Notes under the pieces: generated by a model
Databases searched by the model: none
What the model was told of the DNA's origin: nothing
The model's input: the letters and a program-made list of their open reading frames with translations, nothing else
Translations under genes and position numbers: made by a program
Origin: a virus
Direction: 5' to 3' (one strand)
Virus record (IMG/VR): IMGVR_UViG_3300044638_007036
Span: 1-64,000 of that record
DNA: 64,000 bases
Part shown: in pieces, positions 1 through 64,000 of the stretch
How the letters are laid out: each line of letters starts with the position of its first letter
How positions within the stretch are numbered: the first letter of the stretch is position 1

Positions 1-2
1 CA

Positions 3-296
3 TCAGCTCAGAATGGCTCTGAAGCTCTTGAGTTCTTCTCTCAGAATGGTAAAATGACTATCGTATCTTCTATCTTCGTAAAAGAAGGTAATGCTTACGC
101 TATCAATCATGATCAATTCCTAAGAGTTGGATCTACAGATCTTACTTTCAAAAACCCTCTAAGTAATGAAGATTTCTTCCACTTACTAGAAAACAATGCA
201 GGTGTTGGTATCCGTTGTTACACAAATCAAGCTTTGTTCTGTACAAAGATTGGTCATCAACTAGTATTCACTAACATTGCTCCGGGTGTAGTCTAA
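3..296 (+). CDS. Probable major capsid protein, C-terminal fragment (cut by window edge)
   Basis: The frame is open from base 3, so the start lies upstream. The 97 visible residues form a compact mixed beta domain ending in TNIAPGVV, with no membrane segment or catalytic motif. The gene ends just before a strong hairpin terminator and is followed by fibre and then tail tubular genes, which is where podoviruses carry the major capsid gene. The capsid call rests on position and on the presence of its own terminator, not on a recognised motif. Another virion protein is possible. Confidence 0.5.
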   Translation, partial: SAQNGSEALEFFSQNGKMTIVSSIFVKEGNAYAINHDQFLRVGSTDLTFKNPLSNEDFFHLLENNAGVGIRCYTNQALFCTKIGHQLVFTNIAPGVV

Positions 297-326
297 TTTT
301 CAAACAGTTACGCAATGTAGCTAACA

Positions 327-358
327 AAGGGGAGGCTTCGGCTTCCCCTTTTATTTTA
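327..358 (+). terminator. Rho-independent terminator
   Basis: A 10-bp stem (AAGGGGAGGC/GCTTCCCCTT, one G-U) closes on a TTCG tetraloop and runs into TTATTTTA. It lies 30 nt after the probable capsid stop and would separate capsid from fibre transcription. Confidence 0.9.
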
Positions 359-369
359 TACACTTAAAT

Positions 370-379
370 AACAAATATA
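370..379 (+). promoter_or_regulatory. AACAAATATA leader box (copy 1)
   Basis: This is one of five AACAAAT[A/G] boxes, each 16-30 nt before a + strand start codon in a short intergenic gap. Here it follows the terminator and is 18 nt from the ATG at 398. It is a candidate late-promoter element; that role is inferred from repetition only. Confidence 0.3.
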
Positions 380-397
380 AGTATCGAGGTGTCTAAT

Positions 398-850
398 ATG
401 GCGATAACTTTAATTGTAAATAACACTCCATTTGATTATCCTGAACAAGGAGAACAACAACCTTGGGGAGAAGCAGCCAGCGGTTGGGCTACAGAAGTTA
501 CAGCAGTAATAAACTCGCTTAAAGGTCCTAGTGATATTTTAGAAACCTCCGCACCATTATTGATTAATCAAACAAAAGCAGTAATTCCAAATTTCTTCTT
601 TGATCCCGGTACAGTGGGGGCTTTTTCTGCAAGTGGATTTATCTCTATTGCTGACGAAGTTACGGAGCGTTTTTTAATTGAAGGCAGGAGAAATGGAACA
701 TCTTGGGATTATACTATTGAGGGAATTGGCGACTCTGGAATTAAATTAGAAGTTGAAGATACGGGACAAGTAGTATATACTAGTGGAGTCTTTAGTACAA
801 CGAAAAGTTCATACGTAAAATTTAAAGGCACTGCTCTTATAAAGAAATAA
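398..850 (+). CDS. Small virion/adhesin protein with fibre-type C-terminal domain
   Basis: The protein has 150 residues. I chose the ATG at 398 because GAGGT lies 7 nt upstream; the longer GTG start at 389 would overlap that SD. The N-terminus (NTPFDYPEQGEQQPWGEA) is a glycine/proline-rich phage-structural type. The C-terminal half shares a pattern (D-x-TGQV-x-Y...S...KF) with the end of the giant fibre at 7931-11920, suggesting a common beta-sandwich tip. It is the first gene after the capsid terminator and 8 nt before a fibre adaptor gene. Exact role unknown. Confidence 0.6.
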   Translation: MAITLIVNNTPFDYPEQGEQQPWGEAASGWATEVTAVINSLKGPSDILETSAPLLINQTKAVIPNFFFDPGTVGAFSASGFISIADEVTERFLIEGRRNGTSWDYTIEGIGDSGIKLEVEDTGQVVYTSGVFSTTKSSYVKFKGTALIKK

Positions 851-858
851 AGGCTATA

Positions 859-1965
859 ATGTCAAATATATTTACTAGATTTTTTAAAGGATTAATTCTC
901 AGAGGTGAAACTTCTGATCCATCTGATAATATCGAAGGATCTATTTTTCATAATAGTAGTGACGGAAGATTAAAAACTTATATCGAAGGAGCTGTTAGAC
1001 AGATATTAACTAATAGCCAAGGACAAACCCTTACCAATAAAACAATCAATGTCAGTAATAATACTGTCGTAACAACGGCTGTAGGTAATCTTTCTAGTAC
1101 AGAATTAAACGCAGCACTGAACGAATTGCAGACAGATATAGATACTAGAGTAATTGGTCCGACAAGTTCTGTAGATAACCAAGTAGCCAGATTTGATGGA
1201 ACTACAGGTAAACTAATAGACTCTGTATCTGGGAGTACGTTGTCAGATACCGGAATTATGGCTTCTAGCCAATTCCAAGCAGATTTAGCTCTTCTAACAA
1301 ATCGAGCACTTGTTTTACAAGGAAGTGTGGCTAATATATCTACTGGTTCTAACGTAGTCCTAGCTTCTAATTCATACGCAAGATTACGACTTACGGGGGT
1401 AGGATTAGTATCTATCGGAGGTATAGCTACTCCAACATCAGGAAGATTATTTATCTTAAGTAATGAAACTGGTGGAGATATTACAATAGTACACGATGAT
1501 TCTACAGTAGCTGAAATTTCAAATAGATTTTATACTCCAGATGGGACTGACTTTACTTTTAAAAATAATTCAATGATTTGGTATATGTATACAGATACTA
1601 TAAACCGACATGTAATTATTTCTGGAGGAACAAGCACTACTAGTGGAGGCGGTGGAGGCGGAGGTGGTGGAATAAGTTATGCTAGTATTAGTATTTCCGC
1701 ATTAAATATTGATTGGAGTTTAGGAACTACGTATTATAAAACCATTTCCTCGAATACATCATTTACCTTTTCAAATCTTGTTGAGGGAAAAACAATAACA
1801 GTGATAATTACAGGAGATAGTTCTGATCGTATTATAACATTCCCATCTACTAAACAGGCTGCTGGATATTTAGAAAGTGTAGTTTATCAAAACACCACTA
1901 CAATATATACTTTTACTAGAACCAATGGAATAACTTACTGTAGTTCATTTTCTGGAGTTATCTGA
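859..1965 (+). CDS. Tail fibre adaptor protein A (paralogue of 4697-5860)
   Basis: The protein has 368 residues. The first ~90 (FTRFFKGLILRGET..., ...NLSSTELNAALNELQTDIDTRV) are closely paralogous to the protein at 4697-5860. The two also share a C-terminal module (DWSLG-x2-YYK-x-IS-x-N-x-x-FTFSNL). A run of nine glycines near residue 265 acts as a hinge before that module. The stop overlaps the ATG of the next gene (TGATG), so it is translationally coupled to a beta-propeller protein. The N-terminal block probably docks on the virion and the C-terminal block on the partner; this is inferred from the duplicated gene pair. Confidence 0.65.
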   Translation: MSNIFTRFFKGLILRGETSDPSDNIEGSIFHNSSDGRLKTYIEGAVRQILTNSQGQTLTNKTINVSNNTVVTTAVGNLSSTELNAALNELQTDIDTRVIGPTSSVDNQVARFDGTTGKLIDSVSGSTLSDTGIMASSQFQADLALLTNRALVLQGSVANISTGSNVVLASNSYARLRLTGVGLVSIGGIATPTSGRLFILSNETGGDITIVHDDSTVAEISNRFYTPDGTDFTFKNNSMIWYMYTDTINRHVIISGGTSTTSGGGGGGGGGISYASISISALNIDWSLGTTYYKTISSNTSFTFSNLVEGKTITVIITGDSSDRIITFPSTKQAAGYLESVVYQNTTTIYTFTRTNGITYCSSFSGVI

Positions 1966-4679
1966 TGAGTGATTATTTAAAAAGTAAAAAGTTTAGTTCT
2001 TTTACTCTCAATACATCTTACATCGGACCTACTTTTTATCTTACCACTACGGGCACTTCTCGATCTTTATCAACTCCTAGTGTTAACTTATATTCTTCTA
2101 ATCTAGGAAATTTATATTTCTATAATCCCGAATCTCTTGCGACAAGTGGATTTATTGATAACAATAAGATAATAGGCTTAGTTAATTTACAAAAATTTAA
2201 ATCAACTTCTTCTCCTTCCCCCGGTGTCTTTGAGAATGCTCTAATTAGTCCAGACGCTATATTTAACGATAGTATTAAAGAAGGAAAGGTATCTAATTTT
2301 TATAGAATAGTTGAAAAAGAAACTTATTCTCCGACTTATAATTTTGGTCTTTATATTTCTCTTTCCGACGCTACTAACTATGGTGGTACAAGTTGTAAAT
2401 ATTTTATAAAATTATTGGAAAACGGTACTCCGGACGACATATTTAATCAGCAAGCAGTTTTTAATTTTGATCCTTTTTCTGGAACTACCACTTATTATTT
2501 CAATTCTCTTATAAATGCCATACAAACCCAGTTAGACGGAAAAATATTACTTGGTGGTAGTTTTACTAATTATAAAAGTGCGGGCAATAATCGCCTTATA
2601 AGACTTAACATAAACGGAAGTTTAGATACAGCCTTCTCTACAAATGCTAATGCTGCTCTTAGTAGCGTCACAAATATTTTTGATATTCAAATTCAGTCTG
2701 ATGGAAAAATAATAATAGCCTGTAATGAATCTATTCTTAAATTTAAAAGATTAAATACAAATGGAACTGAAGACACTACTTATTATACCAATAGTTCAGC
2801 CGTAGGTATTAATGTTACAGGTTCTGCGAGTGGTGTCAGAACTTATTTACAACCTGATGGCAAGCTTATTGTTTTTGGAGGAAGCCTTAATCATCTTGTT
2901 TATGGAAGTTGCTATATTCTGAGATTAAATACCAATGGCACTGAAGACACTAGTTTTACAAATAGTGTTACTCGACCGTCTGGAATAAACGCTTTTAATG
3001 GTAACATTCGATCTGTTATTCAATATGGCGGTAAATTATATTTTGGGGGTAGATTTACTGAGTGGACCACTAATCCTGTAAATCAAGGACTATCGTATTT
3101 AATATCATTTAATTCTGACCTTACTTTGAATTCAACATTTAATAATGTTGCAGTTAGAAGTGGAACGACTCCACTTTTATCCATAAGCAATGCTTCTACT
3201 AATCCCATTCAACTGACAACATCTGTTAGCGGATTATTGATAGTAACTGGTAGTTTTATTAATTATAAAAATATAAAGTTTTTAAATAATTGCATTTTTC
3301 TTTCTCCCTCTACAGGAGAATTATCTATTGAAAATTCTAAAAGAGTTGTTAATTATGGAACTAGAACAAGAAAGTTTCATGGAGCTATTAATAGAATTAA
3401 ATACTCTAGTGCTGATGATAGCTATGTAGTAGGGGGGAATTTTCTTAATTATGGAGAGCTTTTATATTCCTCTACGGATAATCTGGCATCCAATACTCGA
3501 TCAAGTTATTTAGTTAAGTTAAACAGTGACGGCACTTCAAATAATTCTTTTAATACTAATTGTGTTTATTTAGGAGCATCCAGATTTAATAACATTGTTT
3601 CAGATATTGCCGTTCAAGGTGATGGGAAGGTTAATCTGGCGGGTAGCTTCACAAGTGTCAGTTATGCTGACATAGGACCTAGTAATATAAATAATATAAG
3701 ATATTTTCTAAGACTAAATCCAGACGGGACTCCAGACCAATCATTTATTCTTAATTCAAGCGTTGTTTTTAGTTCTGGAACTTATGTTTCAAGATTTTCC
3801 AGTACTGTTGCAAGAGTTCTTGTATTATCAAATGGTAAAATTTTAGTAAGTGGGGCTTTTACGAATTATACTGGAAGCGCAGGAGGAACTGTCACAGGAC
3901 TAAGTAGATATATTAGACTGAATGCAGATGGTACAGAGGATAGAGCATATAACGATATTGCAACAAGAAGTGGAACTACTGCGAAGTTTAGTTCTACGAT
4001 AAATGCTATTTGTGAGCTTTCTTCGGGTCAAGTTATTGTGGGTGGTGCTTTTACTAACTATGGCGGCGTTACTGGATATTCTAGGCTTATTATTTTAAGT
4101 GCTTCCGGTGCTATTACTGCTGCGGAAACTTCTTTTATAAATAACGCAATTGTAACTGGTACAACTGCGAAATTTTCTAGTGGTGCAATTACTTCAGTAG
4201 TTGAGCAGCCAGATGGAAAAATACTTATTGGAGGATCATTCTCTAATTATGGAGGAATTTCAGGTGTAAATTGCTTTATTAGATTAAATGCTGATGGAAC
4301 ATTAGATTCCTCGTTTGTGAATAACGCAAGTGTCATCGGTACTGCTCCTAAATTTGTTCTTGGACAAGTGGACAATATAACAATTGATTCAGACGGTACT
4401 ATTTTAGTTGGAGGAAATTTCAATTATGCTCCTGATGGAGTTAGTGTTTCTTACAGAAGATTTATGAAATTTAATTCAGATGGAACTGTTAATACTTCTT
4501 TTATGAATAATTGTCGATTTAGTAATACTTACACTACTAATGTAGCTTCATGTCTAATTTCTGATGAAAAATACCTTGTTGGTGGAAACTTTACTAATTA
4601 TCATGATGAAAGATCTTATCTTGATTATGATAAATTTGATTATTTTGTTATTCTTGATAGAAATGGTAATATAGATTAA
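1965..4679 (+). CDS. Delta-60-type beta-propeller adhesin
   Basis: The protein has 904 residues built almost wholly of repeats of the form QPDGKI-[IL]-x-GG-x-FTNY...RLN-x-DGT-x-D-x-[ST]F, typical of delta-60 (DUF5122-like) propeller repeats. I see more than ten units from about residue 170 to the end. There is no enzyme motif. It is coupled to the upstream adaptor by a 1-nt overlap and followed after 17 nt by a second adaptor. The likely role is receptor binding at the tip of a fibre. Such repeats are common in secreted bacterial surface proteins, so domain exchange with hosts is plausible. Confidence 0.75.
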   Translation: MSDYLKSKKFSSFTLNTSYIGPTFYLTTTGTSRSLSTPSVNLYSSNLGNLYFYNPESLATSGFIDNNKIIGLVNLQKFKSTSSPSPGVFENALISPDAIFNDSIKEGKVSNFYRIVEKETYSPTYNFGLYISLSDATNYGGTSCKYFIKLLENGTPDDIFNQQAVFNFDPFSGTTTYYFNSLINAIQTQLDGKILLGGSFTNYKSAGNNRLIRLNINGSLDTAFSTNANAALSSVTNIFDIQIQSDGKIIIACNESILKFKRLNTNGTEDTTYYTNSSAVGINVTGSASGVRTYLQPDGKLIVFGGSLNHLVYGSCYILRLNTNGTEDTSFTNSVTRPSGINAFNGNIRSVIQYGGKLYFGGRFTEWTTNPVNQGLSYLISFNSDLTLNSTFNNVAVRSGTTPLLSISNASTNPIQLTTSVSGLLIVTGSFINYKNIKFLNNCIFLSPSTGELSIENSKRVVNYGTRTRKFHGAINRIKYSSADDSYVVGGNFLNYGELLYSSTDNLASNTRSSYLVKLNSDGTSNNSFNTNCVYLGASRFNNIVSDIAVQGDGKVNLAGSFTSVSYADIGPSNINNIRYFLRLNPDGTPDQSFILNSSVVFSSGTYVSRFSSTVARVLVLSNGKILVSGAFTNYTGSAGGTVTGLSRYIRLNADGTEDRAYNDIATRSGTTAKFSSTINAICELSSGQVIVGGAFTNYGGVTGYSRLIILSASGAITAAETSFINNAIVTGTTAKFSSGAITSVVEQPDGKILIGGSFSNYGGISGVNCFIRLNADGTLDSSFVNNASVIGTAPKFVLGQVDNITIDSDGTILVGGNFNYAPDGVSVSYRRFMKFNSDGTVNTSFMNNCRFSNTYTTNVASCLISDEKYLVGGNFTNYHDERSYLDYDKFDYFVILDRNGNID

Positions 4680-4696
4680 AATAAATAGGAAATAAA

Positions 4697-5860
4697 ATGG
4701 CAAACGTGTTTAAACGATTCGTAAAGGGCATTTTACTTGCGGGAGAAACTACGGTTCCTTCCGACAATAAGAATGGCTCTATTTTTTATCATTCTTCAGA
4801 TAGTAGAATAAAAACCTACGTAGAAGACGCTGTTAGAGAGATTGTAACGAATTCTCAAAATCAAAACCTTACAAACAAAACAATTAGTGCTAGTAGTAAT
4901 AGTATACTAACTGCCGCCTCAGGTAACTTGTCTAGTACAGAGCTAAATGCAGCATTATCCGAATTACAAAGTGATATTGATACAAGAGTAAGTCAAGCTG
5001 CATTAACAGCACATATTAATGATTTTTCAGGTGCTCACGATGCAGCAGCTATTTCTTTTGATAAACTACCATATACGATAACTTCCAATGATGTTCAAGG
5101 TGCTATTGGAGAAACTTGGGTTACTTTGCAAGGACATATTGCGGATTCTTCAGATGCTCACGATGCTTCTGCTATTTCAGTAATTCCATCTGGTACACTT
5201 GCATCTACTGATGTACAAGCAGCTTTACAAGAACTTCAAACTGACGTAGACTCTAGAGTTACTACTGCGTCTAATGTGGGAACCGGATCTGGAGTTTTCA
5301 AACAAAAAAGCGGATCTACTCTGGAGTTAAAATCCTTGTCAGCAGGGTCTAACATTACCATTACAGAAGTTGGAGATTCACTTCAATTATCTGCATCTGG
5401 TACAATAGGCGTAAATGACGCTACAACTTCAGTTAAAGGTATTTTAAAATTAGCTGGAGATCTTAGCGGCACAGCAGATTTACCCACAGTCGTCAGCGCA
5501 ACAACTTCTACTAAAGGCATTGTTAAACTAGCAGGAGATCTTGGGGGTACAGCAGATTTACCTAAAATTATTAAGCCTACTTCTACAGTGTCTTTGCTGG
5601 ATGTGGATTGGAGTTTAGGATATGTTCACTACAAGGAGATATCTGCAAATTCCACATTTACATTTTCAAATCTAGAAGATGGAAAAATAATATCATTAAT
5701 AATAAAAAATACGGGAGCAGCTACGTATAATATAACTTTACCTACAGTAATTAAAACTGCTTCTATGGATTTAACAATACAAGCAGGAAAGCAAAACGTG
5801 TATACTTTTATAGCAACAAGTACGAGTGTCTACGCTACGGCTGTGACACAAATGGCATAG
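4697..5860 (+). CDS. Tail fibre adaptor protein B (paralogue of 859-1965)
   Basis: The protein has 387 residues. Its N-terminus (FKRFVKGILLAGETT...) and C-terminal module (DWSLGYVHYKEISANSTFTF) match those of the 859-1965 protein. The middle differs and carries typical fibre sequence: HIN-DFSGAHDA, STDVQAALQELQTDVDSRV and two copies of TxSxKGIxKLAGDL-x-GTADLP. It is followed after 3 nt by another propeller protein, so the adaptor + propeller arrangement is duplicated. The SD is AATAGGAAATAAA ahead of the ATG. Confidence 0.7.
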   Translation: MANVFKRFVKGILLAGETTVPSDNKNGSIFYHSSDSRIKTYVEDAVREIVTNSQNQNLTNKTISASSNSILTAASGNLSSTELNAALSELQSDIDTRVSQAALTAHINDFSGAHDAAAISFDKLPYTITSNDVQGAIGETWVTLQGHIADSSDAHDASAISVIPSGTLASTDVQAALQELQTDVDSRVTTASNVGTGSGVFKQKSGSTLELKSLSAGSNITITEVGDSLQLSASGTIGVNDATTSVKGILKLAGDLSGTADLPTVVSATTSTKGIVKLAGDLGGTADLPKIIKPTSTVSLLDVDWSLGYVHYKEISANSTFTFSNLEDGKIISLIIKNTGAATYNITLPTVIKTASMDLTIQAGKQNVYTFIATSTSVYATAVTQMA

Positions 5861-5863
5861 TAT

Positions 5864-6811
5864 ATGGCAATGATACCTTTTTCATATTTGTCAGGCAGCT
5901 CCATTCCATTAGGAGAAACATGGACTGTAAGTGCTGGGCTTCCCTATGAGTGGTTTTCAGTAGCTTATGGGAATGGAAGATTTGTTTCTACGGGAAAAGA
6001 TAGAATAGCAATGTCATCCACCGACGGAATTAATTGGACATTTTCTACAATACCTAAGTACCCATTATCGGCTGATCAAAGTTTTTCAAATTTAGTATTT
6101 GGTAACGATAAATTTGTAGCTACTACGTCTGCTGGAGTGGAAAAATTTGCTTGGTCTTATGATGGAATAACTTGGAATAAAGTACTTAATTCATTTGAAA
6201 ATGCTGCTGGAGCTTGGCTTTCTTCTACTTATGGAAACGGTAAATTTATTATTTTAGGGTCTAATGGAGTAGGTGCAGTTTCTTCAAACGGAATAAATTG
6301 GACTCAAATTTCTTTGCCACAAGCAAATTCTTGGCGTGGAGTTACTTACGGAAACGGAATATTTGCTGCAGTATCTTCAGATGGAACAAACAGGGTAATG
6401 ACATCTGTTGACGGGGTAACTTGGACATTAAGAAATGCAGCAGCAAACAACAATTGGAATAAAGTTGCTTTTGGGAATGGAGTATTTGTGGCAGTATCAG
6501 GAGAGAGCGCATTTAATACAAGTCCTCAAAGGATAATGATTTCTTCAGACGGAACAAATTGGAGTATGGTTACATCTAGCAACATAAGAGTATGGGGTAA
6601 TGCAATATTTGCAGACGGGCTATTTGTAATAATGGCGACTCCTTATGGATTTGATGGAGTAGGCTATTTAATGACATCTACAGACGGATTAAATTGGACT
6701 CCAAGAAATATTCCCGGTTATGAGTATACTTGGAGAGGTATTACATATGGACAAGGAAAATTTTTAGCTGTATCTAATACAGGAACGAATAGAGTAATGA
6801 CTGCAATTTAA
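5864..6811 (+). CDS. Asp-box-like beta-propeller adhesin
   Basis: The protein has 315 residues with about seven repeats pairing YGNG-x-FVAV with SSDG-x-NWT (for example SSTDGINWT, SYDGITWN, SVDGVTWT, SSDGTNWS, STDGLNWT), the pattern of BNR/Asp-box propellers. No catalytic sialidase residues are evident. It follows fibre adaptor B with 3 nt spacing. It is probably an interchangeable receptor-binding head, unrelated in repeat type to the delta-60 propeller upstream. Confidence 0.7.
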   Translation: MAMIPFSYLSGSSIPLGETWTVSAGLPYEWFSVAYGNGRFVSTGKDRIAMSSTDGINWTFSTIPKYPLSADQSFSNLVFGNDKFVATTSAGVEKFAWSYDGITWNKVLNSFENAAGAWLSSTYGNGKFIILGSNGVGAVSSNGINWTQISLPQANSWRGVTYGNGIFAAVSSDGTNRVMTSVDGVTWTLRNAAANNNWNKVAFGNGVFVAVSGESAFNTSPQRIMISSDGTNWSMVTSSNIRVWGNAIFADGLFVIMATPYGFDGVGYLMTSTDGLNWTPRNIPGYEYTWRGITYGQGKFLAVSNTGTNRVMTAI

Positions 6812-6821
6812 AGGATAATAT

Positions 6822-7004
6822 ATGCCAGCAAAAAGTAAAGCACAGTTTAGATTAATGAAAGCAGCAGAAACTAATCCTGAGTTTGCTAAAAAAGTAGGAA
6901 TTAGTCAAGAAACTGCAAAAGAATTTACTAAAGGTAACGTAGGTAAAAAACGATTTAAGAAACTAAAAGAAAAACTTGGATGCAAAAAGTGCTCCGAAGA
7001 ATAG
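6822..7004 (+). CDS. Small basic protein with RFKKLKEKLGC motif
   Basis: The protein has 60 residues. The N-terminus MPAKSKAQFRLM resembles a small phage protein family beginning MPAKSKAQQRFM. Residues 44-54 (RFKKLKEKLGC) belong to a motif repeated at the ends of four other proteins in the window. It is lysine-rich with three cysteines near the end (LGCKKCSEE). It is first of four short basic genes packed between fibre genes, so late expression and virion association are likely. Function unknown; packaged cargo is one possibility. Confidence 0.6.
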   Translation: MPAKSKAQFRLMKAAETNPEFAKKVGISQETAKEFTKGNVGKKRFKKLKEKLGCKKCSEE

Positions 7005-7005
7005 T

Positions 7006-7143
7006 ATGAATAAACCAGCAGATCCTAAATTATACTCTAGAGTAAAACTTGAAGCTAAGAAAAAGTTTAGAGTGTTTCCTTCAGCATATGCCTCTGCTTG
7101 GATAGTAAAAGAATATAAGAAACGTGGCGGTACTTACCGATGA
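7006..7143 (+). CDS. Small basic protein, 'YSRVKxEAKKKF...YPSAYASAW' family
   Basis: This 45-residue ORF has a recognisable conserved phage/viral pattern: LYSRVKLEAKKKFRVFPSAYASAWIVKEYKKRGGTY. In other phages this block occurs alone or beside the CRPSKR block of the next gene. It starts 1 nt after the preceding stop and its stop overlaps the next ATG (ATGA), supporting translation. It carries no RFKKLR tag. Molecular function is not known to me. Confidence 0.65.
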   Translation: MNKPADPKLYSRVKLEAKKKFRVFPSAYASAWIVKEYKKRGGTYR

Positions 7144-7391
7144 AAGGATTAAAAAGATGGTTTGCTGAAAAGTGGACTGATCAAAAAGGAAATGAATGCG
7201 GCTCTGGTAAGTTAAAAAACGTACCTAAATGTCGTCCTTCTAAACGCATCACTAGTAACACTCCTAAGACTTGGAGAGAGCTTTCTCCAGCTCAAAAGAA
7301 GCGAGCTGTAGCTGATAAAAACAAAGCTACAAGAGAAGGAAGACAGTTTGGCAAAGTTAGATTTGAAAAACTAAGAAAGAGGCTATCGTGA
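7140..7391 (+). CDS. Small basic protein, DUF5872-like, with C-terminal RFEKLRKRL tag
   Basis: The protein has 83 residues. KRWFAEKWTDQKGNECGSG...KCRPSKRITSNTPKTW is a conserved block I associate with DUF5872-like proteins of phages and large viruses; the family name is from memory. The last ten residues (74-83) are RFEKLRKRLS, matching the tag of the kinase and metalloprotease at 57-59 kb. ATGA overlap with the previous gene; a GTG-started gene follows with 4-nt overlap. Basic charge suggests nucleic-acid or packaging association. Function unknown. Confidence 0.65.
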   Translation: MKGLKRWFAEKWTDQKGNECGSGKLKNVPKCRPSKRITSNTPKTWRELSPAQKKRAVADKNKATREGRQFGKVRFEKLRKRLS

Positions 7392-7633
7392 GATTTAAAA
7401 AACTAAGAGATACTTTGGGATGTAATAGTCCCAGAAGAACCCCGGGGGAACGTAAAAAATTTGTGGTGAAAGCTTGCGAAAATGGACAAGAAAAAATTGT
7501 ACGTTTTGGCGATCCTAATATGAAAATTAAAAAACATATACCAGAAAGACGTAAAAGTTTTAGAGCAAGACATAAATGTGATCAAAAGAATACTAAACTT
7601 TCAGCTCGATATTGGAGTTGTAAGAAATGGTAA
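7388..7633 (+). CDS. Small basic protein beginning with RFKKLR tag
   Basis: The protein has 81 residues with a GTG start and GAGG 6 nt upstream. It opens with MRFKKLRDTLGC, so the tag found at C-termini elsewhere is N-terminal here. The rest (KKFVVKACENGQEKIVRFGDPNM..., SFRARHKCD...ARYWSCKKW) is a conserved small-protein pattern that I recognise from phages but cannot assign a function. Three cysteines and many Arg/Lys. At DNA level the tag repeats, with one mismatch, the end of the preceding gene. Confidence 0.65.
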   Translation: MRFKKLRDTLGCNSPRRTPGERKKFVVKACENGQEKIVRFGDPNMKIKKHIPERRKSFRARHKCDQKNTKLSARYWSCKKW

Positions 7634-7926
7634 AAAAAATTAAAAATAAAAAAAAAGAAGTAGAGATACTAAAAGAAACTAATATATTTGATAAAATTCA
7701 AAAAGAAGGCATACCTATAGTTTTGTTTCAAGATCCTATACACAAAACTCCAAGTATATCGCTAACTTTATTAATTATATCTTTTTGTCTTAGTATTTTT
7801 GCTTTAATAAACAAATTTACTAAGATAGTAGATGGTGTAGATATTGATAATACTCTTGAATTATTCATTATTTGCGCATCATTATATTTTGGAAGATCAT
7901 TTTCTAAAAAAATAAATAGGGAGTAG
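7627..7926 (+). CDS. Membrane protein, holin-like topology
   Basis: The protein has 99 residues with a charged N-terminus (KKIKNKKKEVE), two predicted membrane segments (about residues 44-62 and 76-90) and a basic C-terminus (KKINRE). It overlaps the preceding stop by 7 nt and sits just before the giant fibre gene. Two-TM proteins with charged ends are often phage holins or inner-membrane factors, but no family motif is visible. Confidence 0.6.
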   Translation: MVKKIKNKKKEVEILKETNIFDKIQKEGIPIVLFQDPIHKTPSISLTLLIISFCLSIFALINKFTKIVDGVDIDNTLELFIICASLYFGRSFSKKINRE

Positions 7927-7930
7927 TATT

Positions 7931-10900
7931 ATGGATATTAAAATGAGGATTAATGAAAAAATTACTACCTCGAAAGTACTTGGAGTTTTTGACGTAACTG
8001 ACGAGAGTAAAATAAGAATAGTAGTAGAAAATGCAAATTCTTCTAATACTCTTGAAATTAAAGCTAGAATATATAATCAAACAGATTTTGTTTTATTAAA
8101 GACAATTACAGGCAATGCTAATGAAATCGTAAATGTATCTACTTATGAAGAGATAAAAATAGAGTGTACAGTTTTTTCTTCTACTGGAACTGAAGTTAAA
8201 ATAGTAGCTGCTTCTTTTAATGATGCCGGAGGTTCTGCTATAGATTCTATAGGTGTTCCTTCCGGCGATGATATTACAGATATCGAAACTCTAAATCTAA
8301 CGTCTAGCGATAATAGCATTGGTATATCAGGGAATAACTCTACTAAAACAATTGATTTTACTTTTAATGGTGGATATACTCCTTCTGATGCTACAGATTG
8401 GAGTCCTGCTCCAACAACTATTCCAGAAGCGTTGGATCAGTTAGCGGATAGGACTAGCTTTAATAAAATTTATGTTTATGAAAATAACGTATCAGTTTAT
8501 TCCGATGGAACGCCCGGTGTTAGAGATACTTCTCCATTCATAAGAGATGGTTGGTATTTCCAAAATACAGGAGCTGGGGAAAAAATTAACTGGTATTTTT
8601 TTGACGGTAATCCGTTAAGTTCTACGTATCAAGGAAGTATACCTCAAAGTGATTTTCATCCATTTTTTATTCTAACTTTAGATAGTAAAAATGCAAAACC
8701 TATAATTGGAGTGTATTCTTTACCTACTGGAGTAAATGATACCATTCCCGGATTTGCACATTCTAGATGGGTTTATGAACTTTCCACAGCAGCTTTAACT
8801 CCATTAGTTGCAGGTAAGAAATATTTATTTTACACAACACAAAATCCCTCAGTTTACCCTGAATTAGAACATATTCAATTAGATTTAATTCCAGCTCAAT
8901 CAACAGGTGATAAAAATCCATCTGAACTCATTCTAACAGCTTCTTTAGGATCAGATTCTTCTGAACCAGTAAATGAGGTTCAATGGCTGGTTGAGAGTAT
9001 GGGAGTTTGGTCGCCTTCTGTCAAGCAAGAAATGCGGCTTCGTATTAGAACAGTTCCATTGAACTCATCTTCTAAAATAGACAGCATTTATTTACCAAGT
9101 TATGTAGATGATGTAGTGGAAGTATCGTCTTTTGCAACGCTACCTCTGATTGGAGAGGCAGGAAAGATATACATAACTTTAGATACAAATAAACAATATC
9201 GATGGTCGGGCAGTACTTATATTGAGGTATCACCTTCGGAAGTAAACTCTGTCAATGGTAAAGTTGGAATAGTAGTTTTAAATAAATCAGATATTGGTCT
9301 AGGAAATGTAGATAACACTTCTGATTTAGATAAGCCTATCTCAAACGCTACCCAAACAGAACTTAATATCCTAGATGGTAGGTTAGATAACTTAGAAGAA
9401 ATCAATAGCGTACGAAAATTTCATGTATTTGAAGACAACTTACAAGTATATGCAGACGCAAGACCGGGGATAAAAGACCCAAGTACAAATATTTATAGTA
9501 ATGGACTTATTCGAGATGGTTGGTATTTTAAAAATACGATAGCTGGACAAAAAATAAATTGGTATTTTTTTGATGGCACAACGCAAGGAACCATTACATT
9601 AGGTAATTTTTCAGCATATGCTGTTATGACTTTTGATGCCATAACTGCTTATCCTATATTAGCAGTGTATACTTTTCCAACAGGTAGTGGAGATGTTAGA
9701 CCGGGATTTGCTCACTCAGTTGTTGTATATGCTAATCCTCTTTCTCCTGCAGCAGTAGCTGGTGTAAAATATCTAGTTTATTTTGGAGACGAACCTGCTG
9801 CGCATCCCGAACTTCCAAGAATACAATTAACTAAAAGTACAATATCTTCCGCAGGAGATCAAAATCCAGCGGAAATAGTTTTAACAGTTTCTTTTGGATC
9901 AGATTCAGCAGAACCTGTAAACGAAGTTCAGTTTATGGTTGAAACATTAGGGGTGAACTCTCCTACTGTAAAACAAGAAATTGATCTAAGAATTAAACCT
10001 TCTTCTCAGAGTGATTTTTCAAGTCACATAAATAATTTTAGTAATCCCCATGCAGTTACCAAAACTCAAGTTGGATTAAGTAATGTAGACAACACTTCTG
10101 ACTTAGACAAGCCGATTTCAACAGCAACTCAAACTGCACTGAATTTAAAATACGATGCTTCAAATCCTGCAGGATATATCACATCAGCTCAAGCACCTGT
10201 TCAATCTGTAAATACTCAAACTGGAGCTGTAAATTTAGAAGCAGAAGATATTCCATTTACTCCATATGGAACTATTACTTCAACAGATGTCCAAGCTGCA
10301 ATTGAAGAATTAGATGACAAAACATCAGTCGTTTCTGATATTGCTGCAGATACAAAAGAACCTACAGGATTTGTAGATAGGACAGAATCGACCACTTCTT
10401 TTGATGACTCTTCTAGATTGTTTACAATTCAACCAGTAACTACTTCTTTTAGTTTTTATATTAAAGGAACTAAATTTACAAAAACTACTTCTCAAAGTAT
10501 AACGATTCCAAATTTAGCTGGAAATCATTATGTTTACTTTAATGATGTAGGAAACCTAGCTACTACACAAACATTTACAAGTTCTATAATTGAGCAATAC
10601 GCTTTTGTAACAGTTATCTATTGGAACACAGATACTAACACGCATTCCTATTTTGCAGAAGAACGACATGGCATCACAATGGATGGAGCCACGCATTCAT
10701 ATCTACACACCACTTTTGGAGCAAGATATATATCTGGATTAGCTTTGGAAGATTTTACAATTGGAGATGGATCTAGTGATACTCATGCTCAGTTTACTGC
10801 TGATTTAGGATCTATAAGAGATGAAGATTTATATTTGCAATTACCAGCTCAAGCTCAAATTCCTATTTTATTTAAGCAAGGTCAATTGTGGAGAAAAAAG

Positions 10901-11920
10901 TTAGCAGACAATTTTCCATTAATCTACAATGATGGAGTATATTATTCAGGTCCAAGAATTCCATTTAATGAATTTGTAGCTGGTTCTTGGCAATTGTCTC
11001 CGGTGGATAGTAACAAATTTGTTCTAGTTCACTTTTTTGCTACTAACGATAAGGAAACTCCTATTGTAGGTATACAAGGTATTGCTCAATATAATGATAT
11101 TCCTGCTGCTAGAATTGCTGCAGGAACTGAGATATCAAGTTTATCAGGGCTTCCTTTTGCTGAATTTGTAGCAATTGGAACCGTAGTATTTCAAACAAAT
11201 ACATACGCAAATACTCCAGACGCAAGAGTTAGGAATATAAATGGAGCAAATTACGTAGATTTTAGAGGAACTCAACTATACACCCCAGCAGGAGAAGCCA
11301 CAACTCATGGACTTCTTTCCGGATTAGATAAGGATGATCATACTCAATATTTAACGGAAGCTAGAGGAGATGCAAGGTATTATACTCAGACACAAATAGA
11401 TGTAATAGAATCAACTCTACAAGCTGACATAGACACTAGAGCATTAGATAGTACAGTTATTAAAAAAGATGGCTCTGTAGCTTTCACAGCAAATCAATCT
11501 ATAGGCGGTTTTAGACTTACGAACGTAGCTAATCCCGTAGGATTAACAGATGCTGTAAATTTACAAACCTTAAATGCGTCAATTGGATCTTCTGGGGATA
11601 TTGTTGAAAAATCTTTTTCTATTGTAGAAAGTCAAACAAGTACATCTGTTACAGATTTCATATTCCCAAGTGCCAGCATAAAATCATTTACTGCATTAGT
11701 TTCTGTAACTATAGATGCTACTTCAGATTTGAATGAGCAATTTGAATTAAATGGAATTCAACTTTCCTCAGGCTGGGTAGTTTCTACAATAAGTAGAGGG
11801 GACAATACAAATGTAACTTTTGACGTAGATTCTACTGGTCAAGTTAGATACAGTAGCTCTACTTATTCTGGTTTTGTTTCTGGAACTTTAAAATTTAGAG
11901 CATTTACTACGAGTATCTAA
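7931..11920 (+). CDS. Giant tail fibre protein with duplicated ~200-residue domain
   Basis: The protein has 1329 residues with SD GGGAG. A ~200-residue domain occurs twice, at about residues 176-374 and 493-690 (IRDGWYFxNTxAGxKINWYFFDG...GDxNPxEIxLTxSxGSDSxEPVNEVQ). Between and after the copies are fibre linker motifs (GLGNVDNTSDLDKPIS, GLSNVDNTSDLDKPIS, HGLLSGLDKDDHTQYL). The end resembles the C-terminus of the 398-850 protein. It is expected to be trimeric and to bind receptor or polysaccharide. No hydrolase triad seen. Confidence 0.8.
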   Translation: MDIKMRINEKITTSKVLGVFDVTDESKIRIVVENANSSNTLEIKARIYNQTDFVLLKTITGNANEIVNVSTYEEIKIECTVFSSTGTEVKIVAASFNDAGGSAIDSIGVPSGDDITDIETLNLTSSDNSIGISGNNSTKTIDFTFNGGYTPSDATDWSPAPTTIPEALDQLADRTSFNKIYVYENNVSVYSDGTPGVRDTSPFIRDGWYFQNTGAGEKINWYFFDGNPLSSTYQGSIPQSDFHPFFILTLDSKNAKPIIGVYSLPTGVNDTIPGFAHSRWVYELSTAALTPLVAGKKYLFYTTQNPSVYPELEHIQLDLIPAQSTGDKNPSELILTASLGSDSSEPVNEVQWLVESMGVWSPSVKQEMRLRIRTVPLNSSSKIDSIYLPSYVDDVVEVSSFATLPLIGEAGKIYITLDTNKQYRWSGSTYIEVSPSEVNSVNGKVGIVVLNKSDIGLGNVDNTSDLDKPISNATQTELNILDGRLDNLEEINSVRKFHVFEDNLQVYADARPGIKDPSTNIYSNGLIRDGWYFKNTIAGQKINWYFFDGTTQGTITLGNFSAYAVMTFDAITAYPILAVYTFPTGSGDVRPGFAHSVVVYANPLSPAAVAGVKYLVYFGDEPAAHPELPRIQLTKSTISSAGDQNPAEIVLTVSFGSDSAEPVNEVQFMVETLGVNSPTVKQEIDLRIKPSSQSDFSSHINNFSNPHAVTKTQVGLSNVDNTSDLDKPISTATQTALNLKYDASNPAGYITSAQAPVQSVNTQTGAVNLEAEDIPFTPYGTITSTDVQAAIEELDDKTSVVSDIAADTKEPTGFVDRTESTTSFDDSSRLFTIQPVTTSFSFYIKGTKFTKTTSQSITIPNLAGNHYVYFNDVGNLATTQTFTSSIIEQYAFVTVIYWNTDTNTHSYFAEERHGITMDGATHSYLHTTFGARYISGLALEDFTIGDGSSDTHAQFTADLGSIRDEDLYLQLPAQAQIPILFKQGQLWRKKLADNFPLIYNDGVYYSGPRIPFNEFVAGSWQLSPVDSNKFVLVHFFATNDKETPIVGIQGIAQYNDIPAARIAAGTEISSLSGLPFAEFVAIGTVVFQTNTYANTPDARVRNINGANYVDFRGTQLYTPAGEATTHGLLSGLDKDDHTQYLTEARGDARYYTQTQIDVIESTLQADIDTRALDSTVIKKDGSVAFTANQSIGGFRLTNVANPVGLTDAVNLQTLNASIGSSGDIVEKSFSIVESQTSTSVTDFIFPSASIKSFTALVSVTIDATSDLNEQFELNGIQLSSGWVVSTISRGDNTNVTFDVDSTGQVRYSSSTYSGFVSGTLKFRAFTTSI

Positions 11921-11928
11921 GGAAGTTT

Positions 11929-12918
11929 ATGTCTACTAATCGCAAGCCTAGTTCAATGGATCACACTGGAGCTATAACCAATTCTCATAATGAAGAAGCA
12001 AAAGCTCTAGATGTAGTTACGGTAAATAGTTTAGTACCTGCTAGATATGGAAAAGTGGAACTGGAGTATATAACTACAGGGAGTGCTGCTGGTCAAGTTG
12101 GAAAAGCAATGTACTATTCTAATGGAACATATCAAGAAATAAAAATTATATGTAAAGGTAATGAGCTAGGCACAGCTCACAAAACCACTATAAATTTCAT
12201 TAATAGATCAGCTAATTCTCTAGCGGGTCAATATTTCGTAATATACGATGATGTTGGCGCAGTTATGGTATGGTTTAATTTGAATTTTAACAATACAAAG
12301 CCTAACAATTTAGAGTGTTACAGGGATATTGAAATAAATCTACTTAGCTCTCACGATTATGAAACAGTAGCTAAAAGAACTTCTAATACAATAAGTATGG
12401 ATTCTAAGTTCGTAGCCCTATATAGTTCCTCTTATGTAATAATTTCAAGTTCTTCAGCCGGAGTAAGAGTTAACTCTAAAGATGGCAATACAAATTTATT
12501 TATAAAAAATACGGAAGGTATTGATTCTAAAACTTTAAATAACAAGTATTTTATCATAAACTCAGCGGATAATGAAGATAGCTATTACGTTTGGTATAAC
12601 GTAGGTGGAACTGGAGTAGATCCTAATATTTCAGGAAAAGTTGGGTTAATGGTCAATATTCCAAATAATGCAAAAAGTGCAGAAGTTGCTATTAATACTA
12701 AAATAGTACTAGACGCTACTTTGAAATTTATAACAAATATAGATAATGACAGCTTATTTATTTCAAATAAAAAAATTGGAGAGGCTGTTGTAACTTATGA
12801 TAATTCTGCAGGATTTACTATTTTAATGCAGAAATTAGGTGAAAGTAGAAACTTACTGGTTACTCTAGTTTTGTCATATTCAAGTGACGGAAGCATCAAC
12901 TCTGTAGAAAGGATTTAA
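11929..12918 (+). CDS. Virion-associated protein, unknown fold
   Basis: The protein has 329 residues starting MSTNRKPSSMDHTGAITNSH, with an SD (AAGGAAG) before the ATG. It is rich in Ser/Asn/Val, beta-like throughout, without membrane or catalytic motifs. It lies 8 nt after the giant fibre and 1 nt before a 67-residue gene, inside the fibre cluster. A baseplate/fibre accessory or adhesin subunit is likely; I do not recognise the family. Confidence 0.6.
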   Translation: MSTNRKPSSMDHTGAITNSHNEEAKALDVVTVNSLVPARYGKVELEYITTGSAAGQVGKAMYYSNGTYQEIKIICKGNELGTAHKTTINFINRSANSLAGQYFVIYDDVGAVMVWFNLNFNNTKPNNLECYRDIEINLLSSHDYETVAKRTSNTISMDSKFVALYSSSYVIISSSSAGVRVNSKDGNTNLFIKNTEGIDSKTLNNKYFIINSADNEDSYYVWYNVGGTGVDPNISGKVGLMVNIPNNAKSAEVAINTKIVLDATLKFITNIDNDSLFISNKKIGEAVVTYDNSAGFTILMQKLGESRNLLVTLVLSYSSDGSINSVERI

Positions 12919-12919
12919 T

Positions 12920-13123
12920 ATGAAATTAAAGTTTAACCCCTTTACAGCTAACTTTGAATATGTGGCAGAAACTATTTCTAGTGAGAAGATCTTGACAAGA
13001 GGGGAAGTAATCACCAGTATATTAATTGATAGAACTGAAGATCCTTCTAGAGAATATGCAAATCTAGACATAGCTTTTGACGAAGATTCAATTCTTTACG
13101 CTGATGATGATTTTGAATCATGA
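12920..13123 (+). CDS. Small tail-associated protein (acidic C-terminus)
   Basis: The protein has 67 residues. MKLKFNPFTANFEYV resembles the openings of short phage proteins next to fibres ('fNPfTgkfd'). The last third is strongly acidic (FDEDSILYADDDFES). The stop overlaps the next ATG. It is probably a connector or fibre accessory. Function is inferred from position only. Confidence 0.55.
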   Translation: MKLKFNPFTANFEYVAETISSEKILTRGEVITSILIDRTEDPSREYANLDIAFDEDSILYADDDFES

Positions 13124-13497
13124 TAAATCCTCATATTGTAAGAAAACCGAGTAATCCTAGTGCTGCTCCTCCTGAAGCAGGTATGCACTGGATTAATACG
13201 CTAACTAACGAAGAATTTTTTTCTGTAGGCACTTCCGATATAAGTGATTGGATACCTAGAAGACGTTCTGGATTTATTTTATATACAGTGATAGTAACTC
13301 AACAAAATTTAAACGATAAATCACTCATTTTACCACACACTCCAGTTTCATCGGAAAGTGTCTCTATAACTTTTGTAAATGGCACAAGTCAAGTAAATGG
13401 AATAGATTATACAGTTTCAGGAAATTTAGTTTCATGGGATGGAATGGGATTAGATAATTTTATAGAACTTAATGATGTGCTGATTGTTCAGCACTAA
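13120..13497 (+). CDS. Small virion structural protein
   Basis: The protein has 125 residues. The start overlaps the previous stop by 4 nt (ATGA). The N-terminus KPSNPSAAPPEAGMHWINT is like phage proteins describing fibre attachment ('P..P..G..W.nt..g'). The C-terminal half has the extended form ITFVNGTSQVNGIDYTVSGNLVSWDGMGLD...DVLIVQH, resembling the last ~80 residues of the coiled-coil fibre downstream. It is likely a fibre tip or hub component. Confidence 0.55.
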   Translation: MINPHIVRKPSNPSAAPPEAGMHWINTLTNEEFFSVGTSDISDWIPRRRSGFILYTVIVTQQNLNDKSLILPHTPVSSESVSITFVNGTSQVNGIDYTVSGNLVSWDGMGLDNFIELNDVLIVQH

Positions 13498-13520
13498 TTC
13501 TCTGAGGAGGGAATAAATAT

Positions 13521-16500
13521 ATGGCACAACAAATTAAAAAGAAGTTTATCGGGAACGATCAAATCGACTCGACAAAAATTAAACTTCTACAAAACCAAGC
13601 CGTTAGGGCAGTAGATTCTACTGGAACGGAACAAGAACTTATCAAGTTAGGAGCAACTGATGAAGTTTTAGTAAAAGGTCAAGAAGTAGGTTTAAAGTCC
13701 GAAATTGACGCAGAAGAGTCTCGTGCGGAATTAGCAGAGTCATCTTTACAATTTCAAATTGATCAAGAAGAATCTCGTGCAATGGCAGAAGAGTCTAGCA
13801 TTAGAGCTTTAATTTCAAGCAGTTCTTCAGATCAAGGTCAGGCGGTAAGTGATGAGCAATCTCGTGCAGAAGCTGCTGAAAGTGCGCTTGACTCTAGACT
13901 TGATGCATTAGAAGCCGATCCGACGACTAAAACTTATGTAGACGAAGAGGTTTCTGGATTACAGCATCAAATTGATAATGTACTAAGTAATCTTGATCCT
14001 GCTTCTTTAGATTCATTAACTGAAATTGTTTCAGCTTTTCAAGCTATGGACGGGGAGTTAGAAGGGACAATTTCTTCTTTAGCTCATAGTTCGTCTGAGG
14101 CTGTTCAAGCAGAACAATCTCGTGCAGAACTAGCAGAATCTAGTCTACAATCTGCAATCACTGCAGAAATCTCTAGTAGAATGGCTGATGTGGATGCTGA
14201 ACAATCTCGTGCTGAACTACAAGAGTCGTCTCTACAAGCTCAAATTACTGCAGAGATTTCTCGTGCAGAATTGGAAGAGTCTAGTTTACAATTCCAAATT
14301 AGCCAAGAGCAATCTCGTGCAGAAATGGAAGAGTCTAGTTTACAAGCTCAAATTACTGCAGAGATTTCTCGTGCGGAATTAGAAGAGTCTTCTTTGCAGT
14401 TCCAAATTGAGGAAGAAGAGTCTCGTGCTATGTTTGCGGAAAGCGCACTTGATTCTAGATTATCATCATTAGAAGCAAATCCTACGACAGCTTCATATGT
14501 AGACGCTCAAATCTCAAGTGTTCAATCTTCAATTAGCCAAGAACAATCTCGTGCTGAACTAGAAGAATCTTCGTTGCAATTTCAAATTGACCAAGAAGAA
14601 TCTCGTGCAATGTCTGCAGAATCTAGCTTACAATCAAGCATCGCTGCAGAAATTTCTAATAGAATAGTTGATGTAGACGCTGAACAATCTAGAGCAACTG
14701 CTGCAGAGTCTAGTTTGCAGTTTCAGATTGAGGAAGAAGAGTCTAGAGCTTTATTAGTAGAAGCATCTATTCAATCCGAACTAAGTGATTTAGATGGATA
14801 TGCTCAAGACATACGTTCAGATTTAGATGCTGAAGAATCCAGAGCTTTAGCAGCCGAATCTAGTTTACAAGTTGAAATTAGTTCTTCCGTTCAAGAAGAA
14901 GAATCTCGTGCTATGTTAGCGGAATCTAGTTTACAATCTGCACTTACTGCTGAAATTTCTAATAGAGTAGCTGATGTGGATGCTGAACAATCTCGTGCTG
15001 AACTAGCAGAATCTAGCTTACAAGCAGCTATTACTTCGGAACAGTCTCGTGCAGAATTGGAAGAGTCTTCTCTACAATTCCAGATTGATGAAGAAGAATC
15101 TCGTGCTATAGCCGCAGAATCTAATTTACAAGTTCAAATTGACAGTCTATTGAGTAATATTGACCCTGCTTCTTTAGATTCTCTTGCTGAAGTTGTTTCA
15201 GCTTTCCAAGCTGCAGACAGTGATCTACAAGGTACACTTTCTACTTTAGCTGGAAATTCTTCAGGTAATATCGCAGCAGAACAATCTCGTGCTGAATTAG
15301 CGGAGTCTAGTTTACAAGCTGCAATTGACCAAGAAGAATCTCGTGCCATGTCTGCGGAAGAAGCTTTAGATTCTAGACTTGATGTTATTGAGCCAAAAGT
15401 TTCTACACTTGAAAGCGAAATGGATCAAGCTCAAACAGATATCTCTTCTCTTGATTCTAATAAAGCAAATAAGAGCTTAAGTAATCTTGATGCTGTTACA
15501 GCTATTCCAGCGTCTGTAACTGATTTACAATCTGAAAATACTTCACAAGTATTTGCCTCAGAATTTAAAATCAATACAAAAAATCAAGTAGATAGTAATT
15601 CTGGTAATATCAGAGTTATTTCAGGTGATGCAAGTGGTAATGTTGTTTCCGGAGGCGGTAGAGTTGGATCAGGTATTAACTCTAATGCATCAAGAGCAAG
15701 TGCTACAACTGCAGCTACTGGATTAGTATCTATGGTATCAGGAGCTATCTCCGGAGGTACGCAAGGTTCTACAGGTTCAGCTACGGTTTCTACTGGTAAT
15801 GTTAATGCTTCTGCAGTAACAGGTAATACTGGAGCAATTACGGTTAGATCTGGTAACAATTTTGGAGTAGGTACTTCTGGACAATTATTAGTAGAATCAG
15901 GATTTAGTATAAACGCTGCTGGAGGAAAATCTGGACCTATGTATTTTGGTTCAGGTAAATCTATGGCTGCAAGTTCTGGAGATGTACTAATCTATTCAGG
16001 ATCTGTAAATAACAGTCTTGGTTTAAATAACTCCGCTAATACAAACCCAACAGGTCAAATTACTGTTGAAACTGGTGTTTCGGTAAGCTCCGCAGCTACT
16101 GGAGCTTTAAATTTACGTTCGGGAGCAAACTCTGGAACAGGTAACTCTGGTGATGTAAGTATCGAGTCTGGTTCAGTTGTTTCTGGCGTTAGAGGTAAAG
16201 TAAGCGTTTCAGCAAGAGTTGTTGAAATGAATACTGTCCTTGATATGCAGTCTAACAGAATTATTGATCTTGCTGATCCTATTTCTGCTCAAGAAGCTGC
16301 AACCAAGGCTTATGTAGATTCACGCCGTCCTATCTTTAATAAAGAAAGTTTCGTAGTTGGATCTAATAGCATTGGAGCTACTCATGTTGATTTAGCTCAT
16401 GAAGCAGATGCTATGTCTTTAGTTGTTTTCGTAGGTCGTCTTGCTCTTCACAAAGATGAAGACTATACTCTCTCAGTAGAATCTGGTGTAACTAGAATTA

Positions 16501-16580
16501 CTTGGACAGGAAGTTTTGCATCTGGCGGGGACGAGGAAGTCGCTAACGGAGATAAAATTTTTGTAACTTACTCTCGTTAA
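13521..16580 (+). CDS. Long coiled-coil tail fibre with 18-residue repeats
   Basis: The protein has 1019 residues; SD GAGGAGGG is strong. From about residue 65 to 625 it contains 20 copies of [E/Q]SRAxxxESSLQ; contiguous copies are spaced 18 residues apart (7+11), as in a mixed heptad/hendecad coiled coil. Two blocks (DPASLDSLxExVSAFQA...) are near-duplicates about 390 residues apart. The remainder is glycine/serine-rich beta-helix-like repeats, then ALHKDEDYTLSVESGVTRITW at the tip. It is followed by a terminator. It is probably a long trimeric side fibre. Confidence 0.8.
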   Translation: MAQQIKKKFIGNDQIDSTKIKLLQNQAVRAVDSTGTEQELIKLGATDEVLVKGQEVGLKSEIDAEESRAELAESSLQFQIDQEESRAMAEESSIRALISSSSSDQGQAVSDEQSRAEAAESALDSRLDALEADPTTKTYVDEEVSGLQHQIDNVLSNLDPASLDSLTEIVSAFQAMDGELEGTISSLAHSSSEAVQAEQSRAELAESSLQSAITAEISSRMADVDAEQSRAELQESSLQAQITAEISRAELEESSLQFQISQEQSRAEMEESSLQAQITAEISRAELEESSLQFQIEEEESRAMFAESALDSRLSSLEANPTTASYVDAQISSVQSSISQEQSRAELEESSLQFQIDQEESRAMSAESSLQSSIAAEISNRIVDVDAEQSRATAAESSLQFQIEEEESRALLVEASIQSELSDLDGYAQDIRSDLDAEESRALAAESSLQVEISSSVQEEESRAMLAESSLQSALTAEISNRVADVDAEQSRAELAESSLQAAITSEQSRAELEESSLQFQIDEEESRAIAAESNLQVQIDSLLSNIDPASLDSLAEVVSAFQAADSDLQGTLSTLAGNSSGNIAAEQSRAELAESSLQAAIDQEESRAMSAEEALDSRLDVIEPKVSTLESEMDQAQTDISSLDSNKANKSLSNLDAVTAIPASVTDLQSENTSQVFASEFKINTKNQVDSNSGNIRVISGDASGNVVSGGGRVGSGINSNASRASATTAATGLVSMVSGAISGGTQGSTGSATVSTGNVNASAVTGNTGAITVRSGNNFGVGTSGQLLVESGFSINAAGGKSGPMYFGSGKSMAASSGDVLIYSGSVNNSLGLNNSANTNPTGQITVETGVSVSSAATGALNLRSGANSGTGNSGDVSIESGSVVSGVRGKVSVSARVVEMNTVLDMQSNRIIDLADPISAQEAATKAYVDSRRPIFNKESFVVGSNSIGATHVDLAHEADAMSLVVFVGRLALHKDEDYTLSVESGVTRITWTGSFASGGDEEVANGDKIFVTYSR

Positions 16581-16595
16581 GAGTAATAATCGGGG

Positions 16596-16624
16596 GGGAG
16601 GAGAGAAATCTCCTCTCTTTTAAT
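16596..16624 (+). terminator. Rho-independent terminator
   Basis: GAGGAGA/TCTCCTC with a GAAA loop is followed by TCTTTTAATT, 18 nt after the coiled-coil fibre stop. A G7 run precedes the stem. Confidence 0.85.
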
Positions 16625-16666
16625 TGTGCGGTAAAATAGCCGAAACGCACACGGCAAGGAGAATTT

Positions 16667-19417
16667 ATGGCATTAGTGTCGTATACTCAACCTGCAGCAG
16701 GACAACCTATGCAGTTTACAATGAATAAAAATGATCTTTTAACAATACCTAAGGTAATGGCAGATCCATTTTTTTCATTAGAATCTAACTGGTTTAGAGT
16801 TAGTTTCGTATTTAAACACACAACTTCTGGAAAGAGATTCGTACCTTCTTTTAGAACATTCTCAGCTACAAAGTATTTGAGAGTCAGAAATGGAATGGAA
16901 GGGGGGCATAATTTTGAACTTAAAAAAATTATTATCTCTAAATCGGATAGAACTTTTCTAGTTATCAAAACTAACGAGATTCCTAGTGTGGAAGCTTATG
17001 CTTTTGCTCTTATGGGATCTGGTGGCGGTGGCGGACAAGTAGATCCTCCTGCTCCAGTAGTGTCTCTTAATTCACTTGGATCTTTCTTTGATGGTAGATT
17101 ATCAGTAACTCAATCAGTTTTTAGTAAATATAGCGATTCTGCTTTTTTTAGTGCTGCTGATAGATTTGTAACTGTCTCAGATTACTACCATAGTGAAGGA
17201 GGGAATGTTTCTTTTGGGGGAATACCTTTAAAAAGTGCAACCATTGATTTAGTTTCTGGACAATTAGATGCTGCATCCGCTGATCTTTTCCAAGATAACA
17301 GGATTAGAGCTATTCACCATAAATCTGATTTATCAAAATCTTGGATTATTGGACAGTTTAAAACAGAATTTAATGGAACCCAGTTACCAGCATTACCTGT
17401 GTACAATGGAACAACGGTTCAGTCAACAAATTGTTTTCGAGTATTGGAAATAAATAGGTCCACGGGAGCAGTCACTCATAAATTAGATATCCAAACAAGT
17501 TACGATGCAGTTGGTTTTGGCGGATCTCATAATCAAATGATTGACATGAAAGTAGATGAAGCTAATGGAGATGTATTTCTTTATAGTGGCAGTTATTTGG
17601 TGAAGTATAATTTTAATACAGGACCTGTTTGGGGAAAATCTACTCAAATAGGCTATGGTAGTTATGAAAAATATACACACAAGCTCACTATAACTGCTAA
17701 TTCTGTTTTTGTAAATGTTAGAAATTATGACAATGTAGAACTTACCGGATATTCTTGGAATAATGGAGGTTACATTAAAGTAAGCAGAGCTGATGGTTCT
17801 AGAGATACGTCTTTCACAATACCAGTTGATGGTAACTATTATCCTGAGGTAATGAGAAGTATTTCATCTGATGGTTCTAAAGTGGCATACTTAATTTATG
17901 ATACATCGGTAAGTAATCTTGTAGCTCATACTTATTCTAACGGATCTTGGACAAAACACAGTGCTTGTCAATTTGTTAATGGTGGAGTTTATGGTGTAAT
18001 TGCCGAGAGTGATTATTTTTATGTATTAGCTTATGCTAGTTTTTATCCAAATGATAAGTATATTCAAAAAATAGATTATTCTGGTAATGTAGTATCTACA
18101 ACATTTTTGAATATTGGTTCCAACTATTACAATAATCCTTCGCAGTATAGTTTTTTTAAAAATGGAGACAAGTTTTACTACAGACGCTATGATCATGTAC
18201 TTGTAAAAAGAGATATATCAACTGGAGCTGAAGAAACTTTGGATATTCCTATAGCTTTTGATGGAAATACTCAATTTACACTTTCTTTTGTTAACAATAA
18301 AGTAGTAGTTGAGGTTCATAATCATCAATACCATAGTTTTACATTTAAAGATGAAACCTATCTACCGATTCCATCAACTCAAAATACTATAGCGGTTGGA
18401 GTATATAATGCTTCAACGGGAGCTTTAGTTAAAGCAACAGCCCACGCAGCTACTGACAGTTTTAACAGCTACAACACTAGATTATTAAAATCAAGTACAA
18501 TCCAGAATAAGTGTTGGTTTGTTGGATATTATGGATCAATCCATGAAATCGATCTAGCTACGGGAATTGTTACTAAACTAACAGATATTTCACTTCAAGC
18601 AGTGCCTAGTCATACTCTTAGTGCAACTTTTGTAGATGGAAACTACTTATATGCAATAGCTGGAAGTACTGAAATTAGTGCAACTGATTCAACAGGTACT
18701 TATACAAAAAATTACATGACTAGAATAAACTTATCTACTAAATTAGTGGATCAATCTTTCAGTGTTTCTAATCCTTCGTGGGGCGAAGCCACTAACAGAA
18801 AAGTTCACGTAACTGATAACTTTATTTATGTAACAAGTATAGGTGTTCCTTATGGCGGTTATGGAAAATCAATGGTAAGATTTAGAAAATCTAACTTTAC
18901 TGTAGAAACAATCGATTACACAGCCACGTTCCCAGTTTCAAATATACAATACTACCAAGAATTTATAGGAATTGCAAAACTAGATTCTACAAGAATTGTT
19001 GTATATGGAGATAAACAGTTCGGAGCAAATTCAGGATGGGCAAAGCCATATTTGATTTTTGATGAAGAATCAATGACTCCTGTTGCTTCTCAGCCTAGCT
19101 TTACTGGACAGCCTTCTGTATCTTGTTATTCTGCAGAATTTGGTAAACTAGTGACTATAGGCAGTGCTGCAAATTACTGGGAGACTGAAATAGCAGTTTA
19201 TGATGTAGCTACAGAAACAAAAACGGTTTATATTAATGCATCTCAATATCAACCATCGGGATCATCACCAATGTTTAATGGTGGATATAGTACCAACTTA
19301 ATGTTCTTTAATAACCATATATTTATAGAACTGGCATATAGTTCCAATTCGTATAAAAACAAACAATATACTGGTATTATTAAAGTCAACTCAAGTGGGG
19401 AAGTTGTTAACAGTTAA
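16667..19417 (+). CDS. Receptor-binding fibre with N-terminal anchor, Gly hinge and propeller-like body
   Basis: The protein has 916 residues with SD AAGGAG. Residues ~1-120 form a compact anchor domain (MALVSYTQPAAGQPMQFTMN...). A hinge GSGGGGGQVDPPAP follows, then a long body of repeated strands with motifs such as RSISSDGSKVAYL, INRSTGAVTHKLD and NASTGALVKAT, consistent with WD/PQQ-like propeller blades. It is bracketed by terminators, so it is its own transcription unit. This is the third, single-chain version of an anchor-plus-propeller adhesin in the window. Confidence 0.7.
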   Translation: MALVSYTQPAAGQPMQFTMNKNDLLTIPKVMADPFFSLESNWFRVSFVFKHTTSGKRFVPSFRTFSATKYLRVRNGMEGGHNFELKKIIISKSDRTFLVIKTNEIPSVEAYAFALMGSGGGGGQVDPPAPVVSLNSLGSFFDGRLSVTQSVFSKYSDSAFFSAADRFVTVSDYYHSEGGNVSFGGIPLKSATIDLVSGQLDAASADLFQDNRIRAIHHKSDLSKSWIIGQFKTEFNGTQLPALPVYNGTTVQSTNCFRVLEINRSTGAVTHKLDIQTSYDAVGFGGSHNQMIDMKVDEANGDVFLYSGSYLVKYNFNTGPVWGKSTQIGYGSYEKYTHKLTITANSVFVNVRNYDNVELTGYSWNNGGYIKVSRADGSRDTSFTIPVDGNYYPEVMRSISSDGSKVAYLIYDTSVSNLVAHTYSNGSWTKHSACQFVNGGVYGVIAESDYFYVLAYASFYPNDKYIQKIDYSGNVVSTTFLNIGSNYYNNPSQYSFFKNGDKFYYRRYDHVLVKRDISTGAEETLDIPIAFDGNTQFTLSFVNNKVVVEVHNHQYHSFTFKDETYLPIPSTQNTIAVGVYNASTGALVKATAHAATDSFNSYNTRLLKSSTIQNKCWFVGYYGSIHEIDLATGIVTKLTDISLQAVPSHTLSATFVDGNYLYAIAGSTEISATDSTGTYTKNYMTRINLSTKLVDQSFSVSNPSWGEATNRKVHVTDNFIYVTSIGVPYGGYGKSMVRFRKSNFTVETIDYTATFPVSNIQYYQEFIGIAKLDSTRIVVYGDKQFGANSGWAKPYLIFDEESMTPVASQPSFTGQPSVSCYSAEFGKLVTIGSAANYWETEIAVYDVATETKTVYINASQYQPSGSSPMFNGGYSTNLMFFNNHIFIELAYSSNSYKNKQYTGIIKVNSSGEVVNS

Positions 19418-19431
19418 CTAACTCAAGGAAG

Positions 19432-19460
19432 GGAAGGAAGCAATTCCTTCCTTTTTTTTT
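19432..19460 (+). terminator. Rho-independent terminator
   Basis: A perfect 8-bp stem GGAAGGAA/TTCCTTCC with a 4-nt loop is followed by nine T, just after the 16667-19417 stop. Confidence 0.9.
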
Positions 19461-19467
19461 ATAAAAA

Positions 19468-19490
19468 AACAAATGTACATAGGATATAAT
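19468..19490 (+). promoter_or_regulatory. AACAAATGTA box (copy 2) with TATAAT
   Basis: AACAAATGTA lies 7 nt upstream of a perfect TATAAT (19485-19490), between a terminator and the next gene. A canonical -35 is not apparent. It is a candidate promoter for the connector/internal-protein operon. Confidence 0.45.
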
Positions 19491-19507
19491 CGTAAAAAGG
19501 GGAACTT

Positions 19508-19870
19508 ATGATGCAAGAATTCATGAAAATGTTAGCTAAAAAACAACAGGAACAGGGCGGTCCTAGAAAAGGACACGACATGGAAGCTAAAGCTTCTATG
19601 GCAAAAGAACTATCTGATATGCTTGGCGAAGACCTTACAGAAGGTATTAAAGACGCTAAGAGAGTTACAGTAGCTTCTGATTCTGAAGAAGGGCTTAAAA
19701 AAGGTCTGGAAAAAGCAGAAGATATCCTAGAAAGTAAAATGGAAGACGATTCAGAAGAATCTGAAGATATGAAAGATTCTGAAGACATGGAAGATTCTGA
19801 AGAAGACCCAGAAGAAAAAATTAAAGAATTAGAAAGGCAAATCGAAGAACTTAAAGCTAAGAGAAAATAA
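19508..19870 (+). CDS. Acidic coiled-coil protein, possible scaffold/assembly factor
   Basis: The protein has 120 residues with SD AAGGGG. It is highly charged and helical, with an Asp/Glu/Ser run in the middle (DDSEESEDMKDSEDMED) and a terminal coiled coil (EEKIKELERQIEELKAKRK). It is the first gene after a terminator and the stop overlaps the start of the head-tail connector gene. Acidic helical proteins next to connector genes can act in assembly or decoration, but there is no sequence proof. Confidence 0.55.
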   Translation: MMQEFMKMLAKKQQEQGGPRKGHDMEAKASMAKELSDMLGEDLTEGIKDAKRVTVASDSEEGLKKGLEKAEDILESKMEDDSEESEDMKDSEDMEDSEEDPEEKIKELERQIEELKAKRK

Positions 19871-20871
19871 TGGCATCTTCAATCAAAGCAGGTCTAACTA
19901 CAAGTGGACTGCTTAAGTCAATTAAGCGTAGAGCCATGGTTCCTGATAATCAAAACACATTTAGTGATCAGGACTTTATTGACTTTTTGAATGAAGAAAT
20001 GATGATCGGAATGGTTCCTTCCATTCTACAAATGAAAGAAGAATACTTTATTTTTAGACAAATAGTACCTCTTGTTGCCGAAAAATCAAATTACCCTGTC
20101 CCAGAAAGAGCACTTGCTAGTAAACTTAGAGAGTTGTGCTTCAAAGATACCCCTGCTAAAACAACTGGAAATGAGTATGAGATGACTCAAATAGCTGTCG
20201 ATGACAGGTATACAGGTCTTTCAAACGGTACAGGTTCTAGTGATTTCACTGGTTTTCGTAGATTTTATATGATGGGCAGTGATGTTATCCTGCATCCTAG
20301 CGTAGGTCCTTCTCCATATGGAGCATTGGCTTTTTATTATTACCTTAGACCAAATACGATTGTAAAAGATAACTTAGTAGCTACTGTAAAATCAATAAAC
20401 AGAGTTACCGGAGACATTACATTAGACAGTATCCCCACTGGTTATAGTGTGTATGTAGCTGGAACTAATAATACAGTACCCTCTACTTTTGACTTCGTAA
20501 AAACAAAATCACCACACAATATATTAGATATTGATATCACAATAAATTCAATAAACACATCTACGAAAGTTGTAAATGTAGCTTTAGATTCTATTCCAAA
20601 AGATTTAGAAATTGGAGACTATATGCCTTTAGCTGGACAAAGTTGTGTTCCAAATATTCCAACAGAATTACACATGGTTTTAGCTCAAAGAGTAGCTCAG
20701 AGAGTATTAGAAGCTCTTGGAGATACTGAAGGCTTAAACAATGCCACAGCTAAAATTGCTGAAATGGAAGGTAAACTTACTACAATGTTGGATAACCGAG
20801 TAGAAGGTGCTCCTAGAAAAGTAGTAAATCGTGCTTTAATGACTGGAGTAGCTAGAAATAGACGGAGGTAG
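19870..20871 (+). CDS. Head-tail connector / tail tubular protein A-like
   Basis: The protein has 333 residues. The helical N-terminus (FSDQDFIDFLNEEM...) followed by FYYYLRPNTIV and a helical C-terminus (PTELHMVLAQRVAQRVLEALGD) matches podovirus gatekeeper/tail-tubular A proteins (T7 gp11/P22 gp4-like). A beta insertion lies between about residues 165 and 260. It is immediately upstream of the nozzle gene, as in T7-like gene order. It should form the ring between portal and nozzle. Confidence 0.7.
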   Translation: MASSIKAGLTTSGLLKSIKRRAMVPDNQNTFSDQDFIDFLNEEMMIGMVPSILQMKEEYFIFRQIVPLVAEKSNYPVPERALASKLRELCFKDTPAKTTGNEYEMTQIAVDDRYTGLSNGTGSSDFTGFRRFYMMGSDVILHPSVGPSPYGALAFYYYLRPNTIVKDNLVATVKSINRVTGDITLDSIPTGYSVYVAGTNNTVPSTFDFVKTKSPHNILDIDITINSINTSTKVVNVALDSIPKDLEIGDYMPLAGQSCVPNIPTELHMVLAQRVAQRVLEALGDTEGLNNATAKIAEMEGKLTTMLDNRVEGAPRKVVNRALMTGVARNRRR

Positions 20872-20873
20872 TC

Positions 20874-23800
20874 GTGGCTTCTCAAGTAATAAATCTCAAG
20901 GCTGCAGGTCTTCAAACTAATTATCAGTCCTTAATGGAGATTTCTCCGGGTGCTCTATTAAAAGCAACAAACACTGTCATAAATAGAGAAGGTATTATAG
21001 AACCTAGAAGAGGGATAAAGACTTATTCTCCTTCTGAAGTAATAGCAAGCACATCTCGTCCAGTAAAACAATTACTTGAGTATAAAGGAAGAATACTACG
21101 GCACGTTGAAAACAGATTGCAATTTGACAATGGAATAGGAACTTTTACTAGTTTTGATTATTCTGCAATTGAAGAACCTCGTTCCGGATATAGAATTAAA
21201 TCGATAGATTCTAAAAATAACCTATATTTTACCACAAGCGCAGGAGTTAGGAAGATTTCCGAAGCTTCCGCAAGTGATATAAATGTAAACTCTGTGAGAG
21301 AAGTTGGAGTTCCAAGAGCTTCTATTCGCAGTGTTAAAACTCTATACCAAGGAAATGGCAATCCTCTTTTTGGATTTTTTCCAGAATACACTCCTACTTC
21401 TACAGTATATGTAGCTTATAGAGTTACATGGTCTTATACAGATAAAACTACAAACCTACTTATAGGAGCACCTTCTCCACGAGTAGTCGCTTCTAACATA
21501 GCGAAAGAATCCTATGCTCACACTTATTTAGAAATAGATATTCCGAGTGAGATAGTAAACTCAATAAATCCTACAGAATACAGATACTCTATATATAGAT
21601 CTGAGATAAACATAGAAGAGCCAACAGATGAACTAAGATTAATTTATGAAGCAAATTTAACTACGGGATATATTGCTGCAAACGTAGTTACTTTTGAAGA
21701 TAAAGTACTAGAAGCGAATAGAGTAGGAGGTATTCCTCTTTATAGTAATCCAGAAACTGGAGAAGGTCCAACTAAAACAAATGAGCAACCGCCATTAGCG
21801 TATGATCTTGCTTTTTTTGAAGGACATTTATTCTATGCTAATACTAGAGAACGACATGCTACTCAATTAAAACTAGAGACTTTGGGATACTACGACGATG
21901 GTCAAAAACAATATCCTACTTTCCAAAATAAAAGCTTTTCCATTACAAATGGAGACATTACAAATACTTATACTTTTCAAGGAGCTAGAACTAGATATAA
22001 TATAACTTGTCCTGCAGGTAGTGCAATTGTAAATTACTCATATATAAAATTGTACTCTAGCGATAATGAGAGAGTGTATCGTATAATTTTCAACAGAACT
22101 GATGTAACTCCCGATCCTCTTCTAACTAATGCTGGAGAAATTGATATTATAGTTAATGTAAGTAGTACAACTACAGCAGCACAAGTAGCCACTGCTATAC
22201 AAACGGCATTAAGTATTGTCGGTAGTGCCGCCACTTATGATTTCACAGTTACTATTTCTTCTAATATCTTAACAATAGAAAATAAAAATAATGGAACTTC
22301 TCAATATTTTATACCGTCTCCCTTTATTTATACTCCTTTAGTTACAGGTTTAGGAGAGGATATTGTAAATAAAATTGTATTATTATCTGGAAACTCTAAT
22401 AAAGAAGAAGCATTTAGAGAGACTATGACTTCTTTAGTAAGAGTTATAAATGCTAATCCAAATGAAATAGTAAGAGCTACCTACGCTTCAAACTTATACG
22501 AACTACAAGGAAAAATTGTACTAGAATCAAAATCCTTAGAGGACTTAGCTTTCTATCTAACTTCTCTAGATTCTGTAGAGATGATAACAAGCTTCACTCC
22601 TAATTTATCTAGTAACTATAGTAATAGTGCGATTGTTTATGATAACGTAAGTAAAACCACAACAGTTACTATCCCTGCTTTAATAGAACCAGATATAAAG
22701 GCTGGAGATAAAGTAGCAATTATACAATCAAGCTCTGCGGTAAATGGACAATATGTAATTGCTTCTACGCAATATACGGGAAGCACTTTTACGTATGTAG
22801 TTAATGGTGCAATATTAGCTTTAACTGGATTTTTTGGTAAAACTGTATCTGCTAAGTCAATAAGTAAATCTCCTCAAATTAAAAATAGAATATACTATTC
22901 AAAATTTTATCAACCAGAAGCAGTTCCTTTTTTAAACTTCATGGATGTGGGGAGTTCAGAATTTGAAATTTCTAGAATAATTACTCTAAGAGAATCTTTA
23001 TTTGTTTTAAAAAAAGATGGTGTTTTTAGAATTGCTGGAGAAGGAGGAGCATCTCCCACTTTTAAGTCCTCTATTTTTGATAATACTTCTCTTATAGTAG
23101 CTCCAGATACTGCTGTAAATTTATCCAATCAGTGTTATTTTTTCAGCAATCAAGGAATAATGCGTCTTAATGAATCATCAATTGAAACTATATCTCGCCC
23201 AATACAAGATAAACTACTCCCCCTTATAACTACAAATTCCAATATATCAACCTTATCTTTTTCTGTCCCTTATGAGACGGATAGATCTTTTTTAATCTGG
23301 ACAGTCGCAAACAAAACAGACACAAAAGCTAGTATATGTTATCGCTATAATATAGATACTTCAACGTGGACCGAATGGAAAATTACGAAGTATTGTGGTA
23401 TTTTAAATGAACATCAAGATAAGCTTTATTTAGGCGGAGAGTATATTGAAGAAAATGGAAATGTCACATATTCTGTAGACATAGAAAGAAAAGACTTTAC
23501 TAGATTTGATTATGCTGATCGAGACTTTACTTTTAATTTAACTGAAATTGATCTACAGGGAGTAGAGCTAGCCCCCTCTTCTATTTATAACTTCTCAGTA
23601 GGGGACGTTGTCTTACAAGAACAGTATGTTACTATGTACCAATTTAATAGTCTTCTTAAGAAGCTAGACATGGACATGGGTTTAGATGTGCATGATTTCT
23701 ATAATTCAAATATAAAACTTGAGAATGGAAAGAGTTTATCTACTAGTATGAGTTTGTTAGTAGCTAGACTTAATTTAGCCGATTCTACGGAAACTTACAC

Positions 23801-24407
23801 TTTTAGCGGAACTACTGATTTTGCAACAATTCAAACTGAATTTAATACAATTACAACTAAATTAAATAACTCTATAAAAACTTATTTTAATAACTATCTC
23901 CTCTCGTCTGGAACATTAAATTATGAAACAATTGTAATTTCTAAAAATATGAGTTATAATACAGTTGAGTTAAAAACAGAACAACCGTTTATAGCTGGTC
24001 CTATGAAAATATACAAAGCCATCTCGACTGAAATTCAATATGCTCCTCAACATGCGGGAGATCCTTCTAGTTTTAAACAGTTTTCAGCCGGAGAATTCAT
24101 GTTTGAAAGACGATCTTTTAGTTCAGCTATAGCGTCTTACAATAGCGATATAAGTGATAATTATGAAGAGATAACATTAGTTGCTAAATCAGCTAGTAAC
24201 TATGGTAATTCTGAGTGGGGCAATGAATCTATTTGGGGAGGTCAGGGAGATCAGTCTCAAATTCGTACATATATTCCCCTTAAAAAACAACGATGCAGAT
24301 TCTTGGGATGTAAGTTTAATCATGCTATAGCTTTTGAAAATTTTCAGCTATATGGAATCTCTTTATCTGTAAGAACATACGCTATTCCAGATAGAGATTA
24401 CCGATGA
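20874..24407 (+). CDS. Tail nozzle / tail tubular protein B-like
   Basis: The protein has 1177 residues with a GTG start behind GGAGGT (4 nt spacing). The N-terminus (MASQVINLKAAGLQTNY...LLKATNTVINREGIIEPRRG) is the standard opening of podovirus nozzle proteins, followed by long beta-rich segments with SGxFRISESA-like stretches. It is longer than T7 gp12 (794 aa), closer to large nozzle proteins of bigger podoviruses. It overlaps the next gene by 4 nt. It forms the distal tail tube through which DNA exits. Confidence 0.8.
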   Translation: MASQVINLKAAGLQTNYQSLMEISPGALLKATNTVINREGIIEPRRGIKTYSPSEVIASTSRPVKQLLEYKGRILRHVENRLQFDNGIGTFTSFDYSAIEEPRSGYRIKSIDSKNNLYFTTSAGVRKISEASASDINVNSVREVGVPRASIRSVKTLYQGNGNPLFGFFPEYTPTSTVYVAYRVTWSYTDKTTNLLIGAPSPRVVASNIAKESYAHTYLEIDIPSEIVNSINPTEYRYSIYRSEINIEEPTDELRLIYEANLTTGYIAANVVTFEDKVLEANRVGGIPLYSNPETGEGPTKTNEQPPLAYDLAFFEGHLFYANTRERHATQLKLETLGYYDDGQKQYPTFQNKSFSITNGDITNTYTFQGARTRYNITCPAGSAIVNYSYIKLYSSDNERVYRIIFNRTDVTPDPLLTNAGEIDIIVNVSSTTTAAQVATAIQTALSIVGSAATYDFTVTISSNILTIENKNNGTSQYFIPSPFIYTPLVTGLGEDIVNKIVLLSGNSNKEEAFRETMTSLVRVINANPNEIVRATYASNLYELQGKIVLESKSLEDLAFYLTSLDSVEMITSFTPNLSSNYSNSAIVYDNVSKTTTVTIPALIEPDIKAGDKVAIIQSSSAVNGQYVIASTQYTGSTFTYVVNGAILALTGFFGKTVSAKSISKSPQIKNRIYYSKFYQPEAVPFLNFMDVGSSEFEISRIITLRESLFVLKKDGVFRIAGEGGASPTFKSSIFDNTSLIVAPDTAVNLSNQCYFFSNQGIMRLNESSIETISRPIQDKLLPLITTNSNISTLSFSVPYETDRSFLIWTVANKTDTKASICYRYNIDTSTWTEWKITKYCGILNEHQDKLYLGGEYIEENGNVTYSVDIERKDFTRFDYADRDFTFNLTEIDLQGVELAPSSIYNFSVGDVVLQEQYVTMYQFNSLLKKLDMDMGLDVHDFYNSNIKLENGKSLSTSMSLLVARLNLADSTETYTFSGTTDFATIQTEFNTITTKLNNSIKTYFNNYLLSSGTLNYETIVISKNMSYNTVELKTEQPFIAGPMKIYKAISTEIQYAPQHAGDPSSFKQFSAGEFMFERRSFSSAIASYNSDISDNYEEITLVAKSASNYGNSEWGNESIWGGQGDQSQIRTYIPLKKQRCRFLGCKFNHAIAFENFQLYGISLSVRTYAIPDRDYR

Positions 24408-24808
24408 AGTTAGAACCTGTTAGAATTAAAACTAATGATTTTCCAGAAGAAGATAAGCCATTCATCGATAGTTTGGGTGGTATTCTAAATCCATTCATCG
24501 ATAAGTTAATTATTGCATTTAATAAAAATCTATCAGTAGATGATAACCTTCCTTTTGAATTCAAGACCTTAGACATAAAAGTAGATACAAATGGAGTACC
24601 TTTAATTAATCAAACAGTAAAAACTGCACTGACTAACTTTAAAGGGTACATCTGTATAAATGTCACAGATGTTAATAATACTGGTAATTTACCTTCTGCA
24701 AGTCCGTTTTTAATGACTAAAACTTCAGCAGATCAAGTAAAAATAGTTAAAATTACAGGATTAACTGCTAACACATCCTACAGATTGATACTATTAGGTA
24801 TTAGTTAA
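24404..24808 (+). CDS. Small tail protein following the nozzle gene
   Basis: The protein has 134 residues. Its start overlaps the nozzle stop (ATGA). The helical N-terminus (FIDSLGGILNPFIDKLIIAFNKNLSVDDNL) precedes a beta domain (GYICINVTDVNNTG...). Similar short proteins sit after nozzle genes in podoviruses, but I cannot name the family. It is likely virion-associated. Confidence 0.6.
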   Translation: MKLEPVRIKTNDFPEEDKPFIDSLGGILNPFIDKLIIAFNKNLSVDDNLPFEFKTLDIKVDTNGVPLINQTVKTALTNFKGYICINVTDVNNTGNLPSASPFLMTKTSADQVKIVKITGLTANTSYRLILLGIS

Positions 24809-24812
24809 TAAT

Positions 24813-24822
24813 AACAAATATT
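24813..24822 (+). promoter_or_regulatory. AACAAATATT leader box (copy 3)
   Basis: This is the third AACAAAT box, 19 nt upstream of the ATG at 24842, in a 33-nt gap between genes. No clear -10 follows. Confidence 0.25.
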
Positions 24823-24841
24823 TAATAAGGTAAGGAAGTCT

Positions 24842-27424
24842 ATGAAGATAAAAATAAAAAAACCTAAATTAAAAATAAAACTAAAAGCTCCCACAATTAA
24901 AGTAGGTAAAGACCTCGGCATGAAGAATATTGGCAAAGCTGCCTCTTCTGCCGTATCTTCTGTTGGTAAAACTACAGGAGATGCCCTTAAAATAGCCGAA
25001 AGTGGTCTGAAAGCCCAAGGTAAGCTCTTAACTGGAGATTTTAAAGGTGCAGGAAAAGAAGCACTTCAAGGTTTTACTTCTGCAGGAAATATTGCCGGAG
25101 AGATTGGTGGAAATGTAGGAGGACTTGTAGGGGATAGGAAAACTGGAGATATTGCTGGAAGAATAACAGCAGATGTAGGTGCTAATGCGATTACTGGTGG
25201 AGGATACGGACTAGCTAAAACTGCAGCACAGGGACTATCTTCCGGAGGAGTAGGAGGTCTTCTAAGTAGTAAAGGGCTTCAAGAAGCTGCTCTAGGAGCT
25301 GCAGGTTCATATGCTGGAATCGATCCCAATTTAATAAAAGCAGGATTATCTGCAACACAGGGTGACATTAAAGGCGCAGCTTTATCAGGACTTAGTTCTC
25401 TAGGGGGCTTCGATCCAAAACAATTACAAATGGCATCTACTGGAGTATCTGCTCTTACGGGAGATAAAAAAGGATTAGCTTCAGGTTTAGCTTCTCAATT
25501 TGGAGCTAGTGACAGTGCAGCTAATATGCTAGGTTCCGTTGCTGGAGGAGACATTAAAGGTGCTCTTTTAGGTAAGTTAGCAGGAGCTACTGGATTAGAT
25601 CAAAAGATGCTAGAGAATGTTTCTAAGGGTAAGTTTGATCCAATGCAATTAGCTGCCGCAGGTGGATTAGATTCTTCTAGTTTACTAGGTGGAGCTGCAG
25701 ATAAACTAGGAATTAGTTCATTTACAAAATCTCCGGAAGCACAAGAAATGATAAATATGGGAAAAAGTGCAGGGAGAAGTTTAGCTTCTGTCGAAAAAAA
25801 TATTCAAGAAGCTAAGTCAACAGCAGAAGATACTTATAAGATTGCTAAAGGTGACAGCTTTAATGCCATTGCTAAGAAAATGGGAGTAACTCCTGAGCAA
25901 TTGAAAGCTGCAAATCCTCAAATAAAAGATATTAATAAAATTGCTTCTGGAGCAAACTTAAATATTCCCAAAGCTGCTAGTCAGGCAGTAGAGGGAGCTA
26001 GACAAAATGTTACAGATAAGTATTTAAAAGATGCTCAAGGAAGGACAATATATGGAGCTAATAATGCTCCTATTGCTAATCCTAATTTTAGTGCTGAAGA
26101 ATATGATAAAGCACAAGCTCAAAGAGCAGATCTTGCAGAAGACGCTGCCGCCTATGTTCCCGGTCAGCAATTAGGCGAAGAAAAATGGACTATGGATAGA
26201 GTCCTTGGAAACATAAAAAGAGAAGGTGGAAAAGCTCTTGATACAATTAAAACTGGAGCAGGTGCTGTTGGCGGAGCTATTGGAGGTGCTTTAAGTTCTG
26301 CAAAAGATTTCGCAGCAGAAAATAAAGGTGCATTAGGTTTAGCTGCAGATGCTGCGGCTGCTTATGGTGGATATAGAGCTGGACAGGAAGCTTCTGAAAA
26401 AGTAGAGGACTTATCCAAACAACAACTAAGAGATCTTCAAGCACAAGGTAAGACTTTCGAAGGCATTACTTATGATCCAGAAAGATATAAACAACAAAGA
26501 CAATTTTTACAAGAAAGTATAGCTGGTGGAGGAAGGTCTGCCCTTACTAGACAATTAGCCGCTGAATCAGATAGAGAAGCAGGAGCAGCAGAAGCCGCAG
26601 CCAGAGGAGCTGCTTTGCAAAAGGCAGCAGAGATAGGTGGCGGAGCTGGATTAGGATTAGGTTCCATGCTTCAAAGCTCATTTTCAGGAGCAGCTACAGG
26701 TGCTGGAATTAGAGGAAAAGCTGGCTTAGAAAGAGCTACTACTGCAGAGAGACAGTACAGAGAAGATTTAGAAAAAATGGGCAAGCTTTCAACTCAGCAA
26801 ACTTCAGAAGAAGCAGAACTAGCTAGACAGCAGGGAACTTTTGGACTTGATAAAACAAGAGCTGTTGGCGGAGTAAGAGGGGAACTTGGCAATATAGAAA
26901 TGGGAAGAGGAGCTGCTCTTCAAAATTTATATAGTAGTGGAGCTGATATGGCAAAGCAAGCACTATCGCTAACTCAGTCCCAACAAGAAAAAGCAAACGC
27001 TGATGCGAATGCAAAATACCAAGCCGACATGAGGGAAGCTCAGTTAGCTAAAGCTCGAAATGAAGCTGGAATGAATCAACCCACTACTCAAACACCTCCA
27101 CCGCCAGCTCCAGAAAAAACAGCGGCTGCACAGAAGCTAAGTCAAGGAACTCAAACAGTTCAAACAACTACTCCAGCAACACAACCAAAAACTGCTACTC
27201 AAAAAATGAATGAAACTTATACTGGTCCTATGGCAAGACCTCAACCAAATGCCCAACCTCAAAATCCAATGCAACAAATGACTTCTCAAATTGGTAAGTT
27301 TGCACAAGGAGCAGTGGCTAATCCGCAGCAAGCAGCTCAAACTGTACAGAAGAAAGTTGAAGAAGTAAAGAAAGATCCTTTAAAAGCAGCAACAGGTTTA
27401 TTTAATCAATGGATGGGAAAATAA
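24842..27424 (+). CDS. Internal virion / DNA-ejection protein with LysM motif
   Basis: The protein has 860 residues with SD AAGGAAG. After a Lys-rich start (KIKIKKPKLKIKLKAP), residues ~20-310 are Gly/Ala-rich amphipathic repeats (GDIKGAxLxGLxxLxG). A LysM-like segment lies at ~328-378 (YKIAKGDSFNAIAKKMG... NINIP-type end). Another Gly/Ala hydrophobic stretch (~470-530) and a Gln/Pro-rich tail follow. Order and composition fit podovirus internal core/ejection proteins that cross the envelope; LysM would bind peptidoglycan. No lytic transglycosylase motif found. Confidence 0.7.
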   Translation: MKIKIKKPKLKIKLKAPTIKVGKDLGMKNIGKAASSAVSSVGKTTGDALKIAESGLKAQGKLLTGDFKGAGKEALQGFTSAGNIAGEIGGNVGGLVGDRKTGDIAGRITADVGANAITGGGYGLAKTAAQGLSSGGVGGLLSSKGLQEAALGAAGSYAGIDPNLIKAGLSATQGDIKGAALSGLSSLGGFDPKQLQMASTGVSALTGDKKGLASGLASQFGASDSAANMLGSVAGGDIKGALLGKLAGATGLDQKMLENVSKGKFDPMQLAAAGGLDSSSLLGGAADKLGISSFTKSPEAQEMINMGKSAGRSLASVEKNIQEAKSTAEDTYKIAKGDSFNAIAKKMGVTPEQLKAANPQIKDINKIASGANLNIPKAASQAVEGARQNVTDKYLKDAQGRTIYGANNAPIANPNFSAEEYDKAQAQRADLAEDAAAYVPGQQLGEEKWTMDRVLGNIKREGGKALDTIKTGAGAVGGAIGGALSSAKDFAAENKGALGLAADAAAAYGGYRAGQEASEKVEDLSKQQLRDLQAQGKTFEGITYDPERYKQQRQFLQESIAGGGRSALTRQLAAESDREAGAAEAAARGAALQKAAEIGGGAGLGLGSMLQSSFSGAATGAGIRGKAGLERATTAERQYREDLEKMGKLSTQQTSEEAELARQQGTFGLDKTRAVGGVRGELGNIEMGRGAALQNLYSSGADMAKQALSLTQSQQEKANADANAKYQADMREAQLAKARNEAGMNQPTTQTPPPPAPEKTAAAQKLSQGTQTVQTTTPATQPKTATQKMNETYTGPMARPQPNAQPQNPMQQMTSQIGKFAQGAVANPQQAAQTVQKKVEEVKKDPLKAATGLFNQWMGK

Positions 27425-27426
27425 TT

Positions 27427-27936
27427 ATGAAACAAATGCCAAAGTCAACAATGAATCAAGTAAATAGAAAAATGGTTAAACCTGCAGTAAAACCTGCAAT
27501 TAGACCTAGTTTTAATAATCTTAGATCAATGTTTCGTTCTCAACAAAGACCAATGGCGCAACCTGTACAACCTCAAATGTCACAAGCACCAACTACTTCT
27601 CCGAATGATCAAGTAAAATTATCTCCCAGCATACAAGCACAGCCGCAACCAACACAGATTAAACAAGAATCTGCTCAACAACCTCTTCAGCAACTTGCTC
27701 CTTCTCCAATTCCAGAAGCTGTTCCGCAAACAGCTCCTATTCAGCAGCCTCAAACAATAGGTCCTGCTCAACAAGCAGCTCAAGATCAAAGTAAATTTGG
27801 TATGGCAATGCCTAAACCAGCTTTACCAATACAAAATCCAATTAACCCACAGCAATCTAATCAACCTCTTGAAAATCCAGAGGATGAAATTAATAAAAAA
27901 CTAAGAAATAAAACTTTTGGAGCTAGTGGTTTTTAA
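27427..27936 (+). CDS. Gln/Pro-rich internal virion protein
   Basis: The protein has 169 residues. I prefer the ATG at 27427 (GGA upstream) over the overlapping ATG at 27409. The body is low-complexity Pro/Gln (QPVQPQMSQAPTTSP...), probably disordered, between two ejection-type proteins. The composition continues the Gln/Pro tail of the preceding protein, suggesting a split or related linker. Function unknown. Confidence 0.55.
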   Translation: MKQMPKSTMNQVNRKMVKPAVKPAIRPSFNNLRSMFRSQQRPMAQPVQPQMSQAPTTSPNDQVKLSPSIQAQPQPTQIKQESAQQPLQQLAPSPIPEAVPQTAPIQQPQTIGPAQQAAQDQSKFGMAMPKPALPIQNPINPQQSNQPLENPEDEINKKLRNKTFGASGF

Positions 27937-27940
27937 TTAA

Positions 27941-27955
27941 AACAAATAGTATAAT
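27941..27955 (+). promoter_or_regulatory. AACAAATAG box (copy 4) with TATAAT
   Basis: AACAAATAG is followed directly by TATAAT (27950-27955), 11 nt before the ATG at 27967. This is a compact candidate promoter or conserved leader motif. Confidence 0.35.
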
Positions 27956-27966
27956 AGAGAGTATAT

Positions 27967-29388
27967 ATGGCTTTTCAAAAAACACCAGAAGAGATAGAAG
28001 CAGAGAGAAAACTCCTAGAGGAGAGATATCCAGAATTAGTGGATACTGGAATTGATCCTACTCAAAAAGCTAGAGATGCTATAAAAAGAGTAATTGGGTC
28101 AGGATTCAAACCCGATTCTCCATTAGGACCCGCTACAGAAAGTTTAAGAATGGCTGGAACTCCTAAAGAAGAATTTGAAATGTCTCCAGAAATCAAAAAA
28201 TACGGATATGACTTATTCGGTATTAAAGATTTGGCTGGAGATGTAGAACAAGAAATTCCATTTGCCCCTAAAGAAAAAGAAGAAGCTTCAGCGCAGGAAT
28301 CTCTTCTTATGGAAGAAGAGGAAAATATAGCTCCCGAAGTTCCAGTTAAAAAGGAATCAAAATCTGCAGAATCCCCTGTACAAATTAAACAACCAATTAG
28401 AGCTGAGAAAGTTTCGCAAATTGCGGAACCTAGACAAACTCAAGCTGATATAGAAAATTTAATAAAACAAACTGAAGAAGAAGAAGATAGAGCTGCATTA
28501 TGGAAGCAATCAGCTAAACTTAGAGATGCTGTAATGGGAGCTGGTCTTGGTAGAATTAAGCAAACAGACGTTAGCATGTATGAAGACCTACAAAAAAAAG
28601 CTCAACGTCCTCTCAGAAATTTACTTTTAAAAGAAGAGTTAGAAGATAAACAACAAAAAAGAGATCCTAATAGTAATATTTCAAAGCTAATGCGTAAATC
28701 ATTAGAAGATTTAGGCGTTCGTATGCAAGGTCTTGAAAATATTTCGGCTGCTCAATTAGAAAAACTTTATCCTAATCTAGTAAGTGGTATTACGGCTAAA
28801 ATTAATGCTGAAACTAGAAGAGATATTGCGTCGATGTCTAGAGAAGATAGAGCTATTCTTAGGAGAGAAAAAGAAGATTTAAAAAAGGCAGCAGCGGCTA
28901 AACTTTCAGATAGACAATTAACTCCATTAGTAGATGTTGATTCTATTATTGGTAATCTTGATAATGTTATATCTATGGCTAATGAAAAATTTGTAGGTCC
29001 TCTTGATGCAAGAATTCCAGACGTTATGACATCTGGAGAAAATGCAGCTTTTCGCTCTTCTGTTGGAAGAATGGTAGACTCTTATAGAAAAGCAATTACG
29101 GGAGCTGGAGCAAGTGCGATGGAACTTCAAAAATTAGAAGGAAGACTCCCTCAACCTACAGATACTCTCGAACAATTTAAAGCAAAAGCTTTATCTTTTA
29201 GAAAAGAATTAGTTAGAAATAGAAACACTTATTTACGAACTTTAAAAAAACAAGGTAAGGATGTTAGTGAATGGGAGACTTCGGTAGAGTCTGAACAATC
29301 CATTACCCCAGAAGAAAGATTGAAAATGCTAGAAGAGCAACTGTCTAAAAATAGTAAGAGACTAGAAGAACTAAAAAGTAAAAGGTAA
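27967..29388 (+). CDS. Helical internal virion protein
   Basis: The protein has 473 residues, strongly charged and helical. It begins with PEEIEAERKLLEERYPELVDTGIDP, has a disordered acidic/proline part (~90-160), then long helices to a terminal coiled coil (EERLKMLEEQLSKNSKRLEELKSKR). There is no membrane segment. It lies between two Gly-rich ejection-type proteins and probably forms part of the internal core. No enzymatic motif seen. Confidence 0.6.
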   Translation: MAFQKTPEEIEAERKLLEERYPELVDTGIDPTQKARDAIKRVIGSGFKPDSPLGPATESLRMAGTPKEEFEMSPEIKKYGYDLFGIKDLAGDVEQEIPFAPKEKEEASAQESLLMEEEENIAPEVPVKKESKSAESPVQIKQPIRAEKVSQIAEPRQTQADIENLIKQTEEEEDRAALWKQSAKLRDAVMGAGLGRIKQTDVSMYEDLQKKAQRPLRNLLLKEELEDKQQKRDPNSNISKLMRKSLEDLGVRMQGLENISAAQLEKLYPNLVSGITAKINAETRRDIASMSREDRAILRREKEDLKKAAAAKLSDRQLTPLVDVDSIIGNLDNVISMANEKFVGPLDARIPDVMTSGENAAFRSSVGRMVDSYRKAITGAGASAMELQKLEGRLPQPTDTLEQFKAKALSFRKELVRNRNTYLRTLKKQGKDVSEWETSVESEQSITPEERLKMLEEQLSKNSKRLEELKSKR

Positions 29389-29391
29389 TAT

Positions 29392-31545
29392 ATGCCTCTG
29401 AGTCCGCAAGAAGAGCAAGAGTTATTAGATTTAGAAAATCAACAAACTGAGTTATTAACTCAATATGAATCTTTAAAAAAAGAATTTGAAACTCCAGTTC
29501 CAATGGAATCTCAATCAGAAATTGGAATGCCAGAAGCTTTTGCTCGCTCCGCTGCTCAAGCTCTTACTTTTGAAACAGCAGATGAGGCTACTGCAAGAGC
29601 AGAATCCGTACTAACTGGAAAACCTTATGAACAAGCCTTGGAAGAAACGAGAGCAAAATATAAAGCTGCAGAAGAACAGTCCCCTGCTATTTCTTTGCTA
29701 GGAGGAATTGCCGGAGGAGTAGCTCAAGGTCTTGGAGTAGCCGCTCTAACTGGAGGAGCTTCCGCTCCTGTAACAGGTGCTCAAACTTTAAGTAAAATAG
29801 CAAAGCTTGGACAGATAGCAAAAACTGCCCTATTACCTTCAACTCAAAAAGGAGTTTTGAAAAATATAGGATCTTCTGCTTTAGCTGGAGCTACTTATGG
29901 AGGTCTAACTGAAATTGGAGCTTCTGAAAAAGAAGGATTAGAAAGACTGGAAGAAGTTCCTAGATCAATTTTAACTGGCGGTATAGTAGGGGGAGCTTTT
30001 GGAGGAGCAGTAGAAGCAGGTAAAAAAACTATTGGAGCTATTGGTAAGAGTGTAAATAAAGCAATCGACGAAGGAGTACTTCCTTCATCTTTTAGAAAAA
30101 TTAGAGATGTAACTAAAGCTGGACTTGAAGGTAAAGGGTACATTTCAGAAAAAGAAATTAAAAGAATAGACGATTCTTTAGAAGATGCGGCAGAAAAGTC
30201 ACTTGCTATTATTAATGAAAATAAAAACAACGCTAGAGTACTTAAAAAAACAATAATATCTCAAGTAGATAAGCCAATCGAAATGGACACAACTTTTGTT
30301 CGATTTGCAGATGAACTAGCAGAAGAGGCGAATCAAGGAGTATCAGATGCCACTCCTGCCTTAAATAGATTACAAAAACTAGTAGAAAGTAAATTACAAC
30401 CTGATTCAACTTCTTTAAGTGCGACTGCACTTGATGATATTATAAATAAGTTAGATGACTATGCAGTAGATAATCCAGAAACTTCTGGAAGTGTTCAGAA
30501 AGTTCTTCGTAAGGGTATAAATGAATTAAAATTAAAACTTAGGTTAGCAGTAACTTCTGATGATGTTAATAATGTTTTAAATCAGAATCCAGAATTAAAA
30601 GAGAATTATTTAAAGTACGTAAAGAACATGTCGGTAGATTCTTTAGAAAATTCTCCCGTACTTTCAGAGTATGAAAAAAAGTTTTTTTCGGGATTAAAGA
30701 AATCTAAAACTGCGCAAGATAAGAAACTAGTCAAAGAAGGAATTTCTCCTGAAGATCAAACTTCTCAAGAATTAGAAGCTGCAATTAAAGAAGTTTCTAA
30801 AAAGAAGAGAGGTCGTCAAGGAATGACACAAGAGCAAAAACAAGAAAGAATTTTAGAGAAATACGGAGAAGAAGGGATCGCAGATATCCTACAAGAAATT
30901 AAAGATATCTCAAAACAAAATCCACTAGGTCAATTAGATAATGTACTTCACCATATATTAAATGCATCTGAAACATTAGGAATAAAAGTAAAAGCAAGAG
31001 ATCCTTTGGCTCAAAAATTTAAAATTTTTGATGTATTAAGGGGAAATACTGCAGAAACTGGCACTGGTCAAAAAGCTGTTATGAGGTATCAAGCTGCTAT
31101 AGACGAACTAGAGAAAGCTAATCCCGATATTGCAAAACAATTTAGAGAAGTAACGGAACCTGCAATTAAGGAACTTGAAAATAGAAAATTTCTAGAAGGA
31201 ACTAGATTGGGAGAAGGTCCTAGAGATCAAGGGGCTTTAAAGACTCTCGTTACTGCCCCAGCAGTAGCTACGGCATTAACTGGTAACTTATTAGCTCAAG
31301 CTACTAAATCAAGTTCAGCTAAGAGCTTAATGCGTCCAAGTGTTCAATTTCTTGAAAGCTTGAAAAATAAAATTGATGATAAAATTGTAGTAGAACCTAC
31401 AAACCCCGTTTTAAAATTTATATCTAAATCTTTAGAAAATGCTTTATCTGAAAAAAATGAAGCTAGAAGAGCCGCAACTTTAAATACTTTAATGCAATAC
31501 GAAACCATTAGAAAACTTTTTGAAGAAGAAAAATATGAGCGATGA
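29392..31545 (+). CDS. Internal virion / ejection protein with Gly-rich hydrophobic segments
   Basis: The protein has 717 residues. It opens with a coiled coil (EEQELLDLENQQTELLTQYESLKKEFE), then contains glycine-rich hydrophobic stretches (GGIAGGVAQGLGVAALTGG, GGIVGGAFGGAVEAG) typical of podovirus ejection proteins that insert in membrane, then a long helical body. It is the last large gene of the + block. Its end overlaps the next start by 11 nt. Confidence 0.7.
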   Translation: MPLSPQEEQELLDLENQQTELLTQYESLKKEFETPVPMESQSEIGMPEAFARSAAQALTFETADEATARAESVLTGKPYEQALEETRAKYKAAEEQSPAISLLGGIAGGVAQGLGVAALTGGASAPVTGAQTLSKIAKLGQIAKTALLPSTQKGVLKNIGSSALAGATYGGLTEIGASEKEGLERLEEVPRSILTGGIVGGAFGGAVEAGKKTIGAIGKSVNKAIDEGVLPSSFRKIRDVTKAGLEGKGYISEKEIKRIDDSLEDAAEKSLAIINENKNNARVLKKTIISQVDKPIEMDTTFVRFADELAEEANQGVSDATPALNRLQKLVESKLQPDSTSLSATALDDIINKLDDYAVDNPETSGSVQKVLRKGINELKLKLRLAVTSDDVNNVLNQNPELKENYLKYVKNMSVDSLENSPVLSEYEKKFFSGLKKSKTAQDKKLVKEGISPEDQTSQELEAAIKEVSKKKRGRQGMTQEQKQERILEKYGEEGIADILQEIKDISKQNPLGQLDNVLHHILNASETLGIKVKARDPLAQKFKIFDVLRGNTAETGTGQKAVMRYQAAIDELEKANPDIAKQFREVTEPAIKELENRKFLEGTRLGEGPRDQGALKTLVTAPAVATALTGNLLAQATKSSSAKSLMRPSVQFLESLKNKIDDKIVVEPTNPVLKFISKSLENALSEKNEARRAATLNTLMQYETIRKLFEEEKYER

Positions 31546-31864
31546 TAAATTAAACAAGATCGAAGAGAAAATTGATAAGATTAACGAAAAGTTAAATGAG
31601 ATTCATGTTACTTTAGCAGAGAATACTCAATCTCTAATCGTACACGAAAAGAGAACGGATCTTGCAGAACAAAAATTAGAATTGCTTGAATTAGAACTTA
31701 AAGAAAGAGCTGAGATAAGTTCTGATGCTGTTAAAGAAATCTCTAAAAGAATAGAACCCATCCATGATCATGTGATAGTAGTTAGTGCTGTGGTAAAATA
31801 TGTTATACCAGCTATATGTACAGTATTAGCTTTCTTCTATAAGTTTAATATTCTTAAATTTTGA
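31535..31864 (+). CDS. Coiled coil with C-terminal TM, XhlA/holin-like
   Basis: The protein has 109 residues. I chose ATG 31535 over a TTG at 31520 because AAGAAG precedes it. Heptad coiled coil from residue ~5 to 85 (KLNKIEEKIDKINEKLNEIH...) is followed by one membrane segment (~88-105, VVKYVIPAICTVLAFFYKF) and a very short tail. This resembles haemolysin XhlA-type proteins of phage lysis cassettes. Its last 39 nt overlap, tail to tail, the convergent gene on the other strand. Confidence 0.6.
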   Translation: MSDDKLNKIEEKIDKINEKLNEIHVTLAENTQSLIVHEKRTDLAEQKLELLELELKERAEISSDAVKEISKRIEPIHDHVIVVSAVVKYVIPAICTVLAFFYKFNILKF

Positions 31865-32410
31865 CAGTAGCATTTTACCATAATTAGATTCTGCTAATTT
31901 TTTATCAGCACTAGTCTTTGGATTTTTGCATTTTTTGTAATCTTCGAACATCTCTTCTGATAAGACTTCCTCGACTTCCTGATAGGAACCATTAAATTCA
32001 TCATAAAGCTTATCACTGATAGCATTTGAAAACTCTACCATAGAGTCAATATCGGTTAAACTGTCTATGAAAGAACTAATATCTTCGCACCGAAATGTTC
32101 TACCTGTAGCATTTGAGATAGTTAATCCACACCTATTTCTAGTATTATTTCTTGAGTAACATTCTCTACGTTCTTCTACGGTACTGTGAAAATTATCTCT
32201 ACTATAGTCACCTTCTTCTGTTTTTTTAAAAGCTCCACTTACATACTCAGCCATGAACTGATTCATGAATTTAAGCTCTGCGTCATCTAGTTTTTTAAGA
32301 TAGTCCATGTCTAATACTTCAAATCTGGTCTTTGCATTTAATCTTGGATTCAAAGCAGGGTACTTATCTAAACCTCTTTTCTTTTTGATATTTTCTTTTT
32401 TCTTTGACAT
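31826..32410 (-). CDS. Hypothetical phage protein (helical, Cys/Arg/Asn-rich core)
   Basis: The protein has 194 residues. The central block ELKFMNQFMAEYVSGAF...ERRECYSRNNTRNRC is a pattern I have seen in phage proteins of unknown role. Long charged helices flank it. It overlaps the 32364-32711 gene by 47 nt and the convergent + gene by 39 nt, so it is the end of the leftward operon. No function assigned. Confidence 0.6.
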   Translation of the reverse strand: MSKKKENIKKKRGLDKYPALNPRLNAKTRFEVLDMDYLKKLDDAELKFMNQFMAEYVSGAFKKTEEGDYSRDNFHSTVEERRECYSRNNTRNRCGLTISNATGRTFRCEDISSFIDSLTDIDSMVEFSNAISDKLYDEFNGSYQEVEEVLSEEMFEDYKKCKNPKTSADKKLAESNYGKMLLSKFKNIKLIEES

Positions 32411-32711
32411 AATCTCCTACAACTTTGTTTAAATCAATATTACAATCATTTTTATTAATATAAAACCAATCTTTATCTTTTTTAGTTAACCTTATTATAT
32501 CATAAAATATAGATAAGCTTACTGGATCAATCGACCATTTTTTATAATGGGCATATAGGTGTCTTTTATATATCTTGAAAGAACCATCTGTTATTCGGTG
32601 AGTTTCTTGATAATAGGCAACATCAAATCTCTCTTCGGATTCTTCTGCGCTTTCTTGTAGAGCTAATTCTATTAATTGCTCATCTGTAAGTCTTGACGAC
32701 TCCATATCCAA
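32364..32711 (-). CDS. Hypothetical DNA-binding-like protein
   Basis: The protein has 115 residues. It starts at TTG with AGGA 4 nt upstream; an ATG two codons later (32705) is possible. An acidic leader (LTDEQLIELALQESAEESEE) precedes a basic helical part (SFKIYKRHLYAHYKKWSIDPVSLSIFYDIIR). It overlaps both neighbours by about 30-47 nt. A small DNA-binding or terminase-accessory role is possible but not shown. Confidence 0.5.
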   Translation of the reverse strand: MDMESSRLTDEQLIELALQESAEESEERFDVAYYQETHRITDGSFKIYKRHLYAHYKKWSIDPVSLSIFYDIIRLTKKDKDWFYINKNDCNIDLNKVVGDYVKEKRKYQKEKRFR

Positions 32712-33051
32712 TAAGTCCTGTGATTAATGCTCCTGATATAAAATATAAAGAGTTTTTTAAAAAAGTATTATTTTCATTCTTAACTTCTCGATCCGCAAAT
32801 TCTCTAGCTTTATTTTGATAAAGCTCTAATCTCTTATTCAGAATGTCTATTTCGCTTTCACTTAGCTCATTTAATTTTTTTAGAGTCACTATCTTTTTTT
32901 CAGAAGCTTCTAAATCATTACGTACTTCTTTTTCCTTTTCTTTTGTAAAAAGAACTCCGTCAAAAGGAACAGTCTCCCCCTTCTTTACAACTTTAACTTC
33001 CTCTGCTAAAGATAAGTTACAAGCTAGTAGCAAACACAATAGGAGTTTCAT
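32680..33051 (-). CDS. Unimolecular spanin-like lipoprotein (lipobox, coiled coil, C-terminal TM)
   Basis: The protein has 123 residues. MKLLLCLLLAC is a short export signal ending in a lipobox (LLAC, Cys11). A charged periplasmic part (VPFDGVLFTKEKEKEV...) continues as coiled coil to ~90, then a C-terminal membrane segment (~98-118, NSLYFISGALITGLIGYGVV). Lipoprotein at one end and inner-membrane anchor at the other is the layout of u-spanins such as T1 gp11 (134 aa). It overlaps the i-spanin-like gene by 4 nt. Role inferred: outer-membrane disruption at lysis. Confidence 0.55.
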   Translation of the reverse strand: MKLLLCLLLACNLSLAEEVKVVKKGETVPFDGVLFTKEKEKEVRNDLEASEKKIVTLKKLNELSESEIDILNKRLELYQNKAREFADREVKNENNTFLKNSLYFISGALITGLIGYGVVKTYR

Positions 33052-33305
33052 TTTTTACCCTTATTCCAGTAGTCTTCTATATCTTTATCAGAAAGATCTT
33101 TCATCACTGTTTTATCAACTTCTTTTAGAAACTTATCTAACTCTTTTTTAGATTGCTTAATTGCTTCCTGTTTTGTTTCTAACTTAGCATCTTTAACTTC
33201 AATGTCATGTATCTTTTTGTCAGATTTCAATTTTTTATTTTCTTTTATAATAAGTAAAATTGCAGCCCCAACACCTGTTGCTAGGGCTATTAATATTTCA
33301 GTCAT
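33048..33305 (-). CDS. i-spanin/Rz-like membrane protein
   Basis: The protein has 85 residues: an N-terminal membrane segment (~4-22, ILIALATGVGAAILLIIKE) followed by a Lys/Glu coiled coil to the end. This is the topology of inner-membrane spanin (Rz) subunits, though shorter than lambda Rz (153 aa). It sits between the secreted protease and the lipoprotein u-spanin-like gene with 4-nt overlap. It might pair with a lipoprotein partner, or be an unrelated small membrane protein. Confidence 0.5.
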   Translation of the reverse strand: MTEILIALATGVGAAILLIIKENKKLKSDKKIHDIEVKDAKLETKQEAIKQSKKELDKFLKEVDKTVMKDLSDKDIEDYWNKGKK

Positions 33306-34055
33306 TTAAGGCTCCAAGTTTCTTCTACCCTCTAAGTATTCCATAATTTTATCAGTATCTTGATTCTGTTCGATAAGAGGTTCTGTTAATAATGGACATT
33401 TAGAAAGTTTAACTTTAAAAGAAAAAATAAAAGATTGTACGGTTTTTTCTACCAACCCATCTAAACTAGCATCACACTTCAAAGACACTACTTCATCTGC
33501 AAATCTATCTTCGATAGCATTAGTACCAACAGCATAGTATTCATCTCTAATCAATTCCGCATAACTACTTTTAGTATACTTACCATTAGTACGAGAAATG
33601 ACTTGCTCATCCATCTTTTCTACAAGATCGATTACGTGTTTTAATCTAGAACTAACCTGTTGTGGAATATCTCCTTGAAATCCTCCACTAGCTCTATGAG
33701 ACATTAACGTGGCATACTTTGTAACGTATCGTCTAGGACTATTTTGTAAGATGTGGAAACCCATACTCGCAGCATACTTAGCTATAGAAAATACAGGTCT
33801 TCTTAGTTTATTCATAAATTCAATTAAATCTAATCCAGCTAAAACACTTCCTCCCGGAGTATTGAGAATTAAATAGATAGGCTCATTAGTTTCTCCTTCC
33901 TTTGCTAAAGCGTTAAGCTCATGCATAACTTCCCCAACAGATTCTCTAGTTACTGGACCCCTTAGAGTCACTGTATTTTTACTGGTTAGTAGAATTTCTT
34001 TTTCAGCAGCTAACAAATTAAAAGAAAGTAAAATTAAAAACAAAAACAGTTTCAT
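33306..34055 (-). CDS. Exported Clp-fold serine protease
   Basis: The protein has 249 residues. A signal peptide (MKLFLFLILLSFNLLA-A) is followed by a ClpP/crotonase-fold domain with LNTPGGSVLAG, nucleophile Ser97 in AASMG, His120 in MSHRASGG and candidate Asp171 (IRDEYYAVG), so the triad looks intact. Bacterial ClpP is cytoplasmic; here the leader implies periplasmic or surface action, more like SppA/NfeD-type peptidases. It overlaps the metallopeptidase gene start by 1 nt. In a lysis neighbourhood it may degrade envelope proteins. Secreted Clp-like proteins occur in Bdellovibrio-like bacteria (from memory). Confidence 0.8.
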   Translation of the reverse strand: MKLFLFLILLSFNLLAAEKEILLTSKNTVTLRGPVTRESVGEVMHELNALAKEGETNEPIYLILNTPGGSVLAGLDLIEFMNKLRRPVFSIAKYAASMGFHILQNSPRRYVTKYATLMSHRASGGFQGDIPQQVSSRLKHVIDLVEKMDEQVISRTNGKYTKSSYAELIRDEYYAVGTNAIEDRFADEVVSLKCDASLDGLVEKTVQSFIFSFKVKLSKCPLLTEPLIEQNQDTDKIMEYLEGRRNLEP

Positions 34056-34558
34056 TATAACCCCTTAGGTATAAGCTGAAATTTATAAGGATTTGTAAAT
34101 AATTCCCTATCATAAAATTCCTGCGTAGATTTATTATAACATCTTTGTGATGGTTCTATATAAGGATGCATTATGCTCATCGGACAATAAGTAGGGAAAT
34201 CAAATGAATTTTCAACATGCTCTCTTCTTAGAAGACAGTGCCCCCATTCATGATATAACAGGAGTTTACGGCTATTATTATCTAAATATTGCCAAGACCT
34301 TCTAGAGATTACAACAAGATTGAGGTGTGGCATACAGTATCCCAATTGTCCTTGAGCAGTACTGTTGCTAAAAATAGTAACTAATCGATAGTAGTCTATT
34401 TTTACATCGTGCTTTTTTGAATCTTTGTCGAAGGATTTTGCGTAGTCTTGAAATTCTGGATCTATGTAGACAGGCTTATTAAAAACTTTACTATAGAATA
34501 AAGGAACAGCTAAAAAGCAGTTTAAAGTAAAAAAAGTTATAATCATAAGTCGTATCAC
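34055..34558 (-). CDS. Exported zinc metallopeptidase (HEWGHCLLRREH...SIMHP)
   Basis: The protein has 167 residues. It has an N-terminal hydrophobic leader (~1-20). Zinc motif H103-E104-x-x-H107 with a further His114 one position later than the classical metzincin third ligand, plus a Met-turn-like SIMHP at 128-132. Four other cysteines suggest disulphides. The HExGHCxLxRxH + SIM pattern is one I associate with small exported peptidases. It is co-transcribed with the exported Clp-like protease (1-nt overlap) and an HNH gene (4-nt overlap). Confidence 0.75.
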   Translation of the reverse strand: MIRLMIITFFTLNCFLAVPLFYSKVFNKPVYIDPEFQDYAKSFDKDSKKHDVKIDYYRLVTIFSNSTAQGQLGYCMPHLNLVVISRRSWQYLDNNSRKLLLYHEWGHCLLRREHVENSFDFPTYCPMSIMHPYIEPSQRCYNKSTQEFYDRELFTNPYKFQLIPKGL

Positions 34559-34947
34559 AAATCTAGTTTCCCATCTTTATCTTTGTAGTATTGTAACACA
34601 GCTTTCTCTTTTTTCAAAATTTTTCGTTTAGCATTTTCTTCTTTTGTTTTTTTATCGTGACATTCTTTGCAAATTGCCTGAAATCCATCTGCTTCACAGA
34701 ATAATCTTTTTACAACATCATCCCAATCTTTAAACCCCTCGACTGGAATTACTGGATTAATATGATCTATTTTTATATCTTTAGTTTGTGTTATTTTTTT
34801 ACACAAATTACAAGTGTACATTCCTCTAGCAATTCGAGCTTTCTTTAAACATTCCCGAGCAGGTTCCCAAAATCTAGAAATCTTTCTCAGTCCAGACATA
34901 AGCCATGATCTAAATTTTTTATGGTTAGGACTCGTTATCTCTTTCAT
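34555..34947 (-). CDS. HNH endonuclease
   Basis: The protein has 130 residues. Zinc-finger HNH: C-x2-C (CNLC), then IKIDHINPVIP (catalytic His), then C-x2-C-H-x2-KT (CKECHDKKTKEENAKRK). This matches phage HNH proteins of the type often near packaging genes. The Lys-rich C-terminus probably contacts DNA. 4-nt overlap with the metallopeptidase; 23-nt overlap with the zinc-ribbon gene upstream. It could function in packaging/nicking or as a selfish nuclease. Confidence 0.75.
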   Translation of the reverse strand: MKEITSPNHKKFRSWLMSGLRKISRFWEPARECLKKARIARGMYTCNLCKKITQTKDIKIDHINPVIPVEGFKDWDDVVKRLFCEADGFQAICKECHDKKTKEENAKRKILKKEKAVLQYYKDKDGKLDL

Positions 34948-35299
34948 TTTTTATAACCTTTCTATATTTACAATCGCCGCACAAAAGTATTCTTCCCATT
35001 ATTGGAACACTTATATTTTTTACGTCGGAAGATCCGCATTTTTCACACTTGTTACCTTTCTTTATTTCCTGTAAAGTAGAACCTTTCTTAACTCCATCAA
35101 TAATATTCTCTACTGAAATATTGTCAGTATTACCTTTCAAGTAAGTTGAAGTCTGACTAAATGCTTCGTGTAAAGTCGCCACTTCTGACTTTAATCTTTC
35201 ATTATCTCTTTTTAACCTTCTATTTGCAGCTTTTAATTCTTTAATCGTCTGTTCATTCTCTTCCTGTATTCTTACATCTTTAGCACGTTTTCTGCCCAT
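34925..35299 (-). CDS. Coiled-coil protein with C-terminal zinc ribbon
   Basis: The protein has 124 residues. The basic N-terminus (MGRKRAKDVRIQEEN) continues as a coiled coil (~10-50). Then a four-cysteine ribbon: CEKCGSSD...CGDC (about 88-110). The layout is that of a DNA/RNA-binding regulator or a terminase-small-subunit-like protein; no family identified. It overlaps the HNH gene start. Confidence 0.55.
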   Translation of the reverse strand: MGRKRAKDVRIQEENEQTIKELKAANRRLKRDNERLKSEVATLHEAFSQTSTYLKGNTDNISVENIIDGVKKGSTLQEIKKGNKCEKCGSSDVKNISVPIMGRILLCGDCKYRKVIKNERDNES

Positions 35300-35307
35300 C
35301 TGTACCT

Positions 35308-35670
35308 CTAGTCAGAGTATTTAAAAACAATTCCTTCAGGACTCTGTAGATTACCGTCTATTAGTATATCATGAAAAAACATGATTCTATCAAGCAAAGT
35401 ACAGGTTGTTATAGTAGGAGTCAATTCTTCTGTAACAAAAATGTTGTCCCATAATTCCGGTATTTTAAATCCATCCGTTGTTCTTATTTTGGTTCTAGTA
35501 GACATATGAAATGTAATGTTATTAGAAGCTCTATAATACATAGGATAACAGCTAACTATCATAATACTCTTAACCGGAAAATAAACTCCACCCTCACACA
35601 AAAGTAAGTCTCCTACTTTTACATCGTTTAATTTTTTTATTTTACCGTTTTCTATTACTCGCAATTGCAT
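35308..35670 (-). CDS. Hint-fold-like protein
   Basis: The protein has 120 residues. IKKLNDVKVGDLLLCEGGVYFPVKSI followed by STRTKIRTTDGFKIPEL and the ending FHDILIDGNLQSPEGIVFKYSD has the spacing of Hint (hedgehog/intein) domains, but no catalytic Cys/Ser at the N-terminus and no THN block are visible, so any splicing activity is doubtful. It is 8 nt from the zinc-ribbon gene and overlaps the dNMP kinase gene by 29 nt. Confidence 0.4.
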   Translation of the reverse strand: MQLRVIENGKIKKLNDVKVGDLLLCEGGVYFPVKSIMIVSCYPMYYRASNNITFHMSTRTKIRTTDGFKIPELWDNIFVTEELTPTITTCTLLDRIMFFHDILIDGNLQSPEGIVFKYSD

Positions 35671-36310
35671 CTTTCACTACCGTATACCACATGCATATCT
35701 CTGACTGAAGTGCTGTGATAGTAGAAACATTATTAATAATCACATCATAATCAGATTCTTCCCCGAGTTGATTTTCACTAATATGTCCATCTTTAGATTC
35801 AAATCCCGGACGATTTACTAAAACTAATACGGCTCCTAACCCTCTAAGAAAGTCTCTTTCATTTTGAAATCTAGCATCTGTTATTACAATGTTACCATAG
35901 TCATTCTCTATGTTCTTTTTGACGTAAGATAGCCAAATGTCGTCCTTAATAAAATTTCTACAAATATCTGTCCCAACCACCTGAAGAGCATCCCTAATAG
36001 TTGAAAGCTTCTTATCTCTAAATTGTGAATTAATTTGTTCAATATGGAATTCAGTAACATTGAAACCATCCTCTGTTAATATTTTAAATAAAGTATTCAA
36101 GTGAATATCTGTTAGTACGATAGGTAATTCAAAAGGTTTTTCTTTTTTAAAAGGATCGTCCATATCCTGCCTATTTATTTCAAAAATAACAGAGCAGATT
36201 GTTTTAAGTCTATCAGCCAATCCTATTCTTTTAAATCCACAAGTACGCATTAATCCTTCAGCGGCACTATCTTTTCCAGCAAATTTAACTCCCGAGAAAG
36301 CTACAATCAT
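35642..36310 (-). CDS. Deoxynucleoside monophosphate kinase
   Basis: The protein has 222 residues. P-loop GVKFAGKDS (7-15), RDALQVVGTDICRN (~125) and ITDARFQNERDFL (~158, Walker-B/lid region) match phage dNMP kinases (T4 gp1-like and related). It phosphorylates dNMPs to dNDPs with ATP, supplying precursors for phage DNA. Overlaps its neighbours by 29 nt (3' end) and 1 nt (5' end). It is close to the exonuclease and about 3 kb from DNA polymerase in the same operon. Confidence 0.8.
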   Translation of the reverse strand: MIVAFSGVKFAGKDSAAEGLMRTCGFKRIGLADRLKTICSVIFEINRQDMDDPFKKEKPFELPIVLTDIHLNTLFKILTEDGFNVTEFHIEQINSQFRDKKLSTIRDALQVVGTDICRNFIKDDIWLSYVKKNIENDYGNIVITDARFQNERDFLRGLGAVLVLVNRPGFESKDGHISENQLGEESDYDVIINNVSTITALQSEICMWYTVVKDAIASNRKR

Positions 36311-36717
36311 TAATCCTCCCTATAGAATTTACCAATTCGTAATTCATCTTCTTCCGAAGTGTACCCATCTTTTTTTAATTTTACCATAAAAATAGCTAAA
36401 ATTTCACACTCTAACATTTTATGTTCTGGAGTATGTTCCCAATAAATTAAGTGCGAAAGTTCATGTGCTAGATATTGTAGCAGATCTAGAGTTGAGTATT
36501 GTTTTATTTTATCTGATGGTAAATCATGATAAGTCAAGTATAAAGTTATACGGTAAGATTTTTTATCAAAGTATGTAATAAGTCCATGACAGTGTTGCCA
36601 TCTTTCTCTATTACCTTTTTTAGAAGATATTTTTTTTAAATGTTTTACTTTTGGAACCAAGTGTTCCACTTTATCAATATATTCTCTGACCCATTCAAGT
36701 TCTTTCGTAATTTTCAT
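36310..36717 (-). CDS. Zincin-like metalloprotein (HELSH)
   Basis: The protein has 135 residues. H85-E86-L-S-H89 is followed by YWEHTPEH, giving possible third ligand His95 or His99, and then ECEILA. The region before it resembles SprT/WLM-type small zincins. There is no signal peptide, so it should act in the cytoplasm. 1-nt overlap with the dNMP kinase. Substrate unknown; SprT-like proteins act on DNA-protein crosslinks, but homology here is limited to the motif region. Confidence 0.55.
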   Translation of the reverse strand: MKITKELEWVREYIDKVEHLVPKVKHLKKISSKKGNRERWQHCHGLITYFDKKSYRITLYLTYHDLPSDKIKQYSTLDLLQYLAHELSHLIYWEHTPEHKMLECEILAIFMVKLKKDGYTSEEDELRIGKFYRED

Positions 36718-36725
36718 TAGAGCAC

Positions 36726-37535
36726 CTATTTTTTAATAATATCATATGCTCTCAAAGCTGAAGTAACATTTTCATTTTTAATAAAATCCGCTAACTGTAA
36801 AAATAATTCTTCTAAAGATAGAACATCATATTTATTATAAGTCTCCATGGATTTCCATGCTTTTAAATTTCCTTTAATACATTCATCCCAAAGTTTAAAT
36901 CCCTTAAAATCAGAATGATCTTGCTTTTTATATTTTGTATTTAACTTAGCTGTCATGTAAGCAAGCTTATGAGAAGTAAATCCAAATCTTTTAGCCATCT
37001 TATAAGTGTCGATTGACTTGAATTCGCTAGGGCATCCCATCTTATGGTGGATAAATCTTGCATTTAGTTTGGGTAAATCAAATCTATCCGAGTTCTGACC
37101 TACTATAATGTCAGCTTCGTCCATCAACTTCCATAGAGGCTTCAAAAGCTCCTTATCATTAACCAAAGCATTACCCTTTTTTTTACGATTATCTCTGTAA
37201 ATGACTTCCGACTCAGGAGAGTTAGCCCATTTTGCAGACCATGATAATACTGACCAATCTTCTATTAGCATTTCTAAGGGAATATTCTGATCGAACGTGC
37301 CCCATACCCAAGCTTTCAAGGGTTTAGTCTCAATGTCTACATATAAAACTTTAGGAACATCTTTTTCGATATGTCTTGCATGGCGTTCGATCTTTCGTCG
37401 CATAGAATATTCGGTGATGTTAGTAAAAAACTTGCGATTAAATAGTCTAGTAATAGTTCTTCTACTTTTTCCTTTTTTATATTGGTTAACAATAAAAGTT
37501 ACTTGAGCATTGCTTAGTTCTTGTTTCACGTTCAC
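36726..37535 (-). CDS. DnaQ-like 3'-5' exonuclease with N-terminal HTH-like region
   Basis: The protein has 269 residues. ExoI D67-I-E69 (YVDIETKP), ExoII VGQNSDRFDLPKLNAR and ExoIII Y-x3-D (YNKYDVLSL) are all present. This is the RNase H-fold group related to PolB exonucleases (YprB-like). The first ~55 residues (QVTFIVNQYKKGKSRRTITRLF) look like a helix-turn-helix. The family A polymerase downstream has its own exonuclease domain, so this is an additional nuclease for recombination or proofreading. Next gene in the operon is adjacent (0 nt). Confidence 0.8.
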   Translation of the reverse strand: MNVKQELSNAQVTFIVNQYKKGKSRRTITRLFNRKFFTNITEYSMRRKIERHARHIEKDVPKVLYVDIETKPLKAWVWGTFDQNIPLEMLIEDWSVLSWSAKWANSPESEVIYRDNRKKKGNALVNDKELLKPLWKLMDEADIIVGQNSDRFDLPKLNARFIHHKMGCPSEFKSIDTYKMAKRFGFTSHKLAYMTAKLNTKYKKQDHSDFKGFKLWDECIKGNLKAWKSMETYNKYDVLSLEELFLQLADFIKNENVTSALRAYDIIKK

Positions 37536-37745
37536 CTACTGAGTTAGTTTCGTTGTATTATTATAAGATTCACGACAGTACATAAGATAGAAAGCTATGG
37601 ACATCATCACTACTCTCTCTAATGATTCTCTTTGTTCCAAGTCTAAATGAGGAATCTGGAGTTCTTCTTGTAAAATCTCTACAGTTTTTGTAACAGATTC
37701 ATCATCTAAAGAGATCGTACCTAAAGATCTTCCATTATTATTCAT
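37536..37745 (-). CDS. Small hypothetical protein
   Basis: The protein has 69 helical residues (SVTKTVEILQEELQIPHLDLEQRESLERVVM). It is directly adjacent to the exonuclease gene and overlaps the nuclease-like gene by 8 nt. No motif recognised. Confidence 0.55.
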   Translation of the reverse strand: MNNNGRSLGTISLDDESVTKTVEILQEELQIPHLDLEQRESLERVVMMSIAFYLMYCRESYNNTTKLTQ

Positions 37746-38292
37746 TATTATCCTTTAAATACAAAGCTCGTTTATTTTCCGAAAACTTGGACAATTTAGT
37801 TTCTCCAAATACAAGAGTTCTAAATTGTTTTGCTAGTAAAATTTCTACTCTAGCAGTTTTATTTATCTCATCAGTAAAAACTCTACACCCTATTACTATA
37901 TCATACTCATTAGAAAATTCAAACAACGGATCTTTAGCTTGAAATATCCAACTGTCTCCATATCTATTAGAAGACTCAAAAGATTGAGATTTTATATGTA
38001 GATTATATAATCCCCAATACAAATCAGGATCAAATGATTTATATTGTGCTGAATAGACTGACATATCTGGAATATTTATATTAGTCCTACCTTCTGAGAG
38101 ATATATAAAATAAACTCCCCATTCTGCAAGCTTTCCAAGTAGTATGTCATTTTTGATTTTAGATAAATTAAATTGTTTTCTTTTAGAGTACTCATCTTTA
38201 TTAGTAATGAGTACTCTTTCTGCGAAGTGCTCGCATATTTTATAAATATCTGACTGTAGTTGATAAGATCTATCGAAAAGATCCGGCTTCAT
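37738..38292 (-). CDS. PD-(D/E)XK-like nuclease (tentative)
   Basis: The protein has 184 residues. LGKLAEWGVYFIYL (Glu57 in a helix), then SFDPDLYWGLYNLHIKSQS with Asp90 and HIK ending at Lys101, gives an E...D-x(n)-[x]IK pattern compatible with the restriction-endonuclease fold. Tryptophan/aromatic content is high. Its gene neighbours are DNA-metabolism genes. The nuclease call is inference from motif spacing and could be wrong. Confidence 0.45.
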   Translation of the reverse strand: MKPDLFDRSYQLQSDIYKICEHFAERVLITNKDEYSKRKQFNLSKIKNDILLGKLAEWGVYFIYLSEGRTNINIPDMSVYSAQYKSFDPDLYWGLYNLHIKSQSFESSNRYGDSWIFQAKDPLFEFSNEYDIVIGCRVFTDEINKTARVEILLAKQFRTLVFGETKLSKFSENKRALYLKDNNE

Positions 38293-38419
38293 ATACCTTA
38301 TTCTTTTGTTCTTCCTCTTCTACTTTTTTCTTATCTACTCCAAAACTTGTTTCGTAATGTAAAGCACAAGACTGTAGAAACATTAATAGAAATAAAATAA
38401 TAGCAGTTTTAAAATTCAT
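38270..38419 (-). CDS. Small lipoprotein
   Basis: The protein has 49 residues with SD AAGGAG 6 nt upstream. MNFKTAIILFLLMFLQSC is a textbook lipoprotein signal with lipobox LQSC (Cys18). The mature part is short and charged (KKKVEEEEQKNK). It overlaps the next gene start by 23 nt. It could be an o-spanin partner of the Rz-like protein at 33.0-33.3 kb or an outer-membrane exclusion lipoprotein. Confidence 0.75.
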   Translation of the reverse strand: MNFKTAIILFLLMFLQSCALHYETSFGVDKKKVEEEEQKNKVYEAGSFR

Positions 38420-38428
38420 TACAACTCC

Positions 38429-38689
38429 TTACGTTTCTTCTGGTACAAATTCTCTTTTCATTTCATAATCTAAATTTTTAACATAGTTCCTAACTTCTTC
38501 TTTTCTAGAATGGTGAACTTGTTTTACAAGAACATGTTCATCAATCTCCTTTTCAGTAAGTGGTCTAAGCTTAGGTTCCATAAACATCTCAATCATCTTT
38601 AGAATCTCCTCTGCTTTAGCAGACTTAGGAGAATCTCCGTTCAACATAGATTCGACATTCTTCAGCATTTGACTTCGTTTAGCAAACAT
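38429..38689 (-). CDS. Small helical hypothetical protein
   Basis: The protein has 86 residues with many charged helices (AEEILKMIEMFMEPKLRPLTEKEIDEHVL). No recognised motif. Lies between a micropeptide gene and the lipoprotein gene with short spacings, as part of the leftward operon. Confidence 0.55.
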   Translation of the reverse strand: MFAKRSQMLKNVESMLNGDSPKSAKAEEILKMIEMFMEPKLRPLTEKEIDEHVLVKQVHHSRKEEVRNYVKNLDYEMKREFVPEET

Positions 38690-38691
38690 AA

Positions 38692-38760
38692 TTACCTCTG
38701 AACATATTGTATCAGTATTAATACTACAAACAAAAGAATAAATTTACCAGTTAATCCCAT
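38692..38760 (-). CDS. Single-TM micropeptide
   Basis: The peptide has 22 residues: MGLTGKFILLFVVLILIQYVQR, one membrane helix with Lys/Arg flanks. Its start lies inside the end of the 56-residue gene upstream and its stop is 3 nt before the next ATG, so translational coupling is plausible. It is comparable to the 22-residue TM peptide at 59652-59720. Could be chance, given the AT-rich sequence. Confidence 0.4.
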   Translation of the reverse strand: MGLTGKFILLFVVLILIQYVQR

Positions 38761-38921
38761 AAAGCTTTAACCTCTGTATTGATTCTATTTAAAATTTCCT
38801 GAGGCAGTACTTGCATAGCAATCATAACATCATATGGAATTGGTTCTGTATTTTTATTTGACCAATATACTTTACTTAATAACCATTCCTTTAAGATAAA
38901 CTCAGCTTGTTCTTCAGACAT
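38751..38921 (-). CDS. Small hypothetical protein
   Basis: The protein has 56 residues, MSEEQAEFILKEWLLSKVYW..., acidic and helical. The start overlaps the upstream stop by 8 nt. Codon use and tight overlaps support a real gene. Function unknown. Confidence 0.55.
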   Translation of the reverse strand: MSEEQAEFILKEWLLSKVYWSNKNTEPIPYDVMIAMQVLPQEILNRINTEVKALWD

Positions 38922-39141
38922 TTTCATCCTCCCATCCTTCTACTACCACAGTTTCTTCATAAGGCATTAGTTCAATATCTTTCTTACGAATTCTCTTTTT
39001 ATGAGTTGGTTTAATAATATCAAGATCTTCTAAACCTTTTAGTACCAAGTCAGCATGTTCTTTTTCATTGTATGAATAATGTCCAGTATTTCTCATAGTT
39101 AAAGTCGTAGCAATTAATTTAAGTACAGCACTGCGTTTCAT
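38914..39141 (-). CDS. Small hypothetical protein
   Basis: The protein has 75 residues: basic N-terminal two-thirds (KPTHKKRIRKKDIELM) and acidic end (EGWEDENV). It overlaps both neighbours (4 and 8 nt). The first half looks like a winged-helix-sized helical bundle, not assignable. Confidence 0.55.
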   Translation of the reverse strand: MKRSAVLKLIATTLTMRNTGHYSYNEKEHADLVLKGLEDLDIIKPTHKKRIRKKDIELMPYEETVVVEGWEDENV

Positions 39142-39344
39142 TGTAACATCCTTGTATTTTTTTTAACTAGTTCATATTCCTCAGAAGGTAAATTATGCAT
39201 ATCATTATTTATATTTGACATGAACTTTTCATATTCAACATTAAGCAATCTATTTTCTAATTCAAGATTACTTTTTATTAAAAAGATACAGAAGCAACCT
39301 AGCACAAGTAACACAATTCCAAGAGTCCAAGTTAAGATAGTCAT
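39138..39344 (-). CDS. Single-TM membrane protein
   Basis: The protein has 68 residues. N-terminal TM (MTILTWTLGIVLLVLGCFCIFLIK) plus a charged cytoplasmic or periplasmic helix. I use the ATG at 39344, which shares one base with the polymerase stop (TGATG), rather than the upstream TTG. Function unknown. Confidence 0.55.
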   Translation of the reverse strand: MTILTWTLGIVLLVLGCFCIFLIKSNLELENRLLNVEYEKFMSNINNDMHNLPSEEYELVKKNTRMLQ

Positions 39345-41629
39345 CAATGCCCCTCCCTTAAGTTTCCAGCAATTTCAGGTTTAGCTATTAAAGGCATTGC
39401 TAGTTTGTTAGTGCCTTCCATTGCAGATTGTACCACTTGCTTTCCTATTTCACAAATTTCTTCTTTACATGTAGCTACTAGCTGATCATGTATTTGTAAA
39501 CTTACCCATGCATCTAGTTTATTTTCCATGAATTTCTTTGTCATGGCAATAGCGGCTCTATTCACAATAGAAGTAGCGGCTGATTGAATAGGAAAGTTTA
39601 AAGCATTGTTTAGTAGATTGTTATATTCTTTTCGGATTAATCTAAGTTCGTCCATAGGTACTCCAGTTTTCGTTGATATCTTTTTGAGATTTCTGAAATC
39701 TAAAATACCATCTCCAAATCTTTGATAGATTTCCTTAGCTCTAGGAAGGTGACGGACTCTGCCAAATTTACTAGTAACCTTTCCAGTAGTCTTTACTTCT
39801 GTGAGATATTTATCCATCTTAGCTTTCAATCCGGGAAATGCTTTAAAGTAGTTACTGATAATCTCTGCCGCCTTCTCTTCGGAAATATCTAAACTCTTAG
39901 CAAGCTTGAACTCTTTCATTCCATATCGAATACCGAGAGCATAAGCCTTTGCGTTCTGCCTGACATTAGGATATTTCTTCTTTAGAAAGTTCGGAGCTTT
40001 CTTATCAGCCGAAGCATCTTTGATATCTTCTGCCATGATAGCTACTACTGAATACATATCTAGATTGTCAGTAAAGATTCTGATTAGAGCTTCATCGCCC
40101 GCATCGTCAGCGAAGCAACGAGGTTCAAGAGATTCATAGTCATCGTCTATGAACTTATAACCTTTAGGAGCAATTACTAATTCCCGAATAGAATCATTGT
40201 ATTTCTTTACTAGCTCATGCTCTACGCTGTCTTCATCCTTTGGACGAGGTAGCTGTTGGAAGTCACTGGAGTATCTTCCTGACGTTGTACCATGTTGCTT
40301 GAATGAAGGATAGTAAATTCCATTCTCATGATTCTCAAGGAATCTTTCGTAGTAGCTACTCTTGATTTTATTGAGCTTATTATATACTCTTAGCTTCTCA
40401 GCCCAAGGATGATCCTTAGAAATACTTTCAACGAAGTCCTCATTGAATTGCGGAGATCCTTTAGCTGTCTTTGTAAGAGGCTCGATTCCCATGTAGTTAA
40501 ATACTAAATCTCCAATTTGAGTTTTGGATTGAATGTTAATCAGGTAATCTGTTTCATTATCTTTCTTTAGTAGGTTACATCGAATATCCCAAATAGAACT
40601 GGAACCTAAGTAGTGTGCATCATTAGTTAAAAGAAATTTCTTCCAGCAACTATCAGGTAACGATTCAATAGTTTTCTTATTAAGTATAAACTTTCCATTC
40701 GCTCCAGTAGGAAGTTCTAATCCTGCATAGTTACAAACCTCTTGAGCAAAAGAACCTTTACATGATACGGGATATTCCTCTAATTTAGTTTGGATATAAT
40801 TACTCCAAGCTGAAGTATTGTATAAAGCCTCGACAACTTCTTTTTCGTACTCTAGGATATCGGAAGTAATTCCTGCGTAAAGTTGTTGCAATCGAGGCAG
40901 GTCGATATGAACTCCACGATGCTCCATGCGGATAGTAACTAATCTATATAGAGGCATCACTTCTTCTTGAAAAAAGAAAGTAAACAAATTCTGCTGCTCT
41001 AGTTGCTTTAAATGGTAATTGTATAATCGAATAGTCATATCCACATCGGCACAAGCATACTTATGTAACAACCACAAATCTGCTTTATACATTTCTTTAT
41101 TAGACGCAATCCACTTACCACCATTATCTATTACAGATTGTTTTAAATCGAGTTGCTCTTGATTGGCAGCATCTTGAGAATCCAATCCTAATTCTACTGC
41201 TCTACGAATACAAATGTCCTTAAGTCCAAATGGACCATCTTCGTTAATAGTATGCTCCATTAACATAGTATCAGCATGTAGAGCTGAGAGTAAATTCGTT
41301 TTAAGATCGTTAGCAGTAATACGAATATCATAAGAGGCATTGTGCATTACGAGCTTTTTAGTTTTCAACACAGATAAAATTTTATTAAGTGTATTATCAG
41401 AATAGAAAGGGTGAGTAGTAAGTGCTTTAATATGATCTTGCCAATACATTATAGGATAGTAAAATCCCATAGCTTCTTTGCCAGTAAATGCAATACCAAT
41501 AACTCTATCCTTACGTACGTTAAGTCCTGTAGACTCCACATCGTACGCTATAACAGAATAGTTTTCTAAATGATCTAAAGCTTTTTGTAATGGTTTTTCT
41601 CCATCTATTAGAATATATTCTTTAATCAT
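39344..41629 (-). CDS. Family A DNA polymerase with 3'-5' exonuclease
   Basis: The protein has 761 residues. The exonuclease domain has D30-x-E32 (AYDVESTGLN), NASYD and Y-x3-D (KYACADVD). Polymerase motif A is DDDYESLEPR, motif B RQNAKAYALGIRYG and motif C QIHDQLV. Motif C normally reads HDE; here the Glu is Gln. Size matches T7 gp5/Pol I Klenow-type phage polymerases. It is the replicative polymerase of this phage, in the same operon as primase-helicase and annealase. No thioredoxin-binding insertion was looked for beyond length. Confidence 0.95.
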   Translation of the reverse strand: MIKEYILIDGEKPLQKALDHLENYSVIAYDVESTGLNVRKDRVIGIAFTGKEAMGFYYPIMYWQDHIKALTTHPFYSDNTLNKILSVLKTKKLVMHNASYDIRITANDLKTNLLSALHADTMLMEHTINEDGPFGLKDICIRRAVELGLDSQDAANQEQLDLKQSVIDNGGKWIASNKEMYKADLWLLHKYACADVDMTIRLYNYHLKQLEQQNLFTFFFQEEVMPLYRLVTIRMEHRGVHIDLPRLQQLYAGITSDILEYEKEVVEALYNTSAWSNYIQTKLEEYPVSCKGSFAQEVCNYAGLELPTGANGKFILNKKTIESLPDSCWKKFLLTNDAHYLGSSSIWDIRCNLLKKDNETDYLINIQSKTQIGDLVFNYMGIEPLTKTAKGSPQFNEDFVESISKDHPWAEKLRVYNKLNKIKSSYYERFLENHENGIYYPSFKQHGTTSGRYSSDFQQLPRPKDEDSVEHELVKKYNDSIRELVIAPKGYKFIDDDYESLEPRCFADDAGDEALIRIFTDNLDMYSVVAIMAEDIKDASADKKAPNFLKKKYPNVRQNAKAYALGIRYGMKEFKLAKSLDISEEKAAEIISNYFKAFPGLKAKMDKYLTEVKTTGKVTSKFGRVRHLPRAKEIYQRFGDGILDFRNLKKISTKTGVPMDELRLIRKEYNNLLNNALNFPIQSAATSIVNRAAIAMTKKFMENKLDAWVSLQIHDQLVATCKEEICEIGKQVVQSAMEGTNKLAMPLIAKPEIAGNLREGH

Positions 41630-41632
41630 TTT

Positions 41633-42100
41633 TTAACTCCATACTGGTTCACGAACATCAGTTTCCCAACGTGAAGAAAGGTAAAGCTGGTACGCTATGG
41701 TTACATCTTTCTCATGAGTGAAGTCTACTCCCTTCGTAAGATTGCGAGCATTGTTAGAGAATGGCATACGTTCTCCTGCAGGGATGAGATGTTCATTAGC
41801 TTCAAACACTGGTACTAGTTTAGAACTTGCATGTGTCTTACCTGTGCGTCTAGTATACTCTTCGCATAAAGCTTTGAAGTGAGCGAGAAGCCATCTATAG
41901 TTACCCTGTGTGGTGCGAGTCCATACTGAACTCGGATGATTAAGATGAGCGATTCTATAAACGTCAGATCCTTTATAACCATGGACTCGTAGAGCTGTTG
42001 ATAGTAACTGTGCGGACTCGAGACACATTTTGATACATCGTTTATCGTCAAGAAATTTAGCGGACTGCACTGGACAATCTGAGGTTGCAAAGATATTCAT
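41633..42100 (-). CDS. Pyrimidine-dimer glycosylase-like (Pyr_excise) protein
   Basis: The protein has 155 residues. MNIFATSDCPVQSAKFLDDKRCIKM and LNHPSSVWTRTTQGNYRWL are patterns of a widespread phage family that is often annotated as pyrimidine dimer DNA glycosylase-related. Classical T4 DenV residues are not clearly conserved, so activity is unproven. 3 nt upstream of the polymerase ORF in the operon; a good SD (AAGGAGG) precedes the ATG. Confidence 0.55.
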   Translation of the reverse strand: MNIFATSDCPVQSAKFLDDKRCIKMCLESAQLLSTALRVHGYKGSDVYRIAHLNHPSSVWTRTTQGNYRWLLAHFKALCEEYTRRTGKTHASSKLVPVFEANEHLIPAGERMPFSNNARNLTKGVDFTHEKDVTIAYQLYLSSRWETDVREPVWS

Positions 42101-42125
42101 GGTTGCCTCCTTAATATCTAAGTTT

Positions 42126-42134
42126 AATATATCA
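42126..42134 (-). promoter_or_regulatory. Candidate extended -10 promoter
   Basis: TGATATATT (extended TG-n plus TATATT) lies in the 38-nt gap before the 41633-42100 gene; predicted start near 42119. No good -35. It could boost glycosylase-like and polymerase expression. Confidence 0.35.
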
Positions 42135-42138
42135 TAAA

Positions 42139-42393
42139 TTATCCCGCATTAAAAGAAGCAATTACTACTCCTTTCTCAATTCCCTCTTTTGCTACTCCAA
42201 TTAATTCTACTTTTACGTCTTCTAATTTAAAACACCAAGAACTGTATTCACGTGCTCCTACCCACCATTCTTCTACAGCGTACTGGCAGGGGTTAATTTT
42301 TTTAGCTTCTTCTTCATTTTCTGCCGCAACAATTGCAGAATCATAAGTGTCCCAATCGTTATTTACTATTTGTGATATCTTATATAAATTCAT
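42139..42393 (-). CDS. Small hypothetical protein
   Basis: The protein has 84 residues. MNLYKISQIVNNDWDTYDSAIVAAENEEEAKKI...WVGAREYSSWCFKLEDVKVELIG matches a common phage small-protein pattern ('Ylisq..n..ydtydsaVVaA.deeeAr.ihP') of unknown function. A short spacing separates it from the zinc-finger gene upstream. Confidence 0.65.
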   Translation of the reverse strand: MNLYKISQIVNNDWDTYDSAIVAAENEEEAKKINPCQYAVEEWWVGAREYSSWCFKLEDVKVELIGVAKEGIEKGVVIASFNAG

Positions 42394-42405
42394 TGTTTTA
42401 TTCCT

Positions 42406-42720
42406 TTAAAATTTATTTATATTATCACTCTTACAGAATGGACATCCCACTCTTAATTTAACTTTATTTACATCCCACTTAATATACTGATTGTTGCCCG
42501 AAAAATTTCCAGTATTACGATTCGAAAATGTTCTATCACAATCTCCACAGTTTAAATAATCACTTGGCTTTTTATTTGCTAATCTTAAAAGTCTCTGGTT
42601 TCTTTCGTACTCCGTGGCACATGCTTTACATATACCACGTTTCTTTGAATGAAGATACTTTTCTTTTTTCATTTCCTCTGCTGTGAATTGTGTTCTCAAA
42701 CATGATCGACAATTGTACAT
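42406..42720 (-). CDS. Small multi-zinc-finger protein
   Basis: The protein has 104 residues with four Cys pairs: CRSC, CKAC, CGDC and CPFC, arranged as two zinc modules joined by a basic helix (ERNQRLLRLANKKP). No HNH histidine core visible. It could bind nucleic acid or act as a zinc-ribbon adaptor. It lies 14 nt downstream of primase-helicase. Confidence 0.6.
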   Translation of the reverse strand: MYNCRSCLRTQFTAEEMKKEKYLHSKKRGICKACATEYERNQRLLRLANKKPSDYLNCGDCDRTFSNRNTGNFSGNNQYIKWDVNKVKLRVGCPFCKSDNINKF

Positions 42721-42734
42721 ACCATCCTTTTGTA

Positions 42735-44693
42735 TTAAAACAAATCAATATCTCCACCACCATCCTTAGCTGCTTTCTTAGCGTCTCGGACTTCCTTGAG
42801 TTCCATTCTTTCGATGTCCTCAAGTTCTCTTATATTACCAGTAAGACCATCCCAATGCAAATCGGCAGAAAATAACCTACCCGATCTGTTCTTGACACAA
42901 TCGATTGAGAAGAACTTATCTGTCTCTGGAGTACGTGAGCTATATCCGGGACGATGAATTGTCAGGATAGCAGTACAAGCCTGAGCAATAGCAGATGAAC
43001 CCTTAGCCGCATTGTAGGATAGTAGCGGCTCATCAATAGTACTAGACATCTTGTTCGGTTGTAAGAATACAAGTACAGCTTTATTCATATTAATCGCAAT
43101 CTCTCGCAGTCCTTGAATAACTTCTGCACTACTCTGAGTTGGGTCCGAGTATTTAGATTGTACTAGCTCAAGATAGTCCACTACAATAAGACGAAAGTTA
43201 ACTCCTAATTTCTTTTCAGTATTAATGATTGTTTGTTTCATCTCTTCAATACTCTGTCCAGTTTTAAATACAAAGCGAACATTCTTATACTCATCTGCTA
43301 CTAACTTAGCTATGCGCTGTTGCTCTGTCTTGTTATTAGTGCGGTAGATATCATATAACTTATCCCTATCCAACTTAGTGTGTCGTTGAATTAATTTTTG
43401 GAACACATCAAACTTCGACATATCGAAACTAAAGAACATAGAAGGTATGCCAAGCTGAGAAGTATTGTTATGAACTGTAACACCTAAAGAAGTTTTACCT
43501 GATCCCGGAGGTCCAATGATTCCATAAAGTCTACCGACTTGTACATGGAGATTATTATCTAAACATGGTATACCAAACTTTAAAGTATTCTTATCAATAT
43601 CTTTAGCATAGCTCACAAATAGCTTGGCTGTTTCTTCGATGTCATGTACATCTGCCTCATCTTCTACTTTAGCAGAAGCAGGTACAAGTGTTGATAATGT
43701 TTGTAGTAAGTCATCATTAGCAATTGAATACACTCCTCCTTTCCAATGGGGAGAATATATTTGTGCGATGATGTTCTTATATATCTCACTCTTTGGAAAC
43801 TTATCATCTCCTGTTCTTTCTCCTTGAAGTTCAGCGGCTGACTTTAAGAAGTGATAGGTCTGAGTTTCATTAAATCCTAAGGACTTAAATGTAGAACCTA
43901 GAATCATAAGAGCATGACTACGTTCCCCAGAATCAAAGAATCCTAGTGAGAGTAAATACTTTTCTGGAGTCAAGAACTTTGGCTTACTACTCCAATCAAC
44001 TTCAGAAATATCATATGCAATTTTTAATTTAGTAACTGTTTCAACTTTCGGGGATTTAATTTTTAACTCCTTAAGTTTGGGAGTAATGGATGCAGGTTTA
44101 AAAATATCTCGTAGTTGACTCGCATCGAATGATTGTCGTGCTTCATTCTTTATTTCCTCAATTGTAGCATCTGCTAGTCCTGTGAAATCCAAAGGAACTT
44201 TAAACAATCCAGTGTCCTGATGTTTACTTAAAGGTAATCGTAGAATTCTATTCGCATTATAGATCTGTCTATCTAGAGTATTTAAACCTTCCCCTACATT
44301 TAAACAGATGTTCTTAACTTCTTGTGGAGTAAATGTTTCAGATTGAAATGTTACCTCAACTTGAAATCCCTTCTTTCCAGAAAAGAATAAAGCAATGTTA
44401 TCAGATGCTAAATTATAAATCTTAGCTAGTCTAGCACAGAGAACGTGAGCATCGTCCTTAGCTTGATTTAGATTATCAGCACTATCAAAATCCCAATAAA
44501 GTTTATTAGTTACTGTATCATTAATCCCTGCAACCGTTCCAGTTGTCTTGAATGTATTATATTGATCTTCGTTATAAAAGAAAGCCGAAGTGTAATAGTC
44601 TTTATTTAAATCTATGTTCTTATATACGTCGCTATTAATCGGAACTAGAATACCTTTGTCTTGAACGCCTTTACAAATTCTAATATAATTCAC
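42735..44693 (-). CDS. AEP primase-DnaB-type helicase fusion
   Basis: The protein has 652 residues from GTG 44693, chosen because GGAGG precedes it; an ATG at 44735 lacks an SD. The N-terminal domain has archaeo-eukaryotic primase features: YWDFDSAD (DxD), FFSGKKGFQV and LRLPLSKHQDTGLFKVPL. The C-terminal RecA domain has Walker A GPPGSGKT, Walker B LIVVDYLE and a DnaB/gp4-type arginine region (AKGSSAIAQ...KNRSG). T7 gp4 uses a TOPRIM primase, so this is a different primase on a similar helicase. Works with the family A polymerase downstream. Confidence 0.85.
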   Translation of the reverse strand: MNYIRICKGVQDKGILVPINSDVYKNIDLNKDYYTSAFFYNEDQYNTFKTTGTVAGINDTVTNKLYWDFDSADNLNQAKDDAHVLCARLAKIYNLASDNIALFFSGKKGFQVEVTFQSETFTPQEVKNICLNVGEGLNTLDRQIYNANRILRLPLSKHQDTGLFKVPLDFTGLADATIEEIKNEARQSFDASQLRDIFKPASITPKLKELKIKSPKVETVTKLKIAYDISEVDWSSKPKFLTPEKYLLSLGFFDSGERSHALMILGSTFKSLGFNETQTYHFLKSAAELQGERTGDDKFPKSEIYKNIIAQIYSPHWKGGVYSIANDDLLQTLSTLVPASAKVEDEADVHDIEETAKLFVSYAKDIDKNTLKFGIPCLDNNLHVQVGRLYGIIGPPGSGKTSLGVTVHNNTSQLGIPSMFFSFDMSKFDVFQKLIQRHTKLDRDKLYDIYRTNNKTEQQRIAKLVADEYKNVRFVFKTGQSIEEMKQTIINTEKKLGVNFRLIVVDYLELVQSKYSDPTQSSAEVIQGLREIAINMNKAVLVFLQPNKMSSTIDEPLLSYNAAKGSSAIAQACTAILTIHRPGYSSRTPETDKFFSIDCVKNRSGRLFSADLHWDGLTGNIRELEDIERMELKEVRDAKKAAKDGGGDIDLF

Positions 44694-44697
44694 ACTT

Positions 44698-44730
44698 CCT
44701 CCATAAAATATGGAGGAGGAATAAACCTCC
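44698..44730 (-). promoter_or_regulatory. Mutually exclusive hairpins over the primase-helicase SD
   Basis: On the - strand CCTCCATA (44709-44716 complement side) pairs perfectly with TATGGAGG (44698-44705 side), 8 bp with a 3-nt loop, hiding the SD. The same CCTCC-rich segment can instead pair with an upstream GGAGG (44726-44730), freeing the SD. This is the layout of a translational switch. Confidence 0.5.
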
Positions 44731-44743
44731 CCCATAAAGAATA

Positions 44744-45028
44744 CTATTTAATCTTAGCCACAACTCGCTTTACAAAAAACTTAGGAATCTTCTCCATACT
44801 TTTCTTAGCACTCTCTACTTGATCATCCGATAGTTTACCAGAATTAATCATACGTTTATACTTTTCATCTGGTGCTTCTAGTTCAAGAATTGTATTAGGT
44901 TTAATCAGTTCTAGAATTTCTTCCTTAGCTGTAATCTTAATATAATACCTTGTCTTCTCTGATGGATCTTTCTTTGGTGCTTCTAAGAATTCTCCAAAAT
45001 CTCTACGCAATACTTTTTTATCAGCCAT
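44744..45028 (-). CDS. Hypothetical protein
   Basis: The protein has 94 residues. A basic start (MADKKVLRRDFGEFLEAPKKD), then a beta/alpha part (YYIKITAKEEILELIKPNTILELEAPDEKYKRMI). Located between annealase and primase-helicase genes, so a replication accessory role is plausible but not shown. Confidence 0.55.
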   Translation of the reverse strand: MADKKVLRRDFGEFLEAPKKDPSEKTRYYIKITAKEEILELIKPNTILELEAPDEKYKRMINSGKLSDDQVESAKKSMEKIPKFFVKRVVAKIK

Positions 45029-45043
45029 AGTTTACTCCTTGTG

Positions 45044-45694
45044 TTATAGATCAATTTCACCAGCTACTTCTTTAGTAGCTGTTTCTACTGATACTGTTGG
45101 CTTTGGTTTATTGAACGATACCGTTTTCTTTACAGACGTAGCATCTCTCATAGGAGTTGCTGAAGGGGTAGTAGCAGATGTGGTAGGTTTAGCTAAGCTC
45201 TTTGCTTGCACCTCTTCTACAATATTCTTTTTAGGAGGAGCCTTGAAACTGTTCTCATGATCTCTCGACTCTTCGTTGTCTGTAGATTCTAGTACAAAGT
45301 TTTTGAGGAATACATACTTCACCGCCATACTCTCAGCTTTACCTACTGCCTTGTCCCCACTATCAAATGCATATGCAAAACTTTTGCATACCTCACGTTC
45401 CTCTGGTTTATCTGCATTAATAAAAGTTACATCGACCCATACATCAGCTCTATATTCAAGAGAAGTATCCCCATACTTATTAGTTTTTTCTCTGGAGGAT
45501 AGTTCTACTTTTTCTACTGATACTTTAGTAACGATACCATTCTCTGCTAGAGGTTTGTGTAATAGCCTCGCAACATCATCATGATTTACAGCAGAATAAG
45601 ACCTACCATTACCCATGCTAATGTTTGCACCTTTGAATACAGTCTCTACTTCTTTCATAATTGAAGTCATTTTTTGATAAAGATTTTTAGACAT
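45044..45694 (-). CDS. ERF-family single-strand annealing protein
   Basis: The protein has 216 residues. NHDDVARLLHKPLAENGI, ...YRADVWVDVTFINAD and GDKAVGKAESMAVKYVFLKNF follow the ERF superfamily pattern (KA-x-G-x-A-x-T/S-x-A-x-KY). A disordered Lys/Thr/Pro tail ends in an acidic EIDL, like acidic tips of SSB-interacting proteins. It anneals single strands during recombination-dependent replication; the Cas4-like nuclease upstream could supply resected ends. Confidence 0.8.
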   Translation of the reverse strand: MSKNLYQKMTSIMKEVETVFKGANISMGNGRSYSAVNHDDVARLLHKPLAENGIVTKVSVEKVELSSREKTNKYGDTSLEYRADVWVDVTFINADKPEEREVCKSFAYAFDSGDKAVGKAESMAVKYVFLKNFVLESTDNEESRDHENSFKAPPKKNIVEEVQAKSLAKPTTSATTPSATPMRDATSVKKTVSFNKPKPTVSVETATKEVAGEIDL

Positions 45695-46232
45695 AACCTT
45701 CCTTTTTCAATAATGTACAAATATAACTAGGTGCTATTTTATAAGCAGCTCCTATTTGTTTATAAGTATACCCTAATTTTTTAAATTCATATAGTTCAAA
45801 AATAATTTCTTTAGTGTACTTTGAACAATTAACATTATGTTTTTTAAAAAGTCCCATATCTTTTGCATGTTGTAAATTTTCTGAACGATCTAACCAATTA
45901 ATATTCTGTAATGAATTGTCATTTTTATTACCATTAATATGATTAGCTTCATAACTATCTCCACAATAATTGAGAAAAGTCTGAGCCACTAATCTAGATA
46001 CATAAAATGTTTTTGTTAAATTATTTTTTCTAATTGATACAACAATATAATTACTTCTATTTTTTCTTTGCTTATAAATATAATCGGTACTAAAATTTTT
46101 AACCCTTCCTAAATTAGATACTAAAACATCTTCTAATTTAGGATGGAACAACCAAACCTCCTTCCCTCTTTTATTTATAAAATCTAAAGTAATATTTCTA
46201 AATGATTCTCTATGACGCAAAGAATACTGCAT
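45687..46232 (-). CDS. Free-standing HNH homing endonuclease (NUMOD4-HNH_3)
   Basis: The protein has 181 residues. NUMOD4-like N-terminus (VWLFHPKLEDVLVSNLGRVKN), HNH core ANHINGNKNDNSLQNINWLDRSENLQHA, and a C-terminal HTH (LGYTYKQIGAAYKIAPSYICTLLK). This is the layout of mobile phage homing endonucleases. It overlaps the annealase start by 8 nt and starts 1 nt before the upstream stop, so it has been fitted into the operon without disruption. Confidence 0.85.
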   Translation of the reverse strand: MQYSLRHRESFRNITLDFINKRGKEVWLFHPKLEDVLVSNLGRVKNFSTDYIYKQRKNRSNYIVVSIRKNNLTKTFYVSRLVAQTFLNYCGDSYEANHINGNKNDNSLQNINWLDRSENLQHAKDMGLFKKHNVNCSKYTKEIIFELYEFKKLGYTYKQIGAAYKIAPSYICTLLKKEGYV

Positions 46233-46630
46233 TAGTTCACTCCTAATTTAGTTCCTAACTGTCTTCTAAATTCCAATAGACTATCTCCGATACCACTTTC
46301 AATAGACGATTCCACAATCCTTACCCCAATAGAACCATCCTCATTAAGAGAAGCATCAACAAAGGCAATTAGGTTTGATCCACTTGAAGTTTTAACCATA
46401 ATCACATTTGGGTTCGTAACGGAAACTTCTTCCTTATTCACATTACCATTCTTCTCAATTGTAACAGTACCTCCAATTAAAGAAACAATGGTGTTTAAAT
46501 CTTCTTGAGTTAATCTCTTTGCATGAGATCCCGCATCGAATCCTGCCGCCTGTACTTTTTTTACAAACTCCCCAACAGGTTCTCCTCTTCGTTTAGCTAA
46601 TTCTCCTAAGGTCATTACATAGATAGACAT
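46232..46630 (-). CDS. Hypothetical protein with IF2-N-like N-terminus
   Basis: The protein has 132 residues. Residues ~5-50 (MTLGELAKRRGEPVGEFVKKVQAAGFDAGSH split across the motif) resemble the IF2 N-terminal helical subdomain (xELAK...EFVKK...AG), a nucleic-acid-binding fold. The C-terminal half is beta-like (VIMVKTSSGSNLIAFVDAS). Tight 1-nt overlaps on both sides. Confidence 0.5.
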   Translation of the reverse strand: MSIYVMTLGELAKRRGEPVGEFVKKVQAAGFDAGSHAKRLTQEDLNTIVSLIGGTVTIEKNGNVNKEEVSVTNPNVIMVKTSSGSNLIAFVDASLNEDGSIGVRIVESSIESGIGDSLLEFRRQLGTKLGVN

Positions 46631-47487
46631 TACTTCTCCTTTGTTTCTTGGTATATATCCTTACTAAAGTAACCATTATGACAATGTGTGTAAAATTCAC
46701 ATCGCCTTCCAAAAGCATAACATGATTTAGTATTCATTTCAAAATCTTTATTTTTAATCTTGTCTAAAGTAGTTACAAACTTATCTAGAACTTGTTCTTT
46801 TTTTTCATTACTAATTTTGTCTAATATTATTTGAGTTTTAAAATTCTTTTTGTTTAGAGTTAAATAACCAAACCATTCTATATCTGAAAATCCACACGCA
46901 TATAAAGCTAACTGATCTTTAACCTGTACAGAATTTTTAGCATAAGGTTCGCTTGTGGTTTTGTTATCTAGTAAAGCATGAACAACATTGCCATTGTCAT
47001 CTTCTATCATAGCAATCAAATCTAGTTTACCGTATATACTATCCTCAGTCTCTTCGCCTTTATCGTCATAACCACTTAAGGTTAACTCCCCTTGTACTGA
47101 AAGCACTTTATGTATTTTAGGAAAGATATTATCTTTGTATGCATCTAATAATTTATGACCTTTCCTAGAAAGGGAAAGGAAGTTCTGCTCTACTAATGGT
47201 AATGATTGCTCTTCATCAGATAATAATTTTAAATCTAAATCAGATTTGTAATACTCTATTCTATCCATGATTTCCGAGTACTTACTCCATTCGCAGTCAA
47301 ATACTTCATGATAGTTTAGATTACCTTCCAACATAGAATTCAATGCTATATCCAAAGCATTACCAAAACATAAAGCAGAACTTTGTAATGAACTTCTGTA
47401 CCTTTCTACATAGTGCAGGTAATATTTATAAGGACACTGTTCATACTTTTCTCTTGCTGAAAAACTTAATCTAGTCATCTCTTGCAA
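46630..47487 (-). CDS. Cas4/RecB-like PD-(D/E)XK nuclease with probable Fe-S cluster
   Basis: The protein has 285 residues. RLSFSAREKYEQCPYKYYL opens with Cys18; three more cysteines lie at 256, 263 and 269 (CYAFGRRCEFYTHC), the 1+3 arrangement of Cas4/AddB Fe-S nucleases. Nuclease core: YGKLDLIAMI...ALLDNKTTS and DQLALYACG. It likely resects DNA ends for the ERF annealase encoded two genes downstream. Overlaps the TM protein gene upstream by 17 nt. Confidence 0.8.
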   Translation of the reverse strand: MQEMTRLSFSAREKYEQCPYKYYLHYVERYRSSLQSSALCFGNALDIALNSMLEGNLNYHEVFDCEWSKYSEIMDRIEYYKSDLDLKLLSDEEQSLPLVEQNFLSLSRKGHKLLDAYKDNIFPKIHKVLSVQGELTLSGYDDKGEETEDSIYGKLDLIAMIEDDNGNVVHALLDNKTTSEPYAKNSVQVKDQLALYACGFSDIEWFGYLTLNKKNFKTQIILDKISNEKKEQVLDKFVTTLDKIKNKDFEMNTKSCYAFGRRCEFYTHCHNGYFSKDIYQETKEK

Positions 47488-47656
47488 CTTTTATTGTTAG
47501 AAAGAATAATAGGAATATTGGAACTAAAGGTATCATGAAAACTATATAACTAAATTTTGTAAATGCTGGAATATCACCAGATGGCTCAGGTTCTATAAAA
47601 GTTAGACAGAGAATTGCTATCGAACAAACAAAACATACTCCCATATACTCAAGCAT
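47471..47656 (-). CDS. Two-TM small membrane protein
   Basis: The protein has 61 residues with membrane segments at about 5-21 and 35-54 separated by a short polar loop (EPEPSGDIP). Overlaps neighbours by 17 and 8 nt. Could be a membrane-targeted early protein; function unknown. Confidence 0.55.
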   Translation of the reverse strand: MLEYMGVCFVCSIAILCLTFIEPEPSGDIPAFTKFSYIVFMIPLVPIFLLFFLTIKVARDD

Positions 47657-48038
47657 TTCCTAAATCCTTTTTACAAGTAGGACATACCCAAAACTTAATA
47701 CCTCCTGCTTGATTAACATACTTATTCTCATGTCTACAAATTACATTTGGTATATCTTGTTTTATTGTCGTCGTATTTTTTTTAATTGCATTGAAATTTT
47801 TAAACTTTACTTTACCTCTATATACATTTCCACCTATTGAAAAATCATATACATAATGCGATGCATTTATCTCCTCTCCTCCATCAAGTCTTAATTTTAA
47901 TCTTTCGAATGAATCTAATATACCATGCTCATGTAGTAAATAGTATTCGTATAATTCCATGGCTGTAAGATTTACTACAGTACCATCTTCGTAACGAAGT
48001 TCGTAGAATCTATCTATATCATCATAAGTCTCAAACAT
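47649..48038 (-). CDS. Hypothetical protein with C-terminal zinc ribbon
   Basis: The protein has 129 residues. An N-terminal helical part precedes a short ribbon: C-RHE (one Cys plus His) and CPTCKKDLGNA. Probably one structural zinc. No family assigned. Confidence 0.55.
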   Translation of the reverse strand: MFETYDDIDRFYELRYEDGTVVNLTAMELYEYYLLHEHGILDSFERLKLRLDGGEEINASHYVYDFSIGGNVYRGKVKFKNFNAIKKNTTTIKQDIPNVICRHENKYVNQAGGIKFWVCPTCKKDLGNA

Positions 48039-48041
48039 TTG

Positions 48042-48197
48042 CTACCTCATTAAGAATGCTGTCGCAGTTATAACTAAAGCTCCTCCACATACTAACATAC
48101 TGTATTCCTTTTCTTCTTTAGTCTTTGCTAACCTTTGTAAGTTAGAACCTTTTAAAGCAATTAAGAATCCTATAATAGATAATATCGCCGCAGTCAT
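48042..48197 (-). CDS. Small two-TM membrane protein
   Basis: The protein has 51 residues: two hydrophobic segments (AAILSIIGFLIAL and MLVCGGALVITATAFLM) flanking a charged loop (AKTKEEKEYS). ATGA overlap with the upstream gene supports translation. Resembles a membrane hairpin peptide; function unknown. Confidence 0.6.
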   Translation of the reverse strand: MTAAILSIIGFLIALKGSNLQRLAKTKEEKEYSMLVCGGALVITATAFLMR

Positions 48198-48472
48198 ATC
48201 GATGCCCCGATTCTTCTAAGATGATCTAGTACTTGGTTTAACTTAACCTCATGCTCCTTTTCTGACAAGGCTGGAGTTAGTCCTGTAATGATGTCAATTA
48301 AAACATCTTCAGTCAATCTAAACTCTTCAGGTACGCTCAAGGTAATATCCACTTCGACGGTGCCTTCTTCTTTGTTTGCAAAGACCGTATAACTTTGTTT
48401 AGCATTTAAATCTTTGTCTATGAAATCAATGCTATCTCGTGTTAAGTAAACGGTTCTTGTAACTTTTCTCAT
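48194..48472 (-). CDS. Small hypothetical protein
   Basis: The protein has 92 residues. Beta-rich start (KVTRTVYLTRDSIDFIDKDLNAKQSYTVFA in pieces) and helical end (EKEHEVKLNQVLDHLRRIGA). Follows a micro-ORF; no recognised motif. Confidence 0.55.
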   Translation of the reverse strand: MRKVTRTVYLTRDSIDFIDKDLNAKQSYTVFANKEEGTVEVDITLSVPEEFRLTEDVLIDIITGLTPALSEKEHEVKLNQVLDHLRRIGASI

Positions 48473-48480
48473 AACTACTC

Positions 48481-48585
48481 CTAAGATATATACAATAAAT
48501 ACAGAATTAATATATCACCAATTGTCCCAGAAACCAAAGCTACTTTTAAATCTAATTTAAATATGTGGTGTAAGATGAATATCAT
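48481..48585 (-). CDS. Micropeptide with membrane segment
   Basis: The peptide has 34 residues: MIFILHHIFKLDLKVALVSG followed by a hydrophobic end (DILILYLLYIS). AGGA lies 8 nt upstream. It overlaps the end of the 48557-48769 gene. Small size keeps confidence low. Confidence 0.35.
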   Translation of the reverse strand: MIFILHHIFKLDLKVALVSGTIGDILILYLLYIS

Positions 48586-48769
48586 TTCCAGAATCCTCGT
48601 TTGTAATAAGTGTTAATATTCTATGCGTTGGAAACTTAAGTTCGAGATTAACCCGCTGTGCTTTTATGAGTATTAGAGTGCTTTCTTCAAGTGCTTTAAA
48701 GTACATCATACTCGAATACATTTTAGTCTTAGTTTTAACACACTGAGCTACAAACTTTACGCCAATCAT
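48557..48769 (-). CDS. Small hypothetical protein
   Basis: The protein has 70 residues, MIGVKFVAQCVKTKTKMY..., beta-like with TLILIKAQRVNLELKF. It looks like a small phage protein of the 'MsVKFkaq' type with unknown function. Confidence 0.5.
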   Translation of the reverse strand: MIGVKFVAQCVKTKTKMYSSMMYFKALEESTLILIKAQRVNLELKFPTHRILTLITNEDSGNDIHLTPHI

Positions 48770-48770
48770 A

Positions 48771-48929
48771 CTAACCTACTATTTTAGATATTACTGCCGC
48801 AACTTCAGCTACGATTGAAGATAGGATATTTATTCCACCTTCTAAAACTTTAGCTACTACAATCAATGCTAACACAGAGCCTCCTAAATAAAAAGAGATT
48901 TGAAATAAAAACATTAATACTTCCATCAT
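48771..48929 (-). CDS. Small membrane protein
   Basis: The protein has 52 residues. I use the ATG at 48929, preceded by AAGGATG, rather than a GTG at 48968. Hydrophobic almost throughout (MMEVLMFLFQISFYLGGSVL..., ILSSIVAEVAAVISKIVG). Holin-like or membrane peptide; unknown. Confidence 0.55.
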   Translation of the reverse strand: MMEVLMFLFQISFYLGGSVLALIVVAKVLEGGINILSSIVAEVAAVISKIVG

Positions 48930-48967
48930 AATTACATCCTTGTTGTTAAAGACCAGATTCGTGCCCA

Positions 48968-49309
48968 CTAATATAGTAGACAGTTTAAGTTAACTACTTC
49001 TGTGACATACCTCATACCATTTTTAGTACACAGTTTTAGATGTTGTGTCATAGGCTCCAGTAATGTCACTCCCTTAGGTAATACTATTGCAATGGTATTA
49101 CAAGTAGTCTGTTGTTTTCTTGAAACAGGATCGACTTGCCATGCTCGATTATGTTTCTTTGCTTTCTTTACTTCGATAAGTAATACCTTGCCATTCTTCA
49201 TAGCTACAATGTCTACTCCATTAGACCTCTCATCTCGTTGTTCATCCAGAATAAATCCTGATTCTTTTAGTTGGCTTCTAACTTGTTTCTCTGCTTTATT
49301 CAGTTTCAT
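48968..49309 (-). CDS. PD-(D/E)XK nuclease (Holliday-resolvase-like fold)
   Basis: The protein has 113 residues. EKQVRSQLKESGF, GVD33IVA, and LLIE46VKK (E-x-K) give the D...ExK core; size fits small phage resolvase/VSR-like nucleases. A following VSRKQQTTCNTIAIVL matches the second-shell strands of the fold. Likely DNA processing during recombination. Overlaps the upstream gene by 14 nt. Confidence 0.7.
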   Translation of the reverse strand: MKLNKAEKQVRSQLKESGFILDEQRDERSNGVDIVAMKNGKVLLIEVKKAKKHNRAWQVDPVSRKQQTTCNTIAIVLPKGVTLLEPMTQHLKLCTKNGMRYVTEVVNLNCLLY

Positions 49310-49541
49310 TAGTACTCCTCTTAATTAATCTTATTAGTATATCCTGAGATACTGAGAACTTACAAAGCATTTCTTTTAGACAATGCTCTGTCACATCTTC
49401 CCCCGTTTTGTGAGCCACGAATTTTACATTATACCCTGCATCAATAAGCTCTTTACATTCTTTAAGGTTAACATAACGGGAAGCATCTTGTGAATATAAT
49501 TTTCTATTTTTATAATATGTTACAATAAAATCATTTCTCAT
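49296..49541 (-). CDS. PhaR N-terminal-domain-like DNA-binding protein
   Basis: The protein has 81 residues. YKNRKLYSQDASRYVNLKEC...LIDAGYNVKFVAHKTGEDVTEHCLKEML in pieces closely follows the PHB/PHA accumulation regulator N-terminal domain (YxNRxLYDTxxSRYVTL...KTGEDLTxxVL). In bacteria that domain is found in PhaR repressors. It may be a small transcription factor of the phage or target host storage metabolism. Family call from memory of the motif. Confidence 0.6.
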   Translation of the reverse strand: MRNDFIVTYYKNRKLYSQDASRYVNLKECKELIDAGYNVKFVAHKTGEDVTEHCLKEMLCKFSVSQDILIRLIKRSTNETE

Positions 49542-49822
49542 TTGATAATTTCTCCAATTTTTTTCTTGCCCATTTTAATAATAGTTTCCTTGTCCGTTCT
49601 ATAAACCGCATACTCCATATTGTATGGTTGTTTATTAAGCCAGTAAATCATTCCATACATGGTTTCAAATCTAGGGGATGTCTTTCTTCTCCCATGTAAT
49701 ACTAATCTTTTAGGTATCTGATATCTTATCATTGCTACGTATGCGGGCTTCTCAAACTTAATATCAGGAAGGGGAATTGTATTTATAATATCTTTTCCAT
49801 AATCTCTATATTTCTTTTTCAT
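49538..49822 (-). CDS. Small basic hypothetical protein
   Basis: The protein has 94 residues, Lys/Tyr-rich, with PKRLVLHGRRKTSPRFETMYG in the middle and a basic tail (KMGKKKIGEIIK). ATGA-type overlaps on both sides. Possibly nucleic-acid binding. Confidence 0.5.
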   Translation of the reverse strand: MKKKYRDYGKDIINTIPLPDIKFEKPAYVAMIRYQIPKRLVLHGRRKTSPRFETMYGMIYWLNKQPYNMEYAVYRTDKETIIKMGKKKIGEIIK

Positions 49823-49995
49823 TAAAACTTCTCCTTGTATTTTTCTATTTTACCTTTTGCTAACAGTGTAGTTCCTTCTTTTATGAAGAAAGAAGTTCCG
49901 ATTTCTTTTGATCTTGCAAATACTAAAGCGTTTGTAAGTGTATCGAAAGAATGTTCAGTAACTATATCCATAAATTGTAAAGTAACTGTAATCAT
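49822..49995 (-). CDS. Small hypothetical protein
   Basis: The protein has 57 residues, MITVTLQFMDIVTEHSFDTL...KEGTTLLAKGKIEKYKEKF. Start overlaps the rIIB-like stop and an SD (AAGGAG) for the next gene lies in its end. Unknown function. Confidence 0.6.
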   Translation of the reverse strand: MITVTLQFMDIVTEHSFDTLTNALVFARSKEIGTSFFIKEGTTLLAKGKIEKYKEKF

Positions 49996-50822
49996 AGTGT
50001 TTCTCCACAGTTAAAACAATAATTCATTCCAAGAACTCCGTCTTGTCCACATGAAGGACAGCTACCATCCCATTCATCTTCCTCTTCGAATTCAACTTCA
50101 GGCAGTTCGTAAGCAGAAGTTACAAGAGGTCTGTTAATAATTCCTTGTGACTCAGCTACTACCTTGAACTTACTTACTCGCATCTTAGTGCCGTTATAAT
50201 CAGTAGGCACAGCAACAACATCAGCAGGGTCAACCTCAACATCAAGTAGCTTATCATCTCCAGATCCAAACGATTGAGCGTAAGACATCGTGGCTACGTG
50301 CAAGCCATGCGAACACACATTGTTTGGATTGTCGTCAACCTTACTACGATCAATAGACACAATGTTACCTACTGAGTTATCCATCTTGCCAGTATGCTTG
50401 TCAAGGAAGTCATTACGAACTGCACGATATGCGATGAAGTTACCTTCGGAAGTAATAGGATGACCATTGTGTTCAAGAAATTTATACAACATCTGTCTAC
50501 TATTAAAGCTCGGGTTAGTCTTTAACTTAGCCCAGAACTTTAGAAGCGGTTGGAAAGGAAGTCCATTGTTGTAGAAGTCTAACACTCTCTGCGAAAGAGA
50601 ATCGGGCAGAGCGTCATCTTCAATGTGAACGACACCGTCCACAACAGTAAAGCCATTGTCAATAAGATTCTTAGTAATAGAAAGTAAAGGAATAATCTCG
50701 TCAAGTTTTCCCTCCTTGATTTTATCTAGCACCTTGTCGTATCTACCATCTGCTCTATTAATTGTAGTCGTCGTGCCTTCGTGGTTAAGAATAAGACTTT
50801 GAGGTAAAATGATATAGTTCAT
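49992..50822 (-). CDS. rIIB-like protein
   Basis: The protein has 276 residues. I use the ATG at 50822 (GGGAGC 6 nt upstream) instead of 50852. GNFIAYRAVRNDFLDKHTGKMDNSVG, SHGLHVATMSYAQSF and VDPADVVAVPTDYNGTKMRVSKF are rIIB family signatures. The end has a zinc ribbon (CPSCGQDG...CFNCG) not typical of T4 rIIB. Encoded two genes downstream of an rIIA homologue, as expected for a pair involved in membrane-linked superinfection/lysis control. Confidence 0.8.
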   Translation of the reverse strand: MNYIILPQSLILNHEGTTTTINRADGRYDKVLDKIKEGKLDEIIPLLSITKNLIDNGFTVVDGVVHIEDDALPDSLSQRVLDFYNNGLPFQPLLKFWAKLKTNPSFNSRQMLYKFLEHNGHPITSEGNFIAYRAVRNDFLDKHTGKMDNSVGNIVSIDRSKVDDNPNNVCSHGLHVATMSYAQSFGSGDDKLLDVEVDPADVVAVPTDYNGTKMRVSKFKVVAESQGIINRPLVTSAYELPEVEFEEEDEWDGSCPSCGQDGVLGMNYCFNCGETL

Positions 50823-50823
50823 A

Positions 50824-50976
50824 CTAAGCTCCCATATATACGAGTTGATCATATACTTTATTGAGTGTTGTAATCATTTGTTCCACTTCTTGTTGTTGAT
50901 CAAAGCAATCACTGTCTTGTTTGTAACGATATAACTCTTCAATGACACTTCCTAGTTCTAAAAGTAAGTCATTCAT
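50824..50976 (-). CDS. Small protein between rIIA and rIIB
   Basis: The protein has 50 residues, MNDLLLELGSVIEELYRYKQ..., helical. SD GGAGGATGT is strong and it overlaps the rIIA stop. Its stop TAG is 2 nt before the rIIB ATG, so the three genes are coupled. Unknown function. Confidence 0.65.
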   Translation of the reverse strand: MNDLLLELGSVIEELYRYKQDSDCFDQQQEVEQMITTLNKVYDQLVYMGA

Positions 50977-52835
50977 ACATCCTCCTTAGATTGTTTATTA
51001 ATTTCATCCACAACAATTTGTATTGAATTACTGTGATGATAACTTATACTGTCAAGAGCTTTAATTAAAGGATACTTCTTAAGTAGCTTTTCATACTTAC
51101 TCTCGATATTCTTTACTTCATCTTTAAGATCAGGAAACTCTTTCAATAAATAAACTTGAAGACTTGCTGAAGTTTTTCTCCTATTAAATTTTTTAAGAAC
51201 ATTTATTTTTTCCCAACTATTAGGGAGGTTACTCAATCCTAACGCATCTTGTTTATTTTTAGATAGTAGGTATTTTTTTCCTTGCTCTAGTGTCATGCCT
51301 TTCTTAAGTACTAAGTCTTTATTACACTTAGGAATATTAAATACTGGAATAAACTCAGCAAGAGCCTTAGACTCTGGAGTAATATCATCAACAAATACTA
51401 CAGGGTAAACACTGCTGTTTAATTTTTCTATTGTCCATTGACTACGAACACCTGATTCATTTATGTTCCAACACACTGCATCTCTTGTACTCTTTTGTGT
51501 ACGTTGAGCAGACTTCTTAGGAGGTAATGGCAAAGCATCTGCATCCATTCTATTAGTGAATAGAATATCTTGGAATGGAATGTTAGCAATATCATTTGCA
51601 TTAACTAATACTTTATCTCTGTTTGATTCAAGATAATGATTAAGTTTACGTGCAAGGTTACTGCTGTTATCAGTACTTGAGAATACAGTAGCGGTTAAGT
51701 CAATTCCAGTAGAACCAGTTACCTCATTATGAGTAGAACCTCTGCGTCCTCTTCTTACGTATCTATACGATACAGGGGTTGGACAAATTACAGTCTTACC
51801 AGACAATCTAAAGTTACTACCTAAGTCTAAATCAATTCGTGAAATTTGACTGAAGCATGAATATGTTTTCTTACTCTCAAGTCTATCCTTAAGATTCTTA
51901 TGAGTGTTGTTTATATCATTGATAATAATAGTTGAAATCGCATCACGACAATTATCTAACATCTTAGTTTGTTTAATTTTATTATCGTCATTGTTCTCAA
52001 GACGTTCTCTTGATGAAGCAATCTTGAAGTGACCATTGGCGACATTCAAAGTCACAGTGTTACCGCCAGCGTGTAGATTATTTTCTTTTCTTTGCCAGTA
52101 AGAGACTCCCTGTTCCTCCATCAAGTCATACTCGATACCATCAATCAAATAAATTGTACGAGCAGGGTAAGACTCTGCATACACCGCCATATTGCCGAGC
52201 GTCAAAGTCGGCTTAAGTTGGAAGATGTCTTTACTTCCATGAAACTTAATAGGCTCTGCCCAGAATTTAACGCATCTTTGAACTGCTTCTCTAAACTCTG
52301 CAATATCTTTAGGCTTAACACCAATACTAATTTCAACACCATTCGGTTGAGTCGTATTATTCTGAGAGATAAGATTAACTCCACCCTCATCACCAAGGTG
52401 AGCAACATACAAGTAACGTACACCATTATAAAATGATGTCACTGTAAAGCTGTCAGTGTAAGAGAAAGCAGACTTAGCACCAATACCGAAGCCTCCTGTC
52501 TGAGTATTAGTGTTACGTTTAGTTGATGAACCATAGTTGACAAAGATATTTGCCATTCTATCAGGTGAGATACCTACTCCGAAGTCACGCACTTTGAACA
52601 CTGGATCAAGTGAGTTAGGTACAGTGATTTCGATAGGCAATTTAGCCCAAGTTCCTGCCTCTCGCATAGCATCCCGACCATTACAGATATACTCTTGCAC
52701 AAGTGTTCTAATCGGGTAAGCATATAGCTTACTCAAGATGTCAACCACTAGTCGAACATCGGAGATGCCGAAGTTCAGAGCCTTACTTGGTTCGACGTTT
52801 GAATCAATCTTGACTGCGTTGTTATTTATAATCAT
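50973..52835 (-). CDS. rIIA-like GHKL ATPase
   Basis: The protein has 620 residues. The N-terminal Hsp90/GHKL ATP site has YICNGRDAM (Asn52), VRDFGVGISP (D84-x-G-x-G) and TGGFGIGAKSAFSY (glycine lid). The C-terminal part is helical and Lys-rich (KYEKLLKKYPLIKALD). It matches phage rIIA proteins in architecture and in pairing with rIIB. T4 rIIA/B act at the inner membrane in lysis timing and exclusion; the exact role here is inferred. Confidence 0.85.
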   Translation of the reverse strand: MIINNNAVKIDSNVEPSKALNFGISDVRLVVDILSKLYAYPIRTLVQEYICNGRDAMREAGTWAKLPIEITVPNSLDPVFKVRDFGVGISPDRMANIFVNYGSSTKRNTNTQTGGFGIGAKSAFSYTDSFTVTSFYNGVRYLYVAHLGDEGGVNLISQNNTTQPNGVEISIGVKPKDIAEFREAVQRCVKFWAEPIKFHGSKDIFQLKPTLTLGNMAVYAESYPARTIYLIDGIEYDLMEEQGVSYWQRKENNLHAGGNTVTLNVANGHFKIASSRERLENNDDNKIKQTKMLDNCRDAISTIIINDINNTHKNLKDRLESKKTYSCFSQISRIDLDLGSNFRLSGKTVICPTPVSYRYVRRGRRGSTHNEVTGSTGIDLTATVFSSTDNSSNLARKLNHYLESNRDKVLVNANDIANIPFQDILFTNRMDADALPLPPKKSAQRTQKSTRDAVCWNINESGVRSQWTIEKLNSSVYPVVFVDDITPESKALAEFIPVFNIPKCNKDLVLKKGMTLEQGKKYLLSKNKQDALGLSNLPNSWEKINVLKKFNRRKTSASLQVYLLKEFPDLKDEVKNIESKYEKLLKKYPLIKALDSISYHHSNSIQIVVDEINKQSKEDV

Positions 52836-52843
52836 AAGTCCTC

Positions 52844-52999
52844 CTAAAAATCTGATGGAATATTAATATCAATTCTATCTGCAATATTTAAATCAATCAT
52901 ATCATCTGTTAGTTCAGTAATAGTACTGTTGTATAAAAATATCGGTAAAGTTTTGTCTGGTAAATCATTCAGTAAGTTTATTAAATCCTGCACTGTCAT
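52844..52999 (-). CDS. Small hypothetical protein (MTVQDLINLLND family)
   Basis: The protein has 51 residues. SD GGAGGAC is strong. MTVQDLINLLNDLPDKTLPIFLYNS follows a common phage pattern 'MTVgeLi..L...p.d.pV.v' of unknown function. Acidic overall. Confidence 0.65.
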   Translation of the reverse strand: MTVQDLINLLNDLPDKTLPIFLYNSTITELTDDMIDLNIADRIDINIPSDF

Positions 53000-53010
53000 A
53001 AGTCCTCCTA

Positions 53011-53202
53011 TTACCATTGATCTTCAAAGACAGCTCCGTCTTCTCTGTAAATTTCATTATTATCATTTAAGATTTCAATTATTTCATAAAAGGATAAGTC
53101 GTTCTCATCGTGAGTTTCTACCCACCCCAAAGCATAATCATAGACAGCTTTTATCTTTGCTAGTTCACTTAACTCTTTGAATCTTAATTCTTTTTTTTTC
53201 AC
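53011..53202 (-). CDS. Small acidic hypothetical protein
   Basis: The protein has 63 residues: LRFKELSELAKIKAVYDYALGW and acidic end (YREDGAVFEDQW). The pattern ELse.aK.kA...y is common among small phage early proteins. No motif of known function. Confidence 0.55.
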   Translation of the reverse strand: MKKKELRFKELSELAKIKAVYDYALGWVETHDENDLSFYEIIEILNDNNEIYREDGAVFEDQW

Positions 53203-53411
53203 TGTTGCTTACCCTCTTGATATAGTTTGGATTCAACCAATGCCAAGTCCTTCTCATATTGCAACCACATCCTTACTTCACTCGGTTGCCAATCTGATTC
53301 ATTGAATAAGTCAATAACCTTAGCTAAAGTGTGCATCCTTTCTGTTAGTTTCTCAATAGCTTGAGCGTCACTATCGACGCTCAAGCCACCGTTAATTAAT
53401 CTGAATTTCAT
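53199..53411 (-). CDS. Small hypothetical protein
   Basis: The protein has 70 residues, largely helical (AQAIEKLTERMHTLAKVIDLFN). Overlaps neighbours by 4 and 1 nt. Unknown. Confidence 0.55.
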   Translation of the reverse strand: MKFRLINGGLSVDSDAQAIEKLTERMHTLAKVIDLFNESDWQPSEVRMWLQYEKDLALVESKLYQEGKQQ

Positions 53412-54157
53412 TATGCCACCTTTTGTTCAGCAAGATCCCAGAGCATTGTATTAATCTCAGTTTGACTGATAAGACTATTTACTTTACGAATTGCCTTATC
53501 TTTACACTTACCCTCTTGTTCAACCAGAACTCTTGCACCGCCCCTGATTAAGTTCTCCTGCACTACATTCATTACAGTAAATAGATCGGTTGCCTCGTCT
53601 TCTCTGCGATGTACAGGCATTGAGAAGGAATGAATGATACTATCATTACCTAGTCGATTTTGTAAAGCTTCACGTTGAAAGGCAATAACTTCCGCTTGAG
53701 TAAGTACAGTTGCTTTCATCTTATCAATTGACTCAGTTAGTTTACTAGCTTGAGCAACGATATGGTTGATAGCTACGATCAAACGTTGATCGAAGTCATT
53801 ACCCGAGTGTCGCACTCTTACAGGTTGGATAAGGTTATCACCAACAACCAAACCATTTGAACAAACAAACCTAAAGAAACCAATTTGAAGCGTTACTGAA
53901 CTGCTACCATCATGTGAATTTGTCAATAGTAATTGAGGAACTCCATCGGATGTTGCCTTCATTAATGGACTAGTGAAGATCACTCTATGTTTCTGGAAGC
54001 CTTGTCGTTCTTTCTTTCGAACCTTCATAGCCACAAATTTATCCATGGTAAAGCCTAGTCCTTGGATACGCATCACAATATCTGAAGTCTTAGCAAGCTT
54101 ATATTTGTCGCTAAGTGTTGGAAGTTTCTGGTCAAGAGTGTTAATTTCTGTTGTCAT
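53411..54157 (-). CDS. DUF932-like protein
   Basis: The protein has 248 residues. The ATG at 54157 is preceded by AAAGGA; an in-frame ATG at 54184 is less likely. GFFRFVCSNGLVVGD...RHSG matches the R-x-x-CxNGLv...RHT core of DUF932/phage-plasmid proteins, and NSHDGSSSVTLQIG precedes it. Function is unknown in the family; such genes cluster with early takeover genes. Confidence 0.7.
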   Translation of the reverse strand: MTTEINTLDQKLPTLSDKYKLAKTSDIVMRIQGLGFTMDKFVAMKVRKKERQGFQKHRVIFTSPLMKATSDGVPQLLLTNSHDGSSSVTLQIGFFRFVCSNGLVVGDNLIQPVRVRHSGNDFDQRLIVAINHIVAQASKLTESIDKMKATVLTQAEVIAFQREALQNRLGNDSIIHSFSMPVHRREDEATDLFTVMNVVQENLIRGGARVLVEQEGKCKDKAIRKVNSLISQTEINTMLWDLAEQKVA

Positions 54158-54237
54158 GTTGTGTCCTTTTGTTTGAAGCGTCATGCTTCGATTAATTAAA
54201 TTGTAATTCAGTTTTGTGTTAAGATGAAGTGGGTAAA

Positions 54238-54501
54238 TTATTCCACTTCGTACTTAATGCCTTCAAAAGTTATTGACTTCAAAGTGTTGACGTTAATAGT
54301 CCGGTACTCTTCAGATTGTAGATCGAAAACAGTCAGGTAGTTCAGTGCCTCGGCATCATACCCTAGCTCACCACCTTTGAGATATTTCTTGACTCCCAAA
54401 CGGCATGTCATCTTTCGAAGGCTACCATCTTTTTTAGTAAACTCCACCGAAAATATTTTACTTCCGACAAGTTCTCTTAATTGTTTTACTTCAGTTTTCA
54501 T
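54238..54501 (-). CDS. DUF2693-like SH3-fold small protein
   Basis: The protein has 87 residues. FSVEFTKKDGSLRKMTCRLGVKKYLKGG (in pieces) and YLTVFDLQSEEYRTIN follow the DUF2693 'KkdGtlRkm.aR.GVkkyl.G...vfd' pattern. Common in phages and Bacteroidetes elements; role unknown. Confidence 0.65.
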   Translation of the reverse strand: MKTEVKQLRELVGSKIFSVEFTKKDGSLRKMTCRLGVKKYLKGGELGYDAEALNYLTVFDLQSEEYRTINVNTLKSITFEGIKYEVE

Positions 54502-54515
54502 GTTGTCTCCTATTG

Positions 54516-55115
54516 TTAGTGGGCAATTAATCCAATCTTAGGATTGTTGCCTATTGCTATTAAATCATTTTCAGAGGCGTTCGCATAGCCCGAGGCAATT
54601 AATTCCGCCTCGCTCTTAAATATTCTAGCGTGTCGATCAGTATCAGCATTGATAAGGTCGTCACGTTTGCCACCTTCAGATTTAATCAGAGTAAAGTTGG
54701 CAGGTAATTTGATACCATCAAGTAAAGGTAGACTCTTTGAGTAAGCATAGAACTTTACATGAGGCATTGAGTCCATTACCTTAAACCATTTGTGAAGGTA
54801 TTCCCGACTGTAGAAGTCACCAGAATCATGGATGCGGATAACATCCGCTTTACGTCGAGTAATCTCATCGATCATTACTTGAGGAAAGTTATCTTGTTTC
54901 GTTGCCTCAAGTCTACGTTCAAATGCGGGCTTGACGTTTGACCAAATGTATGCACCTTTTGAAGCATAGCAATACTTTTTACAATCACCTGCCCATATAC
55001 AAGTATCTTGAGCAGGAATACCGAAGTTAAATACTCGAAGTCCTGTTGCTTTACTTGTTGATTTTAGTTTACTATTCTGCGTCAAAAGTTCCACGTTCCC
55101 TCCTATTATTTTCAT
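54516..55115 (-). CDS. GP88-family protein
   Basis: The protein has 199 residues from the ATG at 55115, which starts inside the preceding gene. PAQDTCIWAGDCKKYCYASKG and IRIHDSGDFYS...WFKVMDSMP match Gene product 88 proteins (CP-x-AG-x-C...CYA). Three clustered cysteines suggest a metal or Fe-S site as in radical-SAM-like cores. Widespread in mycobacteriophages and others; activity not known. Confidence 0.75.
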   Translation of the reverse strand: MKIIGGNVELLTQNSKLKSTSKATGLRVFNFGIPAQDTCIWAGDCKKYCYASKGAYIWSNVKPAFERRLEATKQDNFPQVMIDEITRRKADVIRIHDSGDFYSREYLHKWFKVMDSMPHVKFYAYSKSLPLLDGIKLPANFTLIKSEGGKRDDLINADTDRHARIFKSEAELIASGYANASENDLIAIGNNPKIGLIAH

Positions 55116-55263
55116 CGTCCAATCGTACGAGCTCGTCGTATAATTCATTAAAAAATCCGTTCTTAGAAAGCAGATATAATACCTCGTCGCCAAACTTATT
55201 AGTATCAATATCTAGGTAACTGAAATTACGTTCTATTAATTGTTCGGCAATCTTTTTTACCAT
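55072..55263 (-). CDS. Small acidic early protein
   Basis: The protein has 63 helical residues (MVKKIAEQLIERNFSYLDID...), overlapping the GP88 gene by 44 nt. SD AGGAG. Unknown function. Confidence 0.55.
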   Translation of the reverse strand: MVKKIAEQLIERNFSYLDIDTNKFGDEVLYLLSKNGFFNELYDELVRLDDENNRRERGTFDAE

Positions 55264-55278
55264 AACATTCTCCTATAA

Positions 55279-55614
55279 TCATTCTATTGCAACGATACCA
55301 GATGCGTCAATCGTGGCAATCTTTGCCGTTTTAATACTAGACTCGTCATCTTTCCTGACAAAACTAGTAAACTTGTAAGGATTGTATGTCACTTTAGTTG
55401 ACTTACCTAGTAAACTTACATCACCAATCCAAATACCTGAACATCCTGCATGGACATTCTTAGACTTCTCTCGTCGGACTTTGGCATTACCTGCCTTTCC
55501 CACTAAGAATCTCACGTTTGCTAAACTGATTGACTCAACATGAGCAATCACTTTTCCCTTGTGTCGAACCGAGTAACCGCCTCGGTGAATGTTTCTATAA
55601 ACATATACTCTCAT
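55279..55614 (-). CDS. Small basic protein, phage early region
   Basis: The protein has 111 residues. VYRNIHRGGYSVRHKGKVIAHVESISL and FLVGKAGNAKVRREKSKNVHAGCSG resemble a common phage protein of unknown role ('vyrNlh...fSv...gkV..h'). Basic, so nucleic-acid binding is possible. Confidence 0.6.
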   Translation of the reverse strand: MRVYVYRNIHRGGYSVRHKGKVIAHVESISLANVRFLVGKAGNAKVRREKSKNVHAGCSGIWIGDVSLLGKSTKVTYNPYKFTSFVRKDDESSIKTAKIATIDASGIVAIE

Positions 55615-55626
55615 AGTTGACTTCCT

Positions 55627-55773
55627 TTATTGGACTTGTGTTAACACTCTCTCTACATTCGAATCTCTTAAGAATTGATGAAAGAAATACCTTAACATCA
55701 TTTCATTTTTTACGAAGTGTTCGTGGGTAAATGTTGCCCCACTTTTATACTTGACATGGAAAGTTAACATCAT
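55627..55773 (-). CDS. Small early protein
   Basis: The protein has 48 residues, MMLTFHVKYKSGATFTHEHF..., with a helical basic end. Sits between two early genes with good spacing (1 nt to the upstream stop, 12 nt to the next ATG). Unknown. Confidence 0.55.
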   Translation of the reverse strand: MMLTFHVKYKSGATFTHEHFVKNEMMLRYFFHQFLRDSNVERVLTQVQ

Positions 55774-55774
55774 A

Positions 55775-56002
55775 CTATTCCCCTTTTACAATCGAGTTGA
55801 TAAGACTTGTATGACTTGCCAATCTTGCACCCACTTGATGATCCTCTTCTATCTTGTACCCTAGTTCAAGGATACTGCTCAATTGATTATCGCTGAAAGT
55901 CTTAACACCAAGCAAGCGGGCAAACTTTTCCGCTAGGTGACAAGACGGATACACTAGTTCTCTACCATAGACATTCTTAGTTTTCACATAGATAGTTTTC
56001 AT
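55775..56002 (-). CDS. Small early protein
   Basis: The protein has 75 residues, MKTIYVKTKNVYGRELVYPSCHLAEKFARLLG..., with the pattern 'Vk.vYG....yP....a..fa.l.g.kTl' common in phages. ATGA overlap with the first early gene. Unknown function. Confidence 0.6.
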   Translation of the reverse strand: MKTIYVKTKNVYGRELVYPSCHLAEKFARLLGVKTFSDNQLSSILELGYKIEEDHQVGARLASHTSLINSIVKGE

Positions 56003-56154
56003 TTAGTACCTCCATGATACTGCACTAATAAATCATAGTGTTTCTTAATCCACAAAGCCACTTCAGGATCTGTCAGTTCTTTCCCCTCTTGAGCGAGGAT
56101 AGAAAGAATGTTAAGACATGAGACTAGTTCCCTAGCAATCTCTTTTTTATCCAT
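55999..56154 (-). CDS. First gene of the leftward early operon
   Basis: The protein has 51 residues, MDKKEIARELVSCLNILSIL...DPEVALWIKKHYDLLVQYHGG, with SD GGGAGGG 4 nt upstream. Helical, typical of small phage early proteins. It is the first ORF after the structured leader RNA and so probably the earliest translated gene of the block. Function unknown. Confidence 0.65.
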   Translation of the reverse strand: MDKKEIARELVSCLNILSILAQEGKELTDPEVALWIKKHYDLLVQYHGGTK

Positions 56155-56171
56155 AATCCCTCCCTATGCAT

Positions 56172-56817
56172 TTCGGGCATTGTACCCAAAACTGTAACCT
56201 GTTAAATTTACTGAATAACTTGAACGCTATTTAGTAACTTTAACAAGTATAATTATAATCGTACCTAATCGAACTTTAATACAGTAAGAAAAAAGAACAC
56301 TGTACTGGAAACAATCGTATCTATAGCTTTACCAAAAGTAAAGCGTAGGTAAAAAATACCTACTCAGAACTACATAAAACTATATCACTAAAGTATTAGG
56401 AAAATACTCAAGTTATACCCGATTCCTCCAGTACAGTACTCAGTCAATCACTCAATAGTATACTGTTATTGTTTATCCTCGCATCTCCTATAGTATAGTC
56501 TGGACGTTTTACCTTGACGCATCTTGTTATACTTCGTTGCATCAATTCTAAGGGCAGTCATATCCGAGTTAATTCTCGTCTCACCATACCCATACAATCC
56601 ACTATAGTCCTTCGAGTGTCTTAATCTCAGTTCGTACTATTCAGTACTTAGAAGATATACCTATCTTCAGAGACTATACCACACTGCGTCAAAGCGTTCA
56701 GTCTTGCTTAAGACCATTACACTATTCAGTGTGTTGACCTATTTGGTCGAGCATCGTTCGTGGACTATAACCACGACACCTTCTTTTACAATACTTTGAG
56801 ACTCGTTGCCTTGTCTC
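56172..56817 (-). ncRNA. Large structured RNA / leader of the leftward early operon
   Basis: This stretch has no credible ORF and is dense in helices that work only as - strand RNA because extensions use G-U pairs. Main elements (plus coordinates): 25-bp arm 56295-56320 with 56415-56441 (two bulges), enclosing hairpins 56326-56344, 56345-56363 and 56391-56409; three-way junction 56615-56685 (hairpins 56634-56647 and 56651-56668); hairpins 56699-56716, 56719-56732, 56736-56748, 56758-56776 and 56798-56817; helix 56514-56520/56539-56545; 16-nt-arm hairpin 56197-56248; end hairpin 56172-56190. Promoter P4 predicts a 5' end near 56817, exactly at the first hairpin. There is no terminator before the first early gene, so it may be a long 5' UTR or a processed RNA. 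Confidence 0.75.
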
Positions 56818-56823
56818 TCTTTA

Positions 56824-56869
56824 ATCTTATCTCGGTTAATCTGAACAATCAAGCTAGGTATTTTTTGCC
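56824..56869 (-). promoter_or_regulatory. Leftward promoter P4 with upstream palindromic box
   Basis: Box GGCAAAAAATACC (56857-56869), 4 nt, -35 TTGATT (56847-56852), 17 nt, -10 TAAGAT (56824-56829). Predicted start ~56817, the first base of a hairpin in the structured RNA. Confidence 0.6.
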
Positions 56870-56907
56870 TATCGTCTCGCTGTTCGTCTTATCCTTTTGT
56901 TGCCCTC

Positions 56908-56919
56908 GGCATTATTGCC
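56908..56919. promoter_or_regulatory. Extra GGCATTATTGCC palindrome
   Basis: A 12-bp palindromic relative of the promoter boxes, placed just downstream of the predicted P3 start. Could be an operator. Confidence 0.35.
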
Positions 56920-56930
56920 TCGGTACAATC

Positions 56931-56976
56931 ATCTTACCACAATGGTTATAGGTTACAAGCCTAGGCAAACTTTGCC
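56931..56976 (-). promoter_or_regulatory. Leftward promoter P3 with upstream palindromic box
   Basis: Perfect palindrome GGCAAA-C-TTTGCC (56964-56976), 5 nt, -35 TTGTAA (56953-56958), 16 nt, -10 TAAGAT (56931-56936). Confidence 0.55.
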
Positions 56977-57029
56977 GATACCACCAAACTAAAATAGTCA
57001 AGTGTTGCATTATATTATAAGGACAGAGA

Positions 57030-57076
57030 GATCTATACTAAACTAAAATGGTTGTCAAGTATAGGCAAATTATTCC
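57030..57076 (-). promoter_or_regulatory. Leftward promoter P2 with upstream palindromic box
   Basis: Box GGCAAATTATTCC (57064-57076), 5 nt, -35 TTGACA (57053-57058), then TATAGAT at 15-17 nt. -10 is imperfect in spacing. Confidence 0.5.
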
Positions 57077-57133
57077 AGTATGGTTTAGTCAAGTAAACTG
57101 GATTGGTCAAGTATTAGGTTTGGGGAATCCTCT

Positions 57134-57181
57134 ATTGTCTCATAGAAAAGAATCGCTGTCAACCCCTAGGCAAATTCTGCC
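57134..57181 (-). promoter_or_regulatory. Leftward promoter P1 with upstream palindromic box
   Basis: Box GGCAAATTCTGCC (57169-57181), 6 nt, perfect -35 TTGACA (57157-57162), 17 nt, -10 GACAAT (57134-57139). Best sigma70-like promoter of the array. Further TTGACN boxes occur at 56996, 57087, 57105 and 57223 without good -10s. Confidence 0.6.
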
Positions 57182-57229
57182 GCTTCGTATATTCTATAAA
57201 GAAGACTGACTTAGTTGGTTATTGTCAAA

Positions 57230-57247
57230 GGGGGGGGGTGGTGGGTG
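57230..57247 (+). other. G9 tract and G-rich stretch
   Basis: Nine consecutive G followed by TGGTGGGTG in an AT-rich genome, at the right edge of the promoter array. The rest of the 57,182-57,396 gap holds the 12-mer repeat, an AACAAAT box and an ACACC/GGTGT hairpin; no gene seen. Confidence 0.5.
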
Positions 57248-57300
57248 TTAGCCGTGACGAGTTTGGGTTACTGTCTGTACACCAGAATGGGTGTTTATAT

Positions 57301-57312
57301 ATCTATGCACTA
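57301..57312 (+). repeat. 12-mer ATCTATGCACTA, copy 1
   Basis: Identical 12-mer found three times in 2.4 kb, always between genes. This copy lies 84 nt upstream of the kinase-like gene. Confidence 0.6.
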
Positions 57313-57369
57313 CCTTATGTAAACTTCTGCACTCAGTAGCTCATTGTGGGTGCTATTGTTTACACTATG

Positions 57370-57379
57370 AACAAATGTA
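57370..57379 (+). promoter_or_regulatory. AACAAATGTA leader box (copy 5)
   Basis: Same box as in the late-gene leaders at 370 and 19468; 17 nt before the kinase-like ATG. This links the kinase operon to the + strand late genes. Confidence 0.35.
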
Positions 57380-57396
57380 TTTATTGAGGATTAAAC

Positions 57397-58461
57397 ATGG
57401 GTAAGAAGATAAGCAAAGAAGAACTCTCTAATGAACAAATCGAACAATTAATCGAAGAGTTTGCTAATCTTACTGAAGAAGAAAGGCAAAAGCGTCTACT
57501 AGGTAAAGGTGCATACAAGTCAGCTTATGAAATACCCGGAAAAGACTTTGTAATAAAGAAGCCACACTATACCAGCGAAGCAATCAACGACATGGCTAGA
57601 GAATACGGAGTTAATAAAAGACTACTAGATGAAGTGGATTTAGAACCTCCCATACTTGTTACTCGTAAAAATGAACTTGGAGAAAGAGATCCGTTCCACA
57701 TTCAAAGACGAGTAGCTCCTTTAAACGACGAACTACGAGAGACTATTACAAATGATCCTAAACTTAAATCATTTAAGGAAGAAGAAGATTTCCTTTCTCA
57801 GCTAATGAAGAAGTCAGACGCAGCTAGAACTAGGGCTCTTAATGAAAACGATTTAGTAGCTGCAAAAAACTATGCAAAAGACTACCAAGATGCTTATAGC
57901 AAACTTCAACAAGTAACTAATGCAAAAATAGAAAGAAGAAATAATCTTTCCCAACCAGCAATGGAGCTTATCGATAAAGTTAGTGAGGGTATTGAAAAGG
58001 CTAATCTTAGAGGTGCAGATATCCACGAAGGAAACATCACCAAGAAAGGTAGCGTCTTCGATCTAGGATCGTGGGTTGACTACATTGATGATGACGCTAA
58101 AAGTAAGGGTCTTTCTAAGATGAGATCAAACATCGTAAAAAAAACCATCTCAGAAGCAAAAAAACCAACCAAGTTTGGCATATATAGAGCCCTCATTCCT
58201 CTTGTCGCAAAAGGAGCTTTGGCTGGAGCTACGGGATTAGCCTCTTTAGCAGCAGAAGCTTCTGATGCTACAGAAGAAGGAAGTTCTATTGAAGAAGCAG
58301 CTATGGAGAGAGAAAAGCAAGATCGTAAGTTTCGCAATACCGTAGGACAAGATACTTATAATGCATCGCAAAAATTATTAAGAAGTATTGGTCCTAAAGA
58401 TCTAATTGATCCAGATGCGCAAAAATCTCAATTTAGAACACTTAGAAATAAGCTTAAGTAA
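57397..58461 (+). CDS. Protein-kinase-like protein with hydrophobic linker and C-terminal RFxxLRxKL tag
   Basis: The protein has 354 residues with SD TGAGG 7 nt upstream. Kinase-fold features: glycine loop GKGAYKSAY (36-44), FVIK with Lys54, candidate helix-C Glu69, catalytic-loop-like D208-IHEG-N213, and D222-L-G in place of DFG. After the domain comes a Ala/Gly hydrophobic stretch (~265-287), then a charged tail ending SQFRTLRNKLK. The tail matches the tags of the next gene and of small proteins at 6.8-7.6 kb. May phosphorylate host proteins or be a pseudokinase; packaging into the virion is inferred. Confidence 0.7.
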   Translation: MGKKISKEELSNEQIEQLIEEFANLTEEERQKRLLGKGAYKSAYEIPGKDFVIKKPHYTSEAINDMAREYGVNKRLLDEVDLEPPILVTRKNELGERDPFHIQRRVAPLNDELRETITNDPKLKSFKEEEDFLSQLMKKSDAARTRALNENDLVAAKNYAKDYQDAYSKLQQVTNAKIERRNNLSQPAMELIDKVSEGIEKANLRGADIHEGNITKKGSVFDLGSWVDYIDDDAKSKGLSKMRSNIVKKTISEAKKPTKFGIYRALIPLVAKGALAGATGLASLAAEASDATEEGSSIEEAAMEREKQDRKFRNTVGQDTYNASQKLLRSIGPKDLIDPDAQKSQFRTLRNKLK

Positions 58462-58472
58462 TCTATGCACTA
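58461..58472 (+). repeat. 12-mer ATCTATGCACTA, copy 2
   Basis: Lies in the 23-nt gap between the kinase-like stop and the metalloprotease start, immediately before the SD AAAGGA. Confidence 0.6.
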
Positions 58473-58484
58473 TAAAGGAATGGC

Positions 58485-59429
58485 ATGAGAGTATCTAGAA
58501 ATAAAGTACCGTTTAAGCCACAAGAATTTGAAAAAAATTATTCTCCATCTGAAAAAGATATTTCTCATATGGAAAGTCTTGCCAAGCAAAATAAGCTAGA
58601 CGAATTAAATGATTTTATAAATAATAAAATGGTTGGAGCGGAATTAGACTCCAATGCTCCCGGAATACCAACTAGAGACTTCCTAACTGAAGCACTTTCA
58701 AAATCAATAAGAAAAAGACAACCAGAGTTGGCTAATCTATCAGCAGAACAAAAACTTAACTATTTTAAAGATCAAGTATATCCGGGAGTTGATGAATTTA
58801 GAAAAAAAATGGGATTGTCCAGTTTAAAATTAAAAGCAATTCCATGGGTTGGTAGTGAATACAATTATGAAACTGGAGAATTAAACTATGATGATAGATA
58901 TAAAAATGACCCTATGCAAGAGGGAACTATGCTGCACGAACTTGCTCATTCTGCGGATCACGCATTCCAAGATCAAGCACAAAGAGAATCTCTTATAGAT
59001 CATTATAGAAATATAGCTGTTTTTGATGGCGAACGTCCTGAACATCCAAAAAATAATAATCATCAAGAATTTAAAAATTCCCAGTTAGGAAGAGAAATAA
59101 TAAATGATTATATTAAAAAATTGCCTAAATTAAAGAAGTTAGATAGTGGTCAAAGCCGTACGACAAATTCAGAAATTGATGGTTGGATGAATAAAGGGTA
59201 TTCTAAGATTAAAAGAATGCCAAATTTTGAGGACTATGATTGGAAATCGGGAGATTTTAACTCAGATGTAATTCAAAATCCAGTAGATAAATATAAGCAG
59301 ATTGGAACAGATCATCACTCAGGTAGAGCATTTTCTTTAGATAACTTCATTAACTTTGCAAAAGGTGGTCTTAAGGATGTTGTTCAAAATGAGAATAGAT
59401 TTAAAAAATTAAGAAGTAAACTAACATAA
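58485..59429 (+). CDS. Zinc metalloprotease with C-terminal RFKKLRSKL tag
   Basis: The protein has 314 residues. H151-E152-L-A-H155 in TMLHELAHSADHAF is a gluzincin-like HExxH; the third ligand is not obvious (a downstream Glu or His). No signal peptide, so if exported it travels in the virion. The last ten residues are RFKKLRSKLT, near-identical to the tag on the small proteins at 6.8-7.6 kb. Co-transcribed with the kinase-like gene (23-nt gap). Anthrax-lethal-factor-like toxins use similar HExxH helices, but no homology is claimed. Confidence 0.7.
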   Translation: MRVSRNKVPFKPQEFEKNYSPSEKDISHMESLAKQNKLDELNDFINNKMVGAELDSNAPGIPTRDFLTEALSKSIRKRQPELANLSAEQKLNYFKDQVYPGVDEFRKKMGLSSLKLKAIPWVGSEYNYETGELNYDDRYKNDPMQEGTMLHELAHSADHAFQDQAQRESLIDHYRNIAVFDGERPEHPKNNNHQEFKNSQLGREIINDYIKKLPKLKKLDSGQSRTTNSEIDGWMNKGYSKIKRMPNFEDYDWKSGDFNSDVIQNPVDKYKQIGTDHHSGRAFSLDNFINFAKGGLKDVVQNENRFKKLRSKLT

Positions 59430-59449
59430 ATACCAATTTGTAAGAATTA

Positions 59450-59641
59450 CTATATAGTCTTTCTTACAAGTAGCTCTAGTAGTCGCAATTCAATCTCTAG
59501 CTCTTCCAAATTTATCACCATATACTTTGCTAATACCATTAGCCTATATTCGTCAGGTACAGAGTCCATCTCTCTTTCTAGACGATTCTGGAGCGTTTGG
59601 AGATGTGGGTGTTCTTGTAAAAATAGTTTTAGTTCTTCCAT
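59450..59641 (-). CDS. Small helical hypothetical protein
   Basis: The protein has 63 residues, MEELKLFLQEHPHLQTLQNRLEREMDSVPDEYRL..., a three-helix pattern with 'hPhLq.lQ.rle..m' seen in small bacterial and phage proteins. Converges with the metalloprotease gene (20-nt gap, no terminator hairpin seen). Confidence 0.65.
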   Translation of the reverse strand: MEELKLFLQEHPHLQTLQNRLEREMDSVPDEYRLMVLAKYMVINLEELEIELRLLELLVRKTI

Positions 59642-59642
59642 A

Positions 59643-59654
59643 ATCTATGCACTA
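59643..59654 (+). repeat. 12-mer ATCTATGCACTA, copy 3
   Basis: Overlaps the junction of the micropeptide stop and the start region of the 59450-59641 gene (which reads the other strand). Confidence 0.6.
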
Positions 59655-59720
59655 GCTTTGATACACTCCAACCACTACACTTAAAATTACTAAAAATAAT
59701 ACGGCTTCAGATATACTCAT
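59652..59720 (-). CDS. Single-TM micropeptide
   Basis: The peptide has 22 residues, MSISEAVLFLVILSVVVGVYQS. GGAG lies 9 nt upstream. One membrane helix, similar in length to the micropeptide at 38692-38760. Confidence 0.45.
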   Translation of the reverse strand: MSISEAVLFLVILSVVVGVYQS

Positions 59721-59746
59721 GTCTACTCACTCCTTCGAGAATAGTC

Positions 59747-59762
59747 CTCGCCAAGAGGCGAG
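59747..59762. other. GC-rich hairpin CTCGCC-AAGA-GGCGAG
   Basis: A perfect 6-bp stem with 4-nt loop, not followed by T on either strand, just upstream of the micropeptide SD. A palindrome TGAAATTTATTTCA is adjacent (59766-59779). Possible RNA processing or operator site. Confidence 0.4.
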
Positions 59763-59793
59763 CCATGAAATTTATTTCACAATATAAATTTCC

Positions 59794-59964
59794 TTACAGT
59801 ACTTCTATAAATGTCCAACTACCTACTACCGTGTAGAGATCTTCTAGAGTTTCGATACAGAAGTACCGCCATTTACTAGACAGATCACAGTAATAGAATA
59901 CTAAATTTTCAGAGTATACGATACCTAAGTTATCGTTATGAGTAATGTAATACCCATGTTTCAT
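59794..59964 (-). CDS. Small aromatic-rich hypothetical protein
   Basis: The protein has 56 residues, MKHGYYITHNDNLGIVYSENLVFYYCDLSSKWRYFCIE in pieces, rich in Tyr/Trp/Phe. ATGA overlap with the glycosyltransferase gene supports it as real. Unknown function. Confidence 0.6.
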   Translation of the reverse strand: MKHGYYITHNDNLGIVYSENLVFYYCDLSSKWRYFCIETLEDLYTVVGSWTFIEVL

Positions 59965-60728
59965 TTAGTATCTCCTTTGTACAAATCAGGATTTCCCAAA
60001 CTATCCCATTCCTCTTCTGATTTTTTAAGAATATCTTCTTTACTAAAAGATCTAATTGCTAAACCTTTTAAGTGGTAATTTAATTCTGCTGTTACAGTAG
60101 GATCATCGTGATATAAATGAAAAGCTCTTGCGTTTTTCATAACTCCATACTTTAAACATTTTCCAATTTTAAAAGAAACTAAATCATCTTCTCCGCCCCA
60201 TCCTTCAAAATTTTCTGGATACCCTCCTATCAGTTTATATGTCTCAGTTTTAAAACATATAACTCCCCCAGCTAAAGGTATTATGGTTGCTCTTTTTTCT
60301 TTGAATTCTGGCAAGCTAATTAGAGAATTAAAATCTAAATTCAAAATAAATTCTGTGGATTGATTTTTATTTAGATACGTAACATTTTGATGGAAGGGAG
60401 ATATCGCATCATATTCTTTCAAATTTTCTATAGATTTTTCTATAGTAATTTTATTACAAATTAAATCCGAGTCTCCTAAGATTACATTTTGAAATCCTTC
60501 TTCTATTGCTTTTTTAACAGCCACATTCAACGACCACGATTTATTAAATTTTTTAGGATTGTACAAAAATAGGGAATCTTTAATTATTTGACTTTCTCCT
60601 TGCTCTACTACGCAAAGATCAAGATTTGGAAAATTAAGCTTTATGTGCTTTTTTAAAGTTTCTAAATTTAGTAATCTTCGAACATCGCCGTTGTATTTAA
60701 ACGGTATAATATATCTAGTTTTATTCAC
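59961..60728 (-). CDS. GT7-like glycosyltransferase
   Basis: The protein has 255 residues. GDSD86-88 (DxD, metal/nucleotide-sugar) and FEGWGGEDD (174-182), the hallmark GWGGEDD of beta-4-galactosyltransferase-type GT7 enzymes; also LAGGVICFKTETY. GT-A fold expected, no leader. Could glycosylate phage DNA, virion proteins or host surface sugars. Encoded with small genes of unknown role, ATGA overlaps on both sides. Confidence 0.8.
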   Translation of the reverse strand: MNKTRYIIPFKYNGDVRRLLNLETLKKHIKLNFPNLDLCVVEQGESQIIKDSLFLYNPKKFNKSWSLNVAVKKAIEEGFQNVILGDSDLICNKITIEKSIENLKEYDAISPFHQNVTYLNKNQSTEFILNLDFNSLISLPEFKEKRATIIPLAGGVICFKTETYKLIGGYPENFEGWGGEDDLVSFKIGKCLKYGVMKNARAFHLYHDDPTVTAELNYHLKGLAIRSFSKEDILKKSEEEWDSLGNPDLYKGDTK

Positions 60729-60912
60729 TTAAAATCTCTTTTATTTCAGTAGTTAGTTCTTCTATAGATATAATCTCTCTCTCATCATATTTACTGAGTT
60801 TTCTAATATATCTTTCTATATCTTCTAATTTTTTTGCAGTTTTTGCAGCACTTTGAAAAAGTTCTAATTCGTCTTTATCTTCGTAAGGATCAAACTCATA
60901 TATTATTTTCAT
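60721..60912 (-). CDS. Small acidic helical protein
   Basis: The protein has 63 residues from the ATG 60912; TTG 60927, directly behind GAGGT of leader element A, is an alternative start. IYEFDPYEDKDELELF and a coiled helix follow. It overlaps the glycosyltransferase gene by 8 nt. It is the gene served by the conserved leader element. Unknown function. Confidence 0.6.
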   Translation of the reverse strand: MKIIYEFDPYEDKDELELFQSAAKTAKKLEDIERYIRKLSKYDEREIISIEELTTEIKEILSE

Positions 60913-60929
60913 GTAAGAAGTTAGCAACT

Positions 60930-60965
60930 ACCTCACAACTTAGATTTAGTAGGTATGTGACACCT
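60930..60965 (-). promoter_or_regulatory. Conserved leader element, copy A
   Basis: On the - strand AGGTGTCACATACC, 10 nt, AAGTTGTGAGGT. The same two blocks occur at 63584-63632. It lies between an extended -10 promoter and the 60721 gene, so it is a 5' leader, perhaps an RNA switch or operator. Confidence 0.5.
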
Positions 60966-60987
60966 AAGGGTAACGCTGCGATAATTT

Positions 60988-60996
60988 ATTATACCA
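60988..60996 (-). promoter_or_regulatory. Extended -10 promoter TGGTATAAT
   Basis: TG-G-TATAAT, perfect extended -10, overlapping the stop of the IrrE-like gene; predicted start ~60981, 15 nt before leader element A. Confidence 0.55.
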
Positions 60997-61393
60997 TATA
61001 ATATCCATAAAAAAATCCCAACCAGTACTGATTATTTTTATATCCCGATTTAAAAGTATGAGTAGGAAACCATATCTTACTAAGTTGGTTAGCTATTTTT
61101 TCAGTATATAATTCTGCGTTTAGGGCGTATCTTGCAAAATTTTTTCTCCCCATTTTTTCTATTGCTTTATAGTGATTTGATTTATGATAAATCGGATATT
61201 TATTTTCTATGTCGTTTTTGTAATGTGCGAGTTCATGGCAAAATACTGATATAGTCTCAACATCAGTCATGTCATTACTTATTATCATCTTGCCTTTCCA
61301 GTACAAGCCACCAGTATTTTTATTAGAGATTTTTATACTACATCCATAAATTTTACAAATTTCTCTTATGTATTTTTTTAAATACTTGCTCAA
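60989..61393 (-). CDS. ImmA/IrrE-like zinc peptidase
   Basis: The protein has 134 residues. FCHELAHYKN (H53-E54-x-x-H57) following a short alpha/beta N-terminus, with ISVFCHELAH as in ImmA/IrrE/COG2856-type proteins. Third ligand unclear. No leader, cytoplasmic. Such peptidases cleave repressors in mobile elements; a regulatory target in this phage is possible. ATGA overlap with the next gene. Confidence 0.65.
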   Translation of the reverse strand: MSKYLKKYIREICKIYGCSIKISNKNTGGLYWKGKMIISNDMTDVETISVFCHELAHYKNDIENKYPIYHKSNHYKAIEKMGRKNFARYALNAELYTEKIANQLSKIWFPTHTFKSGYKNNQYWLGFFYGYYMV

Positions 61394-61623
61394 TCTCTAA
61401 ATCCTTTTATAGTAAGTAAGTCCCCATCTTGAATTCCCAAATCGGGATCTAAGCAAATTGCTTTACTTTTTATAAAAAAATCAACTGGTCCGGGAATATT
61501 AATTTCATGATGACCTATTAGTCTTAGCCCATTTAAATACACAGAGCAATCTTTCATTTCGTAATCTAGTAAGTAACTATATTTTTCCTTTTTTAAATTT
61601 ATAAATTCTACGCACCAGATCAT
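61390..61623 (-). CDS. Small beta-rich hypothetical protein
   Basis: The protein has 77 residues. VYLNGLRLIGHHEINIPGPVDF and DPDLGIQDGDLLTIKGF resemble short beta domains of phage fibre proteins ('vyLNGlrL...GD.itikg'). Its location outside the virion block makes the role unclear. Confidence 0.5.
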   Translation of the reverse strand: MIWCVEFINLKKEKYSYLLDYEMKDCSVYLNGLRLIGHHEINIPGPVDFFIKSKAICLDPDLGIQDGDLLTIKGFRD

Positions 61624-61883
61624 TGCATCTCCTTTTTCTTTTTTATTTCAAAAATAGTTAAATGCTTTTCAATTTCTGTTTTAGTCATTCTATATGTATC
61701 AGGACAAGTACACTTATAGGGCATATTTAGACTTCTAGCTTTTAATTGATTTTCGTAGCATTGATCTGAAAATAGTAATTCTAACTCAGATCTCTTATGT
61801 TCTAGATCAAAGTCCACTATCTGTTCATTTGTAAGATTTACGTTTAATTCTTTTGCTATTTTTTTCTTGTTTTCAGATTTCAT
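61620..61883 (-). CDS. Small hypothetical protein with Cys motif
   Basis: The protein has 87 residues: basic, helical, with KARSLNMPYKCTCPDTYRMTK in the middle (two close cysteines). 4-nt overlaps on both sides. No family recognised. Confidence 0.5.
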   Translation of the reverse strand: MKSENKKKIAKELNVNLTNEQIVDFDLEHKRSELELLFSDQCYENQLKARSLNMPYKCTCPDTYRMTKTEIEKHLTIFEIKKKKEMQ

Positions 61884-62521
61884 ATTTCAATCGTTATGGG
61901 GTTGATTATAAGATCGGAATAAGGTATTCCACAAATGGAAGCATTTATAGTCACATAGTTCTCATAATTTGTAGATTCAAGAGAGCACCCTCTACTTTCA
62001 TGAATATGTCCGCAAACGTGTAATTTTAATTTATTAAATCTATGCTCAATATGATTAGTTAAAGTCGCACTTCCTACATGTCCTCCCGGACATTTATCTA
62101 GTCTAAAAAATGCAGGTCCATGAGTAACTAGTATGTCTATATCGTGATCTATAGAACTCCATATACTATCTAATTCTAAATCTGGTAATCCGTATGCCCA
62201 TCTTCCAAATTCCTTAGAGTAAGGACTTCCGAATATTTTCAAACCATTTATTTCTACGTGTTCATTATTCAACAAAATAATATTATTTTCCATACAAAGT
62301 TTTTGCAAGCTTTGTATATTTTTACTTACTCCTACTTCGTGATTTCCACAAATTAAAATCTTGTAATTAGATTCCTGAACGGCATACCATTCTATAAAAT
62401 TTCTAACCTCATCTTGTTTTCCTCTATTAGTAAAATCTCCTGCATGAATAATCATATCACAAGGAGGAATTATTAGTTGATCATGAAGTTGATGAGTATC
62501 AGAAATACAGGTTATCTTCAT
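61880..62521 (-). CDS. Calcineurin-like phosphoesterase
   Basis: The protein has 213 residues. All metallophosphatase motifs are present: SDTH (7-10), GDFTNRG (28-34), GNHE (59-62), THGP and GHIHESRG. Length matches YfcE/UPF0025-type phosphodiesterases. Possible activities are phosphodiesterase, DNA 3'-end repair or signalling-nucleotide hydrolysis (such as 2',3'-cyclic phosphates); not determined. Confidence 0.85.
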   Translation of the reverse strand: MKITCISDTHQLHDQLIIPPCDMIIHAGDFTNRGKQDEVRNFIEWYAVQESNYKILICGNHEVGVSKNIQSLQKLCMENNIILLNNEHVEINGLKIFGSPYSKEFGRWAYGLPDLELDSIWSSIDHDIDILVTHGPAFFRLDKCPGGHVGSATLTNHIEHRFNKLKLHVCGHIHESRGCSLESTNYENYVTINASICGIPYSDLIINPITIEI

Positions 62522-62781
62522 TTTGTTCTTTTTGTAAATCTATGATTGTGTTTTTTTCTACAGTAGTCAGAACAATATACGACAGCTATTCCAGATTTAG
62601 TTTCATATATATAGTACGGCAGATGTATATAGTGCTTTATAATATAGCCCCGTGGAGGAGCTAGCATTGTTGTGGTTAGCGGTGCTGAAAAAATTTTACT
62701 GCATTTTTCACATCGTACTGTATTATCTATTTTAACATTCGCATATTGATTAACAACTTTTCCATCTATATTATAACTCAT
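62518..62781 (-). CDS. Small zinc-binding protein
   Basis: The protein has 87 residues with CEKC (about 24-27) and CSDYC (about 69-73), a split zinc ribbon, and a basic tail (KKHNHRFTKRTK). ATGA overlaps with both neighbours. Function unknown. Confidence 0.6.
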   Translation of the reverse strand: MSYNIDGKVVNQYANVKIDNTVRCEKCSKIFSAPLTTTMLAPPRGYIIKHYIHLPYYIYETKSGIAVVYCSDYCRKKHNHRFTKRTK

Positions 62782-62942
62782 TTACGTATGCACCTTGCTT
62801 TAATTTTGATTCCATTTTTCTCCATATCTATCAATTTAGATATAGCTTGTAAGCAGGTTGATTCAGAATTAAAAGTGGATACATTTGTACTTATAGAAGT
62901 ACCTAAACTATTAATCACGATTAAATATAATAAATACTCCAT
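62778..62942 (-). CDS. Small protein with hydrophobic N-terminus
   Basis: The protein has 54 residues, MEYLLYLIVINSLGTSIST..., signal-like start, two cysteines and a basic tail. The start shares one base with the upstream stop and the stop overlaps the next ATG. Likely exported or membrane-anchored; unknown. Confidence 0.6.
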   Translation of the reverse strand: MEYLLYLIVINSLGTSISTNVSTFNSESTCLQAISKLIDMEKNGIKIKARCIRK

Positions 62943-63115
62943 TATCTATCCTCACATAATTTAAAAATTCTTCCATTTACATATATCTTTTTTAATCTAA
63001 AAACATCTTTGCTAATAAACATTTTATCGATAACTACTGACATGATAGCCATCGTTAATGCTATTCCAACTACTAAACCGTGAATAAAGTTCAATGCCAA
63101 TTTTTGTTTAACCAT
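62942..63115 (-). CDS. Single-TM protein, lysis-cassette-like
   Basis: The protein has 57 residues from an internal ATG: MVKQKLALNFIHGLVVGIALTM..., one membrane segment followed by a basic tail. It overlaps the upstream gene by 25 nt in a different frame. The longer ORF to 63178 is probably not used because it would bury the neighbour. Confidence 0.5.
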   Translation of the reverse strand: MVKQKLALNFIHGLVVGIALTMAIMSVVIDKMFISKDVFRLKKIYVNGRIFKLCEDR

Positions 63116-63246
63116 ACTGCTATAAATGGAACTCCTAAAGTTATTATAACTTGTACAATCTGAAAAGCCAAACGCCATCTTTCATAAGCTGACATTCGAT
63201 TAAAATCTTCTTTTATAAATTTTATAATTTTTTCTGAGAGATGCAT
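63091..63246 (-). CDS. Small membrane protein
   Basis: The protein has 51 residues, MHLSEKIIKFIKEDFNRMSAYERW..., one TM (FQIVQVIITLGVPFIAVWL) and a short basic end. Overlaps both neighbours by 25 nt. Topology is pinholin/antiholin-like; role unproven. Confidence 0.55.
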   Translation of the reverse strand: MHLSEKIIKFIKEDFNRMSAYERWRLAFQIVQVIITLGVPFIAVWLNKNWH

Positions 63247-63410
63247 TTTGCTAAATTCTTGTAATCACCAAGAAATCCACCATCTAAGCACTTTGTATAG
63301 TATTGTTGACACTTAAGTTGCCTCTCTTCTGTGAATTGTATCAGGGTTGATGAATTTGCTCCTGCTCCATTTAATTGACAAAGTAATGCTATAGTTTGAA
63401 TGATTTCCAT
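63222..63410 (-). CDS. Small exported Cys-rich protein
   Basis: The protein has 62 residues. Weak signal-like N-terminus (MEIIQTIALLCQLNGAGANS) and four cysteines (CQQYYTKC, C in KCISQ). Probably periplasmic with disulphides. Overlapped by the next gene; 1 nt after the upstream stop. Confidence 0.55.
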   Translation of the reverse strand: MEIIQTIALLCQLNGAGANSSTLIQFTEERQLKCQQYYTKCLDGGFLGDYKNLAKCISQKKL

Positions 63411-63411
63411 A

Positions 63412-63564
63412 TTACTCCCTAATTCTTAAGGCTCTAATAAAAAAAACACATGCTGTTATACCAAACCCAATTCCAACAATTGGAAATCCCCTGACTGTCA
63501 TAAAGACATTTAGAAGAGTGAATAAATAACCTATAACTGTTAATTCTAATTTTTTTTGTATCAT
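63412..63564 (-). CDS. Small two-TM membrane protein
   Basis: The protein has 50 residues, two hydrophobic stretches (TVIGYLFTLLNVFM and PIVGIGFGITACVFF) with a basic end (RALRIRE). It is the first gene downstream of leader element B, with a weak or distant SD. Unknown function; membrane hairpin. Confidence 0.55.
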   Translation of the reverse strand: MIQKKLELTVIGYLFTLLNVFMTVRGFPIVGIGFGITACVFFIRALRIRE

Positions 63565-63583
63565 ATGTTAAAAGCGAGCCGCC

Positions 63584-63632
63584 ACCTCACAACTTCCCAG
63601 AAATCTATAACATCTAGGGGTATGTGACACCT
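63584..63632 (-). promoter_or_regulatory. Conserved leader element, copy B
   Basis: On the - strand AGGTGTCACATACCC, 22 nt, AAGTTGTGAGGT, the same blocks as copy A, then about 19 nt to the ATG at 63564. Outer bases differ from copy A but can also pair (CGAG with CTCG here; AGC with GCT in copy A). Confidence 0.5.
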
Positions 63633-63659
63633 CGGAGGAGGGAGTACTAAAACGTGGTA

Positions 63660-63851
63660 TCAAAGTACTCTTAAACTAACTCCAAAGCGGGAGGCTACGC
63701 TTCGGACAGTTTTTAAAGGTCGATGAATAATAGCTGCGATATTTTTTGCTGACATTTTTCCTGCATTATTTACAATGAATTCAACAGTTCCAAAAGTTAA
63801 TGGCTTATTTAGTTTAGTCCATTTTCCATTTACCTTAGACAATTTCTTCAT
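63660..63851 (-). CDS. Small HTH DNA-binding protein
   Basis: The protein has 63 residues. GKMSAKNIAAIIHRPLKTVRSVASRFGVSL is a helix-turn-helix of the 'lsaeEIA..lgR...aVr..a..lgvsl' type found in small phage regulators. SD AAGGAG and extended -10 promoter upstream. Possible regulator of the promoter boxes or leader elements in this window; untested. Confidence 0.65.
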   Translation of the reverse strand: MKKLSKVNGKWTKLNKPLTFGTVEFIVNNAGKMSAKNIAAIIHRPLKTVRSVASRFGVSLRVL

Positions 63852-63874
63852 AAAACTCCTTTATTTATTAATTT

Positions 63875-63883
63875 ATTATAGCA
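63875..63883 (-). promoter_or_regulatory. Extended -10 promoter TGCTATAAT
   Basis: TG-C-TATAAT ahead of the HTH gene, predicted start ~63868, 10 nt before SD AAGGAG. No strong -35, as usual for extended -10 promoters. Confidence 0.6.
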
Positions 63884-63903
63884 CGAGATTTATTTAAATA
63901 AAA

Positions 63904-63999
63904 TTATTTTTTATTAAATAATTGGTCTATAAGTTTTTCATATCCTTTTATATTTTCAGGATTGTCTATTAAATAACGACTTGCAAACTTCCTACTTCT
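63904..63999 (-). CDS. Partial CDS at window edge
   Basis: A - strand frame open to the window end gives 31 residues ending in KGYEKLIDQLFNKK before a TAA. Composition is coding-like and helical. Product unknown. Confidence 0.5.
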   Translation of the reverse strand, partial: RSRKFASRYLIDNPENIKGYEKLIDQLFNKK

Positions 64000-64000
64000 T

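What the first reader, a model, noticed from the sequence alone, without database searches (positions are those of the whole stretch)
56172..56817. A ~645-nt ornate structured RNA in the control region
The gene-free region folds into many consecutive perfect hairpins on one strand. The key piece is a 17-bp helix (GAGTACTGTACTGGAGG with TTTCCAGTACAGTGTTC, - strand) that continues inward, past two small bulges, to 25 bp over a ~95-nt gap and encloses three more hairpins. Four of its pairs are G-U, which pair only if the - strand is the RNA. The same bias appears in helices at 56514/56539, 56623/56670, 56197-56248 and 56172-56190. An 8-nt loop-to-distance match (56221-56228 with 56693-56700) could be a pseudoknot but is within chance. 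Large phage RNAs such as GOLLD and ROOL are the known parallels; I cannot match this to either.
Basis: partly seen in the sequence, partly recalled or inferred. Interest (0 to 1): 0.92.

Follow-up and report, generated by a model that had tools for sequence, protein, structure and literature searches.

The report
Large structured RNA in phage leader
Just ahead of its early and replication genes this phage encodes a roughly 700-base RNA whose elaborate fold, including a long-range knot, is kept by matching mutations in two distant relatives although the letters have changed, so it is a real RNA machine of a kind not in the RNA family library and of unknown purpose.

Summary
The gene-free stretch upstream of the leftward early operon folds far better than shuffled sequence (z about -6.4 to -7.1). 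Two divergent IMG/VR phages carry a homologous stretch in the same place. A covariance model built only from the window's own 143-nt middle domain finds exactly those two relatives in 553 kb, at 5e-19 and 8e-5. In the resulting alignment 23 of 38 pairs have changes on both sides, 98% of cells are paired, and slid registers give 4 or fewer. It competes with helix P3 for the same strand, so the RNA either switches or pairs between molecules. The RNA runs without a conserved terminator into the first gene's leader. It is not GOLLD, ROOL or any other Rfam family. Only three genomes are known; transcription and function are untested. Best reading: a new large structured phage leader RNA, working in cis on the early operon or as a processed RNA.

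The parts
56155..56860 (-). whole structured RNA / 5' leader of the leftward early operon (5' end approximate)
   Evidence: z -6.4 to -7.1 on - strand; homologous regions L004:4085-4884 and L002:4480-5276 with z -3.6 to -5.3
56798..56817 (-). P1 hairpin GAGAC/GUCUC
   Evidence: identical in L004 (4147-4166); no clear counterpart in L002
56758..56776 (-). P1b hairpin UCGUGG/CCACGA
   Evidence: 5 of its pairs change on both sides among the three genomes, hand-aligned
56736..56748 (-). P1c hairpin GACC/GGUC
56680..56733 (-). P2-P3-P4 arm: P2 56733-56727 x 56686-56680, P3 56723-56719 x 56697-56693, P4 56714-56710 x 56705-56701
   Evidence: 10 of 17 pairs with changes on both sides
56623..56675 (-). 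P5-P6-P7 three-way junction with junction strands U / UAA / GAACU identical in all three genomes
   Evidence: 11 of 17 pairs with changes on both sides; junction strands read from the sequences
56488..56607 (-). P8 arm, 56607-56601 x 56494-56488, variable interior
   Evidence: 4 of 7 pairs change on both sides between window and L002
56445..56463 (-). conserved linker GUAUACURUUNAGUGAUWG
   Evidence: scan of 2.9 million viral contigs: 6 hits, the two relatives plus four in unrelated contexts
56295..56441 (-). P9 domain: 17-bp helix 56441-56425 x 56311-56295, inner 5-bp extension, three hairpins; U-rich run follows
   Evidence: same helix in L004 with 3 pairs changed on both sides; L002 has a differently built long helix here
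56197..56248 (-). P10 hairpin whose apical part holds the pseudoknot strand
   Evidence: present in all three genomes
56693..56700 (-). pseudoknot strand 1 UGAACGCU (overlaps the P3 3' strand)
   Evidence: pairs 8 nt in the window, 7 nt in L002 and L004 at homologous sites
56221..56228 (-). pseudoknot strand 2 AGCGUUCA in the P10 apex
56170..56192 (-). P11 hairpin just before the ribosome-binding site (AGGGAGG) of the first gene
   Evidence: shared with L004
55999..56154 (-). first gene of the leftward operon (51 aa)

Best explanation
It is a large multi-domain structured RNA, a new family, transcribed leftward as the first roughly 700 nt of the early/replication transcript. Shown by comparison: a P2-P4 arm, a three-way junction (P5-P7) with invariant junction strands, and a pairing between the P10 apex near the first gene and the P3 strand about 470 nt upstream. 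P3 and that pairing use the same strand and both are kept, so the RNA most likely has two states. Inferred: as P10 is transcribed its apex invades P3 and rearranges the upstream domain, and this cis-acting leader tunes expression or elongation of the early operon. The long P9 helix is a plausible RNase III site that could also release the upstream part as a stable RNA.
For: Compensatory changes: 23 of 38 pairs, 0/500 shuffles, slid registers 4 or fewer. The model from the window alone finds only the two relatives, and a sequence-only search misses L004. Pseudoknot complementarity is 8/7/7 within a genome against 4 or less across genomes, and shuffle p is 0.011 and 0.016 in the two relatives. 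P11 ends a few nt before the ribosome-binding site, and downstream lie GP88, L5 gp82-like, DUF932, RIIA, RIIB, Erf, primase-helicase and polymerase genes, all leftward. No terminator-like site at the U run after P9 passes the scan, and in L002 no stable stem directly precedes the U run.
Against: No transcript data. A leader of 700 nt is much longer than typical cis-regulators. Only three genomes, so covariation power is limited, and the middle-domain alignment was fitted to the window's structure (though slid and shuffled controls fail). The P9 domain is built differently in L002. P3 and the pseudoknot might belong to different molecules rather than two states.
Confidence: 0.45

Rival explanations
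1. A trans-acting or structural large noncoding RNA that works like GOLLD, ROOL or the ICP1 RNA: it accumulates during infection, perhaps as an RNA-only multimer, and the pseudoknot is a kissing contact between copies.
For: Size, multi-arm architecture and fast-changing arms (about 115 nt inserted in L004). ICP1 has a ~800-nt abundant noncoding transcript in a phage without tRNAs (PMC7567579). In ROOL and GOLLD, some long-range contacts found by covariation turned out to be intermolecular (PMC12286853).
Against: No independent 3' end found; the covarying partner P10 lies just before the first gene's ribosome-binding site; no accumulation data.
Confidence: 0.3
2. A cis-acting antitermination RNA, like HK022 put, that modifies RNA polymerase at the start of the early operon.
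For: Position at the start of the early operon; put works this way in a lambdoid phage (PMC9378689, abstract).
Against: put is far smaller (own knowledge); no direct test; the size and distant pairing are not needed for this.
Confidence: 0.1
3. A noncoding RNA / leader pair: an RNA ending at the U run acts in trans on the leader hairpin P10 of early mRNA through the 8-nt complement.
For: P9 is followed by a U-rich run in all three genomes; the pairing joins a site before the run to a loop after it.
Against: In window and L004 the U run follows a long helix closing a ~110-nt loop rather than a compact G-C stem, and the scan does not call it a terminator; no separate promoter is evident.
Confidence: 0.08
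4. An RNA or DNA element of a replication origin in the divergent region.
For: Divergent control region with repeated dyads next to replication genes.
Against: GC skew follows gene direction and shows no independent switch point; structure-preserving changes fit RNA function.
Confidence: 0.05
5. Chance or DNA-level inverted repeats only.
For: The + strand also folds better than shuffles.
Against: Compensatory changes including G-U pairs, a conserved U-G pair, and a matched pseudoknot in relatives.
Confidence: 0.02

Closest known systems
GOLLD RNA (RF02032)
   Same: large, multi-domain, phage-encoded, function unknown
   Different: no match at E<=10; no tRNA in the window genome; sits in the leader of an early operon
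ROOL RNA (RF03087)
   Same: ~600-nt ornate phage RNA with long-range pairings
   Different: no match at E<=10 (the tool's control genomes did not ring either, so this is weaker; the gathering scan agrees)
ICP1 ~800-nt noncoding transcript (PMC7567579)
   Same: large noncoding RNA in an ORF-less ~1 kb of a phage without tRNAs
   Different: near lysis genes and shown by RNA-seq; sequence not compared here
HK022 put RNA (PMC9378689)
   Same: structured RNA at the start of early transcripts
   Different: much smaller and acts on polymerase in cis; no homology tested

Membership tests
GOLLD | match to the Rfam covariance model RF02032 | tested here: not met
   no match at E<=10 in the three genomes; none at gathering score
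GOLLD | tRNA genes in or near the RNA (frequent, not universal) | tested here: not met
   no tRNA in window or rest of record; L004 contig has one tRNA-Met about 3 kb away
GOLLD | RNA-only 14-mer cage | not testable with these tools
   needs cryo-EM or native gels
ROOL | match to the Rfam covariance model RF03087 | tested here: not met
   no match at E<=10; none at E<=1 in cmscan of each RNA
ROOL | RNA-only multimeric cage | not testable with these tools
   needs biochemistry
any Rfam 15 family (OLE, HEARO and others) | model match | tested here: not met
   no match at E<=1 for window, L004 or L002 RNA
HK022 put-type antiterminator RNA | suppresses pausing and termination in cis | not testable with these tools
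   needs transcription assay
large structured phage RNA (as a kind) | conserved secondary structure with compensatory changes over several hundred nt, no ORF | tested here: met
large structured phage RNA (as a kind) | abundant transcript in infection | not testable with these tools
   no RNA-seq

The most novel reading that the evidence does not exclude
A new class of large phage RNA whose covarying long-range contact is a quaternary kissing interaction or a two-state switch, so that the leader of the early operon assembles into, or toggles, an RNA-only complex that controls early gene expression.
Probability: 0.2. Interest if true: 0.9.

Novelty: new variant of a known kind. Interest (0 to 1): 0.7.

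Why it matters
Few large structured phage RNAs are known and none has a settled function. This one is unrelated to them by model search, sits directly in the leader of an early/replication operon rather than beside tRNA genes, and has one strand that covaries with two competing partners. It gives a concrete, testable link between a large RNA and control of specific phage genes.

Tried and rejected
More relatives: protein-guided scans with the 354-aa gene (no relatives), GP88, L5 gp82-like and RIIA proteins, and three DNA motif scans of 2.9 million viral contigs, gave only the same two RNA-bearing contigs; other motif hits lay in unrelated, apparently coding contexts. GTDB genome scans: none with the long motif, and 11 hits with a shorter motif that the three-sequence model did not support. 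50 whole virus records: only the three. GP88 relatives L003, L061 and L062 have a gene-free stretch there but no model match and weak folding. An intrinsic terminator after P9: not supported by the scan and not conserved in L002. In one search the P9 row used a shifted coordinate and is disregarded.

Full report
The window is part of an 82,095-base IMG/VR virus record. The gene-free stretch 56155-57396 separates leftward genes, starting with a 51-aa gene at 56154, from rightward genes starting at 57397. Downstream of the RNA, leftward, lie an L5 gp82-like gene, GP88, DUF932, RIIA and RIIB, an Erf-like protein, an exonuclease, a primase-helicase and a DNA polymerase. So the RNA sits at the head of an early/replication operon; 'early' is inferred from gene content.

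Folding. The - strand of 56155-56860 folds at -209.3 kcal/mol against about -165 for dinucleotide shuffles (z -7.1 with 20 shuffles; z -6.4 with 60, none as low). The neighbouring 56861-57396 is not unusual (z -0.7). Of 160-nt windows across the genome, the one at 56301 on the - strand is lower than all 392 background windows. The + strand also folds well (z -4.6 and -5.2), so the strand must be argued from G-U pairs: 12 of the 138 listed pairs are G-U and none is mismatched on the - strand, and one U-G pair is kept in all three genomes.

Relatives. GP88-guided search found nine viral contigs. Two of them, L004 (GP88 90% identical) and L002 (93%), have a homologous gene-free stretch at the same place, partly alignable by BLAST, and both fold better than shuffles. 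A covariance model of the window's middle domain alone (56606-56748), with a structure that its own MFE nearly reproduces, finds only these two in 553 kb: L002 at 5e-19 and L004 at 8e-5. A sequence-only nhmmer search does not report L004 for this domain at E<=10. On the resulting three-sequence alignment, 98.2% of cells are paired, 23 of 38 pairs have changes on both sides, no shuffle of 500 reaches this, and sliding the partner by 1-3 columns gives at most 4 such pairs and 39% paired. The alignment was fitted to the structure, which favours it, but the contrast is very large. The three-way junction P5-P6-P7 keeps its junction strands U, UAA and GAACU unchanged while its stems are rewritten.

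Other helices. P8 changes on both sides in 4 of 7 pairs between window and L002, P1b in 5 of 5 pairs among three, hand-aligned. P9 is shared with L004, with 3 pairs changed on both sides; L002 has a long but differently built helix there. In one search the P9 row was entered with a shifted coordinate and should be ignored. P10 is present in all three.

Pseudoknot. Because this single pairing was named beforehand, it can be tested on the relatives. At the homologous sites L002 has GAUAGCU with AGCUAUC and L004 has UGACUCG with CGAGUCA. Within-genome complementarity is 8, 7 and 7 nt, and across genomes at most 4; shuffling the P10 apex gives p 0.016 for L002 and 0.011 for L004, about 2e-4 together if independent. 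The upstream strand is also the 3' strand of P3, which itself has covarying pairs. One strand therefore has two conserved partners: a two-state RNA, or one of the contacts is between molecules.

Ends. The U-rich run after P9 is not recognised as a terminator by the scan, and the pseudoknot joins sequences on both sides of it, so a continuous RNA into the leader is favoured. The 5' end is not known. Promoter-like sites occur upstream but their number is near the shuffled expectation (7 against 4.5, sd 2.5).

Known families. No Rfam 15 family matches the window at gathering score, nor any of the three RNAs at E<=1; GOLLD and ROOL models give nothing at E<=10. Wider searches found no further member. 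The nearest parallels in kind are GOLLD and ROOL, which form RNA-only cages (PMC12286853), and the abundant ~800-nt ICP1 transcript (PMC7567579).

Verdict. A real, new, large structured phage RNA: very likely (about 0.95). Mechanism: cis-acting leader with alternative pairing is my first choice, a GOLLD/ROOL-like accumulating RNA second; neither is tested.

Noticed in passing
window 56855-57181: Four copies of a dyad like TAGGCAAANTTTGCCTA at 56855, 56962, 57062 and 57167, spaced 100-107 bp; L004 has two (3982, 4093). Probably operators of a phage regulator.
   Followed up: partly
window 56345-56363: The P9b hairpin UAGGUAUUUUUUACCUA resembles the same dyad (pair I1), so regulator site and RNA hairpin may be related.
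   Followed up: no
window 57005-57114 (- strand); L004:3796-3971: Repeated ATACTTGAC / ATACCTGAC boxes, about 30-35 bp apart in L004, like an array of -35 elements or binding sites.
   Followed up: partly
L003:4138-4941: Different gene-free stretch upstream of the GP88 cluster in a relative, with moderate folding signal (z about -2) and no match to the model.
   Followed up: partly
L004:7705-7781: A tRNA-Met gene about 3 kb downstream of the RNA in one relative; none in the window genome.
   Followed up: no
window 56280-56310: In window and L004 the strand UACAGU before the U run can also pair with ACUGUA after it, an alternative hairpin that would hide the U run; not seen in L002 (read).
   Followed up: no
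L002:4180-4340: G+C-rich run of CACACGCG-type simple sequence upstream of the RNA.
   Followed up: no
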